Shown here one piece after another: positions 1 to 64,000 of a stretch of DNA of 64,000 nucleotides (position 1 is its first letter; each line of letters begins with the position of its first letter). Origin of the DNA: Lyngbya sp. HA4199-MV5 (lineage in GTDB: Bacteria > Cyanobacteriota > Cyanobacteriia > Leptolyngbyales > Leptolyngbyaceae). Under the pieces are notes generated by a model. That model was not told where the DNA came from and ran no database searches. It saw nothing but the letters and a program-made list of their open reading frames with translations. Position numbers and translations under genes: made by a program. The stretch spans positions 1 through 64,000 of the forward strand of contig JAHHHL010000028.1 of the NCBI GenBank assembly GCA_019359375.1, in the 5' to 3' direction.

Positions 1-430
1 TTTCGCAACCCTAAAGTGGATAACAAGAAGTCTGCTTAATCGCTGATGGCGTTGTTCCTGCCATCTCACTCACTTCTTGCAAGGAGTTGAGCCGTTCCCA
101 CGTGCCGTTAGTCTAAACTCCAGTAAAAAAACTAATACCCGCAAACCGTAGGGGCTTGGCATTCGGACAAAGACTCTCACGATGGTCAGAGGTGATCTGC
201 CGAATGCTAAGCCCGTACAGGGGTAATATCTTGCTCAGAAAGCTTCTTAGTGGTTGGTACTTTGTGAGTGGCTATGCTCAGGTACATTCAGGCATTGCGG
301 TTAGCTGTTTCTGGCTCCCCTTCATAGGGCTGTCACTTCATTGCCACGATGAATGAATTAGATTGGAAGTAGGCAAAGTCACTTCGCTCTGCTTGCCACC
401 CTATTTTTGTAGAGAACTGCCTGCACACGT
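1..430. other. Upstream intergenic region, no gene recognised
   Basis: Frame 1 is open from the window edge to a TAA at 37-39 (ending ...VDNKKSA), so the last codons of a gene outside the window could lie here, but this is too short to identify. The rest shows only short overlapping open frames without family resemblance or a good ribosome site. It presumably carries the promoter of the M16 protease gene that starts at 431. Confidence 0.4.
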
Positions 431-3253
431 ATGCCTCTTTCTAACTTTCTCCGCCGTTATGCGATCCCCAGTCTCTTGTTTAGTCTTTGCCTGGGAAGCG
501 TGCTTTTATCTAAGATGCCTGCAATCGGTCAGACGGTATCTGGCACCATCACGGCTCAGGCTAGTCCGTCGTTGACTCAACCATCGGTTGACTTACCTGC
601 GGATGCGCTTTCCGCCACTGTCCGCAAAACGGTTTTAGAGAATGGACTGACTGTTCTCACAAAAGAAGTGAACACCGCTCCGGTGGTTACGGTTCAAGTC
701 TGGTATCGAGTGGGGTCGCGCAACGAAACTCCTGGGATCAACGGTATTGCTCACCAGCTAGAACATCTCATGTTCAAAGGAACCAAGGCTCGCCCCATTC
801 AGTTTGGGCGGTTCTTTAGCGCCTTGGGCAGTGAGTCCAATGCCTTTACGAGCTACGACGAAACCGCTTACTTTGGCACGGTTGAGCAAGACAAGCTGAA
901 AGCTCTGCTGGTATTGGAAGCCGATCGCATGCGAAATGCGCTGATTGATGAAAAGCAGCTTACCAGCGAAAAGCGCGTGGTGATTTCAGAATTGCAGGGC
1001 TACGAGAACAATCCTAGCTACCGTTTGGGGCGATCGGTGATGAAGACCGCTTTCCCAAGTAGTCCCTACGGGCTACCTGTTGGGGGCACGAAGGCGGATG
1101 TGCAGAAGTTTACAGTGCAGCAGGTACGAGACTACTACCGCAAGTTCTACCGACCAGACAATGCCACGCTGGTCATTGTGGGGAATTTTAAGACGGATCA
1201 AACCCTGGCAGCGGTTAAGGAGACGTTTGGCAAAGTGGCTAAAAGCACTGACCCACTGCCAGACTCTAAGACGACAATTCCAGTCGCTGCTGCCACCAGT
1301 GTCACTAAACAGCCGATCGTGCTGAAAGAACCAGGCAGTGCAGCGTTACTCAACGAAGTCTATCCCCTGCCAGCGGTGAGCCATCCTGATGTACCCGCAT
1401 TGCAGATCATGGACTATATCTTGACCGGAGGGCGCAGTTCTCGGCTCTACCAGGCGCTCGTAGAGTCTGGGTTGGCAAGCGATGCCAGTGGTTATGCGGC
1501 AAATCTGATTGGTGCTGGCTGGTACGAACTTTCCGTCACCGCCGCCCCAGGAAAGGAACTGTCGCAGATTGATACCGTGCTTCAGAAAACGCTGGCTGAT
1601 CTGCGAGACCAGAGCGTGACCCAGGAAGAATTAGATCGTGCCAAGGCTCAGTTTAAAGCGTCGGTTGCCTTGCAAAATCGGGACATTACCAGTCAGGCAC
1701 AGCAGTTGGGTGATGACCAGACCGCTACAGGCGATTATCAGTTTAGCGATCGCCTTCGGGTTGCCATTGCCAGCGTGTCGCCAGCCGATGTGCAGCGAGT
1801 GGCAAAAACCTACCTCACGCCAACAAAGCGGACAGTTGGGTTCTTTGAGCCGACTCAATTGAACGGCAAACCAGGCACTAGCTCCGGTAACTTCTCGCAA
1901 ACTACGGAAAACTTTAGCCCCGGTGCGCCTGTTGACCCTGCTGAAGTGGCGAAATATTTGCCAAAACCGACTTCAGGTGGTCAGAAAATAGCGCAAGCAT
2001 TGCCTGAAAAGCTGAATTTAGCCAATGGTCTGAGCGTTTTGCTGTTGCCCGATCGCAGCACGCCAACCATTACGCTCAGTGGGTACATCAAAGCAGGGAC
2101 AGCCTTTGACAAAGCAGATACCGCTGGGCTAGCAAGCTTGACGGCTGCAAACGTGATGAACGGCACAAAAACGAACGACGCGTTGGCGATCGCCAAAACG
2201 CTCGAAAACCGGGGCGCTAGTTTGGGCTTTAGCGCTGGTCGAGAGGGGGTCACGATCGGAGGAAACGCATTGTCGGCAGACCTGCCAACGCTCATCCGCG
2301 TGCTGGGTGATGTGGTGCAAAACGCCAGCTTCCCCGAAGACGAACTGAACTTAAGCCGCCAACGGGCACTCACCAGTCTGAAGCTGGAACTTGATACGCC
2401 CTCTCGGCTGGCACGGCGCACCTTTCAGCAAACCATTTACCCTGAACAGCATCCGTTCCATACTTTTCCAACAGAGGCCAGTCTGAAAAAGATTAGCCGC
2501 GCTGATGTCGAGCAGTTCTACAAACAGCACTATCACCCCGATAGCACAGTACTTTCTCTTGTCGGCGATTTTGATACTACTCAAGTCCGTGCCCTGTTAA
2601 ATCAGGAGCTTGGTTCCTGGCAAGACCCAACCCAGGATGTGACGCTGGAGTTCCCAAACGTGCCTCTGCCACCTACGGTAAAACGCGTGAACCCGGTGTT
2701 GCCTGGTAAAACCCAGTCCATTACGTTCATCGGCTACAACGGCATCGATCGCAAAGATCCTCAGTTCTACACAGCGCTGGTGATGAACCAGATTTTAGGC
2801 GGCGATACTCTGTCCAGTCGGTTGGGGACTGAAATCCGCGATCGCCAGGGACTAACGTATGGTATCTACAGCGGCTTTCAAGCCGGGATCACCTCTGGAC
2901 CGTTTCTGATTACCATGCAAACCGCTCCAGAGGATGCCGACAAAGCGATCGCCAGTACGCTTAGCCTCATGAAGCAGTTTCGGGAGGGAGTGACCGAAGC
3001 CGAAGTTGCGTCAGCCAAGCGATCGCTGACAAGCATCTACCCAGTCGAACTGGCAGATCCAGAAAATCTCGCCGACACGATTTTGATGGATACGGTATAT
3101 GGCTTAGGTACCGACGAAATCCGTGAGTACACCAACAAGATCAATGCCATCACCCTGGCACAGGTTAACCAGGCGATCAAGACGCTGGTACGACCCGATC
3201 GTGTTGTCGTTGTCACCGCAGGTCCAGGAGATACAGCGGCATCTAAAAAGTAA
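431..3253 (+). CDS. Secreted M16-family zinc metallopeptidase, two-domain
   Basis: An insulinase/pitrilysin (M16) protein of 940 residues. The N-terminus has basic residues, then a hydrophobic stretch (residues about 11-27) that looks like a signal peptide or anchor, so it probably works in the periplasm. The inverted zinc motif HxxEH is intact at H108-E111-H112 (HQLEH), and a conserved SELQGYENN segment about 80 residues later should supply the third ligand. A second M16 unit (about residues 515-935) begins NLANGLSVLLLPDR but lacks HxxEH, as expected of the inactive half of a clam-shell M16 protease. The length fits the fused two-domain cyanobacterial form. The protease family is clear; the substrate cannot be told. 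The gene stands alone, with 282 bp before map. Confidence 0.93.
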   Translation: MPLSNFLRRYAIPSLLFSLCLGSVLLSKMPAIGQTVSGTITAQASPSLTQPSVDLPADALSATVRKTVLENGLTVLTKEVNTAPVVTVQVWYRVGSRNETPGINGIAHQLEHLMFKGTKARPIQFGRFFSALGSESNAFTSYDETAYFGTVEQDKLKALLVLEADRMRNALIDEKQLTSEKRVVISELQGYENNPSYRLGRSVMKTAFPSSPYGLPVGGTKADVQKFTVQQVRDYYRKFYRPDNATLVIVGNFKTDQTLAAVKETFGKVAKSTDPLPDSKTTIPVAAATSVTKQPIVLKEPGSAALLNEVYPLPAVSHPDVPALQIMDYILTGGRSSRLYQALVESGLASDASGYAANLIGAGWYELSVTAAPGKELSQIDTVLQKTLADLRDQSVTQEELDRAKAQFKASVALQNRDITSQAQQLGDDQTATGDYQFSDRLRVAIASVSPADVQRVAKTYLTPTKRTVGFFEPTQLNGKPGTSSGNFSQTTENFSPGAPVDPAEVAKYLPKPTSGGQKIAQALPEKLNLANGLSVLLLPDRSTPTITLSGYIKAGTAFDKADTAGLASLTAANVMNGTKTNDALAIAKTLENRGASLGFSAGREGVTIGGNALSADLPTLIRVLGDVVQNASFPEDELNLSRQRALTSLKLELDTPSRLARRTFQQTIYPEQHPFHTFPTEASLKKISRADVEQFYKQHYHPDSTVLSLVGDFDTTQVRALLNQELGSWQDPTQDVTLEFPNVPLPPTVKRVNPVLPGKTQSITFIGYNGIDRKDPQFYTALVMNQILGGDTLSSRLGTEIRDRQGLTYGIYSGFQAGITSGPFLITMQTAPEDADKAIASTLSLMKQFREGVTEAEVASAKRSLTSIYPVELADPENLADTILMDTVYGLGTDEIREYTNKINAITLAQVNQAIKTLVRPDRVVVVTAGPGDTAASKK

Positions 3254-3535
3254 GATGGCAGCGGCATTTCACAGGTGGGGAAGAGGCTGACGCGGAGATG
3301 TGGAGACACGGAGACACGGGGACTTCCAGGTCGCCCTCTGGTTGCCGCTACGGCTGGCTCTCAGTTTCTAAATGCGCCCTCTCCTGGCATGTGGTGATCG
3401 CTTGCTAGTGACGTTAAATCAATACCATTTAGACAGACAATTTGAGTTACCTTAGAAAGAGGTCAGGCATACAGATGTTAGTGTCGCTGACCACAAACGA
3501 AGCCTTGGTTTTGCCTCCCATTCTGTTGCGATCGC
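3254..3535. other. Intergenic region with short purine repeats
   Basis: Between the M16 protease and map. Around 3296-3322 there is a short run of GGAGACAC-like units. No RNA gene or clear terminator was recognised. The stretch before 3536 presumably holds the map promoter. Confidence 0.4.
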
Positions 3536-4360
3536 ATGAATATTTTTAGTCAACTGCTAAACAAACCTGCTCTACCCTCACCGAGCAATCAGCGCCGTGG
3601 CATTGAGCTAAAGTCATCCCGTGAAGTGGAGATCATGCGGCAGGCATCCCGCATCGTTGCCACCGTGCTGAAGGAGATTTCGGAGTTGGTTGAACCGGGC
3701 ATGACGACAGCAGATCTGGATGCTCATGCCGAAAAGCGGATTCGTGAGATGGATGCCACCCCCAGCTTTAAGGGCTATCACAACTTTCCCGCCTCGATTT
3801 GCTCGTCGATCAACCATGAAGTGGTACACGGGATTCCCAGCCGCAAGAAAGTCATTCGCACTGGTGATGTCCTGAAGGTGGATACAGGAGCCTACTACCA
3901 GGGGTTTCACGGCGATTCTTGCATCACGATCGCGGTTGGTCGCGTCACCCCCGACGCTGCACGACTAATCCGCGTGGCTGAAGAAGCGCTCTACAAAGGC
4001 ATTGAGCAAGTCAAAGCAGGTGCTCATCTGCTGGATCTGGCAGGCGCGATTGAAGATCACGTCAAGTCAAATGGTTTCACCGTAGTCGAAGACTTCACGG
4101 GACATGGAGTTGGGCGCAATCTGCACGAAGAACCGTCTGTCTTCAATTTCCGTACCCACAGTATGCCAAACGTCAAACTACGGGCAGGCATGACCCTGGC
4201 AATCGAACCCATCCTTAATGCGGGATCACGATTTACGCGAACTCTTGCCGATCGCTGGACAGCCGTAACGGTTGACAACGCCCTTTCTGCCCAGTTTGAG
4301 CATACTGTTCTAGTCACGGAAGACGGCTACGAAATTTTGACCGATCGGTCAAAGATTTAA
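3536..4360 (+). CDS. map: Methionine aminopeptidase, type I
   Basis: Removes the initiator methionine from nascent proteins in the cytoplasm. The five metal ligands of the family are visible: D116 (KVDTGAYY), D127 (GDSCIT), H190 ([12 protein letters not shown]), E224 (AIEPIL) and E255 ([12 protein letters not shown]), with the substrate-binding histidine H98 in NHEVVHGIP. At 274 residues it is slightly longer than the minimal type I enzyme because of an extension of roughly 25 residues rich in Pro, Ser and Asn before [14 protein letters not shown]. There is no type II insertion. The ATG at 3536 overlaps a GCGATCGC motif and no strong Shine-Dalgarno is visible, so a later start is possible. 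Cyanobacteria often carry several map paralogues. Confidence 0.95.
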
Positions 4361-4522
4361 CGACTGGAGCAAAACGGTTGAAACGCCTGTGGAACAGCAA
4401 AGCTTCCACTGGCACATCACAGAGCGTGCAGAGGACTTGAGCTTCCTACTGTGCGCTCCCTCGCTGACATTAGGCTTGCCTTGTAAAAGCTAACCCACTC
4501 CTCACCCCTCTCTCCTCTCTCC

Positions 4523-5233
4523 TCACCGTTCTAACCAGCGCCAATTAGGGCGATTCCAGTCATAGATGCCCTGGATTTCATATTCCGTCCCGTCTTCAAA
4601 GCGAATCATACAGCTAGTGTCGTCATTCTCTGGTGCTTCAGCTACGGTTTCGCTTTGAGGTGAGTCAGCGGTATGAGGCTTAGACGCTGGCTTGACGTTA
4701 ACGACGGTGCAGGGAAACCACTCTCGGCTACAAGGACCTGTCTCTTGTACCCACTCCCACAGCCCGTTCGTGACCTCAATGCGATCGCCCACTTTCAGCT
4801 TTACCAGATCGTCGCACTCTAAGTTAATGTAGCGTGCGAGATGCATGGGCGTAATCTGCTCTACCCATTGCAGTCCGTAGCGTTCACGGATAAATTGCAC
4901 AGCGCCAGAGCTTCTACCGCTCAACCAATCATTCAGTAACGTCACTTTCCAGGGCTGATTTTGGCGTTCTTGCAAGGCGACGAAGGCTAAAAACGTCTGC
5001 CGTTCCTCAGCCGACAGTTGCCCTATCGGATTGTTTGCGTCAGCTTCATCCGCGAGTGGAGCAGGAGTGATTGGGCGATCGCCCTCCTGTTGCTTGCTGT
5101 CCAACTCAAACTCCATCGCCGACCGCATCGCTTGTAGCAAGGTATGCTTTTGGCGATCACTGAGTGGGTGCAGAGCGGCTTCACACTGGTCGAATGCCGC
5201 GCTTAGGGCTGCTTCTATCTCAGAGGGGGTCAT
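4523..5233 (-). CDS. Conserved hypothetical protein
   Basis: A 236-residue acidic, soluble-looking protein with no signal peptide or membrane segment. It starts MTPSEIEAAL, has a helical N-terminal part, a variable linker (about residues 48-70), a central segment WLSGRSSGAVQFIRERYGLQWVEQITPMHLARYINLECDDL, and a C-terminal half of beta-like sequence (VGDRIEVTNGLWEWVQETG, CMIRFEDGTEYEIQGIYDW). The C-terminal part could be a small SH3-like or KOW-like barrel, but that is only a guess from pattern. Codon use and HIP1 motifs inside the frame match the neighbours, which supports a real gene. It converges on map from the opposite strand. Function unknown. Confidence 0.8.
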   Translation of the reverse strand: MTPSEIEAALSAAFDQCEAALHPLSDRQKHTLLQAMRSAMEFELDSKQQEGDRPITPAPLADEADANNPIGQLSAEERQTFLAFVALQERQNQPWKVTLLNDWLSGRSSGAVQFIRERYGLQWVEQITPMHLARYINLECDDLVKLKVGDRIEVTNGLWEWVQETGPCSREWFPCTVVNVKPASKPHTADSPQSETVAEAPENDDTSCMIRFEDGTEYEIQGIYDWNRPNWRWLER

Positions 5234-5467
5234 GCACTGATGCTTAGAGTTTAGGCAGAAAGCTAAACGTTCAGGGGATCGTGAGTCAGAATATTTTGCT
5301 GTCAGAGCGGCTTTTAGGTGGAGCGATCGTCGAAAATTGATGTCTTATTATGACAAAAGTTTCCCAAAGCGTCTTCGAGCCTATTTGCCTTCGATTCAGG
5401 CTAAGCTGGAGAGTGGCTTCTGAGTGCTGCCTCTAAGTCATCCACGTTGTCTCGCTATCCACAACCT

Positions 5468-5902
5468 ATGCCCTTCCGAGTTGTTGCGACCATTCTTGCT
5501 ACAGGGTTTCTGTGGCTGTTGACTACCTGGAGCACACCACCTGCTCTGGCATTAACTCAAATCAGGCTGTTTGATCTGGCGTATCACGAATGTCCAGTCG
5601 AACGCGCCGATGTGCCCACGACTGGCGAAGTTGCCAGCATTTTTCCAAACTGCTTCCTCATTACGGGAAAAACCGAAAACAAATCGGGTAAGCCTGTGGT
5701 GAACGCCGATATTTTTGGTCGTATCTACGACGCAAACAATGATTCAGTGATGCAAAACCGCACTCGCCTGGGCGCAATTGACGAAGTACCGCCGGGGCTT
5801 GGCACGTTTGAGCTGAGGATTTCGGTGCCTGCGAGTCAGCCAACCCCACTCAAACTAGAGCAGTTTAAGGCAGCGGGTTTCACAGGCACGGTGCGTCGTT
5901 AG
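5468..5902 (+). CDS. Secreted conserved hypothetical protein
   Basis: A 144-residue protein starting MPFRVVATILATG. A hydrophobic core (FLWLLTTW) followed by small residues (PPALALTQ) looks like a cleavable signal peptide, so the mature protein (from about residue 30) should be periplasmic or exported. The mature part has two cysteines (HECPVE and FPNCFL) that could form a disulfide, and a segment ITGKTENKSGKPVVNADIFGRIYDANND like the FxLYD-type beta-sandwich found in other exported proteins. A TTG at 5447 would add seven residues; the ATG was chosen as the more ordinary start. Function unknown. Confidence 0.75.
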   Translation: MPFRVVATILATGFLWLLTTWSTPPALALTQIRLFDLAYHECPVERADVPTTGEVASIFPNCFLITGKTENKSGKPVVNADIFGRIYDANNDSVMQNRTRLGAIDEVPPGLGTFELRISVPASQPTPLKLEQFKAAGFTGTVRR

Positions 5903-5968
5903 CCATGACTGCCGTTGACGAGCTCACTGCTCCTACTTGCTGATGTCAAACGGCATGAGCCTCCAGGC

Positions 5969-6274
5969 TTACATGGGCAAACCCGCTTGAACGCTTACCA
6001 GTAGTTGTGCGACAGAAGGCAAGACCGCAGACTGCACCACTTGCAGCAGCAGCAGCGCCAGGATGGGAGAAAAGTCGAGTCCACCTAGGGGCGGAATAAT
6101 TGACCGAAAGATATTGAGATAGGGGTCTGTCAACTGACTCAAAATCGAAAAGGGTGGGTCAAACCAGTTGATGTTGGGAAACCAGCTCAAAAGAATGCGA
6201 ATAAACAGCAGAGCGGTGTAGATATTAATGAACGTTACGATTGTTTGAAACAGGAGAGGAATCAGAGAACTCAT
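5969..6274 (-). CDS. YggT family membrane protein (Ycf19-like)
   Basis: A 101-residue integral membrane protein with two hydrophobic helices (about residues 5-28 and 66-90). Between them is the YggT signature: an ILLSWFPNINW segment, then LTDPYLNIFRSIIPPLGGLDFSPI. This family is found in bacteria and plastids (Ycf19/CCB3), where members have been linked to cytochrome b6f heme attachment, nucleoid distribution or osmotic shock. Which role applies here cannot be told. The gene lies 148 bp downstream of the YtxH-like gene on the same strand, so the two may share a transcript. Confidence 0.9.
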   Translation of the reverse strand: MSSLIPLLFQTIVTFINIYTALLFIRILLSWFPNINWFDPPFSILSQLTDPYLNIFRSIIPPLGGLDFSPILALLLLQVVQSAVLPSVAQLLVSVQAGLPM

Positions 6275-6421
6275 ACGGTATTGCTTCCTTAAACGGCGAA
6301 GTTCATCAGCACCTAGACTAGACTAATCTAACGAATATTAGTGGCTTTCGAGTGTTCAGGTTAGTTTATCATTTCGCTTTGAATACCATTTCAATCTGAC
6401 TGGCACTCTCAGGCAACAGCT

Positions 6422-6760
6422 TTAGGAATCTTTGAACGTCGATCGCCCCCCAGATTCTGCCCCGTTGACTCCCCCAAGCTGTTGGCGAACGTCATCGATC
6501 GCATCGTTAAGCTGGGCGATTTTATCTTCCAGGCTGCGGCGAGAGGCTTCCATATCGGCTTGACCATTTGCAGTCTTGAGCGATCGACGCTTTGGCTTCT
6601 GACTCAGGCGAGGATCAGCCTGACTGTCATTTAACAATGGTTCCTCAGATTGGGGATTGAGGACTCTAGCCGCAACAACGGCACCCAATGTACCGCCCAC
6701 GATGCTGCCAAAAACAGCGCCCAAGAAAAACCCACTTGCAAAATTGTCTTGCTGGCTCAT
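6422..6760 (-). CDS. Small membrane protein with glycine-zipper segment (YtxH-like)
   Basis: A 112-residue protein whose residues about 9-32 (FFLGAVFGSIVGGTLGAVVAARVL) make one glycine-rich transmembrane helix. A polar variable linker follows, then a short amphipathic helix (ASRRSLEDKIAQLNDAIDDVRQQLG) that could form a coiled coil. The layout resembles YtxH-type stress and envelope proteins and small cyanobacterial thylakoid or plasma-membrane proteins. No catalytic residues are evident. It is followed on the same strand by the YggT gene. Confidence 0.8.
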   Translation of the reverse strand: MSQQDNFASGFFLGAVFGSIVGGTLGAVVAARVLNPQSEEPLLNDSQADPRLSQKPKRRSLKTANGQADMEASRRSLEDKIAQLNDAIDDVRQQLGGVNGAESGGRSTFKDS

Positions 6761-6920
6761 TGCTGATCAAACTCTCGCTTGTATCGTTGAAATCACTTGC
6801 ATTGTCGAATCAATGGTTGCTCTGTCTTCCTCAGTGTCTTTCCCCAGTGTATCGCTACGCTTTCAGACTGCGAAATTTCAAACTGCCGAAACAGGGCTGC
6901 TAAGGCTTTAGGTTAGCATC

Positions 6921-7571
6921 TCATGTACCAAACGTGCGATCGCCTGCATCCCCCAATCCCGGCACGATAAAGCCCTGTGCGTTTAGCCCTTCATCGATCG
7001 CGGCGGCATAGATGTTGAGGCTTGGATATGCCGCACTCAGCTTTTGTAACGCGGTTGGCGCTACAACAACCGAAATGATGCGTACCAGGGCTGGATCGAC
7101 TCCTCGCTGGGTCAATTCTGCCATCGCTGCAATGCTGGTTCCACCCGTTGCTAACATCGGCTCCGTAATTAAAACACGGGTCTGCGGCGCAAACTTCTCT
7201 GGCAATTTGTTGAGATAACAACTTGGCTCCAGGGTTGCTTCATCTCTCACAAAGCCAATATGGTAAATCGATGCCAGTGGCAATAAGGACTGGGCACCAT
7301 CCAATAACGCCAGCCCCGCTCGTAAAATGGGCATCACGACTACCGGAACGGTCGGATCAATAAAGGTCACTGGGCAGGGTGCTAAGGGTGTATCGATGCT
7401 GGTTTCTTGAATGGGCAACCAATCACGAATGGCTTCATAGGTTAACCAGCGACCGAGTTCGGACATGGCACTACGGAACAGCGTGGAAGGGGTTGATACA
7501 TCGCGAGCTACCGCCAACCAATGTTGGATGAGTGGATGGGGTGGGACGTAGACGCGCAGTTGGAGAGTCAT
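6921..7571 (-). CDS. upp: Uracil phosphoribosyltransferase
   Basis: Converts uracil and PRPP to UMP in pyrimidine salvage. The 216-residue protein has the PRPP loop in the form LITEPMLATGGTSIAAM, where many bacterial enzymes have Asp before PML and this one has Glu. The C-terminal uracil-recognition loop reads GFIVPGLGDAGDRTFGT, and a PILRAGLALLDG segment is present, all diagnostic of UPRT. The length is usual. The ATG at 7571 begins MTLQLRVYVPPHPLIQHWLAVARD, the typical N-terminus. It is transcribed away from the candidate small RNA and crtH. Confidence 0.95.
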   Translation of the reverse strand: MTLQLRVYVPPHPLIQHWLAVARDVSTPSTLFRSAMSELGRWLTYEAIRDWLPIQETSIDTPLAPCPVTFIDPTVPVVVMPILRAGLALLDGAQSLLPLASIYHIGFVRDEATLEPSCYLNKLPEKFAPQTRVLITEPMLATGGTSIAAMAELTQRGVDPALVRIISVVVAPTALQKLSAAYPSLNIYAAAIDEGLNAQGFIVPGLGDAGDRTFGT

Positions 7572-7762
7572 AGCTTTCAGGAGATCAGAATGGGGGAAGT
7601 CGTGAACCGAAAAGGGTCTAAATCTGACCTATCATACTCTCTTACTACATCTTGGTTTGGTTCCTTCAGGACTTAACCCGCTACGTCCTGCAAACGGCGA
7701 TTCCTTTTTATGTTTATGCCAGTTGTACCAGCGGCAAGCTCGTTTTGGCTGATACTCTAGAG

Positions 7763-7790
7763 TTGACATAAATTCTCAATAAGCTATAGT
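7763..7790 (+). promoter_or_regulatory. Sigma70-type promoter of the candidate small RNA
   Basis: A TTGACA hexamer at 7763-7768 and TATAGT at 7785-7790, 16 bp apart, are close to the bacterial -35/-10 consensus. Transcription would start near 7797, only about 30 bp before the intrinsic terminator at 7825-7861, which points to a short RNA rather than an mRNA leader. Confidence 0.65.
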
Positions 7791-7796
7791 TGTTTT

Positions 7797-7861
7797 AGTG
7801 TTCTCCTCTCTGAAGGATCGGCAGAGGGATTGGTCAGCCATCAAAGACCAGTCCCTTTTTC
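7797..7861 (+). ncRNA. Candidate small RNA of about 65 nt
   Basis: The interval lies between a consensus-like promoter and an intrinsic terminator and has no room for a normal gene. The predicted RNA would have a single-stranded 5' part containing TTCTCCTCTCT, complementary to AGGAG-type ribosome-binding sites, followed by the terminator hairpin. Short cyanobacterial sRNAs such as Yfr1 have a comparable plan with an unpaired CU-rich motif, but the Yfr1 core ACTCCTCACAC is absent, so it is not Yfr1. The ends are inferred from the promoter and terminator only. Confidence 0.45.
7825..7861 (+). terminator. Intrinsic terminator upstream of crtH
   Basis: Stem AGGGATTGGTC (7825-7835) pairs with GACCAGTCCCT (7846-7856) with one G-T wobble around a 10-nt loop, followed by TTTTTCTTT. 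It is well formed and lies about 145 bp before the crtH start, so crtH probably has its own promoter downstream. Confidence 0.75.
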
Positions 7862-7927
7862 TTTGGCGCTACAGTTGCCTGGTCACTGTGCGATTATTTG
7901 CCTGCATTGAACGCAAGATGGCGATTC

Positions 7928-7955
7928 GTAGGGACGTTACATGTAACGTCCCTAC
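7928..7955. repeat. 28-bp perfect palindrome (GTAGGGACG family)
   Basis: A perfect inverted repeat from GTAGGGACGTTACA to TGTAACGTCCCTAC. The same 28 bases occur inside a longer palindrome at 27403-27438, so this is a dispersed repeat and not a local operator. It sits between the terminator at 7825-7861 and crtH. Confidence 0.85.
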
Positions 7956-8006
7956 AGAAGTCGTGAACTCCGATAAACTGGTGAAAGTCTTGTCTGTGTG
8001 GCTTTC

Positions 8007-9566
8007 ATGTCTTTATCTTCCCAGTCTGCTGAAACATCTGCCTTAACGCGATCGCCCCTCCCATCATCAACTAGTACCGAGTTTGACGCGATCGTCATTG
8101 GTTCGGGTATTGGTGGACTGGTGACCGCTACTCAGTTGGTAGCCAAGGGAGCCAGCGTTTTAGTGCTGGAGCGGTATCTCATTCCCGGTGGCAGTGCGGG
8201 TTATTTTGAGCGGCAGGGCTACCGCTTTGATGTAGGCGCTTCCATGATTTTCGGTTTTGGTCAGCAAGGCACGACTAATTTGCTCACCCGTGCGTTGCAA
8301 GCCGTAAAGGTCAGCCTGGAAACCATTCCCGATCCTGTGCAGATTCATTACCATCTGCCTGATGATCTGGAGCTAAAGGTACATCGGGACTATGAGAATT
8401 TTTTGCAAGAGTTGATTGCATGTTTTCCCCACGAAGCGATCGGCATTCGACGCTTCTACGATGAATGTTGGCGTGTCTTTAACTGCCTTAACGCGATGGA
8501 ATTGCTGTCGCTAGAAGAGCCGCGTTACCTCATGCGAGTCTTCTTTCAGCACCCTCTAGCCTGTTTGGGACTGGTAAAGTATCTGCCGCAAAACGCTGGA
8601 GACATTGCCCGTCGCTACATTCATGACCCAGCGTTGCTGAAATTTATTGATATGGAGTGCTACTGCTGGTCGGTTGTGCCTGCCGATCGCACTCCCATGA
8701 TTAACGCGGGCATGGTCTTTAGCGATCGACATTATGGCGGGATCAACTATCCCAAAGGAGGGGTAGGGCAGATCGCGCAGAAATTGGTCGAAGGGTTAGA
8801 AAAATGCGGTGGGCAGATTCAGTACAAAGCTAGAGTCACCAAAATTCTGCAAAACAACGGACGCGCTGTGGGGGTTGAGTTAGCGTCTGGCAAGGTTTAT
8901 TACGCGAAACGAATCATCTCAAACGCAACCCGCTGGGATACCTTTGAGAAGCTGATTCCAGCCGAAGCGATGCCGCCTACCGAACACAGATGGCAACGAC
9001 GCTATCAAAAATCGCCTAGCTTCCTGAGCCTCCATTTAGGAGTCAAAGCAGATGCATTGCCAGCAGGAACTGAATGCCATCACATTTTGCTCGAAGACTG
9101 GGGACAAATGGAAACTGCTGAAGGCACCATTTTCGTCTCCATTCCAACCCTGCTTGATCCGACCTTAGCGCCGCCCGGTCATCACATCATCCATACCTTT
9201 ACGCCCAGTTGGATCGAGTCCTGGCAACACCTCACCCCTACCGAGTACGAAACTCGCAAAAAAGATGCCGCTGCTCATCTGATCCAGCGACTGGAGCGCA
9301 TCTTTCCAAACCTCTCTGCCTACGTGGATTACCAGGAAATTGGCACTCCACGTACCCATCGGCGCTTTCTGGGTCGTGATGATGGCACCTATGGTCCCAT
9401 TCCTCGACGCAAATTAGCAGGTCTGCTGGGGATGCCCTTCAACCGCACCAGTATCTCCGGGCTTTACTGCGTGGGAGACAGTACGTTTCCAGGACAAGGG
9501 CTGAACGCGGTTGCCTTTTCGGGGTTTGCCTGCGCTCATCGGGTCGCTACGGATTTGGGCTTCTAG
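8007..9566 (+). CDS. crtH: Carotenoid (prolycopene) isomerase CrtH
   Basis: A 519-residue FAD-dependent enzyme of the phytoene desaturase/CRTISO family. It isomerises cis bonds in prolycopene to give all-trans lycopene at the membrane. The N-terminal dinucleotide fold reads [28 protein letters not shown], followed by [24 protein letters not shown]. The C-terminal carotenoid-oxidoreductase signature is visible as [30 protein letters not shown]. The length matches cyanobacterial CrtH and plant CRTISO, and the sequence is closer to these than to CrtI or CrtP. The ATG at 8007 was preferred over an in-frame GTG at 7998; neither has a clear ribosome site. It converges on a small gene that ends 2 bp away. 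Confidence 0.9.
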
Positions 9567-9568
9567 AT

Positions 9569-9772
9569 TCAGTCTACAACCCGTAAACGCCCAGACCGTA
9601 GTAGCTCAAACACTTGATTAATCAACGCTTGCTCTGTCTGACTGATGGTCTTTTGAGATAACAGTGCGGACATAAACTGCTGCTGATCTTTGCGGCTAAT
9701 TCTTCCGCAAGCCCTAATGCGACTTACCATCTGTTCGATATCCGGACGGTGTAGATGAACGTCTTTAGTCAT
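9569..9772 (-). CDS. Small conserved hypothetical protein
   Basis: A 67-residue, mostly helical protein (MTKDVHLHRPDIEQMVSRIR...) with no membrane segment or known motif. The pattern RISRKDQQQFMSALLSQKTISQTEQALINQVFELLRSGRL looks like a paired helical domain as found in small cyanobacterial proteins of unknown function. An in-frame TTG at 9784 would add four residues. It converges on crtH with only 2 bp between stop codons. A CRP-like palindrome lies 88-103 bp upstream of the start. Confidence 0.7.
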   Translation of the reverse strand: MTKDVHLHRPDIEQMVSRIRACGRISRKDQQQFMSALLSQKTISQTEQALINQVFELLRSGRLRVVD

Positions 9773-9859
9773 TGATGCACCCAAAACAATCGCACATTGA
9801 GTGTATCAAAACTTCATGTCGTGTTGAACACAAAATGTCGATCGCCATCAGTCCCGAAT

Positions 9860-9875
9860 TGTGATTAAAATCACA
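9860..9875. promoter_or_regulatory. CRP-like (SyCRP1-type) palindrome
   Basis: TGTGA-TTAAAA-TCACA matches the TGTGA-N6-TCACA consensus exactly, and the inner bases extend the symmetry to TGTGAT/ATCACA. Cyanobacterial cAMP receptor proteins bind this type of site. It is 88 bp upstream of the minus-strand gene that starts at 9772 and almost 600 bp upstream of the plus-strand gene, so the small gene is the likelier target. Confidence 0.5.
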
Positions 9876-10122
9876 GTCTGCAAACTGCAAACCGCACAGA
9901 TTGATTTGCGGTAGCAATCAAAGTGATAAGAAATTGGTTTTATGCGAGACTTCCCAATCGTGCCAGTCAGGAATTATGTTTTTGATAGAAACGATCGCAC
10001 CTGAGCTTTGCTAATAATAGTCATGACAGTTTAATTAGCAGGTTTGTTCCGCTCATCTGGTTTACTGTTTGACATCGCTGAGGTTTGAAAGCCTTGCTTA
10101 GAAGCCTATACAGTGATTTTCT

Positions 10123-10136
10123 GTAGCCTGTGATAC
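10123..10136. promoter_or_regulatory. NtcA-consensus sequence
   Basis: GTA-GCCTGTGA-TAC matches the GTA-N8-TAC core bound by the nitrogen regulator NtcA. A TACCGT hexamer follows with a 17-bp gap, shorter than the usual 20-24 bp, and the downstream gene starts over 300 bp away. A GTA-N8-TAC match is expected about every 4 kb by chance, so this is weak evidence. Confidence 0.25.
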
Positions 10137-10456
10137 GGATGCCTGGAGGTGATTACCGTTGTCGAAGATCATTGTCTTGAGCAAGTTTATTTTAATCTCA
10201 ACCCTACTCTAAATATTGAGGTTTTATGGCGTTATTCTCTGCTCAAAGCCGTCGTGATTGGTGTTAAGCCATCTCATCTCTGCCCACCAAATTCATTGGA
10301 AATTCATCAGAGATCTTACAGAGCTATTCTTAGCTTTACGGAAAAAACGATCCTGATTTGTATCTTGTAATGAGGAACAATCAAGTAGTCACCGCATCAA
10401 AGCTTCTAAAGGTTGCGTTGATGCTTGAGACCATACAGACAACAGGGAGTCACACC

Positions 10457-10774
10457 ATGTCTGATTCAGACCTACTCTTTCATACCAATTTGCACGCTGG
10501 GCAGACCACCACATCCCACCCCCTTCGCCTTGATGTGTTGCAGCCTGTCCGCCAGTGGCTTGATAACGTCTCCGTCAACAATCCCACGATCGCCAAACTT
10601 TTGTACAAGGCGATTCCTGGTCAATGCCCGTTTGAGCGAGACATCATTGTCCTGGGTCGCAAATTGGCTCACATTCCTCCACTCTGCAAGCTCAATCCAC
10701 TTTACGATCAGTTAGTGGGCTTACGGTTTCGCTCCATGTGCTACCTGGTTGATGTCTGTGGAGAAGCCCTTTAG
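10457..10774 (+). CDS. Mo-dependent nitrogenase C-terminal domain protein
   Basis: A 105-residue protein that consists almost entirely of the small helical domain named after the C-terminus of some Mo-dependent nitrogenases. The recognisable segment runs from LDVLQPVRQWLDNVSVNNPTIAKLL through CPFERDI and LAHIPPLCKLNPLYDQLVGLRFRSM to a C-terminal cysteine. Cyanobacteria, including ones that do not fix nitrogen, carry several stand-alone copies of unknown role, so the name does not imply nitrogenase activity. The ATG at 10457 was chosen because AGGGAG (10444-10449) precedes it by 7 nt; the frame also runs upstream without a good start. No nif gene is nearby. Confidence 0.85.
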   Translation: MSDSDLLFHTNLHAGQTTTSHPLRLDVLQPVRQWLDNVSVNNPTIAKLLYKAIPGQCPFERDIIVLGRKLAHIPPLCKLNPLYDQLVGLRFRSMCYLVDVCGEAL

Positions 10775-10845
10775 AAAGGGTGGGGTCTCAGGAGAGAGAC
10801 GCAGGACAAAAGTTGATACTGATGATCTTTCCGACTTCACTCTTT

Positions 10846-11916
10846 TTAAGCGGGTAACGCGGCTAGCTGAGTTTTGATCTGAGCCGCATCTAATGCGCGA
10901 CCAATGAAGACAAGACGAGTTTGTTGTGGTTCTTCGGCACGCCAGGGGCGATCGTAAAATTGGTCAAAGCGCTTGCCAACGCCCTGCATCACAAGACGCA
11001 TGGGTTTCTGCGGTACGGCAACAAACCCTTTAATACGGTAGATTTCTTGCTCTTGCACCAGGGCTTCGAGTTGCCGTCTTAGAAGGGCGGGATCGAAGGC
11101 GCGATCGAATACCACATGGGCAGATGTAATCTCCTCATCGTGATCGTGGTCTTCCTCCTCATCATGATGGCTCGGTCGGGAGCTTAAATGCTCTTCTACG
11201 GCAGCTTGAAAACCCAGCAGAAGATTGGAATCAAGCTGTCCATGCTGGCTGGAGATAATTTTGACGGCTCTGGGCAACTCTTGCTGAACGAGTTGTTCAA
11301 CCTGCGCTTGAGTTTGGGCATCCACCAGATCGGCTTTATTAAGAATAACCAGATCCGCACAGGCGAGTTGATCTTCAAACAACTCCTGGATGGGAGTCTC
11401 ATGATCCAGATTGGGATCGGCTTGACGCTGGGCTTCTAGTGCCTGGAGGTCAGTGGCGATCGTGCCTGTTGAAACGGCTTCACAATCGACAACTGTGATC
11501 ACGCCGTCTACCGTTACTGCATGGCTCAGCTCGTGCCAGCGAAACGCTTTGACTAACGGCTTGGGGAGCGCTAACCCAGACGTTTCAATGAGAATGCAGT
11601 CCAGGCTGTCTCGACGCTTGAGTAGCTCTAGCATGACGGGTAAAAATTCTTCCTGTACCGTGCAGCAGAGACAGCCATTGGTTAACTCCACAATATTGAG
11701 CAGGCGCTCAGGTGAAGGTGTGACTCCAGCAGAAGGTTCGTCGTCGCACACCTGGCACGACCGCAGCAAATCGCCATCAATACCCAGTTCGCCAAATTCG
11801 TTCACCAGAACGGCAATGCGTCTGCCTTGATTGTTCTGAAGCAAGTGACGGATGAGCGTTGTTTTGCCGCTGCCAAGAAAGCCTGTGATGATGGTGACGG
11901 GAATTTTTGCTGCCAT
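10846..11916 (-). CDS. CobW/COG0523-type GTPase, putative metallochaperone
   Basis: A G3E-family P-loop GTPase of 356 residues. Such proteins use GTP to load or insert metal ions, mostly zinc or cobalt. Walker A is GFLGSGKTT at residues 12-20, the metal-binding CxCC motif (GCLCCTVQEE) is at 82-85, and LNKADL gives guanine specificity. A Cys pair (C54, C57) and a His/Asp/Glu-rich run near residues 250-265 are likely extra metal sites. The C-terminal CobW domain (FDPALLRRQLEALV, QEIYRIKGFV) is complete. The frame extends 48 codons upstream, but that part is translated low-complexity G/C-rich DNA, so the ATG at 11916 (MAAKIPVTIITGF) is chosen. The metal served is not known. Confidence 0.9.
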   Translation of the reverse strand: MAAKIPVTIITGFLGSGKTTLIRHLLQNNQGRRIAVLVNEFGELGIDGDLLRSCQVCDDEPSAGVTPSPERLLNIVELTNGCLCCTVQEEFLPVMLELLKRRDSLDCILIETSGLALPKPLVKAFRWHELSHAVTVDGVITVVDCEAVSTGTIATDLQALEAQRQADPNLDHETPIQELFEDQLACADLVILNKADLVDAQTQAQVEQLVQQELPRAVKIISSQHGQLDSNLLLGFQAAVEEHLSSRPSHHDEEEDHDHDEEITSAHVVFDRAFDPALLRRQLEALVQEQEIYRIKGFVAVPQKPMRLVMQGVGKRFDQFYDRPWRAEEPQQTRLVFIGRALDAAQIKTQLAALPA

Positions 11917-11999
11917 GTGGGGAGAGGGGAGGGGAGAGGAGGGCGGGGGAGCAGAGGGAGAAAGGGGGCAGGGAGAAAGGGGGATGAGGGAGAGTGATG
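11917..11999. repeat. G-rich low-complexity tract upstream of the cobW-like gene
   Basis: A purine-rich run of GGGGAGA and GGGAGAAAGGGGG units on the plus strand, matching C/T-rich DNA directly upstream of the cobW-like start. It resembles the purine/pyrimidine repeats between other genes in this window. It is open in the gene's reading frame but unlikely to be translated. Confidence 0.7.
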
Positions 12000-12116
12000 T
12001 CTTCTGCCTCATCTTTACAAACTGTGAATCCTGAAGACTTGATAGCGCTTTAACCACCAAGCCCTCAGGATTCGAGGGGAGACGTTAGAGATGGAAGATG
12101 ATGTAACCAGATGCCA

Positions 12117-12833
12117 TTAATCAGCGGTTGCCAATTCGGTGCTGCCACGAGTGCGGCGGCGGGTCAAGGTGTTGAACAGCATGGAGCCGATCGCCTTGAT
12201 CAGATTTCCTTCTAGCTCCTGGAACAGCTTCATGTTCATGCCAAAGGCTGCATTGGCTTCGTCCACGATGCGATCGGCGGTGGCATCGTCAATGGGCAGG
12301 TCGTTCATTGCCTGACGATAGGTTGCCTTAAACTGCTTCTCATCGGGAATGTTATTGAACTCATAGAAAGCTGTGCCGTTGCCGTCTGTGAGGTTCATGC
12401 CGCGCTGGGCAATCCCTTTCAGAATTTGACCACCGGAGAGGTCGCCGAGATAGCGAGTATAGGAGTGAGCGACCAGCAGTTCGGGATCTGTTTTAGAGAT
12501 CTCGTGAATGCGCTGTACGTAAGCTTCAGCCGCTGGGGAGGGAGTGATTTGCTCTCGCCAGTTGCTGCCGTAGTAGTAGTACAGATCTTTCTCTAACGCT
12601 GCCTTGCGGTTTAGCTCTGGAAAATAGATTTTGGAGAGAATGGGATGGTGCTGATGCTGATCCATCTCTTCTTCCATGGCTGAGTAGACAAAGTAGAGAT
12701 TGGATACCAGCTTGCGGTAGGAGTTTTTCTCAACTACTCCTTTTAAGAAACATTTGACAAACCCGACATTTTCAGCCATTGAGTGAGACTTTTTCGTGCC
12801 CTCACGTAGCTTTGCTGCTAAATTACTGCTCAT
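12117..12833 (-). CDS. ho1: Heme oxygenase (biliverdin-producing, ferredoxin-dependent)
   Basis: Opens heme to biliverdin IX-alpha, iron and CO, the first step to phycobilins and phytochrome chromophores. The 238-residue protein begins MSSNLAAKLREGTKKSHSMAENVGF, with the proximal heme ligand at H17. The conserved distal helix reads YLGDLSGGQILKGIAQRGM, and there is a YRQAMNDLPID segment near the C-terminus. The length and the closing ELEGNLIKAIGSMLFNTL are usual for cyanobacterial Ho1. A second, micro-oxic paralogue (Ho2) may exist elsewhere. The gene lies 283 bp upstream of the cobW-like gene frame on the same strand and downstream of ndhM. Confidence 0.96.
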   Translation of the reverse strand: MSSNLAAKLREGTKKSHSMAENVGFVKCFLKGVVEKNSYRKLVSNLYFVYSAMEEEMDQHQHHPILSKIYFPELNRKAALEKDLYYYYGSNWREQITPSPAAEAYVQRIHEISKTDPELLVAHSYTRYLGDLSGGQILKGIAQRGMNLTDGNGTAFYEFNNIPDEKQFKATYRQAMNDLPIDDATADRIVDEANAAFGMNMKLFQELEGNLIKAIGSMLFNTLTRRRTRGSTELATAD

Positions 12834-13186
12834 GCTAAATCTTCTAAATCTAACGTTGACGGGGTGGTGCGTTGACTAGGCGATGAATGACGTACGATCG
12901 GCTGGTGCAATGTAACCGCATCAAAAGCCACCAATTGTTACGGTAGACTGATTTGATGAGAGTTTTTATTAAAAAATCTAAAGCAAGCCTTTGCTGTTAA
13001 CTCTTCCCAGATGAAAAATGAGAGGCACGATCGCGCCGACTGCACGCTTTGCAAGCCTAACTTATGTAATTAGTTGTTGCTAGTAAACCTATTTCACTTA
13101 AACGCTGATCGTTTGTGGTGAGTGCAATGGCACGACCGTTGATCGTGATCTTGAATGGGAAAAACTTAACGATCGCTCAAAACTAA
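12834..13186. other. Intergenic region between ndhM and ho1
   Basis: About 350 bp that presumably hold the ho1 promoter on the minus strand and the end of the ndhM transcript. No clear terminator hairpin, RNA gene or repeat was recognised. Confidence 0.4.
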
Positions 13187-13528
13187 CTAATTTTCGCTGG
13201 CAACGACGCGTGGTAAACCCATGCTGTAGTTCAAAACGCGGCTGCTGAGGTTGTAGGAGATATCACCTTTTTGGAGGAGCGATCGCACAAAATGCTCTAA
13301 GTCAGAGCCAATGCGACGAATGTTGTAGTCGGTCAGATCTGCTCCGCCATAGGATTCAACCAATTCATCAAACTTGCGGTACACCTTTTGCAGGGATTCT
13401 TCACTCCAGTTGAACTCATTGTCTGGATCGATGTCTAGAGTCAGCACGCTGTCGCTGGGGACTAACTCATTATTTTCAACGGCAGCGGTAAAAATATGGA
13501 TATGGCGAGTGGTTGACTTTAGCAGCAT
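13187..13528 (-). CDS. ndhM: NAD(P)H-quinone oxidoreductase subunit M
   Basis: A 113-residue subunit of the cyanobacterial and plastid NDH-1 complex, found in the hydrophilic arm that takes electrons from ferredoxin for respiration and cyclic electron flow. The sequence [33 protein letters not shown] and [18 protein letters not shown] follows the NdhM family closely, as does the ending [14 protein letters not shown]. The length is usual. It has no membrane segment, as expected. No other ndh gene is in the window, and cyanobacterial ndhM is commonly solitary. Confidence 0.95.
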
Positions 13529-14056
13529 GACATAAGACTCCGCTGGACTATTGATTGAGCACAGTGCTGCTCTTTATTGTAGGGGTCGCTCTTCCTTTTT
13601 GCACGTCGTCTCAGGTCAACAATGAAGATTACCTGTTTAGGGGGACTGATTTGGGCTTTGCTTCTAGACTGGGCTTCTAGACTGGTAAACCGAAATGTTT
13701 AGCCTGACTTGAGCATCGTTGAGGACTCATGCAACAGTGTTGATGGGTGCTTTGAGTATCATCGTCCAGATTGGATGAGTTTAAAACGGCAACAATCTCT
13801 AGTTTTAGACGCTCTTAGACGTTAAGAGGCATCCTTGCATCGATCGCTCATTTTGCCAAATTTTGGTGCGTCATCTCAAAAACTGGCAAAATCAAGACAT
13901 TGCGTCAGTGACAGTTGCTCCAGGGTTATCTCGAAGCTTCTACGAGTTCCTCTTCTACCAAAACTGCCTTCTTAACGACTCTACTCTCGTAATTCTCGCC
14001 GCTTGACCCAGAACATTCTTGCTGGCAGATCACCTCAAAATTTTCAGGTGTCTACT
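13529..14056. other. Divergent intergenic region with a 13-bp tandem repeat
   Basis: About 530 bp between ndhM and coaE, which are transcribed outward. At 13660-13685 the 13-mer GCTTCTAGACTGG is repeated twice head to tail without mismatch. Promoters of both genes should lie here. No RNA gene was recognised. Confidence 0.5.
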
Positions 14057-14710
14057 ATGAACACTCGCAGTCAGTCACATCCTTTCCATCGCATCATCGG
14101 CCTGACGGGTGGTATTGGAATGGGCAAGACGACCGTTTCTAACTACTTAGCAACGAGCCACAAATTGCCCGTTCTAGACGCTGATATACATGCGCGTGAA
14201 GCTGTTGAGCCTGGGTCACCTGTGCTGACAGAAATTGCAGAACGGTATGGTTCTGGGCTGCTGCTGCCGGATGGTACGCTCGATCGTCATCGGTTGGGCG
14301 ATATTGTTTTTAGCAGTCCGCCAGAGCGCTTGTGGTTGGAGCAACAGATTCATCCCCATGTCCGCGATCGCTTAATCCAAGCCATCCAGGCATTGTCGAT
14401 GAAAGATACACAACCGCTGATTGTGGTGCTGGTCATTCCGTTGCTGTTTGAAGCGCGTATGACTGATTTGGTGACTGAGACCTGGGTGGTGCGCTGCCCT
14501 AAAGAGAAACAAATGGAACGCCTGGTCAAGCGCGATCGCCTCAGCGCTCAGCAGGCTCGTCTTCGCATTGGTAGCCAAATGTCGATTCAAAAGAAGGCTG
14601 CTCATGCTGATCTGGTGCTAGATAACACTTCGACGTTAGACCATCTTTTTCAGCAAGTAGATGCTGGACTGGCGCGACAGCCAATCCGGCTAACTGCTCC
14701 TCGTGGGTAA
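14057..14710 (+). CDS. coaE: Dephospho-CoA kinase
   Basis: Performs the last step of coenzyme A synthesis, phosphorylating the 3'-hydroxyl of dephospho-CoA with ATP. From the ATG at 14057 the 217-residue protein has the P-loop GGIGMGKTT at residues 18-26, the substrate segment VLDADIHAREAVEPGSP, HPHVRDRLIQ and a VIPLLFEARM segment in the middle. Near the end come RDRLSAQQARLRIGSQM and ADLVLDNTST, all typical of CoaE. An in-frame TTG at 14003 would add 18 residues that do not look like the family, so the ATG is preferred. A perfect 8-bp hairpin (14747-14765) follows the stop but lacks a T-run. Confidence 0.95.
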   Translation: MNTRSQSHPFHRIIGLTGGIGMGKTTVSNYLATSHKLPVLDADIHAREAVEPGSPVLTEIAERYGSGLLLPDGTLDRHRLGDIVFSSPPERLWLEQQIHPHVRDRLIQAIQALSMKDTQPLIVVLVIPLLFEARMTDLVTETWVVRCPKEKQMERLVKRDRLSAQQARLRIGSQMSIQKKAAHADLVLDNTSTLDHLFQQVDAGLARQPIRLTAPRG

Positions 14711-14917
14711 TGTGAGAGTCTGAAGCAGAGAAGATGGTGGGCGATCGATCAACCAGAGGTTGATCCATGGAGACACCACAATGGTTCTGCTTTCGGTTGA
14801 ACTTAGACGATAATTGGTTGAGGGTAAACCGCTAAGGGTAATGCCTTACCTGAGCCTAAATTCACAATCAGTCACCTGAAACGCCAAGTGCTTTCAGAGC
14901 TTTAGCGAGACTTTTTT

Positions 14918-15496
14918 ATGGGCGCGACGCTGCAACAGATTGCTGGCTATCTGGATAACAAAGGATGGAAGTATAAGCTTGACGAAGATGAATGCCGCAT
15001 TCTCACAGGCGTGTATGCCGAAAATATTCAAGAATTTCTGATTGTGATTCAGCTTGAGGAAGATGGTGAATTCTTTGAGCTGTTTGCACCACGAGTGCTT
15101 TCTGGGGTGAACAACCATCCTCACAAAGCCGCTATTCTGCAAGCAATGCTGTGCATTTCCTGGGAGACCAAAATGCTGCAATGGGAGTATGACCCATCCG
15201 ATGGTGAAATTCGCGCCATTATTGAATTTCCGTTAGAGGATGCCACGCTGACAGAGCGGCAGTTCAATCGCTGCCTGTTCAGTTTGGTGGAACTGGTAGA
15301 TGAAATCGCGCTCCCTCGACTGCAAACCGTGATGGAAACGGGCGAAGATCCAGGCGATGTCGCTGAAGGCGAACGGTTGCTGCTGAAGCTACAAGAAGAA
15401 GCCCCTGGTCTACTGGACGTGCTAGAGCGTGCGATGGAAGCTCGAAAACGGCGCGGACGCTTGCCGCCTTCGACTGAAGACCCCACTGAAGAGTAG
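14918..15496 (+). CDS. YbjN domain protein
   Basis: A 192-residue acidic protein beginning MGATLQQIAGYLDNKGWKYKLDEDECRI. The first 130 residues fit the YbjN fold, which resembles type III secretion chaperones: a helix, then LTGVYAENIQEFLIVIQLEEDGEFFELFAPRVL and KMLQWEYDPSDGEIRAIIEFPLEDA. The C-terminal part is charged, ending RKRRGRLPPSTEDPTEE. YbjN proteins are thought to help protein stability or folding under stress, but no definite role is known. The ATG follows a run of T with no obvious ribosome site. MITE copy 1 begins 12 bp after the stop codon. Confidence 0.8.
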   Translation: MGATLQQIAGYLDNKGWKYKLDEDECRILTGVYAENIQEFLIVIQLEEDGEFFELFAPRVLSGVNNHPHKAAILQAMLCISWETKMLQWEYDPSDGEIRAIIEFPLEDATLTERQFNRCLFSLVELVDEIALPRLQTVMETGEDPGDVAEGERLLLKLQEEAPGLLDVLERAMEARKRRGRLPPSTEDPTEE

Positions 15497-15508
15497 ACGG
15501 TGAAGCTA

Positions 15509-15633
15509 GAGGCTGTCATCAATTAATACTACACATTGCTTGCAGCAAGGGTGCCAGCCCCTAGCCTGGTGTGGTGGGACGGGCGTGACACTGCTGATAT
15601 TGCAAGGTTTCGGAGCTAATTGATGACACGCCT
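15509..15633. mobile_element. MITE copy 1 (TA-flanked, about 125 bp)
   Basis: One of four related elements in the window (the others are at 31157, 59089 and 63161). Ends are GAGGCTGTCATCAATTA and TAATTGATGACACGCCT, imperfect terminal inverted repeats, and the dinucleotide TA lies directly outside both ends, as expected of a TA target-site duplication. It has no coding capacity. It shares internal text such as GGGACGGGCGTGACACTGC with copy 4, in the same orientation. Confidence 0.8.
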
Positions 15634-15690
15634 TAGAAGACCGGCACAACTTTTGTCGATCGCGTTCCTCCTGTCTTTAATTTGCACTGA

Positions 15691-15787
15691 GGACTTACGC
15701 AAACCTCGGAGGTTTGAACCAAGCATCATGCATTGTAACCAATATAGTCGCTTAAGCCTCCGAGGTTTTGGTCAGAATGCGTAATGC
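15691..15787. mobile_element. Second type of small palindromic element
   Basis: Arms GGACTTACGCAAACCTCGGAGG (15691-15712) and CCTCCGAGGTTT...TGCGTAATGCC (15757-15787) make a nested inverted repeat: AAACCTCGGAGG pairs with CCTCCGAGGTTT, and TTACGC with GCGTAA further out. It looks like a MITE or REP-like repeat, of a different family from its neighbour at 15509. Only one copy was seen in this window. Confidence 0.6.
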
Positions 15788-15852
15788 CTGTCTTGATGAC
15801 TCAACCTGCATCGTAACGAAGGCATGAACTGCCGCTAAAGGACTTTCCTGCC

Positions 15853-17256
15853 TCACTCTTCTAAGGCTTCTCCACCGACAACAACATTGCGAATGCGTAA
15901 GCTAGGTCCGCCACAGCCAACAGGTAAGCCGCTTTGCCCACCTTTGCCACAGCCGCCAGATTCATCCCAAAAGAAATCGTCGCCGATCGCTTCAATATCG
16001 CCCAGCGTTTTAAACGCGTTGCCCGATAGCGTCACATCCCGGACTGGCTCGGCGATTTTACCATTGCGAATCATCCAGGCTTCACCGGCTGTAAAGGTAA
16101 ACATTTCGCCATTGGTCATGCCGCCTAACCAGTTACGAGCGTAAACCCCCTCCTGAATCCCGCTATACAGGTCGGCAACAGGCGTTTTGCCTCGTTCGAT
16201 CCAGGTGTTGGTCATGCGGACGATCGGGGGGTAGTGGTAATTTAGACAGCGCGCATTGCCCGTCGCCGTCTCGCCAAGCTTGCCTGCGGTTTCGCGGGAG
16301 TGTAGCCGCCCCACTAGCACACCATCCTTCATCAACTGGGTGGTAGTGGCTGGCGTGCCTTCATCGTCGTAGAAATAGCTGCCACGATGTCCTTCGGGAG
16401 CGGCTCCATCAAAAATTTGTAGATCAGAGGGTCCAAATTGCCGACCAAGGCTCATGACCTCCATCAAATCCGGGTTTTCGTAGGTCATGTCGGCTTCAGA
16501 CAAGTGCCCAAAGGATTCATGGACAAATAGCCCGGTGAGAATGGGGTCAATTACGACCGTGTAAGTATTGCCCCGCACAGAGGGTAGTGCTAGCGAATCA
16601 ACCGCTCGTTGGGCAGCATGACGAACCTGAGTATCTAAGCCCAATAGATCTTCATAGGCTTTGCGAGAGCCAGTGGTTTCGCGCCCGGTTTGCACGGTTT
16701 CCCCGTTACGAGCGGTTGCTGCAAACCGCATTTCCATGTCCACCCAGGATTGTTCCAGCAGCGTGCCTTCGGAGGTTGCTAGAATGACGTGCTGAGCGCT
16801 GTCGCCGTAACGCACTGACACGGTAGCAATTTGGGGGCTGACGCTACGCAGAATATCGCTGTAGTGCTGACAGAGCGCTTTTTTCTGAGCCAGGGGAATT
16901 TGGCGCGGATCGGTGCCTGTGAGGGGCAGCGTGCAAGTTGCCTGAATCGGCGTAATGGGTGCCAGCAGGGTTTCTTCTTCGCCAACCAGACGAGCCGCGA
17001 CGATCGCCTCTTCAATGCGATCGCTCAACGTGGCAAGCTGGTTAAAGCTGGCAAACCCCCATCCACCTTTGTGGCAAGCTCTCACCTGTCCACCGATCGA
17101 GATGCCTTCGGTCAGGGTTTCCGTTTTGTCGCCGCGCAAAAAAATATCTGCCCCTTCTGCCGCTTCCAGGCGTACTGCCAGGTAGTCTACGCGCGATCGG
17201 TAGCGTGCCATCAGATCAGACAGCACATCTTTGAGGTGAGCGGGCAGTATAGCCAT
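15853..17256 (-). CDS. tldD: TldD family metalloprotease
   Basis: The TldD half of the TldD/TldE (PmbA) peptidase pair, which degrades unfolded peptides and matures some ribosomal peptide products such as microcin B17. The zinc motif HExxxH is intact (H246-E247-S-F-G-H251, in FVHESFGHLSEAD). The end of the protein has the expected GGMTNGEMFTFTAGEAWMIRNGKI, GNAFKTLGDIEAIGDDF and SGGCGKGGQSGLPVGCGGPSLRIRNVVVGG. At 467 residues it is full length. Cyanobacteria usually keep both partners, but no pmbA/tldE is in this window. MITE copy 1 and the palindromic element lie just beyond its stop codon. Confidence 0.94.
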   Translation of the reverse strand: MAILPAHLKDVLSDLMARYRSRVDYLAVRLEAAEGADIFLRGDKTETLTEGISIGGQVRACHKGGWGFASFNQLATLSDRIEEAIVAARLVGEEETLLAPITPIQATCTLPLTGTDPRQIPLAQKKALCQHYSDILRSVSPQIATVSVRYGDSAQHVILATSEGTLLEQSWVDMEMRFAATARNGETVQTGRETTGSRKAYEDLLGLDTQVRHAAQRAVDSLALPSVRGNTYTVVIDPILTGLFVHESFGHLSEADMTYENPDLMEVMSLGRQFGPSDLQIFDGAAPEGHRGSYFYDDEGTPATTTQLMKDGVLVGRLHSRETAGKLGETATGNARCLNYHYPPIVRMTNTWIERGKTPVADLYSGIQEGVYARNWLGGMTNGEMFTFTAGEAWMIRNGKIAEPVRDVTLSGNAFKTLGDIEAIGDDFFWDESGGCGKGGQSGLPVGCGGPSLRIRNVVVGGEALEE

Positions 17257-17680
17257 GTCAGATTTTTCTAAGAGTTGTGAGAGTAACTGCCTTCATTCTG
17301 CAATGAATTGACGGTGCTTGGCAGAGGTAAGGGATTTTGACAGCAGACGGCAAAGGAAGTTGTTGGTTGTTGGTTGTTGGTTGTTAGAGGAAGAGAGGCA
17401 GACGGCAGGAGGCAGACGGCAGAAGGTAGGGAGTGGGGAGTAGGGAGTGGGGAGTAGGGAGTCGTTTTACTAACTGTTGTCTGTTACTACATCGCTTCGG
17501 AACTGAAAAAGCCTTACGTTAGACAATCCTTAAGATTTAGGCGTTTTGGCTGTAACTTTGTGCCGAAAACTGAAGATTATAGAGTATTAATGAACTAATA
17601 GTGATGGCAGCTCTTACTGAAGCTACGGTAGAGGGCTGTTGGTTGAGGTGTGATGCGGCAGAGAGTGAGGTTGGATATTT
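17257..17680. repeat. Divergent intergenic region with tandem low-complexity repeats
   Basis: Between tldD and the capA-like gene. Around 17357-17389 is a run of GTTGTTG units, then at 17395-17428 AGGCAGACGGCAG units, and at 17429-17462 GGGAGTGGGGAGTA units. These resemble the heptamer-like repeats in filamentous cyanobacterial intergenic DNA. Promoters for both genes should also lie here. Confidence 0.7.
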
Positions 17681-19807
17681 ATGGTTTATACAGATAATTT
17701 TCGTCAGCCATCGTTGGTGGAATTGGCGCGGGCAGGAAATTTTCAGGCGATCGCGCACTGGCTGAACCACGTACTAATGCCACATGGTATTCGCGCTCAT
17801 GTAGGTGGTATCCGTCCAGGCTGCTTGAAGGTGCTGGTAGAACTGCCTCTATCACCAGAGCAGCCAGATTTACCAGAAGAAGCCCGTAGCCAACTGATTC
17901 GTTTTATCTGCCACCGGATCTGGACGCTCAACTCTGCCCAAATCGAAGGTATTCGCATTGCTGGCAAGCCGATGCAAGAGCAGGCTGTACTTTGGGAGCA
18001 AAGCGTGCGGGTGATTTCGCCAGCGCGCCGTGCCCGAAAGCAGCGATCGCAGCAACTCCGGACTCAACTACGCCACACCGCGCAACAGCGATCGCAGCTC
18101 AAAACGATGCGTTCGATGCTCATTAGCGGACCACCGATTTTTGCGTTTGTGTTCGGCTGTATGCTGGGCTTCTCGAAAGCGCCCTCTGACCAAACGAATG
18201 CGATCGCCTCGTCTTCAGGTCCTAAAGCACCTCCTAGCCCCACTCCCTCGCTTCGCCCTACCACAGTGCAGGCTGCGTTAGAAACCGTGTCAGTGGTTAA
18301 GCACGATCAAGTGCCTGACCCCAACGACCCCACGGTGACGCTGGCGTTTGCAGGGGATGTCACCCTCTCTGACCATTTTGCCGATGCGATCGGGCAAGAC
18401 TATGAGCGCACCTTCGCCAACATGGACGAATACCGTAAGGCGGATCTGGGCATGGTGAACCTGGAAAATCCGATGACGCATGCAACAACCCCGCTTCCCG
18501 ACAAAAAGTTTAACTTCAAAGCGAATCCGGATGCGGTGAAAGTGTTGACCAGTGGCGGTATCAGCTTAGTTAACCTGGCAAACAACCACGCGATGGATTA
18601 TCAGGAGCAGGGTCTTCTGGATACCCTGGAAACGCTTGACAAGGCAGGGATTGAACGCGTTGGTGCAGGACGAGACGTGAAGGAAGCGCGTCGTCCCGAA
18701 ATTATTGACGTGAAAGGTCAGCGGGTCGCTTACTTTGGCTACTACGGGGCTGATTTTGAGAGTGCTGGCGAAACCAGGGCAGGCACCAACTACGCAGACG
18801 AACAGCGCATTGCAGAAGACATTAAAGCCGTGCGTAGTCAGGTTGATTGGGTGATTGTGAACTACCACTGGGGCGAAGAACTGGCAATCCATCCCGCCGA
18901 CTGGCAGGTGAATCTAGCTCACTATACGATCGACCAGGGTGCAGATGTCGTCGTCGGGCACCATCCTCATGTGTTGCAGGGAGCCGAAATCTACAAAGGT
19001 CGCCCGATCGCCTACTCAATGGGCAATTTCATCTTCGGTGGCAATCCACGCAGCGATTACGACACCGCGATTTTGAAGGTTGCCCTCAAAAACAAGCAGA
19101 TGAAGGTGGAATTTGTACCCGTGGAAGTACGAGGCTACCAGCCCAGGGTTGCGAGCGATCGCGGTGCCCAAATCCTAAATCATATTGCTGATCTTTCCAG
19201 TGGCTTTCAGAAACCGATGCGATCGCCTGTTGCGTTGGATGCGCGTCCAGAAAGCTCGACAACTGCTGCCACTGCTATCGAGCCATCAACTCAGCCTTCT
19301 GGTGTCATCACCAGTCCAGAGGCAGCACCTGTAGCGCCTCTGCCGACTGAAACCGCAAGCCCTGCCCCTGAAGCGCAAGAGAGTGTGCAACCAGCTTCTG
19401 TGCAGAAGCAAAAGCAGACCGGCTTTGCCAATCCAACGGATTCGTTTATTACGTCACCGAGCCGAACACCCCTGGATGCGGTACAGCCTGATACGCCTGT
19501 TCAGAGCACCAGTCCCTCGTCTGACCCAATGGTGCCTGCAACGGAACCCACTCAACCGGAACCTGCTCCAGTGGAGAATGCTCCAACTGATCATTCCGCT
19601 CGACCCAGCGATCGGGTGTTGAGTTATGTGCCCTCTGTTAGCCCAGCGTCGGCAGCAGTCAAGGTCTCTCACCCGTCTTCGCCCAAGACAAACGCGCAGC
19701 CTGTAACAAACAGACATCCTCAGCGTCGTACAAGTTGGACTGCCTCAGAGCATGTGGGTGCAGAACTGATTCCCGATGTGTCATTATTGGCAGCGATGGC
19801 ATGGTGA
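17681..19807 (+). CDS. CapA/PgsA-like protein with long proline-rich tail
   Basis: A 708-residue protein of three parts. Residues 1-150 are a soluble-looking cytoplasmic domain (NFQAIAHWLNHVLMPHGIRAHV...). A single transmembrane segment follows near 153-172 (PPIFAFVFGCMLGF). From about 222 to 475 is a CapA-type metallophosphoesterase-like domain, seen in VTLAFAGDVTLSDHF, LVNLANNHAMDY, VIVNYHWG and VVGHHPHVLQGAEIYKGRPIAYSMGNFIFGG. The final 190 residues are Pro/Ser/Thr/Ala-rich and probably disordered outside the membrane. CapA proteins are linked to poly-gamma-glutamate capsules in Bacillus, but in cyanobacteria the polymer, if any, is unknown. A related gene is only 9 bp downstream. Confidence 0.88.
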   Translation: MVYTDNFRQPSLVELARAGNFQAIAHWLNHVLMPHGIRAHVGGIRPGCLKVLVELPLSPEQPDLPEEARSQLIRFICHRIWTLNSAQIEGIRIAGKPMQEQAVLWEQSVRVISPARRARKQRSQQLRTQLRHTAQQRSQLKTMRSMLISGPPIFAFVFGCMLGFSKAPSDQTNAIASSSGPKAPPSPTPSLRPTTVQAALETVSVVKHDQVPDPNDPTVTLAFAGDVTLSDHFADAIGQDYERTFANMDEYRKADLGMVNLENPMTHATTPLPDKKFNFKANPDAVKVLTSGGISLVNLANNHAMDYQEQGLLDTLETLDKAGIERVGAGRDVKEARRPEIIDVKGQRVAYFGYYGADFESAGETRAGTNYADEQRIAEDIKAVRSQVDWVIVNYHWGEELAIHPADWQVNLAHYTIDQGADVVVGHHPHVLQGAEIYKGRPIAYSMGNFIFGGNPRSDYDTAILKVALKNKQMKVEFVPVEVRGYQPRVASDRGAQILNHIADLSSGFQKPMRSPVALDARPESSTTAATAIEPSTQPSGVITSPEAAPVAPLPTETASPAPEAQESVQPASVQKQKQTGFANPTDSFITSPSRTPLDAVQPDTPVQSTSPSSDPMVPATEPTQPEPAPVENAPTDHSARPSDRVLSYVPSVSPASAAVKVSHPSSPKTNAQPVTNRHPQRRTSWTASEHVGAELIPDVSLLAAMAW

Positions 19808-19816
19808 GGTAAATAG

Positions 19817-20686
19817 ATGTTTGCGATCGCGGTTGAACAAGGTCAGTACAAAGCGTATACACTCTCAAACCCGACTACCAACACATCACTACAAATCATT
19901 CCAGAACGGGGTGGCATTGTCACTCGCTGGCGCGTGCAGGGGCAGGAAATTTTCTACCTGGACGAAGCCCGCCTGACTGATCCAACACTCACGGTGCGAG
20001 GTGGCATTCCCGTTCTGTTTCCCATTTGTGGCAATTTGCCAGACAATACCTACACCTACAATGGGCAGAGCTACACGCTGAAGCAGCACGGCTTTGCCCG
20101 CGAATTGCCCTGGGAAGTGATAGATCAGGCGACGGGCGATCGCGGTAGCCTCACCCTCTCGCTCACCAGCAACGACCAGACTCGCGCTGTATATCCCTTT
20201 GACTTCAAGCTTTTCTTCACCTATACGCTGGATGGCAACACGCTCACGGTTCATCAACGGTATGAAAACCATTCGGATGTACCCATGCCATTCAGCGCTG
20301 GCTTTCATCCTTATTTCTCGGTGTTAGACAAAACGCAGCTAGAGGTGGAGATTCCAGCCACCCACCTGCTAGACCAACCCACAAAAAATACGCGCCCTTT
20401 TAATGGGATTTTTGACTTCGAGCAGGAGGAAATCGACGTAGCGTTTACCGAGCTATCCAGCCAAACGGCAAGTGTGACCGATCGCGCTCAAGGCTTGCGG
20501 CTCACCCTGACTCAAGATGATGAGTTCTCCATCATGGTCTTCTGGACAGTCAAGGGCAAGCCATTTTACTGCCTGGAACCCTGGACAGCCGGACGCAATG
20601 CCATGAATACGGGCGATCGACTCCTTCATCTCGCTCCGGGCGCTAGTTTAGAAATAACCTTTACCCTTGCTGTGGGACCTGTATAA
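19817..20686 (+). CDS. Aldose 1-epimerase-like protein
   Basis: A 289-residue beta-sandwich protein of the galactose mutarotase superfamily. Characteristic segments are GGIVTRWRVQGQEIFYLDE, GGIPVLFPICGNLPDN, LKQHGFARELPWEV, ENHSDVPMPFSAGFHPYF (probable catalytic His) and YCLEPWTAGRNAMN. This pattern is closer to the hexose-6-phosphate epimerase-like branch seen in cyanobacteria and plants than to classic GalM. The exact sugar substrate is unknown. The ATG is preceded by GAGG at 19806-19809. It follows the capA-like gene by 9 bp, so they probably form an operon. Confidence 0.88.
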   Translation: MFAIAVEQGQYKAYTLSNPTTNTSLQIIPERGGIVTRWRVQGQEIFYLDEARLTDPTLTVRGGIPVLFPICGNLPDNTYTYNGQSYTLKQHGFARELPWEVIDQATGDRGSLTLSLTSNDQTRAVYPFDFKLFFTYTLDGNTLTVHQRYENHSDVPMPFSAGFHPYFSVLDKTQLEVEIPATHLLDQPTKNTRPFNGIFDFEQEEIDVAFTELSSQTASVTDRAQGLRLTLTQDDEFSIMVFWTVKGKPFYCLEPWTAGRNAMNTGDRLLHLAPGASLEITFTLAVGPV

Positions 20687-20758
20687 CGTCCTGGGCCACC
20701 TGCTAAATGGTTTGGTTTCGCTAGCTCTTACAAAGCCTTAGCTTTGCGACAAAAGCGC

Positions 20759-21688
20759 TTATTTGAGATTTTTCAGCCATTGAATTGCTTGTGGGATTCC
20801 TTTTTGGATCATGGCATCGTAGTGATCGCCCTTTTTCACATGGACAAATGTCACAGACGAATTGACTTTTTTCACCCGTTCAATAAAGTCAAGATTCTTT
20901 GAGATGGGAATAACGGAATCATCTTCAGCTTGAAAGATAAAAAGTGGATGCGTTAGCTTTTGCAATTCAGTATGCGGTGAACTGCGTGTGATGAATTCGC
21001 GGAAATCAGGAATGAGTTTCGACATAGACGTGATGAAAGGTTCACCGAGCCTATCAACCACATTGGTCGCGGGTGCATAGGCTATACTTGCCCTTACTCT
21101 TGGCTCATGCTCAGCAACCAATAGAGAAAGGGTTGCAGCCGAACTATGACCAGCCGTATAGAGTTGCTTAGTATCTATTTGTGGGATTTTTGCAAAGACA
21201 TAATCGATCGCCAAGCGTGCATTCACAAGTCCAGCCTCAGCCGCTTGATAGGCTTTAATGGCTTCTATCGTCTCTTGATCGCTGGCGTTATTTGACAAAG
21301 CACCGTCAATTTCATAAGCGACGACCGCAAATCCTGCCCGAACATAAGGAAGATGCTCAGCCTGGTCAGATGCCGCTAAGTTCATCCCATCGATCAACCT
21401 GCTTCCTGCGGGCGCAATCATCACGCACGGCAGCTTTTTTCTGGTTGGATGTTCAGGTAAATAAACCCATAGCTTTGTTGGTTGCTTTCTAGGCAAAATA
21501 ACTTCATAGAAAAGCACACCAGCTTGAAGTTTTTTGACTGACCCAAGGCTAGGGAATGTAACTGTATTTGTAGCGTAGTTCGCTTCAGAAACGGGTTTAG
21601 AATGACTCGGCTTAGAAGCATTCCCCGGCGTTTTGTTAGCACAACCTGCTAATAACAAACATAAGAATAAAGCGCTTGCTAGTTTCAT
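20759..21688 (-). CDS. Lipoprotein with alpha/beta-hydrolase fold
   Basis: A 309-residue secreted hydrolase of the dienelactone hydrolase/prolyl oligopeptidase-like group. The signal sequence MKLASALFLCLLLAGC has a lipobox with the cysteine at 16, so the protein is probably lipid-anchored. The nucleophile elbow is YTAGHSSAAT, followed by later segments HPLFIFQAEDDSVIPISKN (probable acid) and KKGDHYDAMIQKG (catalytic His). The triad therefore looks complete. By eye this gene is somewhat AT-richer and has fewer HIP1 motifs than its neighbours, which could reflect later transfer, but that was not measured. Substrate unknown. Confidence 0.85.
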   Translation of the reverse strand: MKLASALFLCLLLAGCANKTPGNASKPSHSKPVSEANYATNTVTFPSLGSVKKLQAGVLFYEVILPRKQPTKLWVYLPEHPTRKKLPCVMIAPAGSRLIDGMNLAASDQAEHLPYVRAGFAVVAYEIDGALSNNASDQETIEAIKAYQAAEAGLVNARLAIDYVFAKIPQIDTKQLYTAGHSSAATLSLLVAEHEPRVRASIAYAPATNVVDRLGEPFITSMSKLIPDFREFITRSSPHTELQKLTHPLFIFQAEDDSVIPISKNLDFIERVKKVNSSVTFVHVKKGDHYDAMIQKGIPQAIQWLKNLK

Positions 21689-21880
21689 ACCTTAGTTGTT
21701 GGGGTGAAGGTTTGCAGTGTTCCGGTTACTCGCATCACCGATTCGACGGAGTTGCTGACTACCAGCACTGTTAAATATTCCCCAACTAGCTGACGATCGC
21801 TCTAGCCCCTGCTGAATTGCGCTCTGTTTAAACTTTTTGGCGAGGACGTATTAGGCAGTTAGCTTCAATGACACGGATAC

Positions 21881-22582
21881 TCAAACGGTCTTAGGTGTTA
21901 GTAGTGCCCACAGTTCAGGTGCGGCAAAATCAGGGACGACTAGCGTGGCTCCTAGTGAGTAGAGCGTTTGAGCGTCGTGGGTAGAAGCGATCCCCACCGT
22001 GGGAATGCCTGCGCTGACGGCAGAGCGCATACCAGAGGGCGAGTCTTCAAACGCGATCGCATGTTCCGGTATCACATCAAACATTTTGAGCGCATGGAGG
22101 TAGGGTGCTGGATCGGGCTTGCCAACGCCAAGTTCATCAGCAATCACGACCTGATCAAATGTGCTTTCGAGGTGCAGCGCTTTCAAGACGTGATGCACAT
22201 TTTCAGGTGGGGCATTGGTGACAACTCCCTGCTTCATGCCCTGCTCTTTTGCCCATTGAATGATCTCTCCCAGCCCTGCTAATGGGGTCAGTTGAGGAGC
22301 CTGTTCCCGGAACTGGGCTTCTTTCTGAGCAATGAATGTTTGCTGTTCAGCGATCGACAGGTGCGGCAGCAAATCTTGCACGATCGCCGGATTTAACCGC
22401 CCGCTAATTTTAGTCTGGTAAAAGGGCTCATCAATCTCTAGCCCAAACGCTTGCAGCATGGCTTGCCACACCTGAAAGTGCAGCGGGTCGGTGTTGACCA
22501 GGGTGCCATCTAAGTCGTAAAGAATTGCGGCTAAATTAGTGCGGGCAACAGCCGTGGCAATCTGAATCGATGGTAGAGACAT
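21881..22582 (-). CDS. HAD-superfamily hydrolase, beta-phosphoglucomutase-like
   Basis: A 233-residue haloacid dehalogenase family phosphatase or mutase. The catalytic motif I is LYDLDGTLVNTDPLHF, with both aspartates. Motif II is VVTNAPPENVHHVLKAL, and motif III/IV are KPDPAPYLHALKMF and AFEDSPSGMRSAVSAGIPTVGI. A helical cap domain lies between motifs I and II. The pattern fits the GPP-, beta-PGM- and phosphoglycolate phosphatase-like subgroup, so the exact substrate is open. The ATG at 22582 was preferred; a GTG at 22609 is also possible. It follows the large TPR/SPINDLY gene on the same strand after about 75 bp. Confidence 0.85.
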   Translation of the reverse strand: MSLPSIQIATAVARTNLAAILYDLDGTLVNTDPLHFQVWQAMLQAFGLEIDEPFYQTKISGRLNPAIVQDLLPHLSIAEQQTFIAQKEAQFREQAPQLTPLAGLGEIIQWAKEQGMKQGVVTNAPPENVHHVLKALHLESTFDQVVIADELGVGKPDPAPYLHALKMFDVIPEHAIAFEDSPSGMRSAVSAGIPTVGIASTHDAQTLYSLGATLVVPDFAAPELWALLTPKTV

Positions 22583-22656
22583 GGGAGCGATCGCAACGAA
22601 ATGTTTCACTCAACCTAGCACCTCTAGGCGATGACAGCGGGGTATGGCTCAGCTAC

Positions 22657-25600
22657 CTACTTGTAGCCCCGTTGCCAGAGATTTAACTGATCTTTGTGGC
22701 TTTCAATGTGTTTAAACCCAGCCTGTTGCAGTTTTGCTTGCAGGCTCTCTGCTGTAAATGCCGTCCGGTGAGCCATAAAATGGTTGCCATCCGCGATCGC
22801 CGATCTCTGCCCGTAGAGAATATCGATCGCGGCGATCGGACCTTCGGGCGACACATAGAGAATGTCTTCTAACTTGCCCTGGGCAACGTACTCAGCCACC
22901 GCTTGAATATCGGGGAGCGTGATGAGCGCAAAGCCGCCCGGTTTCAGTACCCGATAAAACTCCGCAAGGGCGATCGGCACTTCATGGGCGTAGAGATGCT
23001 CCAGGTTGTGTGACGAAAAAACCGCATCAACTGACTCATTTGCAACCGCGCTCATGTCCGTGATGGAACCAATGATGTCTGGCTTGACCGCCGGATTCAG
23101 ATCAAGCCTGATCTCCCGCCATTCGGGTGGGCGTAAGGCTTCTGGCAGCGCTCCGGGATCATCTTGACCACAGCCGACGTGCAGAATCAACTTTGTGGCA
23201 GGCTGCTCTGCTGGCATCATGAACGCGTTGACGGGTTGCGCCAACCTATCAGCAACGACGTTCTGGTAAAACTGCTCCAGTCCTTTCACACAGTCGGTGT
23301 CATCGAAGAGGAACGAATGCCGTTCACTCATGCGCTGGACGATCGCCCGTTTCCAATCTGGCTCCAGTCCCAGTCGCGCTGCGATGTCAACATATTCAGT
23401 TTCCGTGTGGGCAACGGTTTCCGGTACACCCAGCATGGTTAGCATCCCGCTGGACTGGCGACCACGCATAAATTCTCCCGCATGGGTGACAACGGGCAAA
23501 TTGCAGGCGATCGCATCAAAGGTAGTGTGCCCACCCGAAAACCCAGGCGTATCGAGAAATGCGTCAGCATCCAACAGTAGGCTCGTATAGTCTTGCCAAT
23601 TCTGACCGGGCAAAAAAACACAGTAATCGGCACTGTTCAATCCTGCCGCTGCGAACGATCGCTGGAGCCGTTCCCGAAACTGACGCTCCAGGGTTGGACT
23701 CGATCGATTCGTCATCGTCGATCGCACGATAAAAACGAACTGGGCTTGCGGCACCTGTCGCGCAATTTTGACAAACAAATAATCGTGTTGGGGCAAATAT
23801 TTGATGATTAACTGGCAGGAAACATAAAGGATTGCATCGGCTTTTAATCCAAATGCAGTCCGCGTTTTTGTGGGTGCAGGAATTGAGGGCTGGGGATAGC
23901 TAATGCCTAAGTTAGGTAGCCGAATGAGTTGCTCGGTGTAGTGTTCCTGAGCATTGGCTGGCTCCATCAATTCACTTGACAAGAAATAATCGATCGTTGA
24001 CAAACCAGACGTAACCGGATGCCCCCAGGCTGCACACTGCACAGGCGCTAATCGGAAGCAGCCCGTCATGGCGGTGGGTGTATGTACCCCGATCGCCAGA
24101 AAAACCAGCACATGCAAATCATCCGCCAGAATTTGCTGACAAACCCCCTGCAAATCGTTGGGAATGTAATGATAAACATCGCTCAACGCTTTGAATTGCT
24201 CAGTGCGTCGATCGATCGCTGAACCTGTGTTGTAACAGTAGATTTCAAACTGACTGCGATCGTGGTTTTTGAGCCAGCCAAACGTCCACAGCGACATACT
24301 ATTGGTGCCAATCGAATCTGCCAGATAGCCAATCCGAATTTTGCCTGCCTTGCTCTTTCCTGCGTTGCTTACAGAGGGCATTGAGAGCGGCTGCATCCAA
24401 TCAGGTTGGTATGCCTGCATCGCACGCTGGAGCATTTGCCCATAGAGTGACTGTGGCTCTCGCACGTCGATCGCCTGAAACGCCAAATAAAATAATCTCA
24501 AGCAAGAAATATTGCTGAAATCAATTGATTTCTGCTGCGCTTCTGCTAGTTCAACCTGATGGTAAAGATTGCTTAATCCTTGCTTAAACCGTTGCCCATA
24601 TGCTGCTATTTCCTCTGTCGTTTGGTAAAGCAATGGCAGAAGCAAGTGCGGTAAAGCAGCTAAGAATAAATCATCTGGTTTCAAGTTTGCTGCTGCATGA
24701 AGGCAGTCGATCGCGGCTTCCATTTGCCCACAAAGTTGATAACAATCTGCCAACGTGAGATAGTCCTGCACAGTTCCGGTCTGTCCCGTTGCAAAGAAGG
24801 CTTGAAAGGCTCCGATCGCGGCTTCAGGATTACCATCTCGGTTGTAAGCATAGGCAAAATAGTTCTGCGCGGTTGCGCTATCATTCGCTGCGGTATAGGC
24901 TTCACCCAGTTTCCACAAAATCTCCGGATCGCGTTGCTTTAGTTTCAAGGCTTGATGATAGGTGGCGATCGCAGGTTCCGCCTGCTCTTGTGCCATGAGC
25001 GCATTGCCCAGACCCAGATGCCCGGTAAAGTCCTTTGGCTGTAGCGCGATCGCCCGTTGATACAACGCTTCTGCTTGCTTAGAGTCACCTTTTTGAAGCA
25101 ACAGATTGCCCAGATGATTGAGCGTTTCAACGTGATGTTTATCTAGCGCGATTGCTTGTTGAAAGGCTGCGATCGCGTCATCAAGATGAGTCATGCGCTC
25201 CAATGCCAGCCCATGAATGTAATGCGCTAGTGCAGTATGAGGGTTAAGTGCTAGAGACTGCTGGACTGCCTCAACCACCGCTGCATCGTTTTCAGCCAGA
25301 TAGTAAAGCATCCCTAAATTCAGCCAGATCTCTGCATTTTGAGGCTCAAACTGTAGCAACGTTCGGTACTTTTCCTCTGCCTCAGAAAGCTGACCTTTCA
25401 CATGGAGATCTACCGCTTCTTGCCGTAATGTTTCTAAATTGATTTTGGGATACACAGGCAACCGATAGATGGCATCTAGCACCTCACGATCGCGGTAGGT
25501 ATGCCAGTCGCACGTCGTATCGGCTGGTTTCTCCGCATCCCAGCTGAGCACCAGGAACTGATGATCTCCCTCTATCGCAGCCTGTTGAGCCAACCCATCA

Positions 25601-26127
25601 AGCTGTAAAGCTGCCTGAGCATAGGCGGCTAAAAAATCCCACGTTGCCTGTCGCACCGTCCTGAGATGCCCTTGACTGACCACGATCAACGCCTGCTCAG
25701 CTAGAAATGGAGCCGCCAGCATTAGCCCCAAAATGACCGATCGATAATCGCTCTTGCCGTTATAGACATAGACCCCAAGGCGATCGTCGGTCGCCATTTC
25801 CCGCAGATCGTGAAAAAACGCCTCAAAGGGCTGATCGCAAAAAAAGACCTGCTCCTCCATGCCAGCCGCCGCTAACTGCTCGGTGAGTTGTGCGATCGCC
25901 GCACGCTTACTACCAAACCGATCGTCCTCCTCAACCGCATACGCCATACAGTCTGGGTGGTGCCGCAATGCTGCCATCAGGTTCGTTCCCGGCAGACCGC
26001 CGACTTCGCAATACACGTCTCCCGGTGCCATACAGCCAACAGCCGTATGGATTAGCTGTTCGACCGGGCTTAAGGGGGTAGAGTCCTGGGAAGAGGCGAG
26101 GTGGGCAACGAACCGTTGAATGTCCAT
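22657..26127 (-). CDS. TPR protein with SPINDLY-type O-GlcNAc transferase and methyltransferase domains
   Basis: A giant 1156-residue protein. Residues about 1-225 look like a class I methyltransferase-like region (YCEVGGLPGTNLMAALRHH, VEEDDRF). TPR repeats run from about 235 to 480 (SEAEEKYRTLLQFEPQNAEIWLNLG; AIAAFQQAIALDKHHVETLNHLG; AEALYQRAIALQPKDFTGHLGLG). Residues about 590-960 match the GT41/SPINDLY transferase family (IRIGYLADSIGTNSMSLWTFGWLK, AAWGHPVTSGLSTIDYFLSSELMEP, FLDTPGFSGGHTTFDAIACNLPVVT, MRGRQSSGMLTMLGV). The last 190 residues are a methyltransferase domain (ILHVGCGQDD, AVFSSHNLEHLYAHE, FYRVLKPGGFALITLPD). It could glycosylate a protein or a surface glycan and add a methyl group. 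Not obviously truncated. Confidence 0.88.
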   Translation of the reverse strand: MDIQRFVAHLASSQDSTPLSPVEQLIHTAVGCMAPGDVYCEVGGLPGTNLMAALRHHPDCMAYAVEEDDRFGSKRAAIAQLTEQLAAAGMEEQVFFCDQPFEAFFHDLREMATDDRLGVYVYNGKSDYRSVILGLMLAAPFLAEQALIVVSQGHLRTVRQATWDFLAAYAQAALQLDGLAQQAAIEGDHQFLVLSWDAEKPADTTCDWHTYRDREVLDAIYRLPVYPKINLETLRQEAVDLHVKGQLSEAEEKYRTLLQFEPQNAEIWLNLGMLYYLAENDAAVVEAVQQSLALNPHTALAHYIHGLALERMTHLDDAIAAFQQAIALDKHHVETLNHLGNLLLQKGDSKQAEALYQRAIALQPKDFTGHLGLGNALMAQEQAEPAIATYHQALKLKQRDPEILWKLGEAYTAANDSATAQNYFAYAYNRDGNPEAAIGAFQAFFATGQTGTVQDYLTLADCYQLCGQMEAAIDCLHAAANLKPDDLFLAALPHLLLPLLYQTTEEIAAYGQRFKQGLSNLYHQVELAEAQQKSIDFSNISCLRLFYLAFQAIDVREPQSLYGQMLQRAMQAYQPDWMQPLSMPSVSNAGKSKAGKIRIGYLADSIGTNSMSLWTFGWLKNHDRSQFEIYCYNTGSAIDRRTEQFKALSDVYHYIPNDLQGVCQQILADDLHVLVFLAIGVHTPTAMTGCFRLAPVQCAAWGHPVTSGLSTIDYFLSSELMEPANAQEHYTEQLIRLPNLGISYPQPSIPAPTKTRTAFGLKADAILYVSCQLIIKYLPQHDYLFVKIARQVPQAQFVFIVRSTMTNRSSPTLERQFRERLQRSFAAAGLNSADYCVFLPGQNWQDYTSLLLDADAFLDTPGFSGGHTTFDAIACNLPVVTHAGEFMRGRQSSGMLTMLGVPETVAHTETEYVDIAARLGLEPDWKRAIVQRMSERHSFLFDDTDCVKGLEQFYQNVVADRLAQPVNAFMMPAEQPATKLILHVGCGQDDPGALPEALRPPEWREIRLDLNPAVKPDIIGSITDMSAVANESVDAVFSSHNLEHLYAHEVPIALAEFYRVLKPGGFALITLPDIQAVAEYVAQGKLEDILYVSPEGPIAAIDILYGQRSAIADGNHFMAHRTAFTAESLQAKLQQAGFKHIESHKDQLNLWQRGYK

Positions 26128-26468
26128 GATGCGTTAGGGATGGCGGGGCAAAGCGGCGATCGTAGAAGCGGCACCCATCAAAAAGGAAACCGCTACGCTT
26201 CCATATTGCCCAAACAGGCGCGATCGCACAAAATTTGACAAGAGAAAAAGCTTGCCAGGGTGACGGTTGCCCTAAAAGTTCCTCATTTTGACAAATTTTC
26301 TCTTGGCTATAAGTCTTTCCCTGTGCGGGTTAGAGACATTTTCGCAACGGCTCGCAAACGCAAACGCAAACTTTTTTTAGAGCAGAGTGATATGAAAGCA
26401 GGGAGAGAGGGGTACGTTACGTTCAGGAGTTAGAACCACATACCCCGCACCTAAAAGGAGACCCTCTC
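26128..26468. promoter_or_regulatory. pilA-like promoter region with inverted repeat
   Basis: This is the 5' region of the pilin gene. CAAGAGAAAA (26239-26248) pairs perfectly with TTTTCTCTTG (26296-26305), with CCAGGG...CCCT inside. A TTGACA (26288-26293) and TATAAG (26308-26313) look like promoter hexamers but are only 14 bp apart. A strong AAAAGGAG at 26453-26460 lies 8 nt before the ATG. Confidence 0.5.
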
Positions 26469-27011
26469 ATGAAGTCTGATTTCAAAGCTAAGTTCCTGCA
26501 ACACATGATCGCCAAGAAGCAAGAAAAAGGCTTCACCCTGATTGAACTGCTGGTTGTCATCATCATCATCGGTATTCTGTCTGCAATCGCACTGCCTTCC
26601 TTCTTGAACCAGGCAAACAAGGCAAAAGAGTCGGAGTCCAAGCAGTACGTTGGTTCCATGAACCGTTCACAGCAGGCTTACTACCTGGAGAAAAACACCT
26701 TCGGTAGCGATGTTAGCCTCCTGGGTCTTGGTATCAAAACCGACACCACCAACTACACCTACCAGATCGACTCTCCCACCAGCTCTGGCGTGAAGAACGT
26801 TTCCAACCCCAAATTCACCAACACCTTGAGAGCACACCTTGGTGGCGTAAGCACCGGTTTCACCACAGGTGCTACAACGGGTGAAGCAACGACCCTGGCT
26901 GTTCTTTGCCAAACTGCAAAACCAGGCGCAACCACCTTGTCTGGTGTCACGCTCAACTCCTTGACTGGTCCTTCCTGCGACGGCACCAACTATCAAGATT
27001 TGGGCAAGTAA
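26469..27011 (+). CDS. pilA: Type IV pilin (PilA-like major pilin or pseudopilin)
   Basis: A 180-residue class III-signal prepilin. A 21-residue leader ends in KQEKG, followed by the processed N-terminus FTLIELLVVIIIIGILSAIALPSFLNQ with the conserved Glu at mature position 5. The hydrophobic helix continues into a polar globular part with two cysteines near the end (AVLCQTAKPG and GPSCDGTN), which may form the pilin disulfide loop. It is likely to be processed by PilD and assembled by a type IV pilus machine, but no pil machinery gene is present here. The AAAAGGAG ribosome site and its own terminator suggest strong monocistronic expression. Pilin subtype is uncertain. Confidence 0.92.
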   Translation: MKSDFKAKFLQHMIAKKQEKGFTLIELLVVIIIIGILSAIALPSFLNQANKAKESESKQYVGSMNRSQQAYYLEKNTFGSDVSLLGLGIKTDTTNYTYQIDSPTSSGVKNVSNPKFTNTLRAHLGGVSTGFTTGATTGEATTLAVLCQTAKPGATTLSGVTLNSLTGPSCDGTNYQDLGK

Positions 27012-27071
27012 TTCCGCTCTTAGCAAGCCTGCTACTGTAGCATTTGCTGACAGTCTTGTATAAATACTAAA

Positions 27072-27105
27072 AGAGTGAGTAGAGCGTCTACCCACTCTTT
27101 TTTTT
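27072..27105 (+). terminator. Intrinsic terminator of the pilin gene
   Basis: AGAGTGAGTAG pairs with CTACCCACTCT (one G-T wobble) around a short loop, followed by a run of eight T. It begins about 60 bp after the pilin stop codon. Confidence 0.9.
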
Positions 27106-27230
27106 GCGTGGTTACTGATGGCAACATGCCGCTTATAAGGGCTATAGGTTGGGTTAAGCCACAGCTCGGTGAATATGGGTGTGGGGTGTAGGGCTGGTTG
27201 ACTAACAAATCTTGGAGCGAGTACTTGAAC

Positions 27231-27348
27231 CCGCCCTGCACTGAAAGTGCGGGCTAATGGAGGGAAGTCCTCTTAAGAGGACTAGGAGCGCCTGACAACC
27301 CGTTTTAACGGGTTTCGCACCATTAGCCCGGATTTTGATCACGGGCGG
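27231..27348. repeat. Multi-branched palindromic element, possible structured RNA
   Basis: Five nested or successive helices are visible. The outer stem is CCGCCC (27231-27236) with GGGCGG (27343-27348). A hairpin GCACT-gaa-AGTGC follows at 27238-27250. Then GGGCTAATGG (27251-27260) pairs perfectly with CCATTAGCCC (27320-27329), enclosing a palindrome AGTCCTCTTAAGAGGACT (27266-27283) and a hairpin AACCCGTT-tt-AACGGGTT (27297-27314). An alternative 3' hairpin GCCCG/CGGGC (27326-27346) competes with the outer stem. There is no open frame inside. ATGA at 27349-27352 directly follows the element. This plan resembles stand-alone HEARO/omega-RNA-like or IS605-family repeat structures, but the assignment is by shape only. 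Confidence 0.6.
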
Positions 27349-27402
27349 ATGAGCAACGAAGCGACCAGCCTTGCAAGACTTTTGTCAGTCAATCAGCTTC
27401 CC

Positions 27403-27438
27403 GTCTGTAGGGACGTTACATGTAACGTCCCTACAGAC
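27403..27438. repeat. 36-bp perfect palindrome (GTAGGGACG family)
   Basis: Every base pairs, from GTCTGTAGGGACGTTACA (27403-27420) to TGTAACGTCCCTACAGAC (27421-27438). The inner 28 bases are identical to the palindrome at 7928-7955. The right flank (CAGAATTACACCTTATTAAAT) resembles the right flank of the inverted repeat at 47899-47969, which suggests one repeat family with variable stems. Confidence 0.85.
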
Positions 27439-27631
27439 AGAATTACACCTTATTAAATTCGCGTTCCTTCGCTGCTGAGGATCTGGTTGATGGGGAACGA
27501 TCGCCCAAGACCAAATTGCTTTCCCCGCTTGCTGTTGTTGAACGACCGCGTTAGTCTTTGCTTTAATCAGTTTTTTGCTTTGTAAGGAAGTTTGTATGGC
27601 GTTTCCTGGTCAAGTGAAGAGCGATTGCGAA

Positions 27632-27713
27632 AAGGCAGAAGGCAGAGGGCAGAGGGCAGAAGTGAAGAGAACAACGGGTTTCCTTCTGCCTCCTGTCTCC
27701 TGCCCTCTGCCTC
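27632..27713. repeat. Inverted GGCAGAAGGCAG repeats
   Basis: A tract of GGCAGAAGGCAGAGGGCAG units (27632-27662) is followed after about 20 bp by the reverse-complementary CCTTCTGCCTCCTGTCTCC units (27682-27713), so it can fold into a long imperfect hairpin. One-armed relatives occur near 34313-34347 and 44825-44852. It lies directly upstream of the NarL-type regulator. Confidence 0.75.
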
Positions 27714-27743
27714 AAACAGACGATTGTTGCGTGGGGATAGACA

Positions 27744-28415
27744 ATGAACCGTAATGCGTCCAATGCAGTAACGCAAACGTTTTTGGTGGTCGATGACCAC
27801 GAGGCGATTCTTGAGGGTACGGTGCCTGCTCTGAAACGAACGTATCCGACGGCTGAGATCTTTACGGCGCAGGATATTCAGACGGCTCAAACCCAAATTG
27901 GGTATTATCGCCCCACGCTGGTTGTGTTGGATCTGAGCGTGCCGCAGCAGCCGTATGCGATCGCCAGTGCAGAGGTGGGGATTCAGTTTCTCAAGACGCT
28001 GATCGAAAGTCAGCTTGCACCGAATATCGTGGTGCTGAGTACCAATATTCGACCGTTGGTGCAGTTGAAGCCGATGATTAACGCCTATGAAGGGGGCTTT
28101 GCTGCGATGGATAAGTCGCTGCCCATTCGGGAGATGCTGCGACTGGTCGATTTTGCACTACGCGGGTCGATTTATCTACCACCAGAACTGCGATCGCGCT
28201 CGGAGTTTGACCGGAAGTGGTTGGAGGTGCTCACGCTGAAATTTCAGGAGGGGCTGACAGATCGGGCGATCGCAGACCGGATGCAAGTGAGCGATCGCAC
28301 GGTGCGAAATTACTGGGTGCGTTTGCAGGATGCGTTGGGGATTTATGATGAACCTGACAAAGACTTGCGGATTCAAATTGCGATCGCGGCGCGTAAGCTC
28401 GGTTTGCTGAGCTGA
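27744..28415 (+). CDS. NarL/FixJ-type response regulator
   Basis: A 223-residue DNA-binding response regulator. The receiver domain (about 10-130) has the acidic pair VVDDHE and the probable phospho-acceptor D63 in VVLDLSVP; the usual Lys is seen in AAMDKSLPIREML. The C-terminal LuxR-type helix-turn-helix (about 150-215) reads LKFQEGLTDRAIADRMQVSDRTVRNYWVRLQDALG. The next gene on the same strand, 777 bp downstream, is a CHASE2 kinase of the NarX type, so the two probably form a signalling pair, although the long gap suggests separate transcripts. The target genes are unknown. Confidence 0.9.
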   Translation: MNRNASNAVTQTFLVVDDHEAILEGTVPALKRTYPTAEIFTAQDIQTAQTQIGYYRPTLVVLDLSVPQQPYAIASAEVGIQFLKTLIESQLAPNIVVLSTNIRPLVQLKPMINAYEGGFAAMDKSLPIREMLRLVDFALRGSIYLPPELRSRSEFDRKWLEVLTLKFQEGLTDRAIADRMQVSDRTVRNYWVRLQDALGIYDEPDKDLRIQIAIAARKLGLLS

Positions 28416-29192
28416 AGCCAGCAGAGAGATTCTGCTTGAAAGCGGCTGTCCTGTGGTGCATTGGGTTAAAGCAGTCCTGCCAGTAAAATCCAAGTCTCAA
28501 GAACCCAAGTTTTACGCAAGAGTCGTTGGAGCCAAACTTCACTGAGTCTTTATGGCTCAAGGCTATATCCTGACTCAAAAATCATCTCTTTGGGGGAGAG
28601 AAGCCCTTGTCGTAGTGTGCCCTTTACCGATAACGTCTTTACACCCGCATTTGTAACAAGCAACGTGTTTGTCTATCTGGTTCGGTTACGCTAGAGCGCG
28701 CAGACTGATCAGGATCAGGAAGGAGTAAAAAATGCTTATCCTTTTCAGGGTCAGTTCATTTTAAGGATCGCTGATTGAATAAGATCGAACATTTAGTCTT
28801 CTGGAGGGGCGAACGGTCGTTTGTCCGTACAAAAAAGTAGCGAAATGATTTAATTCTCATTCCCAAGTATCGAGTTCTGCTGAGAAAGCTTTGCTACCGG
28901 ATGCAGCGGGTAAGTAATCGACAAAAGGTGAAAAAAGCATTCGTTTCACCCGTTTCTATCCGCTGCTTACCTGGCATTCGACAGAACGAAACAGCCCTGA
29001 TCCTTTTATCTAAAGTAGCCACGCTTTAAATTTCTCTTTTTCCTTTTTTCATCTTACAGTTCCTTTTAACCAAACAATTTAGCCACGTTAGACGGAGCAG
29101 ATCAGCGCTCAAACAAGAACGCGATCGCGTCTCTACCAGCCATCTACCATCCGCTACAGTACGTTGTTGAAGCATAGCCACTGTTGACTTAA
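28416..29192. other. Long leader region upstream of the CHASE2 kinase
   Basis: The 777-bp gap contains a ten-codon open frame at 28732-28764 preceded by GGAAGGAG, which could be a leader peptide. It also has a nested inverted repeat at 28903-28966: GCAGCGG pairs with CCGCTGC, and inside it GGTGAAA pairs with TTTCACC. These may be parts of a regulatory leader RNA or an old small element. No protein gene was recognised. Confidence 0.45.
28903..28966. repeat. Nested inverted repeat upstream of the CHASE2 kinase gene
   Basis: Outer arms GCAGCGG (28903-28909) and CCGCTGC (28960-28966) surround GGTGAAA (28927-28933) and TTTCACC (28944-28950). No T-run follows, so it is not a normal terminator. No other copy was seen. 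Confidence 0.5.
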
Positions 29193-31148
29193 ATGAAAAT
29201 CAAAGTGAATGCTGAATTTTGGACGCAAATTGAGCAGCAAGCAAAGGTTTGGCGAGTTGGAGTACTGCCAGGGTTGGTCGTCGTTGGTTTGGTCGTCGCC
29301 GCACGTCTGACGGGTTCGCTGCAAAATTTGGAGTGGAGCGCGTTCGATCGCTTTCTGCGATCGCGCCCCTTAGAAGCGCCCGATACACGGGTTGTGATTG
29401 TCGGCATTGACGAAGAAGATATTCGTCTGGTGGGGAAATATCCGATTCCCGATCGAGAGCTGGCTACCTTACTCAAAACGCTCCAGAGCTATCGTCCGAC
29501 CGCGATCGGGCTGGATTTGTTTCGTGACCTGACGACCGATCCAAATCGAGAAGAACTCGCGCATGTGTTTAGAACCAGTCCCAATCTGATTGGCATTGAG
29601 GCGGATGTTGGTTCGGCAGCAACGCTCAAAGTCAAACCGCCACCAGAATTGCCACCAGAACAGGTGGGGCTGGCTAACATTTTTTTTGACCCAGACGGCA
29701 AATTGCGTCGTTGTCTGCTGGCAAGTAAGGTTGACTCTGGTGCGGTGAAGTATTCGTTATCCCTACTGCTGGCAGCACGTTATTTACAAACCAAGGGCAT
29801 CCCGTTTGAACCAGGACGGCGTGCCAGTGATCCAATTCGCTTTGGGTCGCTGGTGCTGCCACGCTTTCAAGCCAATACAGGCGGCTATGTGCAAGCTCAA
29901 GCGGGGGGAAACCAAATCTTACTGAACTTTCGCAGCCACCCAAAGCCGTTTCCAGTCGTTTCCATGACTGACGTGGTGCAGGGAAGAGTTAAGCCAGAGC
30001 AAATTCGCGATCGCATCGTACTGGTTGGCGTGACGGCTTCTAACAGTCAGAACGATACCGTCATGACTGATGCGATTAAAGGTAGCTTACTCACTGATGC
30101 CACCGGAACAATGGATGAATATCGCCTACTTTACGGCGTTGAGAATCATGCCCATGCGATTAGCCAAATGATCAGTGCTGTTCTGGATCGCCGCTCGCTG
30201 CTGCATACCTGGGCAAAAGGCTGGGAGTATGGCTGGATTGTCCTTTGGGGACTGTTGGGTATCACGCTGGGACTGTTGTTGCAATCACCCTGGAAAACGC
30301 TGTTGGGTCTCGCAGTGGGCAGTGCATGTCTGGTCAGCATCAGCTTTGGGCTGCTCACCTTAAGTTGGTGGGTTCCAGTCATACCAGCGTTGTTAGCGTT
30401 AAGTGCCGCAGGGTTAACGACAGCATTCTTCGATCGCGATTCTCGACTTTTGCTGGAGCAACGTAGTCTGACTCTCAAACGGACATACGACTCGGTACAT
30501 AACGGTCCTTTGCAAACGCTAGCCGCCATGTTGCGGAGTCTGGACGATTTGCCTCCAGAGAAATTGCGATCGCAGCTACAAAATCTAAATCAGGAACTGC
30601 GATCGGTCTACGATTCCATGCAGCAAGCGATTGTGACGGGCGACCAGCACTATGCCCAGACCCCCATTCACGAATTGCTGTACCAAATCTACGAACAGAC
30701 TCTAGAGCGGGAACTGCCTGGATTTAAGACCATTCTCACCTTCATTGCACCCGACTTTACAGCGCTGAAAGAGTGTTCCTTGTCTCCTGATCAAAAACAG
30801 GCGCTGTGTTTATTTTTGCAGGAAGCGTTGTGTAATGTTGGCAATCATGCTGTCAATGCAAGCTGTCTGGATGTTATCTGTCAGCGGGATAAAAATTGGT
30901 ATACTTTACAAGTGATTGACAATGGGGTGTGCTATCTGGCTCAAGTTGTTGCCAGAGAAGGGCAGGCTAGAGAAGGGCAGGGAACGGCTCAGGCAAGAGA
31001 CCTGGCGCGATCGCTGAGAGGCAGCTTTCAGCGTCGTCCCAACACGCCTCATGGCATCGTCTGTGAGTTGACATGGCGTAGCCCAAGACCCTGGTGGCAG
31101 TTTTCTCACCCTTTCCAGTCAACGCAGCACGTACTCAACAGGCTTTAA
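29193..31148 (+). CDS. CHASE2-domain histidine kinase, NarX-like output
   Basis: A 651-residue membrane sensor. A first membrane helix (about 22-42) leads to an extracytoplasmic CHASE2 domain (AFDRFLRSRPLEAPDTRVVIVGIDEEDIRLVGKYPIPDRELATLL, AIGLDLFRDL, NFRSHPKPFPVVSMTDVVQG). Three further helices lie near 345-415 (WIVLWGLLGITLGLLL..., LLALSAAGLTTAFF). The cytoplasmic part has a HisKA_3-like helix with probable phospho-acceptor His in YDSVHNGPLQTLAAML, then an HATPase domain (LQEALCNVGNHA N-box; VIDNGV D-box; the glycine-rich box is degenerate). It probably signals to the NarL-type regulator just upstream. The signal is unknown. MITE copy 2 begins 9 bp after the stop codon. Confidence 0.88.
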   Translation: MKIKVNAEFWTQIEQQAKVWRVGVLPGLVVVGLVVAARLTGSLQNLEWSAFDRFLRSRPLEAPDTRVVIVGIDEEDIRLVGKYPIPDRELATLLKTLQSYRPTAIGLDLFRDLTTDPNREELAHVFRTSPNLIGIEADVGSAATLKVKPPPELPPEQVGLANIFFDPDGKLRRCLLASKVDSGAVKYSLSLLLAARYLQTKGIPFEPGRRASDPIRFGSLVLPRFQANTGGYVQAQAGGNQILLNFRSHPKPFPVVSMTDVVQGRVKPEQIRDRIVLVGVTASNSQNDTVMTDAIKGSLLTDATGTMDEYRLLYGVENHAHAISQMISAVLDRRSLLHTWAKGWEYGWIVLWGLLGITLGLLLQSPWKTLLGLAVGSACLVSISFGLLTLSWWVPVIPALLALSAAGLTTAFFDRDSRLLLEQRSLTLKRTYDSVHNGPLQTLAAMLRSLDDLPPEKLRSQLQNLNQELRSVYDSMQQAIVTGDQHYAQTPIHELLYQIYEQTLERELPGFKTILTFIAPDFTALKECSLSPDQKQALCLFLQEALCNVGNHAVNASCLDVICQRDKNWYTLQVIDNGVCYLAQVVAREGQAREGQGTAQARDLARSLRGSFQRRPNTPHGIVCELTWRSPRPWWQFSHPFQSTQHVLNRL

Positions 31149-31156
31149 TAGTCTTA

Positions 31157-31282
31157 GGGCGTGTCACCCACTCAGCTCTGAAACCTTTCGGTATCAGCCT
31201 GATCGCGCCCATCTCAACACACGAGGCTGGGGTCTGGAACCCTTGCCGTAAAAAACGTGTAGTCGTCATTGATGACAGCCCC
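31157..31282. mobile_element. MITE copy 2 (TA-flanked, about 126 bp)
   Basis: The most diverged of the four copies. It begins GGGCGTGTCACCCACT and ends TTGATGACAGCCCC, with TA directly outside each end. It fills nearly all the space between the CHASE2 kinase stop (31148) and the DUF928 start (31301). Its orientation is the same as copy 3 and opposite to copies 1 and 4. Confidence 0.75.
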
Positions 31283-31300
31283 TAGCGTTTTCGGAGAGCC

Positions 31301-32038
31301 ATGAGTTATCCAGTTGCATCGCGCTACAAGCAACAAATCGTTACAAAATTAGCGACAGGAGTGATCTTGGGGCTGTGGCTTTTACCTGCTATGAGTCTGG
31401 CAGACGAAGATCGAGCGCCCACGAATGGCAGATCATCGGGTGGGCGAGGGTGCGGTAATACGCAGGCGATCGCCTCCACTGTGCCTGCCCTCATTTTGCT
31501 AACGCCGAATGGGCAAGCGGGGCAGACAGTCTCTACGCGCCCTACGTTTGCCTGGTTTGTGCGCGATGCGGTGTCTCGTCCGATCGAGTTCAGGCTCTAT
31601 GAGCAGGAGGGTGATCGATTCAAGCTGGTGAAAGAAATTAAGGACGATCGCCTGAAAAGCACTCCTGGCATTATGGTGATGTCGTCTGGGGGAGCGATCC
31701 CTGAACTAACGGTGGGCAAGCGCTATCGCTGGCAGGTAGAGTTGGTGTGCGATCCCAGTCGCCCGTCTGGCAACCCTTTCGCCGCAGCGACGTTGGACGT
31801 TATCCCACTGCAAGCAGGCTTAAAGCATCAGTTGGCGCAAACTCGCGATCGCCTGACGATCGCAAAACTTTACGCCAAGGAAAATCTCTGGTACGACGTG
31901 CTAAAAACGGCGTTTACACCGCCCACCAGTGCGACCCAACTACAGGCTCTGCGACAAACCGTGCTCGATCGAGTGGCGATTGATCCTGCTGAGCGTCAGT
32001 TGTTGCAGGCTAGCTCCATTCACGCCATCCAGCGCTAG
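31301..32038 (+). CDS. DUF928 domain protein, exported
   Basis: A 245-residue protein with a signal peptide (hydrophobic core VILGLWLLPAMSLA, cleavage likely before DEDR). The DUF928 region starts with LILLTPNGQAGQTVSTRPTFAWFV, followed by FRLYEQEGDRFKLVKEIK and LTVGKRYRWQVELVCDPSRPSGNP. The C-terminal half is helical (TRDRLTIAKLYAKENLWYDVLKTAF). Such proteins are common in cyanobacteria next to CHASE2 and CHAT-domain genes, but their function is unknown. GGAGAG at 31292-31297 lies just before the ATG. MITE copy 2 separates it from the kinase gene. Confidence 0.88.
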   Translation: MSYPVASRYKQQIVTKLATGVILGLWLLPAMSLADEDRAPTNGRSSGGRGCGNTQAIASTVPALILLTPNGQAGQTVSTRPTFAWFVRDAVSRPIEFRLYEQEGDRFKLVKEIKDDRLKSTPGIMVMSSGGAIPELTVGKRYRWQVELVCDPSRPSGNPFAAATLDVIPLQAGLKHQLAQTRDRLTIAKLYAKENLWYDVLKTAFTPPTSATQLQALRQTVLDRVAIDPAERQLLQASSIHAIQR

Positions 32039-32078
32039 AGTTGCAGTAGGCAACAAGGCGGCACCTGACGATGCTGGG

Positions 32079-32579
32079 ATGGAACGATTGAGCGAAGTGC
32101 TACCAGACGAATTTTGGCATGGGGTGGAGCAATTCAACCAGGGGGAATTCTATGCGTGCCATGACACGCTAGAGGCGTTGTGGATTGAAGCAACCGAACC
32201 AGATAAGAAGTTTTATCAAGGCATTCTACAAGTCGCGGTGGCGCTGTATCACCTGGGCAACCAGAACTGGCGGGGTGCCGTTATTTTAATGGGCGAAGGG
32301 ATGAATCGGCTGCGCGGTTATCAGCCGAGCTATGCAGGCATTGATGTCGAACAGTTTTTGGCCCAAACCGTGCTGGTGTTTACTATCCTTCAACAAACAG
32401 GACCAGAGCAGGTTATAACGGTTATCGAGCAGCTTGGTTTAGAGCCGTTGCCTGAAGGTGTTGCGGACGATCGCTCCAATCTGTCTGCCGATGCAACTAC
32501 AGCACAAAGCTCCGCAGACCATGCTAGCCTTCGGTTGCCTACCCTGCAAACCGTGAGTTCTGAGCAAACGCATTTTTGA
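32079..32579 (+). CDS. DUF309 domain protein
   Basis: A 166-residue protein. Residues about 5-110 are the DUF309 helical domain: FWHGVEQFNQGEFYACHDTLEALWIEATEPDKKFYQGILQVAVALYHLGNQNWRGAVILMGEGMNRLRGYQP. The HDTLEALW-type motif with conserved His, Glu and Trp is diagnostic. The C-terminal 50 residues are polar and variable. The ATG at 32079 begins just after a GGGA; an upstream open part of the frame overlaps the DUF928 gene and is not family-like. It is probably cotranscribed with the DUF928 gene 40 bp upstream. Function unknown. Confidence 0.87.
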   Translation: MERLSEVLPDEFWHGVEQFNQGEFYACHDTLEALWIEATEPDKKFYQGILQVAVALYHLGNQNWRGAVILMGEGMNRLRGYQPSYAGIDVEQFLAQTVLVFTILQQTGPEQVITVIEQLGLEPLPEGVADDRSNLSADATTAQSSADHASLRLPTLQTVSSEQTHF

Positions 32580-32816
32580 GCTAGGCGATCGAGCAGCAAC
32601 TTCTCACACAGATACCAGTCATAGAAGCAAGAGGGTTACCCGATTCAATGCTTAAATGGAAGCTGAATTGAGTGTCCACTTTGTCCGCAAACTTGCCTCT
32701 CTACAGAGTTGGCTTCAGGTTCAGTAGGATTGGGTAAACTACCTAACGCATCGGTCAGCGCTATCTTGCGTTTGGTTTCATCATTGTTTTTGCTATCACG
32801 CTGAGTTATCCGCCCC

Positions 32817-33401
32817 ATGATGTCTTCTCTCTGCCCACTTCATGCCCCTTTCAAGCGACTGAGACTGGCTGCGATCGTGCCACCTCTCCTGGTAACCATC
32901 CTGCTGTTAGAGGGTGTGGCATCTTTGCTGCTGTCTAGCCGCCTTGCTAACGCGCAAACCGAACCCAGTCGATCGCTCACCCTGCGATCGGACATTCAGG
33001 AAGCAAACTCCAAAACAGGTGTGATCACAGCGCGGGGCAACGTGCAAATTAACTATCCCGCTCGTCAAATTCAGGCAACATCCGCCCAGGCACAGTACTT
33101 TAGCCGTGAACGCCGGATTGTACTAAGCGGCAATGTGTACGTCTTGCAGCAAGGCAATAGCCTTCGTGGTGAAACGGTTACTTATTTAATTGATGAAGGT
33201 AAATTTGTCGCATTGCCAGATGCACCCAAGCAAGTCGAGTCGATTTATCTGGTGCCAGATGCAACGGCGACTCCAACCCCAACGCCGAATGCGGCACCGT
33301 TTAGCCCTCAGTCAGAGTTTACGCCTGCGGTTCCGCCATTGCCACGACAGACAGATCTGGCTCCACCGCTTACTAACCCGTCGTCTCCTGGCTCCCGCTG
33401 A
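32817..33401 (+). CDS. lptA: LptA/OstA-like periplasmic protein
   Basis: A 194-residue LPS-transport bridge protein. A signal segment near residues 18-45 (LAAIVPPLLVTILLLEGVASLLLSSRLANAQ) precedes the beta-jellyroll OstA domain (LTLRSDIQEANSKTGVITARGNVQINYPARQIQATSAQAQYFSRERRIVLSGNVYVLQQGNSLRGETVTYLIDEGKFVAL). The C-terminal part is Pro/Thr-rich. In the Lpt machine LptA carries LPS across the periplasm. The gene order lptA, lptB, then an LptF/G permease supports this call. The ATG at 32817 is followed by another at 32820, so the exact start is uncertain by one codon. Confidence 0.9.
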   Translation: MMSSLCPLHAPFKRLRLAAIVPPLLVTILLLEGVASLLLSSRLANAQTEPSRSLTLRSDIQEANSKTGVITARGNVQINYPARQIQATSAQAQYFSRERRIVLSGNVYVLQQGNSLRGETVTYLIDEGKFVALPDAPKQVESIYLVPDATATPTPTPNAAPFSPQSEFTPAVPPLPRQTDLAPPLTNPSSPGSR

Positions 33402-33476
33402 GACAGCGACTGCTGATACACGATAAGATCGTCGTCAGCTTTGTGTTTCTTGCCCAGCACAGCCAGGAGTGGACGG

Positions 33477-34205
33477 TTGAAGATCGCGCTTGAAAACGTT
33501 CATAAGTCGTATGGTGCGCGGAGTGTGGTTAGCCGCGTTAGCCTTTCTGTCTCTCAGGGCGAGGTCGTTGGGCTGCTGGGTCCCAATGGTGCGGGTAAAA
33601 CGACGACGTTTTATATCGCCACTGGCTTAGAGAAGCCCAACCAAGGGAGAGTCTGGCTGAACGATACCGAAATTACGACCCTGCCGCTACATCGACGCGC
33701 ACGGTTGGGGATCGGCTACTTAGCACAAGAAGCCAGCATTTTTCGCTATTTGACCGTGCAGGAGAATATTCTGCTGGTCATGGAGCAGTCGAACGTGCCC
33801 CGACAAGAGTGGCGCGATCGCCTCAGCTATTTGCTGAAGGAGTTTCGGCTCGAAAAAGTTGCCCATACGCTGGGTGCCCAAGTTTCGGGCGGAGAACGAC
33901 GACGAACAGAACTCGCAAGATCGCTGGCGGCTGGTCGCGATGGTCCTAAGTTTCTGCTCTTGGATGAACCTTTCGCGGGGGTTGACCCGATCGCCGTTGC
34001 CGAAATTCAGCAAATTGTCGCTGTCCTGCGCGATCGACAGATTGGCATTCTGATTACCGATCACAACGTCCGGGAAACGCTGGCAATTACCGATCGGGCT
34101 TACATCATGCGCGATGGACAAATCTTAGCCTCTGGTAGCTCTGAAGAACTCTACAGCAACCCGTTAGTACGGCAATATTATCTGGGTGATGCCTTTCAGC
34201 CGTAG
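33477..34205 (+). CDS. lptB: LPS export ABC transporter ATPase LptB
   Basis: A 242-residue ATPase that drives LPS extraction from the inner membrane. Walker A is GPNGAGKTTTF, the signature is VSGGERRRTELARSLA (here RRRTE instead of the usual QQRV-like form), Walker B is FLLLDEPFAGVDP, and the switch His is in ITDHNVRETLAITDRAY. The ending GSSEELYSNPLVRQYYLG is typical of LptB. A TTG start at 33477 was chosen because AGGAG (33465-33469) is 7 nt upstream and the protein then begins MKIALENVHKSYG; the earlier in-frame TTG would add an unlikely N-terminus. It lies 75 bp after lptA. Confidence 0.93.
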   Translation: MKIALENVHKSYGARSVVSRVSLSVSQGEVVGLLGPNGAGKTTTFYIATGLEKPNQGRVWLNDTEITTLPLHRRARLGIGYLAQEASIFRYLTVQENILLVMEQSNVPRQEWRDRLSYLLKEFRLEKVAHTLGAQVSGGERRRTELARSLAAGRDGPKFLLLDEPFAGVDPIAVAEIQQIVAVLRDRQIGILITDHNVRETLAITDRAYIMRDGQILASGSSEELYSNPLVRQYYLGDAFQP

Positions 34206-34444
34206 AAGAGAGGAGTGAGGGGTGAGGAGAAAGTTATGAATTATGAGTTGTGAGTTATGAGTTTTCAGCAGTCAACTTTTAGCCTACTGCTCCACAGAAG
34301 CAAGCTATAGCCTTCTGCCTCCTGCCCTCTGCCTTCTGCCTTTTTAGCCTTCACCCCTCTGCCTTTAGCTCTACTCTTATCTAACAACTAACAACTAACA
34401 ACTCTCTCTGCTTTCCCTACTCCCCACTCCCCACTCCCTTCCCT
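34206..34444. repeat. Low-complexity repeats between lptB and lptF/G
   Basis: Contains GAGTTATGAGTT runs (34243-34262), CCTTCTGCCTCCTGCCCTC units (34312-34347), AACTAACAACTAACAACT units (34384-34402) and CCCCACTCCCCACTCCC units (34421-34440). The gene pair is probably still one operon, but the repeats lengthen the gap. No terminator is evident. Confidence 0.7.
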
Positions 34445-35632
34445 ATGGCTTCTATCACTCCTGCAAATCCACCGCCCTTAAAGTCGCTTAGTTTGCTCAT
34501 CCCTGGGGTTTCGGTGATGGATCGGTACATCGCCAGCGAGTTGGTGATGCCATTTTTGTTTGGGGTAGTGGCGTTTTCGTCGATCGGCGTGGCGATCGGT
34601 GTGCTGTTTGATCTGGTGCGGCGGGTGACGGAGGCAGGGTTGCCTGTATCGATCGCGGCGCAGGTCTTTTTCCTCAAATTGCCCTATTTCGTGGGCTTGT
34701 CGTTTCCCATGTCGATGCTGCTGTCGTGCCTGACGGTCTACGGTCGGCTGTCGAGCGATAGCGAACTCATTGCGCTACGAAGCTGTGGTGTGAGCATTTA
34801 TCGGCTGATTGCCCCCGCGATTTTGATGGGCTTGCTCGTGACGGGCATTACCTTTGCCTTTAACGAGGCGATCGTGCCTGCTGCCAATCGTCAAGCATCC
34901 GAAACGCTTGATGCAGCGTTGAACAAGAAGGAGCCGTCGTTTCGAGAAAACAATATCCTTTATCAGGAATTTCGAGACTTCAAACAGCCGGATGGCAGTC
35001 GAGATAAAGCCCTGTCTCGCATCTTTTATGCCAAGCAGTTTGACGGCAAGCGGATGAAAGGCTTGACGATTCTCGACTTTTCGCAAGATGGCTTGAACCA
35101 GATTGTGGCATCGGAAGCGGCGCTCTGGAACACCGACCAGAAAACCTGGGATTTTTTCAACGGCACCATTTACGTCGTTGCGCCAGATGGTTCGTATCGC
35201 AATATCATCCGCTTCGAGCAGCAACAGATCCAACTACCGCGCACACCGCTCGACATTGCTCAAACGTCTCTCGACCCTGGCGAAATGAACATCGCCCAAA
35301 TTCAGGAATACTTAAGCCTCATTAATCAAACCGGGAACCAAAAGGAAATTCGTAAGCTCACGTTGCGGGTCGATCAAAAAATGGCGTTTCCCTTCGCCTG
35401 TCTGGTGTTTGGGCTAGTGGGAGCAACGTTAGGCACCCAGCCTCGTCGCGGCGTTGGACGCGGCACCAGCTTTGGCATCAGCCTGGTGCTGATTGTGTCC
35501 TATTACCTCTTCATCAGCATTTGTGAGGCACTGTATCAGTTCGATATCCTGTCCTCCTTTTTAGCAGGATGGCTACCCACACTGATTGGGTTGGTGTTTG
35601 GCGGTGCGCTATTGGTAAGGATTAGTCGATGA
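34445..35632 (+). CDS. LptF/LptG-family LPS export permease
   Basis: A 395-residue YjgP/YjgQ permease of the Lpt machine. Two N-terminal helices (PFLFGVVAFSSIGVAIGVLFDLV; IAAQVFFLKLPYFVGLSFPMSMLLSCLTVYGRLSSDSELIALRSCGVS) and a further helix (APAILMGLLVTGITFAF) precede a periplasmic beta-rich domain (about 150-290), then three C-terminal helices (MAFPFACLVFGLVGATLGTQPRRG; FGISLVLIVSYYLFISIC; WLPTLIGLVFGGALLV). Cyanobacteria usually have one such permease gene, so F or G cannot be told. The LTVYGRLSSDSELIALRSCGVS cytoplasmic loop is the family signature. It sits after lptB. Confidence 0.92.
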   Translation: MASITPANPPPLKSLSLLIPGVSVMDRYIASELVMPFLFGVVAFSSIGVAIGVLFDLVRRVTEAGLPVSIAAQVFFLKLPYFVGLSFPMSMLLSCLTVYGRLSSDSELIALRSCGVSIYRLIAPAILMGLLVTGITFAFNEAIVPAANRQASETLDAALNKKEPSFRENNILYQEFRDFKQPDGSRDKALSRIFYAKQFDGKRMKGLTILDFSQDGLNQIVASEAALWNTDQKTWDFFNGTIYVVAPDGSYRNIIRFEQQQIQLPRTPLDIAQTSLDPGEMNIAQIQEYLSLINQTGNQKEIRKLTLRVDQKMAFPFACLVFGLVGATLGTQPRRGVGRGTSFGISLVLIVSYYLFISICEALYQFDILSSFLAGWLPTLIGLVFGGALLVRISR

Positions 35633-35639
35633 AGTGGGC

Positions 35640-35812
35640 AGGGAAAGGCTAAAGGCTAAAGGATGAAGGCTAAAAGGGAGGGATGAGAGATGAATGCTAA
35701 AGGCTAAAAAGCTAACCGTTCAACCAATGCAAAACTCAAAGCTCTTCTACCCCTCACCCCTTACTCCTCACTCCTCTCTTCTACCTCACTCCTCTCTTCT
35801 ACCTCACTCCTC
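35640..35812. repeat. AAAGGCTAAAGG and CTCACTCCTC repeats
   Basis: The region between the lptF/G-like gene and icd contains runs of AAAGGCTAAAGGCTAAAGG (35646-35675), further GGCTAAA units to 35710, then C/T-rich CACTCCTCTCTTCTACCT units repeated twice (about 35768-35811). Similar GGCTAA/AGCC repeats recur near 38566-38638 and 60862-60940, so this is a dispersed repeat type. Confidence 0.75.
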
Positions 35813-35814
35813 CC

Positions 35815-37239
35815 CTAAAAGTGCTTGATGATCGCCTCGGCAAACTCTGAACACTTCAAGGGTGGTTCGACGGGTGGTTCCATCATCCGGGCAAGGTCGT
35901 AGGTGACTTCGCGGTTGGCGATCGCCGCACTAATGCCCTTCGTAATCAGATCGGCGGCTTCTTGCCAGCCCATGTATTCCAGCATCATGACTCCAGAGAG
36001 GATGAGGGAACCGGGGTTGACGCGATCGAGTCCAGCGTGCTTTGGTGCTGTGCCGTGAGTAGCTTCAAAAACGGCGCATTCATCACCGATGTTGGCTCCA
36101 GGTCCCATGCCTAAGCCACCGACGATAGCGGCGGCGGCATCGGATAGGTAGTCGCCGTTTAGGTTCATGGTTGCCAGAATGGAGTATTCATCCGGGCGCG
36201 TCTGGATTTGCTGAAAGATGCTGTCGGCAATGCGATCGTTCACCATTACCTTCTCTTTCCATTGCCCCTTGCCGTGAGAGTCCCAGATAGTCTCTAGCAC
36301 CTCTTTGACTTCGGCGCAAATTTTTTCTTTTTTATCAGCCGTCAGCGCATCGTAGCCGGGATCAATCTGGCGGGCGTTATCTTCCAGGGAAAGGTCGGGC
36401 TTGCGTTCCTTGTTGCTTAAAATCCACGATTCCCGCTCAGTGACACATTCGGCGCGAAATTCTGTCGTTACCAGTTCGTAGCCCCAGTCACGAAAGGCTC
36501 CTTCGGTGTATTTCATGATGTTGCCCTTGTGGACAAGCGTGACCATTTGCTTGGCTTTGGGCAGACGTAGAGCGTGCTTCATGGCGCGACGCACCAACCG
36601 TTGGGAGCCTTTTTTGCTGATAGGCTTAATGCCAATGCCTGCATCCAGGGGAATCTGCTTTTTACCGTGTTCGGGCGTGGCGGGAATCAGGTCTTCGTTG
36701 AGGAGCTTGATCAGCCGATCGGCGCTTTCACTACCCTGTTTCCACTCAATGCCGAGGTAAATATCCTCCGTATTTTCTCGATAGATAATGACATCCAGCT
36801 TTTCGGGCGTGCGGTGGGGTGAAGGCGTACCCGCGTAGTATTTGCAGGGACGCACGCAGGCGTAGAGATCAAAAATTTGGCGGAGAGCCACGTTGAGCGA
36901 TCGAATCCCTCCCCCAATCGGGGTTGTCAATGGTCCCTTAATCGCTACACCGTACTCTTTAATCGCTGCCAGCGAATCCTCTGGCAAATACTGGTAGGTG
37001 CCGTAGACATCACAGGCTTCATCGCCTACAAAAATTTTGAACCAGCTAATTTGACGCTTGCCGCCATACGCTTTTTCTACGGCTGCATCAAACACGCGCT
37101 GAGAGGCAGGCCAGAGATCGATACCCGTACCGTCTCCACGAATATAAGGAATGATGGGGTTATCTGGAACGCTGGGTTCACCGTTTGCGAAGGTAATTTT
37201 GGCTCCTGTTGTTGGAGGAGAAATTTTTGCATACGTCAT
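35815..37239 (-). CDS. icd: Isocitrate dehydrogenase (NADP+)
   Basis: Converts isocitrate to 2-oxoglutarate, the carbon skeleton for ammonium assimilation. The 474-residue protein is full length. Recognisable parts are [24 protein letters not shown], the isocitrate-binding [84 protein letters not shown] and the coenzyme segment [19 protein letters not shown]. The sequence fits the bacterial NADP-dependent type. GGAGTG precedes the ATG. An NtcA-type promoter lies about 115-155 bp upstream, in keeping with nitrogen control of icd in cyanobacteria. Confidence 0.97.
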
Positions 37240-37352
37240 GGGCAGTCACTCCTATACGCGTCCGGCACAGCTTTAACTTTACTTATCAACAACCTAACGT
37301 GGTACGAGCAGCACCGTTCAGATCACCCATTGTGGTTAGATCCGTTGTGGTT

Positions 37353-37393
37353 AGAATAGCCCAATGGCTGAACATGTTTGTAGTGCATCTGAC
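37353..37393 (-). promoter_or_regulatory. NtcA-activated-type promoter of icd
   Basis: Read on the minus strand, GTC-N8-TAC (37393-37380; one base from the GTA-N8-TAC consensus) is followed, 21 bp later, by the -10 hexamer TATTCT (37358-37353). This arrangement, an NtcA site in place of the -35 element with 20-24 bp to a TAN3T box, is the hallmark of NtcA-activated promoters. icd is a known NtcA target in cyanobacteria. The leader to the ATG is about 105 nt. Confidence 0.6.
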
Positions 37394-37866
37394 TGCGATG
37401 TGACGATCGCGCCCGATCGCGCCTTCTGGTTCAGGTAAGGATACCAAAGCAGAACGGCTGATCGTCCTCATGTGTTTCTCATCAATTTTGGCGCAATTGA
37501 TTTGTTCAGAAATCTCCGGGAACTCTAAGATAGGAACGAAGGAATTGCTGAATTTAGATCAGCAATCTGGCTTGCTTGATCTTGCCAGGTAAAGCTAAAG
37601 ACCATCAACTGTCTAGAAACACAGTGTACAGAGACACAGCCGATCGCGACATAGCCAGTTCATCCTGTGAGATGGGAAAGCTACGATACACCATGATTAC
37701 CCGTTGGATGGCGACATAAAGCAAACGCCCCCTCTCAACCCTACTGACTTCAAGGCTTAACCATGCTCTCAATTGCGTGCCTCGCTAAAGCGTATCGGAA
37801 CCATTGGTGTCTAGACTACAGAGCGCGATGTTCAATGTATCTTGTACTATTGCCACAGGAAGCTAG
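37394..37866. other. Intergenic region between icd and the Ycf29-like regulator
   Basis: These genes diverge. Besides the icd promoter, nothing definite was recognised in the rest; it presumably contains the regulator's promoter. Confidence 0.4.
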
Positions 37867-38544
37867 ATGAAAAAAGTTCTGGTGGTTGATGATGACGCAA
37901 CACTCCGGATGGCTTTAACGCGCTATCTAGAGAAACGAGGCTACCTGACGCAAGATGTCGCGTCGGGCATTGAAGCGCTTCAGTTATTTGAGCAAGACCC
38001 TCCAGACCTGGTTGTTTCAGATGTGATGATGCCTGAGATGGATGGCTTTGAATTTTGCCGTCGTCTTCGATCGATTCGCTCTGGACAACTGGTACCCTTT
38101 ATTTTTCTCTCTAGTAAGGGAGAAGTGGAAGCCCGGATTCAGGGTCACTCCATTGGAGCAGATGATTATTTGATTAAGCCGTTTGAACCCAGAGAGTTGC
38201 TGGCAAAGATTGAATCGCAGCTAGAGCGATCGCGCCGCATTCATAGCGAAATTGTACTACTGATGCAGCGCGAAACTGCTAACCCATCCTCCAACGGGCA
38301 TGGAGCAGCCCCACCAAGCCCACTACCGCTCACTCCAGCCGAAGAAAAAGTGTTCTGGGAGGTGATTCAAGGGTTTACTAATAAGCAAATTGGCGATCGT
38401 CTGTTTGTCAGCCCCCGTACCGTCCAAACGCACTTGAGCAATATTCTGAGCAAATTGCAGCTAGAAAACCGATCGCAGCTTGTTCGTTTTGCCTTTGAGC
38501 GTGGCTACAAGCTGCCCATAGAGAGCGTGCCAGGAGAAGACTGA
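37867..38544 (+). CDS. Response regulator with LuxR-type DNA-binding domain (Ycf29-like)
   Basis: A 225-residue regulator. The receiver domain has VVDDDATLRMAL, phospho-acceptor D52 in VVSDVMMPEMDG, and the conserved Lys in DDYLIKPFEPREL. A linker of about 25 residues, rich in Pro, Ser and Asn, leads to the helix-turn-helix LTPAEEKVFWEVIQGFTNKQIGDRLFVSPRTVQTHLSNILSKLQLENRSQLVRFAF. The layout matches the plastid-encoded Ycf29 (TctD-like) and its cyanobacterial relatives. No kinase gene is next to it. Its targets are not clear. Confidence 0.9.
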   Translation: MKKVLVVDDDATLRMALTRYLEKRGYLTQDVASGIEALQLFEQDPPDLVVSDVMMPEMDGFEFCRRLRSIRSGQLVPFIFLSSKGEVEARIQGHSIGADDYLIKPFEPRELLAKIESQLERSRRIHSEIVLLMQRETANPSSNGHGAAPPSPLPLTPAEEKVFWEVIQGFTNKQIGDRLFVSPRTVQTHLSNILSKLQLENRSQLVRFAFERGYKLPIESVPGED

Positions 38545-38565
38545 CAGCGATAAGCTAGAGCAAAG

Positions 38566-38638
38566 GACTGAAGGCTAATGGTCAAAAGGCTTGGGAAATT
38601 TTAGCCTTCATCCTTCATCCTTTATCCTTGCCTTTTCT
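38566..38638. repeat. AGGCTAA / TTAGCC repeats with inverted arms
   Basis: GGACTGAAGGCTAATGG on one side and TTTTAGCCTTCATCCTTCATCC on the other can pair (GAAGGCTAA with TTAGCCTTC), giving an imperfect hairpin that ends 2 bp before the next start codon. It is related to the repeats at 35640-35710 and 60862-60940. Confidence 0.6.
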
Positions 38639-38640
38639 CC

Positions 38641-39138
38641 ATGATTCCTGGTCTTTACACGCTAGATACTCTGACGCAGACGATCGCGGCTGATCCTCAG
38701 CGCTGGCGACCGCTGGTGTTTACAAATGGTTGTTTTGACCTCCTTCATGCGGGGCATGTGCGCTACCTGCAAGTCGCCAAAAGCCTTGGCAAGGCGTTGG
38801 TCGTGGGAGTGAATAGCGATCGCTCAGTGCAGACCATCAAGCCTCAGGCGGCGGGATTGCCACCCCGACCCATTGTGCCTGAGCAGCAACGGGCAGAAGT
38901 ACTCGCTGCACTCAGGTCTGTGGACGGGGTGGTGCTTTTTTCCGAGACAACTGCCAGTGACGTGATTGCAACCTTGCAACCAGACATTTATGCCAAGGGT
39001 GGCGATTACACGTTAGAAACGCTCCCAGAAGCGGCGATCGTGCAGTCCTATGGCGGTCGGGTCGAGTTCATTCAGATCGAAGTACCCAGCTCTACGTCTG
39101 CGATCGTGCATCGCATTCTAAGCGCTGGTCAGGCGTAG
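38641..39138 (+). CDS. RfaE2-type heptose 1-phosphate adenylyltransferase-like protein
   Basis: A 165-residue nucleotidyltransferase matching the C-terminal (HldE-C/RfaE2) half of bifunctional HldE. The family signature reads VFTNGCFDLLHAGHVRYLQVAKSLG, with the HxGH active site at residues 36-39, and VVGVNSDRSVQTIK, RAEVLAALRSVDGVVLFSETTASDVI, DIYAKGGDYTLETLPE and VPSSTSAIVHRIL follow. The kinase half of HldE is absent, so this is the stand-alone form. It would add AMP to heptose-1-phosphate, or a related sugar phosphate, for LPS-type glycans. Upstream repeats end at the ATG. Confidence 0.85.
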   Translation: MIPGLYTLDTLTQTIAADPQRWRPLVFTNGCFDLLHAGHVRYLQVAKSLGKALVVGVNSDRSVQTIKPQAAGLPPRPIVPEQQRAEVLAALRSVDGVVLFSETTASDVIATLQPDIYAKGGDYTLETLPEAAIVQSYGGRVEFIQIEVPSSTSAIVHRILSAGQA

Positions 39139-39220
39139 GCTTTCAGCGGGTAGGCTTTCAAGACGTGCTTCAGACCTGCTAACGTTAATATCTAGTGCGT
39201 TTGTGGACTTGATAGATAGG

Positions 39221-40015
39221 ATGGTTGATTCTACTGGCAACCTCATCGCTACGCCGTTGAGTGGTGATGCAGAGGCGATCGAAACGCTCTACCTCCAATT
39301 GAAAGCGACCCCTGCCAAAAATCAGGTTCAGGCGATTCAGACCCTGGCTACTACTGCAAAGGAAGCAGGACTGGCAGCCCTGATGCGGTTCTTGGCTGAT
39401 TATCAGTCGTCTGTGACGGCTTCCACGTTAAGCGAAGAGGCTAGCGTGCCAACGGCAGAAAGTACTGTCTCTCTAGCGATCGCAGGCACCGCGTATCAGG
39501 TGCTGTTTCATTCTGACTCTCCCGACGCGATCGCCTTTCTGCAAACTCATTTTCCTCAAGGCATTGTGCCACTGCACTCTGACGCAGGCGTTGATTATGC
39601 TCCCTTACAGCGATTGCTGGCGGAACAGAAGTTTCAAGCGGCGGATCAGCTCACCCTACAAAAAATGTGTGAAGCCGTCGGTACTGCCGCTGTACAGCGT
39701 AAGTGGCTGTATTTCACAGAAGTGGATCAGTTTCCAGTAGCCGATTTACACACGTTGAATGCGCTTTGGTTAGCCCACTCTGAGGGTAAGTTTGGCTTCT
39801 CTGTGCAGCGCGACATCTGGTTGAGTGTGGGCAAAAACTGGGATCAGCTCTGGTCAAAGATTGGTTGGCGCACGGGCAACCTCTGGACTCGCTATCCCCA
39901 GGAGTTTACGTGGGAGCTATCGGCCCCAAGAGGACATCTACCTTTGTCGAACCAACTGCGAGGAGTCCGGGTGATTGCGTCGCTGCTTGCCCATCCTGCC
40001 TGGTCTAAGGGGTGA
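39221..40015 (+). CDS. gun4: GUN4 domain protein
   Basis: A 264-residue tetrapyrrole-binding protein. Residues about 1-105 form the N-terminal helical domain (AIETLYLQLKATPAKNQVQAIQTLATTAKEAGLAALMRFLADY), and the C-terminal GUN4 core runs VDYAPLQRLLAEQKFQAADQLTLQKMCEA, KWLYFTEVDQFPVADLHTLNALWLAHSEGKFGFSVQRDIWLSVG, WDQLWSKIGWRTGNLWTRYPQEFTWELSAPRGHLPLSNQLRG. It activates magnesium chelatase in chlorophyll synthesis and binds protoporphyrin IX or its magnesium form. The length is close to that of Synechocystis Gun4. An in-frame GTG at 39203 would add six residues. It is alone in its context. Confidence 0.92.
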   Translation: MVDSTGNLIATPLSGDAEAIETLYLQLKATPAKNQVQAIQTLATTAKEAGLAALMRFLADYQSSVTASTLSEEASVPTAESTVSLAIAGTAYQVLFHSDSPDAIAFLQTHFPQGIVPLHSDAGVDYAPLQRLLAEQKFQAADQLTLQKMCEAVGTAAVQRKWLYFTEVDQFPVADLHTLNALWLAHSEGKFGFSVQRDIWLSVGKNWDQLWSKIGWRTGNLWTRYPQEFTWELSAPRGHLPLSNQLRGVRVIASLLAHPAWSKG

Positions 40016-40205
40016 ATTGGCTGTTGGTTTTTAGTTGTTGGTCGTTAGAAGGAGCCACCGTCAGTATTTAGGATGTGCTTTAAATCACATCGAAAAGCCA
40101 CCGTAGAAGTGCAAAGAATGCCAAAGATTTCTCCCCGCACTCTGCGTCTCGGTGGTTAAGCAACGGTTGGAAACTAATTGAATCCACAATCCTCAGTGGT
40201 CACAG

Positions 40206-41600
40206 CTAGACTTCTTTCGATGAAGACTGTCGATCGCGAAATTTCTGCACCACCTGATCAAGCCCGACCGCCCGTGAGGCTTTGAAGAGGACACGATCGC
40301 CTGGTTGTATCAGGGCTAACAGCCGTTCGACGACCGCTGCATGGCTGGCAAAGCATTCTGAAACGAGGGGAGATGCGCCCGTGGCGATCGCTTCGGCTTC
40401 GGCTGGATCAGCCAGAATGAGCAGATGATCAATGCGTAGTTCCCTTGCCGCCACTCCGACGCGCTGATGGAATTCGGGCGATCGGTCTCCCAGTTCCTTC
40501 ATGGTGCCCAGGACAGCAATCCGGCGAGTTCCTGGCGTTTGAGCAAGCAAGTGAAGGGCTGCCAGCATTGATTCCAGCCCCGCATTGTAAGTTTCATCCA
40601 GCAATGTGATGTCGTTAGGCAACTCGTAGCGTTTGGCACGACCACTGGGCAACTCAACGCGAATGCCGTCCTTCAAGGGCGACCAGTCGAGACCAAGGGC
40701 TTTTGCTACGGCTAGAGCCGCCAGGTAGTTGAGAGCATTATGCCGACCGCTCAGCGGCAGTGGAAACGTCCATCCGTCTACTGCCAAACGGTCAGAATCA
40801 AGCGCTTGCCCATGCAGGTTGCCGCCCTCTAACCCATAAGTGAGGGTTTTGCCGTCCCAAACCGTAGCAGCCGTTTGCATGAGCAGTGGTAGATCCTGGT
40901 TGAGAATGGCGGTGCTGGTGGAGGGCATTTCGGCTAAAAGCTCACACTTTGCCTGCGCGATCGCCAATTCAGAGCCTAAGCGCCCAATATGGGCAATCCC
41001 AACATTCGTAATCACGCCAATGTCAGGGCGGGCGATTTGGGTTAGCAGCGCAATTTCACCTCGCGCCCGCATCCCCATCTCGATCACGGCAAAGTCATGT
41101 TCTGTTCCTAACTCCAACAGTGTCTTGGGTACCCCAATTTCGTTGTTGTAATTTGCCTGGGTCTTAAGCACCGTGCCGTGAAGCGACAAAACGGCAGCGA
41201 GAAGTTCTTTAGTGGTGGTTTTTCCCACCGACCCCGTGATCGCAATGATAGGAATGGCGAACTGATTGCGCCACCAATGGGCGATCGCCTGATACGCCTG
41301 TAACGTATCGGCAACTGGCAGTAAGAAAATGTTCAGCGTGGAGGCTATTACGCCCTGTTCCTCAGCAAGGAAGCGATCGTCCACAATAGCGGCGATCGCG
41401 CCTTTTTCAGCCGCCTGCGAGACAAACTCATGCCCATCAAAGGTTTCACCCCGTAGCGCCAAAAAGACTTCGCCTGCCTGAATCGTGCGAGTATCGGTGG
41501 TTAACCCTGATGCGACAGATGCCAGCGTTGTAGCCGTCTGGTTCAGTGGTGCGACCTTTAGAACTGCGCTGATTTGAGCGATCGTTGCCCGAAAAGACAT
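40206..41600 (-). CDS. murF: UDP-N-acetylmuramoyl-tripeptide--D-alanyl-D-alanine ligase
   Basis: The last cytoplasmic peptidoglycan-precursor step, adding D-Ala-D-Ala to UDP-MurNAc-tripeptide. The 464-residue protein has an N-terminal domain (LTTDTRTIQAGEVFLALRGETFDGHEFV), the ATP-binding loop AITGSVGKTTTKELLAAVL, TQANYNNEIGVPKTLLELG, FAVIEMGMRARGEIALL, and a C-terminal domain (LPLSGRHNALNYLAALAVA, LDETYNAGLESMLAAL, AVLGTMKELGDRSPEFHQRVG, VLFKASRAVGLDQVV). The ATG at 41600 is preceded by no strong ribosome site. No other mur or dcw gene is nearby, as is usual in cyanobacteria. Confidence 0.95.
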   Translation of the reverse strand: MSFRATIAQISAVLKVAPLNQTATTLASVASGLTTDTRTIQAGEVFLALRGETFDGHEFVSQAAEKGAIAAIVDDRFLAEEQGVIASTLNIFLLPVADTLQAYQAIAHWWRNQFAIPIIAITGSVGKTTTKELLAAVLSLHGTVLKTQANYNNEIGVPKTLLELGTEHDFAVIEMGMRARGEIALLTQIARPDIGVITNVGIAHIGRLGSELAIAQAKCELLAEMPSTSTAILNQDLPLLMQTAATVWDGKTLTYGLEGGNLHGQALDSDRLAVDGWTFPLPLSGRHNALNYLAALAVAKALGLDWSPLKDGIRVELPSGRAKRYELPNDITLLDETYNAGLESMLAALHLLAQTPGTRRIAVLGTMKELGDRSPEFHQRVGVAARELRIDHLLILADPAEAEAIATGASPLVSECFASHAAVVERLLALIQPGDRVLFKASRAVGLDQVVQKFRDRQSSSKEV

Positions 41601-41739
41601 GCCAAAAGTGTTGTAGAGAGCCTAGCTGTCATTGAACGGCTAAGCGTACCCACTTGGCAAGCTTTGAAACGATTGGTTTCACCAAATCATGCCCATTCAA
41701 GTTCTGAGCGATGGCTTGCTAAAGTCTCTGCTTTAGAGA

Positions 41740-42405
41740 TTAGAGACCGCTAGCAGGCTGGTCATCTGGTTGCACTTCATCCTTCACCAGTTCCTTCACC
41801 TTGCGTGATTCCAGCCAGAGGGGCACCACAATCCAGGCGATCGCAATAAACAACGTCACGAAGGCAAATTGCCCAGCCCAGGCGACCATCTTTTCTAACG
41901 GCACAAACTGCCCCGCAAAGTACGAGAGCGTCACCATCACCGAAGCCCAGGTCAGAGCGCCCAGCGTGTTGTAAATGCTGAACTGCCAATAGGGCATTTG
42001 CACAATACCTGCCAGGGGACTTGCAAACGTACGCAAGAGGGCAATAAAGCGACCCAAGAAGACCGTCTTAGCGGCATTTTCACTAAATTGGCGCTTCAGC
42101 CCGTCTAAACGCTCTTCGCCGATGCGGAAAACCTGCCCCACCTTGAGCAAAAGTGGCCAACCACCGCGCCTGCCGATCCAATAGCCAGCATTGCCGCCGA
42201 TCGTCGCACCCAAAGCCGCATCTGCCAACACATACCAATAGTTCAACTGGTCATTGCCAGCCAAGAACCCACCTGCCAAAGTCACAGTTTCTCCGGGAAT
42301 TGGCAGTCCTAAGCTTTCCAGAAAGATTCCTAGAAAAACCGCCCAGTAGCCGTACTGCTGTGCAATTGCTTCAATCTTCTCTACCGAGACAAAATCTAGT
42401 GACAT
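41740..42405 (-). CDS. DedA/SNARE-associated family membrane protein
   Basis: A 221-residue membrane protein. It begins with an amphipathic helix (VSVEKIEAIAQQYGYWAVFLGIFLESLGLPIPGETVTLAGGFLAG) that carries the E/PGE signature of DedA proteins, then GATIGGNAGYWIGRRGG and VFLGRFIALLRTFASPLAGIVQMPYWQFSIYNTLGALTWASVMVTLSYFAG, ending in a hydrophobic helix. DedA members are scramblase- or flippase-like proteins needed for membrane lipid carrier recycling and proton-motive balance. The particular lipid handled is not known. It lies downstream of no obvious partner and upstream of murF on the same strand. Confidence 0.93.
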   Translation of the reverse strand: MSLDFVSVEKIEAIAQQYGYWAVFLGIFLESLGLPIPGETVTLAGGFLAGNDQLNYWYVLADAALGATIGGNAGYWIGRRGGWPLLLKVGQVFRIGEERLDGLKRQFSENAAKTVFLGRFIALLRTFASPLAGIVQMPYWQFSIYNTLGALTWASVMVTLSYFAGQFVPLEKMVAWAGQFAFVTLFIAIAWIVVPLWLESRKVKELVKDEVQPDDQPASGL

Positions 42406-42861
42406 GCAACGCGGCTGTAAACGTCATTCTGTATCAATCTTGACGCGTTTTCTGGAAATCTGTCAATGACGGCGTTTTAACCCTAAAGAGCTATAAGCCC
42501 GCTTGCTCTGCACACTTGTCTAAAAGCCGAGTATGGCACCATACCATTTGCTGCCCAACTTCAAAACTTGATGGAATGTCGGCTTAAACTGCCAGACTCA
42601 TGAAGTCTTGATGAAGTGATGTCATCTGAAGCAGGCAGGAGCCGTTTGATTTTCTATATTGAGCAAATAAAGAGGGATAAGTAAATAAACTCAGGCAGAG
42701 GTCGCTTCGCGAGGCGTTTTCTGAAATTTGCCTGAAGCGGCGTTTCCCCTAGCGATAAATGATGGGGGTCGCCAGATGTTCTATCGCCTTTACTCTTGAA
42801 GCGCAGATTTGCAAGGTCTGATCACGTTCTTAATCACTCTACATTGCCAGGTTGTAACGCT
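42406..42861. other. Divergent intergenic region with small hairpin
   Basis: Between dedA and the STAS gene. TCAGGCA (42691-42697) pairs with TGCCTGA (42729-42735), surrounding CGCTTCGCGAGGCG, which itself can fold. No T-run is found at the right position for a clear terminator. The remainder shows nothing definite. Confidence 0.4.
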
Positions 42862-43248
42862 ATGACACCGGATCATGAGACGCTTGTTCATCAGAAAAAG
42901 GTTGTGCGACTTCAACCGCCGCATCGTCTAGATTTACTGGGAGGCGTTGGTTTTCAGCGGCAGATTGCGGCGATCGAACCTGAGCGCGGTAGCCTCTGGC
43001 TGGTTGATATGGCTCACGTAGAATTTATTGACAGCGCCGGACGTTTGGCTTTAGTGAAGACGTTGCGTTTGGCACAGACGCATGATTGCCGTCTCCTGAT
43101 CTGCAACCTGCCTCCATCGATCAAGATCATCTTTGAACTGACTCAACTGGATCAGATTTTCGAGTTGGTTGATAGCACCGAGCTTGCTGATGTGAACCGA
43201 TCGTCTTCTGACGCACTGTCCAAAACGGCTGCACCGATCGCGGCATGA
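42862..43248 (+). CDS. STAS domain protein (anti-sigma factor antagonist-like)
   Basis: A 128-residue single STAS domain (from about 15 to 110). The motif WLVDMAHVEFIDSAGRLALVKTLRLAQTHDCRLLICNLPPSIKIIFELTQLDQIFELV is characteristic, with S58 in FIDSAGR at the position phosphorylated in SpoIIAA-type proteins. This suggests a partner-switching module with an anti-sigma kinase and a PP2C phosphatase; neither is in this window. The ATG at 42862 was preferred over an upstream in-frame TTG at 42796 that would add 22 residues. An AGG lies 10 nt upstream. Confidence 0.85.
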   Translation: MTPDHETLVHQKKVVRLQPPHRLDLLGGVGFQRQIAAIEPERGSLWLVDMAHVEFIDSAGRLALVKTLRLAQTHDCRLLICNLPPSIKIIFELTQLDQIFELVDSTELADVNRSSSDALSKTAAPIAA

Positions 43249-43291
43249 TGGTCTGACTGTGGGCTGACTGTGACCAGGGCGATCGTGCTAG

Positions 43292-44770
43292 CTACTTAGC
43301 GCTGAGTGCCGCGTTGTAGACTTTCTCATTAGCGGCGGCAGATTGAAACAGATCCACAACAGGATTGGGGTAGTCCACACCAAGCCTGATGCCAAAGCGC
43401 TGCTGCTCTACGGGGAGCAGTTTCCAGGGTTCATGGACTTTGCTGGCAGGAACCTGGCTTAACGCTGGCAGCCAATGTTTCACATACAGCCCCCGGGGAT
43501 CGTAGTCCTTCGACTGTTTAAGGATGTTAAAAAACCGGAAGCCACGGGCATCGTTCCCTACGCCTGCGGTGTAGTTCCAGTTGCCCCAATTGCTGCACAC
43601 GTCATAGTCGATTAGCAGGGACTCAACCCACTCTGCGCCCATACGCCAGTCGATGCCTAGATTTTTGGTGAGGAAGCTGGCAACGTTTTGCCGTCCCCGG
43701 TTAGACATAAAGCCTGTGGCGGCAAGTTCGCGCATGTTGGCATCCACCAACGGAAAACCTGTTGTACCCTCACGCCAGCGATCGAACCGTTGCCAATCCT
43801 CTTTCCAGGCAATTTCAATGCCCTGCAAGCCTGATCGTCGAAAGAGGCGATCGCCGTGCTTGGTGCAGATGAAGCGAAAATAGTCTCGCCACAGCAATTC
43901 AAAGATCAGCCAGTACGTTGAGTCATTTCGCACCCGTTCCGCTTCATACTGCTGCACCTGCTCGTAGAGGTAGCGCGGCGAAAGACATCCTAATGACAGC
44001 CAGGGAGAGAATTTAGACGAGTAATCGGCTCCCAACATGCCATTGCGCGTTTCTTTGTAGGTTTTCAGGCAATCCTTTTGCCAGAGGTAATGGTTTACTC
44101 TAGCGAGTCCCGCTGTTTCGCCCCCCTGAAACACTAAAACGGCACGATCGTCCAGCGCGGGCGGTTCCAACCCCAGATCTGCCAGGGTGAGCAATGTTCC
44201 CGCCTCAATATCTGGTAAGGCAGGAAGGTGCGTGGGCGATCGTCGGGCAGGTCTCACCGTAAACGGCTGCTCAACCTGCTTGCGAAAGTGCGTAAACAGC
44301 TCTGGTAGCTTGCCCACCTCAAAGGGGAGATCGTCGGGATGCAAGAGGGTGTGCCCCCAGAAAGAGACGCACTCCACGCCGATCGACTGCAATGCTTGAC
44401 GCAGTGCCATTTCAACAGTTGTTTCTTCAGAAGTCACCTCGCGATAATAGTAGACCGCTGTGATCCCCAGTTGCTGTGCTAGTGCCGGGATCACAGCCTC
44501 CGGTGACCCTTGCCGCACGATCAGGTCGCTATTGATTGCCTGGAGCGATCGACGTAAATCAGCAAGGCTTTCCAGCAAAAACTGGGCACGAAAGGCTCCC
44601 GTCTTGGAAAAACCAAAGGACGTTTGTCCAAACTGCCGTGGATCAAAACAATAGAACGGTACAAGTTGCGATCCTGCTGTCTGGACTTGCTTCAATGCCT
44701 GATCTAACGGTTCGTGGTCATGCAGCCGCAGATCATTGCGATACCAGATGAGAATCTTCGCTTCAGCCAT
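43292..44770 (-). CDS. DASH-type cryptochrome / DNA photolyase family protein
   Basis: A 492-residue flavoprotein. The N-terminal photolyase domain reads ILIWYRNDLRLHDHEPLDQALKQ, VPFYCFDPRQFGQTSFGFSKTGAFRAQFLLESLADLRRSLQ and LIVRQGSPEAVIPALAQQLGITAVYYYREVTSEE. The FAD domain has LGADYSSKFSPWLSLGCLSPRYLYEQV, WRDYFRFICTKHG, GFPLVDANMRELAATGFMSNRGRQNVASFLTKNLGIDWRMGAEWVESLLIDYDVCSNWGNWNYTAGVGNDARG. The GFSKTGAFRAQFLLES and NRGRQNVASF features are typical of cry-DASH. Such proteins bind FAD and MTHF and repair pyrimidine dimers, mainly in single-stranded DNA. A terminator for the next transcript upstream lies at 44863-44888. Confidence 0.92.
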   Translation of the reverse strand: MAEAKILIWYRNDLRLHDHEPLDQALKQVQTAGSQLVPFYCFDPRQFGQTSFGFSKTGAFRAQFLLESLADLRRSLQAINSDLIVRQGSPEAVIPALAQQLGITAVYYYREVTSEETTVEMALRQALQSIGVECVSFWGHTLLHPDDLPFEVGKLPELFTHFRKQVEQPFTVRPARRSPTHLPALPDIEAGTLLTLADLGLEPPALDDRAVLVFQGGETAGLARVNHYLWQKDCLKTYKETRNGMLGADYSSKFSPWLSLGCLSPRYLYEQVQQYEAERVRNDSTYWLIFELLWRDYFRFICTKHGDRLFRRSGLQGIEIAWKEDWQRFDRWREGTTGFPLVDANMRELAATGFMSNRGRQNVASFLTKNLGIDWRMGAEWVESLLIDYDVCSNWGNWNYTAGVGNDARGFRFFNILKQSKDYDPRGLYVKHWLPALSQVPASKVHEPWKLLPVEQQRFGIRLGVDYPNPVVDLFQSAAANEKVYNAALSAK

Positions 44771-44862
44771 AGGTTCTACAACGAGATTTACATACAGTTG
44801 GGACAGACTGATTCCAGGAATCAGAGGAGGCAGAAGGCAGGAAGCAGAAGGTTTGAGACACG

Positions 44863-44888
44863 AAAAAAGCCTCTACGCAAGCAGAGGC
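44863..44888 (-). terminator. Intrinsic terminator on the minus strand
   Basis: Read on the minus strand, GCCTCT (44888-44883) pairs with AGAGGC (44874-44869) around an 8-nt loop, followed by six T (44868-44863). It lies downstream of the GlsB-like gene and just before cry-DASH, so it should end the GlsB-like transcript. Confidence 0.75.
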
Positions 44889-44962
44889 AATGTTCCATCA
44901 CAAAGGCTTCTATGTTTAGTGTATGGCTGTCAAACAAGCAACAGTCGCCTGTCGCGTCGAAT

Positions 44963-45092
44963 TTAGGAGATTTCTAGCAAACAAAACACCCGTAGGGGCA
45001 GGTTTGATACAAACGCGATCAGTGAGAAGCAACAAGGCTGGCAAAACCTGCCCCCTACCAAGCGGTACATTCTTTCTTGGAAATCTCCTTAG
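44963..45092. repeat. Nested inverted repeat after the GlsB-like gene
   Basis: Outer arms (AGGAGATTTC near 44966-44975 and the complementary GAAATCTCCT near 45080-45089) surround an inner hairpin, GTAGGGGCAGGTTT (44992-45005) with AAACCTGCCCCCTAC (45043-45057), one base bulged. The GTAGGG...CCCTAC ends resemble the other dispersed palindromes in this window. The outer right arm overlaps the stop codon of the GlsB-like gene at 45089-45091. Confidence 0.65.
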
Positions 45093-45358
45093 TATGCGCG
45101 GCTGGAGAATTGGTAGTACAGGAAGATGGCAATGATTGCACCCAGTACAGCCACAATTACGCCAGGGATGCTAAGGCTTGCACCTGCTAGCGATAACGTC
45201 CCTGTCGTGAGCAGGCTGACCACTACGCCACCGATGAAGGCACCAACGATACCCAAAACCATCGTGGACAGAAGACCACCGCCTTGAGCGCCAGGGTAGA
45301 TCGCTTTTGCGATCGCGCCTGCAATCAAACCTAAAACGATCCAAGCAAGAATGTTCAT
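45089..45358 (-). CDS. GlsB/YeaQ/YmgE family stress-response membrane protein
   Basis: An 89-residue membrane protein with three hydrophobic segments. The GlsB-type pattern is IVLGLIAGAIAKAIYPGAQGGGLLSTMVLGIVGAFIGG, then VVSLLTTGTLSLAGASLSIPGVIVAVLGAIIAIFLYYQF. These transglycosylase-associated proteins are common, often induced by stress, with unclear function. The stop codon lies within an inverted-repeat arm (44963-45092), so its last residues may have been altered by insertion of that repeat. No ribosome site stands out. Confidence 0.9.
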   Translation of the reverse strand: MNILAWIVLGLIAGAIAKAIYPGAQGGGLLSTMVLGIVGAFIGGVVVSLLTTGTLSLAGASLSIPGVIVAVLGAIIAIFLYYQFSSRAY

Positions 45359-45849
45359 TTTTTAGCTCCTATAGCTTGATGATGTAACCGTAACCAATGC
45401 TCCTAACTGATCGGCTCGACAACTTTAGCCCTCAATGCTAAATCCACCCCTGTATAAATGCTCTTTATAGAGGCAACCCAGCATTCCAAACTGATGAACG
45501 AGCAAATGAGTTTTACCTAGCCACACTAAGCCTCGGACTTGAGACTGCAATTTTTCAGAAAAACGGCTAGCTCTATGCGAACTCCACATAAGACGCGAAA
45601 GGCTTGCGGATGAACCACTCAACTGTCGCTGTAGCCGTATCAAAAAGATACTCAGTCCCCTAACTCTAACTGAACTACCGAGAGTAAGATCCGGTTATCT
45701 AACGGAGGGAAGAGCTTTGACATTACGCTCTGAGTCTGTCTGTAGAGAAAACTTTCACAGAGAAAGGCAAGGGCAGGAGTGCAGACGCTACCAGACAATG
45801 CGATCGCGCCCGTAGTCATGCTTCTACCTACAAATTCTGGTTCAACGCG
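45359..45849. other. Intergenic region upstream of the GlsB-like gene
   Basis: About 490 bp. A 72-codon open frame on the minus strand (45425-45643) has no family resemblance and is not called. The region should contain the promoter of the GlsB-like gene and the end of the family-5 binding-protein transcript. No RNA gene was recognised. Confidence 0.4.
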
Positions 45850-47508
45850 CTATCCCTTCTTGACGACTGTATCAAAAGGTTCTGAGCCAAGGGGACTGGG
45901 TACCCAACCGTCGATCGTTTTCCGTTTTGCCAGCAATGGTTGAGAATGAACGATCGGCAGACGCAGCACTTCTTGATGCAGGATGGCATCGACTTGAGCG
46001 TAGAGTTTGCCTCTCGCGCTTTGGTCGCTGGTTTTCCGTGCCTGATCGAGCAGTTGAAACAGGCGATCGTTCTTCCAATTGCCTAAATCAGCCGTACTGT
46101 TTGCCCCAAAGTGATAGTAGAGAAAATTATCGGGATCGCCATAGTCGCCTGTCCAGCCCAACATAAACGATTGGTAGCCAGGGGGTTTGAGGCGATCTGC
46201 TTGATACGCTGCCCAATCTTTTGTTTGTAGCGACACTCGAATGCCGATCGCGCTGAGGTCAGCCGCAAAGGATTCTGCAATCGGTTTAGGGGTTGGGTAA
46301 TAAGGTCGAGAAACGGGCATATACCACAGGTCAAGATTAAAGCCGTTAGGATACCCCGCTTCGGTGAGGAGCTGCTTCGCTTTGGCGGGATCGAAGGGGT
46401 AGGGAGTCAGCGTTGCATCTTGCGACCAGGCAAGGATGGGTGGCGTAAAGTGAGCATCCTGCTGACCCAGATCGCCCCAAAACGCTTTGACGATCGCGGG
46501 GCGGTTGATGCCGTAGGCGATCGCTTGTCGCACACGCACATCAGACAACGGCTTGTAGCTGGGATTGAGCGCCAAAAAACCAACGTTGAAGGATGGACGC
46601 AGCACCGCATCCAGATTGGGATCGCGTTCGACCTCTTGCTTCTGGTCTGGAGCCAGGTCCGCCGTGAAGTCGATTTGTCCGGCTCGCAGTTGTGCCAAGC
46701 GTGCAGCGGGATCGGTGATAAAGCGAATGACGAGCTGGTTCACTTTGGGAAAGCCCGCGCGCCAGTAGGTGGGATTTTTCTCTAGCACAATCCGATCGCC
46801 CGTCCGCCATTCTTTAAACACAAAAGCACCTGTCCCGACTGCCAGCGAACCGGGTGTACCGTAGCTTGCGCCTGCTTTCTTGATGGCTGTAGGACTGGCG
46901 ATGCCGAAAAACCCAGCGGCGATCGCGTTTGGGAAACCTGCAAACGGCTGCTTGAGCTTAAATTGCACGGTTGCCGGATCAACCACCGTAACGCTTTGCA
47001 AGAGCGAATTTGGAGTGCCTTTGAACCCGCCAAATAAAGCTCCCCAGATTTCGTAGAGCTTACCTGCATTGCGATATCCCTGCGGATGCTGAGGATCCCA
47101 CCAGCGCTCGACGTTAAACTTCACGGCTTCAGCATCAAAGGCGGTTCCATCGTGGAATTTCACGCCCGATCGTAGCTTAAAGGTCCAGGTTGTACCGTCT
47201 GCAACCGACCATGCCGTTGACAACGATGGCTCTAACTCTGTAGTGCCGGGTTTGAAGGTGATGAGGCGATCGTACAACTGGTCTTGCACGATGATGGAAT
47301 TGCCATCGGTGATGTTGCCCGGTTCCAGGTTGACGGGTTGCCCCACTGAGCCATAGACTAATGCACCTGTTGGCGCTGTTGACGTACCATCAGGCGTTGA
47401 GGGAGCGTTCTGGTTGTTATTTGTACAATTTGTCAGCACGATCGCACTCACAAACGCCACGACCAACCACAGCGATCGCCACCGACGCAATACCATCCAC
47501 TGCCCCAT
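45850..47508 (-). CDS. Family-5 solute-binding lipoprotein (peptide/nickel type)
   Basis: A 552-residue ABC-transporter binding protein. The signal ends in AIVLTNC with the lipid-modified cysteine at 28. The SBP_bac_5 domain is seen in GALVYGSVGQPVNLEPGNITDGNSIIVQDQLYDRLI, LEPSLSTAWSVADGTTWTFKLRSGVKFHDGTAFDAEAVKFNVERWWD, VGFLALNPSYKPLSDVRVRQAIAYGINRPAIVKAFWG and GYPNGFNLDLWYMPVSRPYYPTPKPIAES. Most relatives bind oligopeptides, nickel or glutathione; the substrate here is not known, and no permease or ATPase gene is in this window. The upstream DUF2470 gene ends 13 bp before it. Confidence 0.92.
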   Translation of the reverse strand: MGQWMVLRRWRSLWLVVAFVSAIVLTNCTNNNQNAPSTPDGTSTAPTGALVYGSVGQPVNLEPGNITDGNSIIVQDQLYDRLITFKPGTTELEPSLSTAWSVADGTTWTFKLRSGVKFHDGTAFDAEAVKFNVERWWDPQHPQGYRNAGKLYEIWGALFGGFKGTPNSLLQSVTVVDPATVQFKLKQPFAGFPNAIAAGFFGIASPTAIKKAGASYGTPGSLAVGTGAFVFKEWRTGDRIVLEKNPTYWRAGFPKVNQLVIRFITDPAARLAQLRAGQIDFTADLAPDQKQEVERDPNLDAVLRPSFNVGFLALNPSYKPLSDVRVRQAIAYGINRPAIVKAFWGDLGQQDAHFTPPILAWSQDATLTPYPFDPAKAKQLLTEAGYPNGFNLDLWYMPVSRPYYPTPKPIAESFAADLSAIGIRVSLQTKDWAAYQADRLKPPGYQSFMLGWTGDYGDPDNFLYYHFGANSTADLGNWKNDRLFQLLDQARKTSDQSARGKLYAQVDAILHQEVLRLPIVHSQPLLAKRKTIDGWVPSPLGSEPFDTVVKKG

Positions 47509-47521
47509 GATCGTCGTCCTC

Positions 47522-47806
47522 TTATTTCCCGCCTTGCCGCGCTTGCTTCACCATGTCAATCAACGTATGGTGGGCATCCTCTGCATCTTGTAGAACGTGA
47601 TCAAACCCAACGCGAATAGGGGTTGGCGTACCCTCTACCTGCGTCATCAAATCCATACCGTGTGCGTCGATCGCCACCATTTCGGCAGCCGTTGCCGTTG
47701 TTGTTGCACCAAAGACTTTGGCATAAAGCAAGACTGCTTCTGCGTGGTCTTCGTTCATGTGGCGGCAGATGCGATCGCTAATTTGGGGTGAAAATGACTC
47801 AGACAT
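47522..47806 (-). CDS. DUF2470 domain protein
   Basis: A 94-residue protein made of a DUF2470 domain: FSPQISDRICRHMNEDHAEAVLLYAKVFG, VAIDAHGMDLMTQVEG, RVGFDHVLQDAEDAHHTLIDMVKQAR. The NEDH motif with its histidine is the family hallmark. The domain is often fused to heme-degrading or pyridoxamine-oxidase-like domains and may bind heme in HugZ-like proteins, so a heme- or flavin-linked role is possible but not shown. It is 13 bp upstream of the solute-binding lipoprotein gene on the same strand, so the two are probably cotranscribed. Confidence 0.92.
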   Translation of the reverse strand: MSESFSPQISDRICRHMNEDHAEAVLLYAKVFGATTTATAAEMVAIDAHGMDLMTQVEGTPTPIRVGFDHVLQDAEDAHHTLIDMVKQARQGGK

Positions 47807-47817
47807 AGTGCCTATGT

Positions 47818-47855
47818 TTTGAACTCCAATGATTTATTTGAACTCCAATGACTTA
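47818..47855. repeat. Short tandem duplication
   Basis: The unit TTTGAACTCCAATGA with TTTA/CTTA occurs twice head to tail just upstream of the DUF2470 start. It may affect spacing in that gene's promoter or leader. Confidence 0.6.
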
Positions 47856-47898
47856 GGAATGGAAATTAAATAACTTCGATCACCTCAGCCTTTTCATT

Positions 47899-47969
47899 GT
47901 ACGGGCGCGGCATGCGGCAGATTACTCTGGGCAAAGGCAAGGACTTTCTACCGCATGCCACGCCCCTAC
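47899..47969. repeat. Imperfect inverted repeat, GTAGGGGCG family
   Basis: GTACGGGCGCGGCATGCGG (47899-47917) and CCGCATGCCACGCCCCTAC (47951-47969) are inverted repeats with two mismatches, separated by 33 bp. The right flank (CACAGAATGACACCTTCATAAAT) resembles the right flank of the 27403-27438 palindrome, suggesting related elements with variable stems. Confidence 0.75.
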
Positions 47970-48002
47970 GCACAGAATGACACCTTCATAAATCCACGAT
48001 CC

Positions 48003-48428
48003 TTAGCTTTTCGTGCGGATGAAATACTCGGATGTATTTTCAGTGGGCGTCCGATACAAAAAGAGTTCATTACCGCTAGGCAAAGTGTAGATCCGATAAA
48101 CCGCCTCGACGACTGTTAGTTGACGTTCGCGGGGAATGTTGCGATTTTCAGGGAAGTAGCCGCCCCGATTGACCACGGTGTAGTTAGCCAGAATGGTGGC
48201 GGCATCGTCTACGATCGCCTCAAACGATGCGCCTGCAAAGTTGGGATCGGTTTGCAAGTCTGCCAGTTTACCACCCGAAAGCGTAGTGGAGCGCGTCGAT
48301 AGTTCTCTGACCTGATTGAGCAGCAGTACACCACTTCGAGTTTTCGTTTGGGCAACAGTCTGTTGATGAAGCGAAAGAAGCAAGGCTACGGCGATCGCAC
48401 CGCTAGTAAGCCAACGAAATCGCATCAT
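48003..48428 (-). CDS. Secreted conserved hypothetical protein
   Basis: A 141-residue exported protein. The signal peptide (MMRFRWLTSGAIAVALLLSLHQQTVAQ) should be cut after VAQ, leaving a mature protein of about 115 residues with no cysteine. It contains GVLLLNQVRELSTRSTTLSGGKLADLQTDPNFAGASFEAIVDDAATILANYTVVNRGGYFP and ends ELFLYRTPTENTSEYFIRTKS. The start at 48428 was chosen because AAGGAG lies 10 nt upstream; the earlier ATG at 48452 overlaps that site. No named family recognised. It is divergent from the DUF4230 gene. Confidence 0.78.
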   Translation of the reverse strand: MMRFRWLTSGAIAVALLLSLHQQTVAQTKTRSGVLLLNQVRELSTRSTTLSGGKLADLQTDPNFAGASFEAIVDDAATILANYTVVNRGGYFPENRNIPRERQLTVVEAVYRIYTLPSGNELFLYRTPTENTSEYFIRTKS

Positions 48429-48742
48429 TTGATTTATTCTCCTTACACGCATGATCCCGTTCCTGTACTCATGCCCTACTGTAAGCTGAATCCAAACCAG
48501 ACTGATTGGCGCAGCATTGTCTGCATAGACTCAGTTCAGTAGGGAGGTTTAGCTCGGCAAATGCTCCACTGCCAGTTTCCTCTGTAAGGGGCACAATCAA
48601 CAAGTAGCGCCACCAACAAAACCTGGACTGCCGCTGCTAGTCTAGGGTGATAGCGATCAGAATAAAGGGTCGATCGGCTTGCAATCCATCCTTACATTAG
48701 CAGTACAATTAAACTATTCTGGCATGTAACCAGGGAAAGACG

Positions 48743-49465
48743 ATGGGCGATCATGATTACGGTTACAAAGAGCGGTATGGTGCAGGCGGTATCGTCCGTA
48801 GCGTCGGCTGGATGCTCACCGGAGGTATCACGGTGGCAGCGCTAGTGGTTGGGTTTGGTGCGTGGCGTATGGGCGATCGGGTCTTCTCTACCGTACAGTC
48901 CTTCCTAAACCCAACCCAGCCAGCACCCAAGGTCGATGTGCAGTCAGTGGTGATCCAGCAAGTGCAAGGGGTTAGTGAGCTAACCACAGCCGTATTCACC
49001 ATGCAAGCCGTCGTACCCACAAGCCAAAACGCCACCTTTAATGGCTTTGTCATTGGTACAACGAAACTCCTGTATATTGCCTACGGTGAGGTAAGAGCAG
49101 GGGTTGACTTGCGCGCGCTCACTCCTGACCGCGTACAGGTGTCCAATAACACGATTCAAATTCAACTGCGAGCACCGCAACTGCTCGATCGCAAAATTGA
49201 TGTCAGCCGCTCTACTGTCTATGATTACAATCGAGGCACACTTGGGCTTGGACCGGATGTCGCTCCAGAACTGCAAGCCCTGGCTCAACAAGAAGCGTTG
49301 AAGAAAATCGTAGAAGCAGCCTGTGCGGATGGAGTGCTAGAGAAAGCGAACGATCGCGCCAAGCTGGCTGTGACTCAACTGCTGACAACCGCAGGCTACC
49401 AAAACGTCACCGTAGAAACGCAATCACCGCCACCAGACTCCTGTACCGTTGTGCAACCCAAGTAA
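48743..49465 (+). CDS. DUF4230 domain membrane-anchored protein
   Basis: A 240-residue protein with a transmembrane segment at about 20-40 (VGWMLTGGITVAALVVGFGAW) and an extracytoplasmic DUF4230 domain (VVIQQVQGVSELTTAVFTMQAVVPTSQNATFNGFVIGTTKLLYIAYGEVRAGVDLRAL; IQIQLRAPQLLDRKIDVSRSTVYDYNRGTLGLGPDVAPELQALAQQEALKKIVEAACADGVLEKANDRAKLAVTQLLTTAGYQNVTVETQ). These proteins are frequent in cyanobacteria and Gram-positives, and their biochemical role is unknown. GGGAAAGA precedes the ATG. Divergent from the secreted gene at 48428. Confidence 0.9.
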   Translation: MGDHDYGYKERYGAGGIVRSVGWMLTGGITVAALVVGFGAWRMGDRVFSTVQSFLNPTQPAPKVDVQSVVIQQVQGVSELTTAVFTMQAVVPTSQNATFNGFVIGTTKLLYIAYGEVRAGVDLRALTPDRVQVSNNTIQIQLRAPQLLDRKIDVSRSTVYDYNRGTLGLGPDVAPELQALAQQEALKKIVEAACADGVLEKANDRAKLAVTQLLTTAGYQNVTVETQSPPPDSCTVVQPK

Positions 49466-50654
49466 AAAGTAAAAAGTTCGTCATAATTGCTGATGTTGCC
49501 AATGGGGTGGTGCGCTTATGAGTATTTCTAAAGATTAAATTAATTTTATTGATTGTGAACAAACGATCGTAACCCGTTTCACCTTTTTGGGTACTCTATA
49601 TTGACGTTTGAAGCTTCGCCTTAAAACGAAGCCTCAATAGGCTCATACAGTTCAATTAACGGGTGTCTGTCAGCGCTGAAAAGGAGAAATACAAGAGATG
49701 CATGGCTTGATGAAGTAGCACGACGCTGATTAAATCAACGAAGCTTGCTCACCCATTGTGGTGCTTACACAAGAAAACTGAGGAGTCAGCGTTCGCTTTT
49801 TATTCATCAGTAAAAGGTGCTTCTTTCTTACTCAATCTTCATATGACAAGAAGCTTTGTTGTTTGCTCTGTGATTGTTTTTAGGGATGCTGTTTTAGGTA
49901 CTACCATAATCCTAATTGCTTTGTATCTTCAAAAGCAAGGCGTGATAATAGGGTGCTCTCAACGGTAGGACTATCGCTTTAGCTTCTGCTAAACGATCGG
50001 TTGCATATACCTGGATCATAGCGTTCTCGCTGCTCCGAACGATCGCGCTCACCTATAATGTCAAAACTCGGTACCGAAGCGCTGCCACAAAGTTAAATCT
50101 TAATTTAAACTTTGCAATTTATGCTTCAAGCTACCATTGACTGGAGCGTGCCTTGATCGTTCATTGTGTTGATCATGTTCAAACCATTAAAGTCTGGTGC
50201 TTTCAAAGGTTTGGATACAGTCATGATCGCGTTAGCTGCAAGCGTCAACCAGAGTTGATAGTGCTAAGTTGACTTCAACGCTTACATTAGTTGGTTGACT
50301 GTCTCAACTCTCCTTTCCTTCTCAATTTTTGCCCGATTGAAAAGCGAAGTGTACTCGTTCTGAAGCTATTCAGTTAAGCCCCCTACTGCACTGGCTGCTT
50401 CCTTAGAAAGGAAGAAGTGAATCGGCAAGTAATCGGTGATCCCATCATTGAGTCAAAGTAATTGCAATTTTAGAGCTATTGCAAACCCGCGCAGCTTATG
50501 GTTGCAAACCAGTTGTACATTCAACGTCTTCTGGTTTTCGGCTCATGAGACTGACTTGAGAAAATGGGTTTTACCAAGCTCTGACAAGCTACTACTTTAT
50601 GGTCTTATCACCTGCTTGCCATCAATCCCTTACGATGGCGAAAGGAGCCAACCA
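49466..50654. other. 1.2-kb intergenic region without a recognised gene
   Basis: The longest non-coding gap of the window. It is AT-richer and has fewer HIP1 motifs. A TATAAT at 50054-50059 has no convincing -35 partner. GCTTCG...CGAAGC near 49612-49634 can form a small hairpin. Open frames of 50-75 codons inside (for example 49756-49968) have no ribosome site or family resemblance. Degraded genes are possible but cannot be shown. Confidence 0.5.
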
Positions 50655-51200
50655 ATGCAACTTCGGGCAATTCCCTTCAGCAACTCACTCCCACGGCATA
50701 TTTTTGAGCAAATTGAGCAAGAACTTGGGGTAGACACTCTACCAAAAGTCTTTAAACGGTTAGAATCTCAACCGGCACTGCTAACCCACCTTTGGGGGCA
50801 GTTTCATGCGCTAGTGTTGCAAGGTGATTTGCCTAGAGTACTCAAAGAAATGGTAGGGCTGGTTGTCGCGACAGCCGCTCATTGTGACCATCTTTGCGCG
50901 ATGTTGTTGCATAGCTTGACCGAGCAACAGGCTGAACAGCAAACGTTAGCCGCGATCGTGCGAGGAGACTATGAGTTAGCGGAGGTAAGCCATGCAACTC
51001 TTGCTGTACTGCGGTTTACAGAGATGGCAGTCATTCATCGGAGAGCAGGCGCAACACCCGCCAATCAACAGTGGGAGAGCTTACAACATCAAACTAGGCA
51101 AGCGCTACACGATACGGGGCTAGAAGAAGGCGAACAGTTGGAATTAGTCGCCACGATCGCACTGTTTGAGCAACTCTGCCTGGTGACTAATCTGCTCTAG
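50655..51200 (+). CDS. Carboxymuconolactone decarboxylase/AhpD-like protein
   Basis: A 181-residue helical protein of the CMD/AhpD superfamily. It starts MQLRAIPFSNSLPRHIFEQIEQELGVDTLPKVFKRLESQPALLTHLWGQFHALVLQGDLPRVLKEMVGLVVATAAHCDHLCAMLLHSL. The redox-like region has two cysteines, but spaced CxxxC (C-D-H-L-C) followed by a histidine five residues on, rather than the canonical CxxCxxxH, so thiol-peroxidase activity is uncertain. The ATG is fixed by AAAGGAG (50641-50647), 8 nt upstream; the longer frame upstream is unlikely. It could act in peroxide defence. Confidence 0.82.
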   Translation: MQLRAIPFSNSLPRHIFEQIEQELGVDTLPKVFKRLESQPALLTHLWGQFHALVLQGDLPRVLKEMVGLVVATAAHCDHLCAMLLHSLTEQQAEQQTLAAIVRGDYELAEVSHATLAVLRFTEMAVIHRRAGATPANQQWESLQHQTRQALHDTGLEEGEQLELVATIALFEQLCLVTNLL

Positions 51201-51356
51201 TTCGATTCCGCTTGCCCCTGAACTGATTTTTCTAAAGCCTTTCGACTCATTTGAGCCTTCTTTGCGACCGAAGGCTGCTCCACAAACGGGTATGCTTCTG
51301 TTTAGTCTCTACGATTTAGTCTCTACGATTTGGCTAGAACGTATTCTAACAGCGTG

Positions 51357-52724
51357 CTAGACGGCACAAAGCTGCTCTAGAGTGTTCACAAAACCGGGAT
51401 ACGAAACGGCGACCGCTTCCGCTCGGTGGATGGTTGTAGAACCAGTTGCCGCAAGTGCCGCGATCGCCAAACTCATGGCAATGCGGTGATCGGTATAACT
51501 ATCGACTTCGGTGCCAGCAAGTGGTGTACCGCCTACAATTTCCATGCCGTCTGGCTGTTCGGTAACGCGAGCACCCATTTGATTGAGCTGATGCGCCATC
51601 ACGGCAATGCGATCGCTTTCTTTTACGCGCAACTCTGCCGCATCGCGAATGACGGTCGTGCCCTGAGCTACGGTAGCTGCGACTGCCAGGATGGGAATTT
51701 CATCAATGAGGCGAGGAATCAAGTCTCCGGCAAGAGTGCAGGCGGAAAGAGGAGGACGATCGCCCGTGCCCGCGTAACGCACATGCAGATCCGCTACAGG
51801 TTCTCCAGCGACCATCCGAGCGTTTTCCTGGGAAATGTCTGCACCCATTGACAGCAGCGCCTCTAGCACCCCAGTCCGAGTCGGGTTCACACCCACATTC
51901 TCGATCGTGAGATCAGCACCGGGAACGATCGCACCCGCTACCAGCCAAAAAGCCGCCGAGCTAATGTCTCCTGGTACAACCACTGACTGACCCCTCAGTT
52001 GGGTGGGACCTGTGACAGTGACGCTACAGGTTTCCGGATCGACCGTTAAATGAGCTCCAAAGGCTTTGAGCATCCGTTCGCTATGATCCCGCGAGAGAGC
52101 AGGCTCAGTAACGGTTGTTTGCCCATCGGTCATCAGCCCTGCAAGCAACAAGCATGATTTAACCTGGGCGGACGCGATCGGCGAGTGATAGTGAAAGGGC
52201 TTGAGGGCTTGTCCCTGAACCGCTAAGGGTGCAAATGCGCCCCCTTTTCGTCCCCAAAGTGCGGCTCCCATTTGCCTGAGCGGTTCTACAACCCGCGACA
52301 TGGGGCGCGATCGCAACGAATGATCTCCTGTCACGGCAAAAAAGCGTCCAGGATGTGACGCTAGAATCCCCAGCATGAGCCGTAATGTCGTCCCAGAGTT
52401 GCCCGCATTGAGAATATCAGGTGGCTCTAACAGATGCCCTAACCCAATGCCCCGCACCGTTACCTGTTTTGTGTTGAGTGTGGAAATATCTGCCCCCATC
52501 GCTCGAAAGCAAGCAGCCGTGCTCAGGGGATCTTCTCCAAGCAACAGCCCAGCGATCGTCGTTTCTCCTTCGGCTAAAGCACCTAACATCAAGGCTCGAT
52601 GAGAGATCGACTTGTCTCCTGGCACTTGAGTCCTTCCGTTAACCGTCAAACCTATGGTGGGGGGCACAATGGTGAGATCGTGGTGATGTTCGGTAGCGTT
52701 CAGGGAAATCACGTTCGGCGACAT
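51357..52724 (-). CDS. aroA: 3-phosphoshikimate 1-carboxyvinyltransferase (EPSP synthase)
   Basis: Joins PEP to shikimate-3-phosphate in aromatic amino acid synthesis. The 455-residue protein has [167 protein letters not shown] and [17 protein letters not shown]. The RVKESDRI and DHRIAMS motifs are diagnostic. Length and motif spacing are normal. It is divergent from a hypothetical gene 51 bp away, so they share a promoter region. Confidence 0.97.
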
Positions 52725-52775
52725 GGGGATCAGATAAACTATGTGAGCATTGCGCTAGCGATCGTACCGCCTTTT

Positions 52776-53267
52776 ATGCCTACCCATCATCACAAACCCG
52801 TTTGCCTCTTACTCACTTCAACAGATTTACCCGTCTGGTCAGGCATTGAGACTGTTGGCACGCTCGATCAGCAAGATCATGAACGCTTTCACCTGTTGCT
52901 AACGGAACCAAGTGTGAGCGATCGTGAAGACCTTCTGGGCAGTCACGATGCGACACTAGCGCCACAGATCGCGACACCACGCTTACTGTGGCTGGAGTTT
53001 TCCCCCTATCAAGTGACATTGACCATGCAGGGGGGACCCTATAGCTATCGGCATGTTTGGCGGCAGGGACTCTACGGTACGAGCCGCTACTGGTTGCAGG
53101 CTGACACAATGAAACCAGAAGACGGACACTTTCAATTACGCAACTTTACCCGCAGCTTAACGTTAGAAGCGCGCCCGCTACCCACTTTTCTACGCGTTGA
53201 GTATGAGCTGTGGACAGCCAACATGCAGTTTGGGCACTACGTCCTGAATCTAGATATTCGCCACTGA
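52776..53267 (+). CDS. Conserved hypothetical protein
   Basis: A 163-residue, soluble-looking protein with no signal peptide. It begins MPTHHHKPVCLLLTSTDLPVW and has a beta-rich second half (RLLWLEFSPYQVTLTMQGGPYSYRHVWRQGLYGTSRYWLQADTMKPEDGHFQLRNFTRSLTLEARPLPTFLRVEYELWTANMQFGHYVLNLDIRH). The ATG at 52776 was chosen; upstream GTG or TTG codons are possible. It is divergent from aroA and ends before a strong terminator. No family recognised, but codon use and conserved-looking Trp/Tyr/His residues suggest a real gene. Confidence 0.75.
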   Translation: MPTHHHKPVCLLLTSTDLPVWSGIETVGTLDQQDHERFHLLLTEPSVSDREDLLGSHDATLAPQIATPRLLWLEFSPYQVTLTMQGGPYSYRHVWRQGLYGTSRYWLQADTMKPEDGHFQLRNFTRSLTLEARPLPTFLRVEYELWTANMQFGHYVLNLDIRH

Positions 53268-53283
53268 GGATTATGGCTTTACC

Positions 53284-53316
53284 AAAAGAGACGGAACACA
53301 GGGTTCCGTCTCTTTT
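53284..53316 (+). terminator. Strong bidirectional-looking terminator
   Basis: AAAAGAGACGGAAC (53284-53297) pairs perfectly with GTTCCGTCTCTTTT (53303-53316), 14 bp around a 5-nt loop, with a T-run on each side according to strand. It ends the hypothetical gene 17 bp upstream. Confidence 0.92.
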
Positions 53317-53409
53317 GTCTTAGAACTCTGACTTTTGGCTGTAACCACATTGCTTGCGGACTCATTAGGCTAACAATACATATTGTTACCTTTAAGTGAG
53401 TGGCAATGT

Positions 53410-54753
53410 ATGACCGACGATTACGACCTGTTGATCATTGGGGCAGGTCCAGGAGGGCTTGCGGCAGCAAAGCAAGCGGCGCAGTATGGTGCAACCGTGG
53501 CGATCGCCGAGCAAGCACAGGCAGGTGGCGGGTGCGTGAATCGAGGCTGCATTCCCAAAAAGCTGATGGTTTACGCGGCTGCATTTGCACGGTTAGATCA
53601 GGATGCGATCGCCTACGGGTGGAATGCGTGCGATCGTCAGTTCGACTGGCAGCGCTTTGTTCATGCTAGAAACCAGGAGATCGAGCGGTTACAGCAGATC
53701 CAGGTCCAGGCATTGCAGGATGCAGGTATTGCTTTCATCAACCAGCACGCCAGTTTTGTGGATGACCACACGTTAGAGGTCGGCGATCGCAAAATCACGG
53801 CTAAGAACATTCTGATTGCTGTAGGTGGTCAGCCCATCAGACCCAACATTGACGGCATTGAACACGCCCTCGTTTCGGATGATCTGTTTCATCTGGAAGC
53901 CTTGCCTAAGCACATTGCCATTTTGGGGGGTGGCTACATCGGCGTTGAGTTTGCCAGCATTTTGCGTGGGTTCGGCTGTCGCGTCACGTTGATGAACCGT
54001 GAAGCGTGCATCCTGTCTGGGTTTGATGATGATTTGGCAGCTACCGTCCGTCAGGGATTGATCGATCGCGGCATTGAGAGCCTATGCAGCACTACCATTA
54101 CAGCAATCGCGCCAACCAATGGAGGGTTCAATCTGACATTGGATGGTGATTGTCCAGAAACACTGTTGGTTGATACCATTCTTTGCGCGACGGGTCGTGC
54201 CCCACGGCTTGACGGGTTGAAGCTAGAAAACGCAGGAGTTGAAGCGGATAAAACGGCGATCGCTGTCGATGATAACAGCCGTACCAATCAGCCCCATATC
54301 TTTGCGGTGGGTGACTGTACCAATCGCCTGCAACTAACTCCAGTAGCACGCGCAGAAGGGAAGGCGGTTGCCAAAACCATTTTTGGTCAAACCCCTCAAC
54401 CGTTGAACTATGATCTGGTGCCCTCTGCGGTGTGTAGTTATCCAGAGGCGGCATCGGTCGGCATGAGCGAAGCAACGGCTCGCAAAACGCATGGTGATCA
54501 GGTGCGCCTCTACCGGACGGAATTTCAACCCTTGTTCTATAGCCTCACCGATCGCCACCAAACAAATTTCATGAAACTGGTGGTACAGGGCGATACCGAT
54601 CGTGTCTTAGGCGTTCACATGGTGGGCGATCATGCAGGAGAAATTGTCCAGAGTTTAGCGATCGCCCTACGGCTCGGCGTGACGAAGGAAGACTTAGATC
54701 GGGCGATTGGTATTCATCCTTCTTCGGCTGAGGAAATAACTTCTTTGAAATGA
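53410..54753 (+). CDS. gor: Glutathione-disulfide reductase-like flavoprotein
   Basis: A 447-residue FAD-disulfide oxidoreductase. FAD binding is LLIIGAGPGGLAAAKQAAQYGA, the redox pair is C42/C47 in GGGCVNRGCIPKKLMVYAA, the NADPH-binding fold reads AILGGGYIGVEFASILRGFGCRVTLMNRE, FAVGDCTNRLQLTPVARAEG closes the FAD domain, and HPSSAEEITSLK carries the C-terminal catalytic His-Glu pair. It matches glutathione reductases best, keeping GSSG reduced with NADPH. Unusual: the residue before the first Cys is Gly where most GRs have Thr (GGTC), and the second NADPH arginine is replaced (ILSGFD). The ATG at 53410 is preferred over an upstream in-frame TTG. Confidence 0.88.
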   Translation: MTDDYDLLIIGAGPGGLAAAKQAAQYGATVAIAEQAQAGGGCVNRGCIPKKLMVYAAAFARLDQDAIAYGWNACDRQFDWQRFVHARNQEIERLQQIQVQALQDAGIAFINQHASFVDDHTLEVGDRKITAKNILIAVGGQPIRPNIDGIEHALVSDDLFHLEALPKHIAILGGGYIGVEFASILRGFGCRVTLMNREACILSGFDDDLAATVRQGLIDRGIESLCSTTITAIAPTNGGFNLTLDGDCPETLLVDTILCATGRAPRLDGLKLENAGVEADKTAIAVDDNSRTNQPHIFAVGDCTNRLQLTPVARAEGKAVAKTIFGQTPQPLNYDLVPSAVCSYPEAASVGMSEATARKTHGDQVRLYRTEFQPLFYSLTDRHQTNFMKLVVQGDTDRVLGVHMVGDHAGEIVQSLAIALRLGVTKEDLDRAIGIHPSSAEEITSLK

Positions 54754-54770
54754 ATACCCTTCTGCCTTAC

Positions 54771-56303
54771 TCAAGTTGCTAAACCGACATCCCCCATATG
54801 AATCGTCTGCTCTGGCACCCCAGCGCGTCGGATTAACGGATAGCTATCGGCATTCAACCCCATCAGGGTTACTTGCGTATCGAATTGATGGTATTTTGCC
54901 ACCACTTTGGCAATCGCGGCGGCGGCGGCGTGATCCCACACATGCGACTGGCTAAAGTCAATGACGACCCGAGGAGAATCGGCGCTGTACGCAAAGAGAT
55001 TGACAAAGTTGGTAGCAGAGCCAAAAAACAGTTGTCCCGACAGAACATAAAGCTTGGCGTTGTCCCGATCGACCGACAGCGCTGCCCGCACCTGAGCTAA
55101 TCGCCAGCTAAACAGCAGCGTGCTGAGAATGACTCCAGCCAGTACGCCCTGCGCCAGATCATGAGTGAATAACGCGATCGTTGCTGTAAACGGCATGACG
55201 ATCGCCTCACCCAGAGGCATCGTTCGCAGCGTTTTGAGTGAACGAAAATCAAACGTTTCAAACGATACCATGATCATCACACCCACCAGCGCTGCCATCG
55301 GAATTTGCTGCACCACGTCTCGCAGGATAAAGATGGCAAACAGCAAGAACGCTCCTGCAACAGCGGTTGAGAAGCGATGACGACCACCCGATCGCACATT
55401 AATCAACGACTGCCCAACCATGCCACAACCCGCCATGCCACCCAAAAAGCCTGTCACCATGTTGGCAATGCCCTGACCGCGCACCTCTTTGTCTTTAGAA
55501 CTGCGCGTATCGGTTAAGTCGTCTAGCAGTGCAGCCGTCAGCAGCGACTCCAGCAAGCCCACGATCGCCAGCGTCAGTGAGTACGGCAAAATAATCGCCA
55601 GCGTTTCCAACGAAAAGCTCACATGCGGCAGATGAAACATCGGTAGATTGCGGGTAATCTCACCGATATCGCCCACGCGACGAATGGGAAGATGCGCTGC
55701 GATCGCCACAACAGTCATCGCCACGATCGCCACTAAGGGGGACGGCACACGCTTTGTGATGTAGGGAAACAGGTAAACGATGGCAAGTGTAGCAGCAACC
55801 ATGACATACGCGTGCCACGGCTCTCCTGGCAACTGCTGAATTTGTGCCACAAAAATCAAAATGCCCAACGCATTCACAAAGCCTGAAATGACTGACTGAG
55901 GGATGAAACTGAAAAAGCGCCCCAGCTTAAACACACCCATCAACAGTTGAATAATGCCAGTCAAAATAGTCGCAGCAAACAGGTATTCAACCCCATGCTT
56001 GGCGACCAATGTGGTCATGAGCAATGCCATTGACCCGGTAGCGGCTGAGATCATCGCTGGGCGACCACCTGCCAGAGCAATGACGACCGCCATGCTGAAG
56101 GAGGTATACAGCGCCACCATTGGGTTGACCCCGGCGATCGCTGCAAACGCTAATGATTCTGGAATTAATGCCAGTGCCACCGTAATGCCTGCGAGCGTTT
56201 CAACAGGAATGCTGGACAACGGTAGCTGGTGTGCGAAGGACGCTCTGAGCGATCGTACGCGCCCAAAAGCCGTTCTGCCAGCTCTATTTCTAAACGAAAG
56301 CAT
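54771..56303 (-). CDS. SulP family anion transporter with STAS domain
   Basis: A 510-residue membrane transporter. The conserved start is LPLSSIPVETLAGITVALALIPESLAFAAIAGVNPMVALYTSF, with the SulP pattern ALAGGRPAMISAATGSMALLMTTLV and later PQSVISGFVNALGILIFVAQ and GGMAGCGMVGQSLINVRSGGRHRFSTAVAG. About 11 hydrophobic segments are followed by a cytoplasmic STAS domain (SDRDNAKLYVLSGQLFFGSATNFVNLFAYSADSPRVVIDFSQSHVWDHAAAAAIAKVV). Members carry sulfate, bicarbonate or other anions with Na+ or H+; cyanobacterial BicA belongs to this family, but the substrate here cannot be decided. It converges tightly on gor (17 bp). Confidence 0.92.
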   Translation of the reverse strand: MLSFRNRAGRTAFGRVRSLRASFAHQLPLSSIPVETLAGITVALALIPESLAFAAIAGVNPMVALYTSFSMAVVIALAGGRPAMISAATGSMALLMTTLVAKHGVEYLFAATILTGIIQLLMGVFKLGRFFSFIPQSVISGFVNALGILIFVAQIQQLPGEPWHAYVMVAATLAIVYLFPYITKRVPSPLVAIVAMTVVAIAAHLPIRRVGDIGEITRNLPMFHLPHVSFSLETLAIILPYSLTLAIVGLLESLLTAALLDDLTDTRSSKDKEVRGQGIANMVTGFLGGMAGCGMVGQSLINVRSGGRHRFSTAVAGAFLLFAIFILRDVVQQIPMAALVGVMIMVSFETFDFRSLKTLRTMPLGEAIVMPFTATIALFTHDLAQGVLAGVILSTLLFSWRLAQVRAALSVDRDNAKLYVLSGQLFFGSATNFVNLFAYSADSPRVVIDFSQSHVWDHAAAAAIAKVVAKYHQFDTQVTLMGLNADSYPLIRRAGVPEQTIHMGDVGLAT

Positions 56304-56562
56304 ACAGTTGAAGAAAGATTAATGGTGGCTTGCAGCAGTGATTGAAGGGAAGCCAGGTGAATGAGTAAGATTAACCGGATGTTAACTTGTCTACCGCTAG
56401 AACCAACGGGTTAAGCTGTTTTTCGGTAAGATTTAACACCAGCTTTACGAGGAAAGGCGCTGGCATAAAGTTTTGGCGAGACTGTCCTCGATCGAGGTTC
56501 CATCCCTCGTAGAAACAAAGCACATCGGTCAAAGCGCACCAAAATGTTGCATCCTAGTAGGC

Positions 56563-57501
56563 ATGCAATCGCAATCTTCGACCACACCTTCAGTTGGCAA
56601 ACCGCCCCAGTTTTACACCTGGCAAAGCTATCGCTGTGCCTACGATCGACTTGCTCCAGATAAATCTGTTCATGGGCTACCGCTGCTGCTGATCCATCCG
56701 ATCGGGGTGGGGCTGTCGCGCACGTTTTGGCAACGGTTCTGCGACGAGTGGTATCGTGCAGGGCAGCAAAATCTGATCTACAATCCCGATTTGCTAGGCT
56801 GTGGTGAAAGCGCCATGCCGTCACTTGCCTACTACCCCTCAGACTGGGCAATGCAGCTACAGCACTTTTTGCAAACTGTCATTCAAACACCTGTGGTAGT
56901 TGTTGTGCAAGGGGCACTGCTCCCAGTGGCGATCGAGCTTGTGCATCGACAACCGGATCTTATTCGCGGCTTGGTGATGAGTGGTCCGCCTGCCCGCACG
57001 CTCATTGCCAACCCAACGCCAAACTGGCAACAGCGGATAAGCTGGAATCTGTTCGATTCGCCTTTGGGCACGGGCTTTTATCGCTACGCACGGCGATCGC
57101 AGTTTCTGCGATCGTTCTCCACGCGCCAACTTTTTGCTACGGCTGATGGCGTGGATGCAGAGTGGTTAGCCATGCTCCAGCAGGGTGCGGCTGATCTGGA
57201 TAGTCGTCATGCCGTGTTCTCGTTTCTGGCAGGTTTCTGGCGGCAGGATTATACAAGCAAACTGAAAGCGATCGCCCAGCCAACCTTCATTGTTATGGGT
57301 GAGCAAGCCTCCAGCATCAGCCGCCAAGGAAAAGCAGAGACTCCAGACGAACGGCTACAAGATTACCTCGCCTGCTTGCCCAACAGCGAAGGAACAAAGC
57401 TGCCGGGACGCAACGTGTTGCCTTATGAATCGACCACTGCCTTTGTTCAGGCGATCGCGCCATTCATTCAACGATTAGAAGCCGTTGGAGCCAAAGAATG
57501 A
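56563..57501 (+). CDS. Alpha/beta-hydrolase fold protein lacking the catalytic serine
   Basis: A 312-residue alpha/beta-hydrolase-fold protein. The oxyanion-loop segment LLLIHPIGVGLSRTFWQRF and YNPDLLGCGES are present. At the nucleophile elbow, where G-x-S-x-G is expected, the text is VVVQGALLPVAIEL, with Ala at position 118, so the normal serine nucleophile is missing. A Cys, Asp or Ser nearby could not easily take its place. It may be a pseudoenzyme with a binding or structural role, or use another nucleophile. The ATG at 56563 is preferred; upstream frame is not family-like. It ends 147 bp before the convergent HlyD-type gene. Confidence 0.82.
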   Translation: MQSQSSTTPSVGKPPQFYTWQSYRCAYDRLAPDKSVHGLPLLLIHPIGVGLSRTFWQRFCDEWYRAGQQNLIYNPDLLGCGESAMPSLAYYPSDWAMQLQHFLQTVIQTPVVVVVQGALLPVAIELVHRQPDLIRGLVMSGPPARTLIANPTPNWQQRISWNLFDSPLGTGFYRYARRSQFLRSFSTRQLFATADGVDAEWLAMLQQGAADLDSRHAVFSFLAGFWRQDYTSKLKAIAQPTFIVMGEQASSISRQGKAETPDERLQDYLACLPNSEGTKLPGRNVLPYESTTAFVQAIAPFIQRLEAVGAKE

Positions 57502-57648
57502 CGGCGATCGAAACCCGGATTGTAACAGAGAGCAATTTTGACTCTATTAGTTGATCTGCATCGGCAGACCTTTGGGGGTGACGTTGAGCAGAATTGGTGT
57601 TGGGATGACAGTTACAGAATACCGACCAAGGCAGCTTGTAAAAATAAG

Positions 57649-58863
57649 TTATTCCAAAACGATTTCTGCGTCAGCAGGCATTCCCGGTTTCGCGTAGCCG
57701 CCTGGGTCGGTGATCGTGATTTTGATGCCGACGACTTGCTTCACGCGATCGTCGCGAGAGTAGGTGTTTCCTGGCGTGAATGAAGCCTGAGGATCGATCG
57801 CCCCTACTTTGGCATCCAACGGACGGTTAGGATCGGAATCGATGAACACGCGTGCTTTTTGACCGACGCGAATTCTGCCAACATCGCTTTCGGGCACAAA
57901 GCCTCGCAGGTACACCGTGTTGAAATCCAGCAGTGATAGCAATGTTTGCCCATTGATGACAACGGCTCCTGGTTCTTTGCTGCGTGCCGTCACTACCCCG
58001 TTAATGGGACTGGTAATGTTAAGGTAATCAGCGGTTTGCATTTGCTTTGCCGCTTCTTCAGCATTTTTGATCTCAGCTTCAGCGGTTTTTAGTTGTGCCA
58101 GGGCACTTTGCCGTTGGCGTAACAGCGCACCCAATTGGGCATCTCGAATGCTGGGATTGATGTTGTAGCTGCGAGCGAGAGCCAGACCACCGATCGCCGC
58201 ATCAATTTGTTTCTGAGCCGATTCGACCGTAGCGACTGCGTTTCGATAGCTGGTTTCTTTCTCATCGGCTTGTGCTTGGGTAATCGCGCCTTCTTGCAGA
58301 AGTTGGGCGTAGCGATCGCGCGTCACCCGTGCCAGATCGAGTTGCGCCCTTGCTTGCTTTAATTGTGCTTCCAGGGATGCCACATTCGAGGCTGCCTGGT
58401 AGATGCGTCCCTGGCTATCCTGCTGTGATTGCAGCACATTCAACTGCGATTCACGAATCTGGCTTTCCACCACCGCAATTTGGAGTTGTGCCTGCTGTGC
58501 CTGCTGTCGTGCGGCAGAAACTTTGGCAGCAGCGCCTCGCAGTTGTGCCTGCACGTCTGTAGCGCTCATGCGCGCCAGCAATTGACCTTGTTTGACCTGA
58601 TCGCCTTCCTGCACCAGGATGGTATCGACCCGCCCACCCGTTTTTGCACCGACATCGGTTTCGTACCCTTCAATGCGACCACTGAGGCGCAAATCATGAC
58701 TGGATGGGCGCGCTAAGAAATACCAGATCGCAGCGCTAATACCCGCGATCGCCAAGACCCCCATAAAAATAAGCAACTGTCGGTTACGTTTGCCGTCTTG
58801 TTTGGCTGGCAGTGCTGACGACTCTGACGATCGATCACTTGATCCTGGATGGCTTTGAGCCAT
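57649..58863 (-). CDS. HlyD-family membrane fusion protein
   Basis: A 404-residue periplasmic adaptor for efflux or export. A cytoplasmic N-terminal tail is followed by one transmembrane helix (LLIFMGVLAIAGISAAIWYFLA), a biotinyl-lipoyl-like half (GRIEGYETDVGAKTGGRVDTILVQEGDQVKQGQLLARM), long alpha-helical hairpins rich in Gln and Ala (about 110-270), the returning half (LNITSPINGVVTARSKEPGAVVINGQTLLSLLDF) and a beta-barrel domain. It resembles EmrA/DevB-type adaptors. The matching transporter is not next to it. A TetR-type operator lies about 120 bp upstream. Confidence 0.92.
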   Translation of the reverse strand: MAQSHPGSSDRSSESSALPAKQDGKRNRQLLIFMGVLAIAGISAAIWYFLARPSSHDLRLSGRIEGYETDVGAKTGGRVDTILVQEGDQVKQGQLLARMSATDVQAQLRGAAAKVSAARQQAQQAQLQIAVVESQIRESQLNVLQSQQDSQGRIYQAASNVASLEAQLKQARAQLDLARVTRDRYAQLLQEGAITQAQADEKETSYRNAVATVESAQKQIDAAIGGLALARSYNINPSIRDAQLGALLRQRQSALAQLKTAEAEIKNAEEAAKQMQTADYLNITSPINGVVTARSKEPGAVVINGQTLLSLLDFNTVYLRGFVPESDVGRIRVGQKARVFIDSDPNRPLDAKVGAIDPQASFTPGNTYSRDDRVKQVVGIKITITDPGGYAKPGMPADAEIVLE

Positions 58864-58983
58864 GATGAACCTCAGACGGTATGGTAGTAACGGTCATGCC
58901 CACCGTCATAACACGTTTCTCTTTAAGGGTTGCAATCGCTTTTCATGATTCAGCCGATCGAGTGGCTGAACGTTATAAATCAC

Positions 58984-58998
58984 ACTAGACAGTCTAGT
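58984..58998. promoter_or_regulatory. TetR-type operator-like palindrome upstream of hlyD-like gene
   Basis: ACTAGAC-A-GTCTAGT is a perfect 7+7 inverted repeat around one base. Such TAGAC/GTCTA palindromes are typical TetR-family operators and often precede efflux genes. It is about 120 bp upstream of the hlyD-like start (58863). On the minus strand a TTGTCA and a following CATACT straddle the palindrome, so it may overlap the promoter. Confidence 0.5.
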
Positions 58999-59088
58999 AT
59001 GGTGATGCAATGAAGAAACTGACAAAATTGGTCGTGTAGATACCATTGTCTCAACAGATAGGACTGCCTCAGGGTGAATCAGGCATTA

Positions 59089-59212
59089 GGGCGTGTCATC
59101 AATTAGCTCCGAAACCTTGCAATATCAGCAGTGTCACGCCCGTCCCAACACACTAGGCTAGGGGCTGGAACCCTTAGTGCAAGCAATGTGTAGAGTAATT
59201 GATGACAGCCCC
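59089..59212. mobile_element. MITE copy 3 (TA-flanked, about 124 bp)
   Basis: Ends GGGCGTGTCATCAATTA and TAATTGATGACAGCCCC are near-perfect terminal inverted repeats, with TA immediately outside both ends. The orientation is the same as copy 2 and opposite to copies 1 and 4. The internal sequence GGGGCTGGAACCCTT matches the complement of copy 4. Confidence 0.85.
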
Positions 59213-59501
59213 TAGAATGTTGAGACTTCATTGTCATTTATCCTGCGTTTTTGCAGCGTCGCTTCTTGGGGATGTTGGTCTCATTCGCGTTAATCCAAGC
59301 AGTGCTTTACGGCAAGAAAATGAAGCCAATGGCACTCGATCGCGGAGTCAATGGCTTGATCGACCTGATTCTCCAAAAAAATTAAGGTCAATCTCAGACT
59401 CCTGATAGCCAACTTATTCTTCTCATCTGTGGTGATCTGAGAGATTTGCTTGTCATAATGCCAAAAGCGTATGCTGTCGAGACATGTAATGAGGTTGGAC
59501 T

Positions 59502-60836
59502 GTGGATGCAATTTTGGCGCGATCGCGGCAGCTCAAACAAGACCTGGTTGATTTTGTGCTGGATGCCGAAGGCGAGTTGGCAACAGCGTTAGAACAGTAT
59601 TCTGCTGAACAGCTCGCTCGATCGCAACAGCCCGATCAGCACCAGCAAGCACTCGTCGTCGATCGCTTTGTCATCGAAGGCAGAGTGGGCACCCAAACGC
59701 CGATCGATCTGTTTCTCGCCGCCACATCCGATCTTTCAGCCAGCGATCGACAATTGCTTCAAAGCTGGCAGCGCAGTTTTATCGGGCTGTTTGCCGTTAC
59801 TAAGAGCCTGCCCGATGGTCTAGAGCTGATGAACTGGCTCACGGCGAAGCTCTATACGGTCAAACCTAATGACCCCGCCACCTTAGAAGAAATGCAGCGG
59901 TTCCGGTTAGGTGAAATTTTGCTCACCCAAATTGCGCCGATCGCAGAGGAAGTCTGGACGTTTACGGCTCCCTTGAAGGTGATGGGGAACTTGGGTAAGC
60001 CAAAGCTAGCCGTGGCGATCGGCAACTTCAAGCAAAACTACAAAGAATCCCTTTACAGCGATGCGCCCGAATTGCTCGAAGAAGCGTGGCGATCGGTCGA
60101 GCATTACCATCAGGACTTTGTGGACTTTTTTGGCAGTGATGCCATCACGCTACCGGGGTATCAGCTCGGCAAAAAAATCGTCGAATTCCAGGATGTGCTG
60201 ACCAAAAAGCAGTTGGCGAAGGCTGGCATTGACGAGTCCAAATCGTTAGCTGATTTAGCCGCAGAGGCAGGCATGGACGAAGCCGAAATCGAAGCCGCTG
60301 CCGAAGCGATGGGTGCGGATGCCAAAACTGTTTCCACAATGCTGAAGAGCAAAGAGACCGCTGCCAAAATGGTCGCGCCCAAAATTGATCTTCCACCCGA
60401 ACTGAAAAAAGCCGAAGTGGTGACAGTGCTGGCGCATCCACGCTGGGGGCAGATGTTTCTGCCCACCTACACCCAAATGGAATCTGTACTGCAAGCAGAC
60501 GACTGGCAGAGCGTCCCCGGTGCAGCAAAGCTTGTGGGTAAGTACCTGGATGATCCTGCGATCAATGCCTTTGTCTGGCAGCGCTTAGCAACCGGCTACC
60601 CAGACTCTCTGGAAACTGTGCTGCGATCGCTCCTGGAACGCCCCGACTTTAACCTCAAAAAAGACTTGGAGCCGCTACTGGAACAACACAAAAAGCCCCT
60701 ACAGCCCGACTTACCAGAAATTGCCAGCGTCCCCATCCATCTGCACGATCTGTTTCAGGAAGCCCTCAAAGAGGTGAGCAAGTCACGACCAAAAGATAAG
60801 GATGGACAAAAGCCTAAAAAAGGGTTTCAACGGTAG
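59502..60836 (+). CDS. Conserved hypothetical protein, 444 residues
   Basis: A mostly helical, soluble-looking protein. It begins with a GTG codon preceded by GAGG (59491-59494): MDAILARSRQLKQDLVDFVLDAEGELATALEQYSAEQL. Parts are VDRFVIEGRVGTQTPIDLFLAATSDLSASDRQLLQSWQRSFIGLFAVTKSLPDGLELMNWLTAKLYTVKPND and EMQRFRLGEILLTQIAPIAEEVWTFTAPLKVMGNLGKPKLAVAIGNF. The region about 230-280 is rich in Ala, Glu and Lys (ADLAAEAGMDEAEIEAAAEAMGADAKTVSTMLKSKETAAKMVAP) and may be a coiled coil. The C-terminus is Lys-rich. HIP1 motifs match the neighbours. No family recognised. Confidence 0.85.
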   Translation: MDAILARSRQLKQDLVDFVLDAEGELATALEQYSAEQLARSQQPDQHQQALVVDRFVIEGRVGTQTPIDLFLAATSDLSASDRQLLQSWQRSFIGLFAVTKSLPDGLELMNWLTAKLYTVKPNDPATLEEMQRFRLGEILLTQIAPIAEEVWTFTAPLKVMGNLGKPKLAVAIGNFKQNYKESLYSDAPELLEEAWRSVEHYHQDFVDFFGSDAITLPGYQLGKKIVEFQDVLTKKQLAKAGIDESKSLADLAAEAGMDEAEIEAAAEAMGADAKTVSTMLKSKETAAKMVAPKIDLPPELKKAEVVTVLAHPRWGQMFLPTYTQMESVLQADDWQSVPGAAKLVGKYLDDPAINAFVWQRLATGYPDSLETVLRSLLERPDFNLKKDLEPLLEQHKKPLQPDLPEIASVPIHLHDLFQEALKEVSKSRPKDKDGQKPKKGFQR

Positions 60837-60861
60837 AAAATGACGAGCACAGAGCCGATTA

Positions 60862-60957
60862 GCGGTCAGCTTTTTAGCCTTTTGTTTAGCGGTCAGCCGT
60901 CAGCGGTCAGCTTTTTAGCCTTTAGCCTTCACCCCTCATCCCTCATCCCTCCGCCAC
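60862..60957. repeat. GCGGTCAGC and TTTAGCCTTCACCC repeats
   Basis: AGCGGTCAGCTTTTTAGCC occurs twice (about 60862-60880 and 60902-60923), with a third GCGGTCAGC between, followed by TTTAGCCTTCACCCCTCATCCCTCATCCC. These match the AGGCTAA/TTAGCC repeats at 35640-35710 and 38566-38638. They separate the 444-residue protein gene from the convergent radical SAM gene. Confidence 0.7.
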
Positions 60958-60958
60958 C

Positions 60959-62089
60959 CTACTCACGCATAGCCGCCAGCGCCGCCTTATTAATCCGTGC
61001 ATTGCACTTGCGAGGGTTATAGATGCTGGTGTACCAGGTACAGCGCTTGCATACATCGGGAAAGTCACCGCGTTCATGGCGATCGATCAACTCATCAATA
61101 GCATGTCCCGTCCAGATCTCTGCCAGCGACGATTCGTTCAGATCTCCAATAATTAACTCAGCTTCAACATCTCGACACGCACAAGCATTCACCTTCCCAT
61201 TAGCAAGCACAACTGGTTTTCTAAACAGCAGTTCGCAGGCTCCTCGTTTGTACGGTGGCAAAACGGCTTCTAAACCGACGTTTTTTAACGCCTCTCCGTC
61301 AACTTTGCCTGCCCAAGAATCAAACATCACAACTTTTTGCAGATCAAGCAGACCTTCTTGAATATAGTGCTGGCACTGCTCCCAAAAATCCCCCACCCAA
61401 TTTGACGGTGGGCAACGCAAGGCAAGGCTAAACCGCATAGAGGAACCAGCTTTGCGCTTTGCTTCAATAAACGCCTCAATGTTACGACGGACTAAATCAA
61501 AGTAATCAACGCCCATAATGGCGTGATAAGTCTGCCTGTCGAACCCACCCCACGACACTTGAATGTGCAGTTTATCGCCATATCTTAGAAGCTTCTCGCT
61601 TAGCTGCCGCTTCATCAAAATGCCATTAGTGTAGAAATCAAAGCCTTCAATTTGAGGACGTTGATAGAGGTCGTCAAGGCGCTGGAAAAGATCGCGATCG
61701 ACAAACGGATCCCCCACAATGGGTGTGAGAGAGACATACTTGCCGCCCATTGCTACATACTCATCAACAATGCGTCGAAATTGCTCCATCGGCATCGTTT
61801 CTTTTGCCCGCTCCATTTGGGGGTAAGCACAGAAAACACATTTGGCGTTACAAATGTTCGTCCCCTCAAGATGAAGGTTTTGCGGTAACTGACGGGTCGC
61901 TTCCAAAATCTGCCGAATCGATCGTCGCTGTAGGCGAAAACAGTATTCAGTCGCTACCAGATCAAGCAACCAACCCAAATAATGCCTGCTAGGGCGAAGA
62001 AGATGCGTATTCACCCAGCTCAAAGCGGTTTGAGATCTCTGACCGAAAGAATAGTTCATAACGCGTCTATCGCCACCAAGGAATGACAT
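60959..62089 (-). CDS. Radical SAM/SPASM domain protein
   Basis: A 376-residue radical S-adenosylmethionine enzyme. The 4Fe-4S motif is CxxxCxxC at C80, C84, C87 (NICNAKCVFCAYP). The TIM-barrel part includes YVSLTPIVGDPFVDRDLFQRLDDL and FDFYTNGILM. A C-terminal SPASM-like cluster has cysteines in KRGACELLFRKP, KVNACACRDVEAEL and DVCKRCTWYTSIYNPRKCNARINKAAL. SPASM enzymes often modify peptides or proteins, or bridge glycan precursors. The start could be 62089 or the ATG at 62059. No precursor peptide or tailoring gene was recognised next to it. Confidence 0.88.
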   Translation of the reverse strand: MSFLGGDRRVMNYSFGQRSQTALSWVNTHLLRPSRHYLGWLLDLVATEYCFRLQRRSIRQILEATRQLPQNLHLEGTNICNAKCVFCAYPQMERAKETMPMEQFRRIVDEYVAMGGKYVSLTPIVGDPFVDRDLFQRLDDLYQRPQIEGFDFYTNGILMKRQLSEKLLRYGDKLHIQVSWGGFDRQTYHAIMGVDYFDLVRRNIEAFIEAKRKAGSSMRFSLALRCPPSNWVGDFWEQCQHYIQEGLLDLQKVVMFDSWAGKVDGEALKNVGLEAVLPPYKRGACELLFRKPVVLANGKVNACACRDVEAELIIGDLNESSLAEIWTGHAIDELIDRHERGDFPDVCKRCTWYTSIYNPRKCNARINKAALAAMRE

Positions 62090-62576
62090 TCAGAGAAGAA
62101 AAAATTCTTCTACAAAGAAATTTATGCTTGAAGGCTGACAGCACCATCAACCATTCGTAGTCTTTCTATGTGTATCGTGCTGCAAAATCGGTACACGCTC
62201 CAAAGCCTTTGCCTGAATGGTAATGCCGCTATGAGGTACTACAGCCGCCTACTATTATACCTATCCCCTTAAAACGCCGTTTCTTTGAATGCAATGCCGT
62301 TCGATCTTTAAGCAAGCTTTAACTTTTTCTTAATTCAGCTAGACAGATTAAAGAGTCAATGAAATTTAGCGATCGACGGTCTTCATCTGCTAAGCGATCG
62401 TGGATTTATTAAGGTGTCATTCTCTTCTGCCAGTTGATAGGGCTGTGCCTAAAAGCATGAGCATGGGTGAAGTGAAACCGGGACAGTAAAAAACGGCATA
62501 ATAGATATGTAGGGTGGTTTGCTGAAGCCGCGTACAATTCAGCTCACCCGATTACACGTTGAGGAATAGCACAGGC
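62090..62576. other. Divergent intergenic region upstream of msrB
   Basis: Between the radical SAM gene (minus) and msrB (plus). AT-rich parts around 62490-62510 contain TAATAG-like -10 sequences for msrB, but no clean -35 partner. No RNA gene or repeat was recognised. Confidence 0.4.
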
Positions 62577-62984
62577 ATGACAACCACAGATCGTGAATTT
62601 GAAGTCAAAAAAACTGAAGACGAATGGCGGAGCATTTTAACGCCAGAACAGTTCCGTGTATTGCGCCAGCACGGTACAGAGCGTGCCCGTACCAGCCCCT
62701 TAGATAAGCAGTACGGTAAGGGACTCTACGTTTGTGCGGGATGTGACCTCCCCCTCTTTTCATCCGACACTAAATTTGACAGTGGTACAGGGTGGCCCAG
62801 CTTTTTTCAGCCGATCGATGGTGCCATTGATACGACGATCGATCGATCGCTGTTTATGACCCGTGTTGAGACTCATTGCCACCGTTGTGGTGGGCACCTG
62901 GGGCATGTGTTCGAGGATGGTCCTAAGCCAACGGGGCAGCGTTACTGCATGAATGGAGTGTCACTGAAGTTCATTCCTAGCTAA
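62577..62984 (+). CDS. msrB: Peptide-methionine (R)-S-oxide reductase
   Basis: Repairs oxidised methionine (R-sulfoxide) in proteins using thioredoxin. The 135-residue protein has two CxxC zinc motifs, C53/C56 (VCAGCDLP) and C101/C104 ([12 protein letters not shown]), and the catalytic cysteine C124 in [17 protein letters not shown] is the substrate-binding motif. The ATG at 62577 begins [12 protein letters not shown], the usual start; an in-frame TTG at 62559 is less likely. A MITE lies about 175 bp downstream. Confidence 0.96.
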
Positions 62985-63160
62985 GAGAGGTGTCATCATC
63001 ATGCTCAGAGAACAGCCATGATTACATGACTGCTCTTGCTGCCATCGTCAAAACGATGAGCATCAACTGACCTGTAAGAAACACCCTGGTCTGCTATATT
63101 TTTCTCTCGACGGGGCTGAAATTCTCTAGATCGCTGATCTTCGGTAGGTTCACTGCCCTA

Positions 63161-63285
63161 GGGGCTGTCATCAATTACTACTACACATGATTTTCAGCAA
63201 GGGTTCCAGCCCCTAGCTTGGTGTGCCGGGACGGGCGTGACACTGCTGATATTGCAAGGTTTCGGAGCTAATTGATGACACGCCC
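63161..63285. mobile_element. MITE copy 4 (TA-flanked, about 125 bp)
   Basis: Ends GGGGCTGTCATCAATTA and TAATTGATGACACGCCC, with TA directly outside both ends (63159-63160 and 63286-63287). Its right edge touches the glycosyltransferase gene: the TAG stop codon of that gene is made from the flanking TA and the first base of the element. The orientation is the same as copy 1. Confidence 0.85.
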
Positions 63286-64000
63286 TAATGTGACACAACT
63301 GATTGCGCCATCCGTCCAGCTACCTCTGGGGCTGGCTTCAGCGTCTGTTGAGCGATCGCCTCTTCAAACACCTCTACAACCCGGTCTACCTTAGCATCCC
63401 AGTCAAGGTAATTCGTTCTCACTCGATGTTTGCTCGCTTCACCCATTTGCTCACGCAAGTCTGGCGATTGTGCTAACCGAATCATTGCCTCAGCCAGACC
63501 GTTGACGAACGCCTCCTCTGTGTCTAAATCAACCAGGATCCCACAGCTTGCGTCGGCATATTGCCCTGGTCCTGCCCAATTGGCGGCAATAACAGGCATG
63601 CCGATGGCCATTGCTTCCAGCATCGCACAGCCTCCACAGTCCCGGATTGCAGGAACCATATACACGTCACACTCACGAATGAGCGCTGCTGCCGCATCTA
63701 GCGCCATCCAACCGTGAAAGTTGACTCGATCTTGAATGTTTAGAGCTGCCACCTGAGCCTTGGTTGCTTCCAATAGTTCGCCACTTCCAATCAATTCCAG
63801 GACGGAGTTAGTGGTTTCTGCGACTTGCTTGAACGCTTCTACCAGATAAGGAATGCCTTTTTGATCAACAAACCGCGCCATGTAGACAAAGCGGGTTGGC
63901 TCACCAGGTTTAGCCTTTTGTTTCTCAATCGGCTGCCAGAGAGACAAATCGACTCCACTTTCTACCACTTCATAAACTTTTCCCCGGTAGCCCGATGGTA
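63285..64000 (-). CDS. GT4-type glycosyltransferase, 5' end outside the window
   Basis: A partial group-1 glycosyltransferase; the frame is still open at the window edge. Visible are the C-terminal Rossmann domain segments FVYMARFVDQKGIPYLVEAFKQVAETTNSVLELIGSG, VNFHGWMALDAAAALIRECDVYMVPAIRDCGGCAMLEAMAIGMPVIAANWAGPGQYADASCGILVDLDTEEAFVNGLAEAMIRLAQSPDLREQMGEASKHRV. The E-x7-E sugar-nucleotide motif appears as GCAMLEAMAIG with a Cys/Gly-rich replacement of the first Glu region. Donor and acceptor are unknown. Its stop codon TAG lies on the MITE copy 4 boundary, so its native C-terminus may have been changed by that insertion. Confidence 0.85.
   Translation of the reverse strand, partial: PSGYRGKVYEVVESGVDLSLWQPIEKQKAKPGEPTRFVYMARFVDQKGIPYLVEAFKQVAETTNSVLELIGSGELLEATKAQVAALNIQDRVNFHGWMALDAAAALIRECDVYMVPAIRDCGGCAMLEAMAIGMPVIAANWAGPGQYADASCGILVDLDTEEAFVNGLAEAMIRLAQSPDLREQMGEASKHRVRTNYLDWDAKVDRVVEVFEEAIAQQTLKPAPEVAGRMAQSVVSH

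Follow-up and report, generated by a model that had tools for sequence, protein, structure and literature searches.

A conserved small RNA between upp and crtH in Lyngbya sp. HA4199-MV5, almost certainly a copy of IsaR1

Does the unannotated intergenic stretch between upp and crtH in Lyngbya sp. HA4199-MV5 encode a small RNA and, if so, of which family and with which targets? The window that we analyzed is a 64,000-nt stretch of this genome (assembly GCA_019359375.1, contig JAHHHL010000028.1, positions 1 to 64,000 of the forward strand), and the unit of interest had originally been proposed from the letters of the sequence. As set out below, it is a real gene conserved across cyanobacteria, and its almost certain identity with IsaR1 gives a filamentous cyanobacterium a named iron-starvation regulator where no annotation stood before.

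The transcription unit and its conservation

The promoter originally proposed here (TTGACA at 7763, 16 bp, TATAGT ending at 7790) was verified in the sequence and matches 11 of 12 consensus bases. Folding likewise bears out the strong terminator proposed downstream of it, with a stem of 12–13 bp and then TTTTTCTTT; a terminator scan overlooked it because its loop is 10 nt. The predicted start, A7797, lies seven bases past the end of TATAGT, and with a predicted end at T7864 the unit is 68 nt long, in keeping with the short RNA of about 65 nt that had been expected (Table 1). The 5′ part of this RNA had been described as CU-rich and unpaired. The CU stretch is indeed present, but it is not wholly unpaired, since UCCU (nt 8–11) forms a predicted stem with AGGA (nt 18–21), leaving nt 8–11 an unpaired probability of 0.06–0.17, while nt 12–15 sit in the predicted hairpin loop.

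Table 1. Features of the upp–crtH locus (positions in the window) and candidate target genes in the same genome (G000)
Feature	Position	Strand	Basis or remark
upp, uracil phosphoribosyltransferase, divergent neighbor	6921..7571	-	TIGR01091, 225 bits
Sigma-70-like promoter	7763..7790	+	TTGACA 7763-7768, 16-bp spacer, TATAGT 7785-7790; conserved in 36 aligned loci
Fur-box-like 7-1-7 palindrome TGACATAAATTCTCA, candidate repressor site	7764..7778	+	Overlaps -35 and spacer; promoter alignment
IsaR1-like sRNA, 68 nt	7797..7864	+	Model R1, 36-sequence alignment, fold; both ends predicted
Conserved pairing region, nt 1-16	7797..7812	+	Complementary to sufB, petF and sodB start regions
Small 5′ hairpin, UGUU/GGCA and UCCU/AGGA	7799..7823	+	Fold; bases hardly vary
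Intrinsic terminator: 12-bp stem, 10-nt loop, T tract	7824..7864	+	Fold; stem covaries
crtH, carotenoid isomerase, downstream neighbor	8007..9566	+	TIGR02730, 958 bits; alternative GTG start 7998
psaJ, candidate target	L313:1512-1637 (G000)		Exact GAGAACAC complement at start region
ccsB, candidate target	L311:493-1503 (G000)		Exact GAGAACAC complement at start region
Rieske oxygenase, candidate target	L318:514-1503 (G000)		Exact GAGAACAC complement at start region

Promoter-like and terminator-like sequences might arise by chance and yield no RNA. Promoter-like sites are equally frequent in shuffled sequences (one sigma-70-like site was found in 6500–9500, against a mean of 3.4 in shuffles), and folding of the 108-nt region gives a z-score of −1.2; the promoter match alone is therefore not above chance, and the case rests on conservation. 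However, many genera have kept the full set of parts, and the stem of the terminator covaries, so that a chance origin has a practically negligible probability. A 100-base query found matches in 52 of 58 relatives and in 40 of 42 genomes of the order (E up to 1, at which the weakest matches are chance), and the promoter, the CU motif and the terminator, whose joint conservation had been suggested as a check, are all kept in relatives. Among 36 aligned loci, an almost invariant core, AGTGTTCTCCTCTC followed by AGGATCGGCAG (in RNA letters AGUGUUCUC..AGGAU), stands out, with 17 invariant columns. The terminator varies in sequence and keeps its pairing, with two-sided changes in 8 of 10 modelled stem pairs, a covariation score reached by 0 of 500 shuffles; in 75 distinct rows of an alignment fitted to the model, 9 of 10 stem pairs have such changes. 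The 5′ hairpin can form in nearly all aligned sequences, and covariation speaks neither for nor against it because its bases hardly vary.

A covariance model, R1, was built from the transcript alone, leaving out the promoter. It matches 7797–7863 at 80.6 bits, and it also matches 163 of 388 genomes of the class at E 0.01 or better (some of them at E 0.0001–0.01, which may be chance), 36 of 42 genomes of the own family, and 108 of 115 named pattern loci among the matches listed; the remaining seven loci, with non-cyanobacterial titles and no model match, were dropped. By contrast, no Rfam 15 family scored on the window at the gathering threshold, and a permissive Rfam scan gave two chance-level matches at the sRNA locus and nothing else. 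A simple model thus recovers IsaR1-like RNAs class-wide. It has been suggested that some cyanobacteria, for example Trichodesmium, are without such an RNA (passage in PMC12090762), and the R1 model could be used to check this. The plasmid collection held no match to the sRNA, and within the own family R1 found none in six of the 42 genomes (G013, G015, G020, G029, G058, and G059). Four of these six belong to one genus (g15), three of them being at least 95% complete, and a real loss of the sRNA in that genus is possible.

Some genomes carry two copies (G009:C15:5123-5191 and G009:C6:14380-14446; G026:C44:133928 and 137509), and weak second R1 matches occur in G297 and G371. Phormidesmis priestleyi BC1401 also has two (L080, L140), one adjoining upp and the other having neither upp nor crtH beside it. 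A second copy with a different seed or control would merit attention.

Location and probable identity as IsaR1

Family matches at both neighbors agree with the placement between upp and crtH given by the original prediction (Table 1). Among loci testable for flanking genes (at least 900 bases upstream and at least 1200 downstream), divergent upp and downstream crtH on the same strand both flank the sRNA in 57 of 83 named loci (among the matches listed) and 18 of 34 other loci; neither gene is present in 11 of 83 (again among the matches listed) and 2 of 34, respectively. Given that the unit lies on the same strand as crtH and, in most loci, 46–700 nt upstream, it could instead belong to the crtH transcript as a 5′ leader or attenuator, its stem being a regulated terminator, and yield no free sRNA. 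We hold this to be very improbable, because the sRNA is kept without a downstream crtH in 17 of 89 named loci (among the matches listed) and 12 of 35 other testable loci, the distance to crtH varies widely, and conservation is strongest in the 5′ core, which matches distant mRNAs. At 7928–7955, in the gap that separates the sRNA from crtH, inspection by eye showed a perfect 28-bp palindrome, GTAGGGACGTTACATGTAACGTCCCTAC, resembling a dispersed repeat or a small hairpin element.

Taking the unit as a free sRNA, we conclude that 7797–7864 is almost certainly a copy of IsaR1, an sRNA that curbs the synthesis of iron-rich photosynthesis proteins when iron is scarce, and thus adds a member to that known family. 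This assignment is set by length, location, predicted targets and described features, and not by the letters of the published RNA, which a short-string search of the literature texts did not find. IsaR1 was first reported by Georg et al. (2017) in Synechocystis sp. PCC 6803, as related by citing papers. A review table gives its length as 68 nt (PMC6202907), its gene is described as repressed by Fur, with accumulation on iron starvation and widely conserved homologues (PMC7760821), and in Synechocystis 6714 it is stated to be the most strongly iron-induced non-coding transcript (PMC5386190). The RNA described here resembles IsaR1, as so described, in its 68 nt, its wide conservation in cyanobacteria, its candidate Fur-like promoter box and its tie to upp and crtH. 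NC-181, which we take to be IsaR1, is about 70 nt on a northern blot.

The tie to upp and crtH needs some explanation. A 2026 review states, citing the original paper, that IsaR1 "targets upp and crtH" (PMC13414033, section 2 and table). However, the start regions of upp and crtH pair poorly with the sRNA, 84% and 92% of the 232 background genes described below pairing at least as well. Since both genes flank the sRNA here and neither pairs well, the entry would seem to be a garbled statement of the gene location. In all five genomes of one further genus R1 has a weaker match (30–36 bits), which lies upstream of crtH in four, and in none of the five does a match fall near 3164320, the start position published for IsaR1; at one of the loci of this genus (L186) the other flanking gene is ldpA and the motif reads CTCTTCTC. 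From these crtH-adjacent matches and the passage in PMC13414033, we infer that upp–crtH is the location of the IsaR1 gene. The listing of upp and crtH as targets in that passage may be an error liable to be propagated.

Two other cyanobacterial sRNAs were set aside. Yfr1 has a similar length (about 65 nt), but its published gene lies between guaB and trxA, unlike the upp–crtH location here (PMC6202907), and its core motif is absent according to the original prediction. PsrR1 is alike in having photosynthesis genes, including psaJ, among its targets, whereas its length of 131 nt and its other targets, as given in the same source, are different. A class of its own, as had been considered, is unneeded: the short anti-Shine-Dalgarno-like RNA stands, and length, location and predicted targets make it very probably IsaR1.

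Fur-like box and proposed mechanism

When 118 distinct homologous promoters are aligned on TTGA, 114 of them also conserve the bases that follow TTGACA (ATTcTCAATaA), which together with TTGACA form a 7-1-7 palindrome. Each of the 118 comes from a distinct locus where the sRNA adjoins crtH or upp; loci with neither gene, with too little upstream sequence or with duplicate sequence were left out. The first Fur motif was chosen after viewing the alignment, and two consensus sequences, the Fur box TGATAATNATTATCA and a 19-bp consensus, served as a second check. Against the former, the promoters have a mean of 10.3 of 14 matches, compared with 8.0 (sd 1.0) for shuffles; against the latter, 10.9 of 19, compared with 9.9. 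The window's own site has 10 of 14 and 10 of 19, the latter being about the shuffle mean. Judging from this pattern of bases, the sRNA gene is likely controlled by Fur.

We hypothesize that, when iron is sufficient, Fe-Fur would occupy the box over the −35 element and block transcription of the sRNA, whereas under iron scarcity the repressor would leave and the sRNA would accumulate. Through nt 1–16 it could now base-pair at the ribosome-binding and start regions of mRNAs that encode iron-rich proteins, namely the SufB operon, ferredoxin PetF and superoxide dismutase SodB, in many species ChlN, and here perhaps PsaJ and CcsB, and this pairing would lower translation of the targets and save iron. 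RyhB of Enterobacteria is a Fur-controlled sRNA that spares iron and has sodB among its targets. The two RNAs would be alike in working, although no homology is claimed and no Rfam family was matched; RyhB has been drawn as an analogy before (PMC3516471).

Target pairing and the predicted regulon

Published targets of IsaR1 include Fed1, PetJ, SufBCDS, SodB, PetABDC1, AcnB, HemA, and ChlN (as listed in PMC8136909). We compared the start regions of sufB, petF (fed1), sodB, petC, acnB, and chlN in 12 genomes, the genes being found by family search and their starts picked by rule, so that some starts may be wrong (e.g., sufB of G057); for petC, n is 11, as G014, in which only a fragment matched the petA family, was dropped. 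As background we took 232 genes lying on 464 kb of the own genome, and this one set served for all 12 genomes.

The reverse complement of sRNA nt 1–17 is TCAGAGAGGAGAACACT, and the own-genome start regions read CAGAGAACACTGCTCATG (sufB), TTGAGAGGACCACTGCATG (petF) and CAGAGAGAAGAACACATG (sodB). They rank within the best 1.7% (sufB), 1.3% (petF) and 0.9% (sodB) of the background genes, or 5.2, 3.4, and 2.2% when background genes are treated most generously and may each use the best of several starts. The 5% background level was passed by sufB in 6, petF in 11 and sodB in 10 of the 12 genomes, compared with means of 0.18, 0.47, and 0.20 genomes for 60 shuffled RNAs. This likeness to IsaR1 extends to chlN, which passes in 7 of 12 genomes. 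Unlike the published list, however, the chlN start region of the own genome fails the 5% level, and those of acnB (passing in 2 of 12) and petC (1 of 11) are no better than background.

As for the nature of the pairing, the original prediction was of an anti-Shine-Dalgarno-like segment able to pair with AGGAG. Such a segment is there, and its predicted pairing has greater specificity than that of a generic anti-AGGAG, nt 1–16 matching the GAGAACAC(T), GAGAGGA or GAGAGAAGAACAC present in the start regions of targets. An exact complement of at least 8 nt was found in only 1 of 232 background genes, which indicates that the pairing is selective, compared with 7 of 12 genomes for sufB, 3 of 12 for petF and 2 of 12 for sodB; a match at 12 or more of 14 positions is seen with sodB in 8 of the 12 genomes and with 0 of the 232 background genes. 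These figures bear on whether the RNA might be a conserved cyanobacterial sRNA other than IsaR1 that shares its locus and regulates broadly as an anti-Shine-Dalgarno RNA. Its likeness to IsaR1 rests on descriptions and not on published letters, and many AGGAG sites would be within reach of a CU-rich core. Nevertheless, long exact complements are as rare in the background as just stated, and length, location and predicted target genes such as sufB, petF and sodB are the same as those published for IsaR1 in the sources cited above, so we regard a distinct sRNA as improbable.

With the RNA read as IsaR1, its predicted target set is of more interest than the RNA itself, and the sites given here are testable. 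An unbiased scan of the own genome for GAGAACAC with an ATG within 8 bases returned 30 sites, versus 6 for a reversed-pattern control. A frame of at least 40 codons starts at 12 of the 30 sites, several of these frames lying inside longer ones. When 11 of the 12 frames (all but L309) were run against Pfam, six matched: SufB, PsaJ, CcsB (also TIGR03144), a Rieske-domain oxygenase, a lactonase-like propeller and a KilA-N protein. Four of these six genes concern iron, heme or photosystem I. From their start-region complements, psaJ, ccsB and the Rieske oxygenase gene are candidate targets outside the list given in PMC8136909.

Tentatively, the IsaR1 regulon of this lineage might have been rewired, with SufB, ferredoxin and SodB kept, start-site pairing with acnB, petC and the own chlN missing, and PsaJ, CcsB and the Rieske oxygenase added. 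If so, a single 16-nt seed would act simultaneously on Fe-S assembly, on the maturation of heme proteins and on photosystem I. The Rieske oxygenase gene is also the background gene that bears the longest complement.
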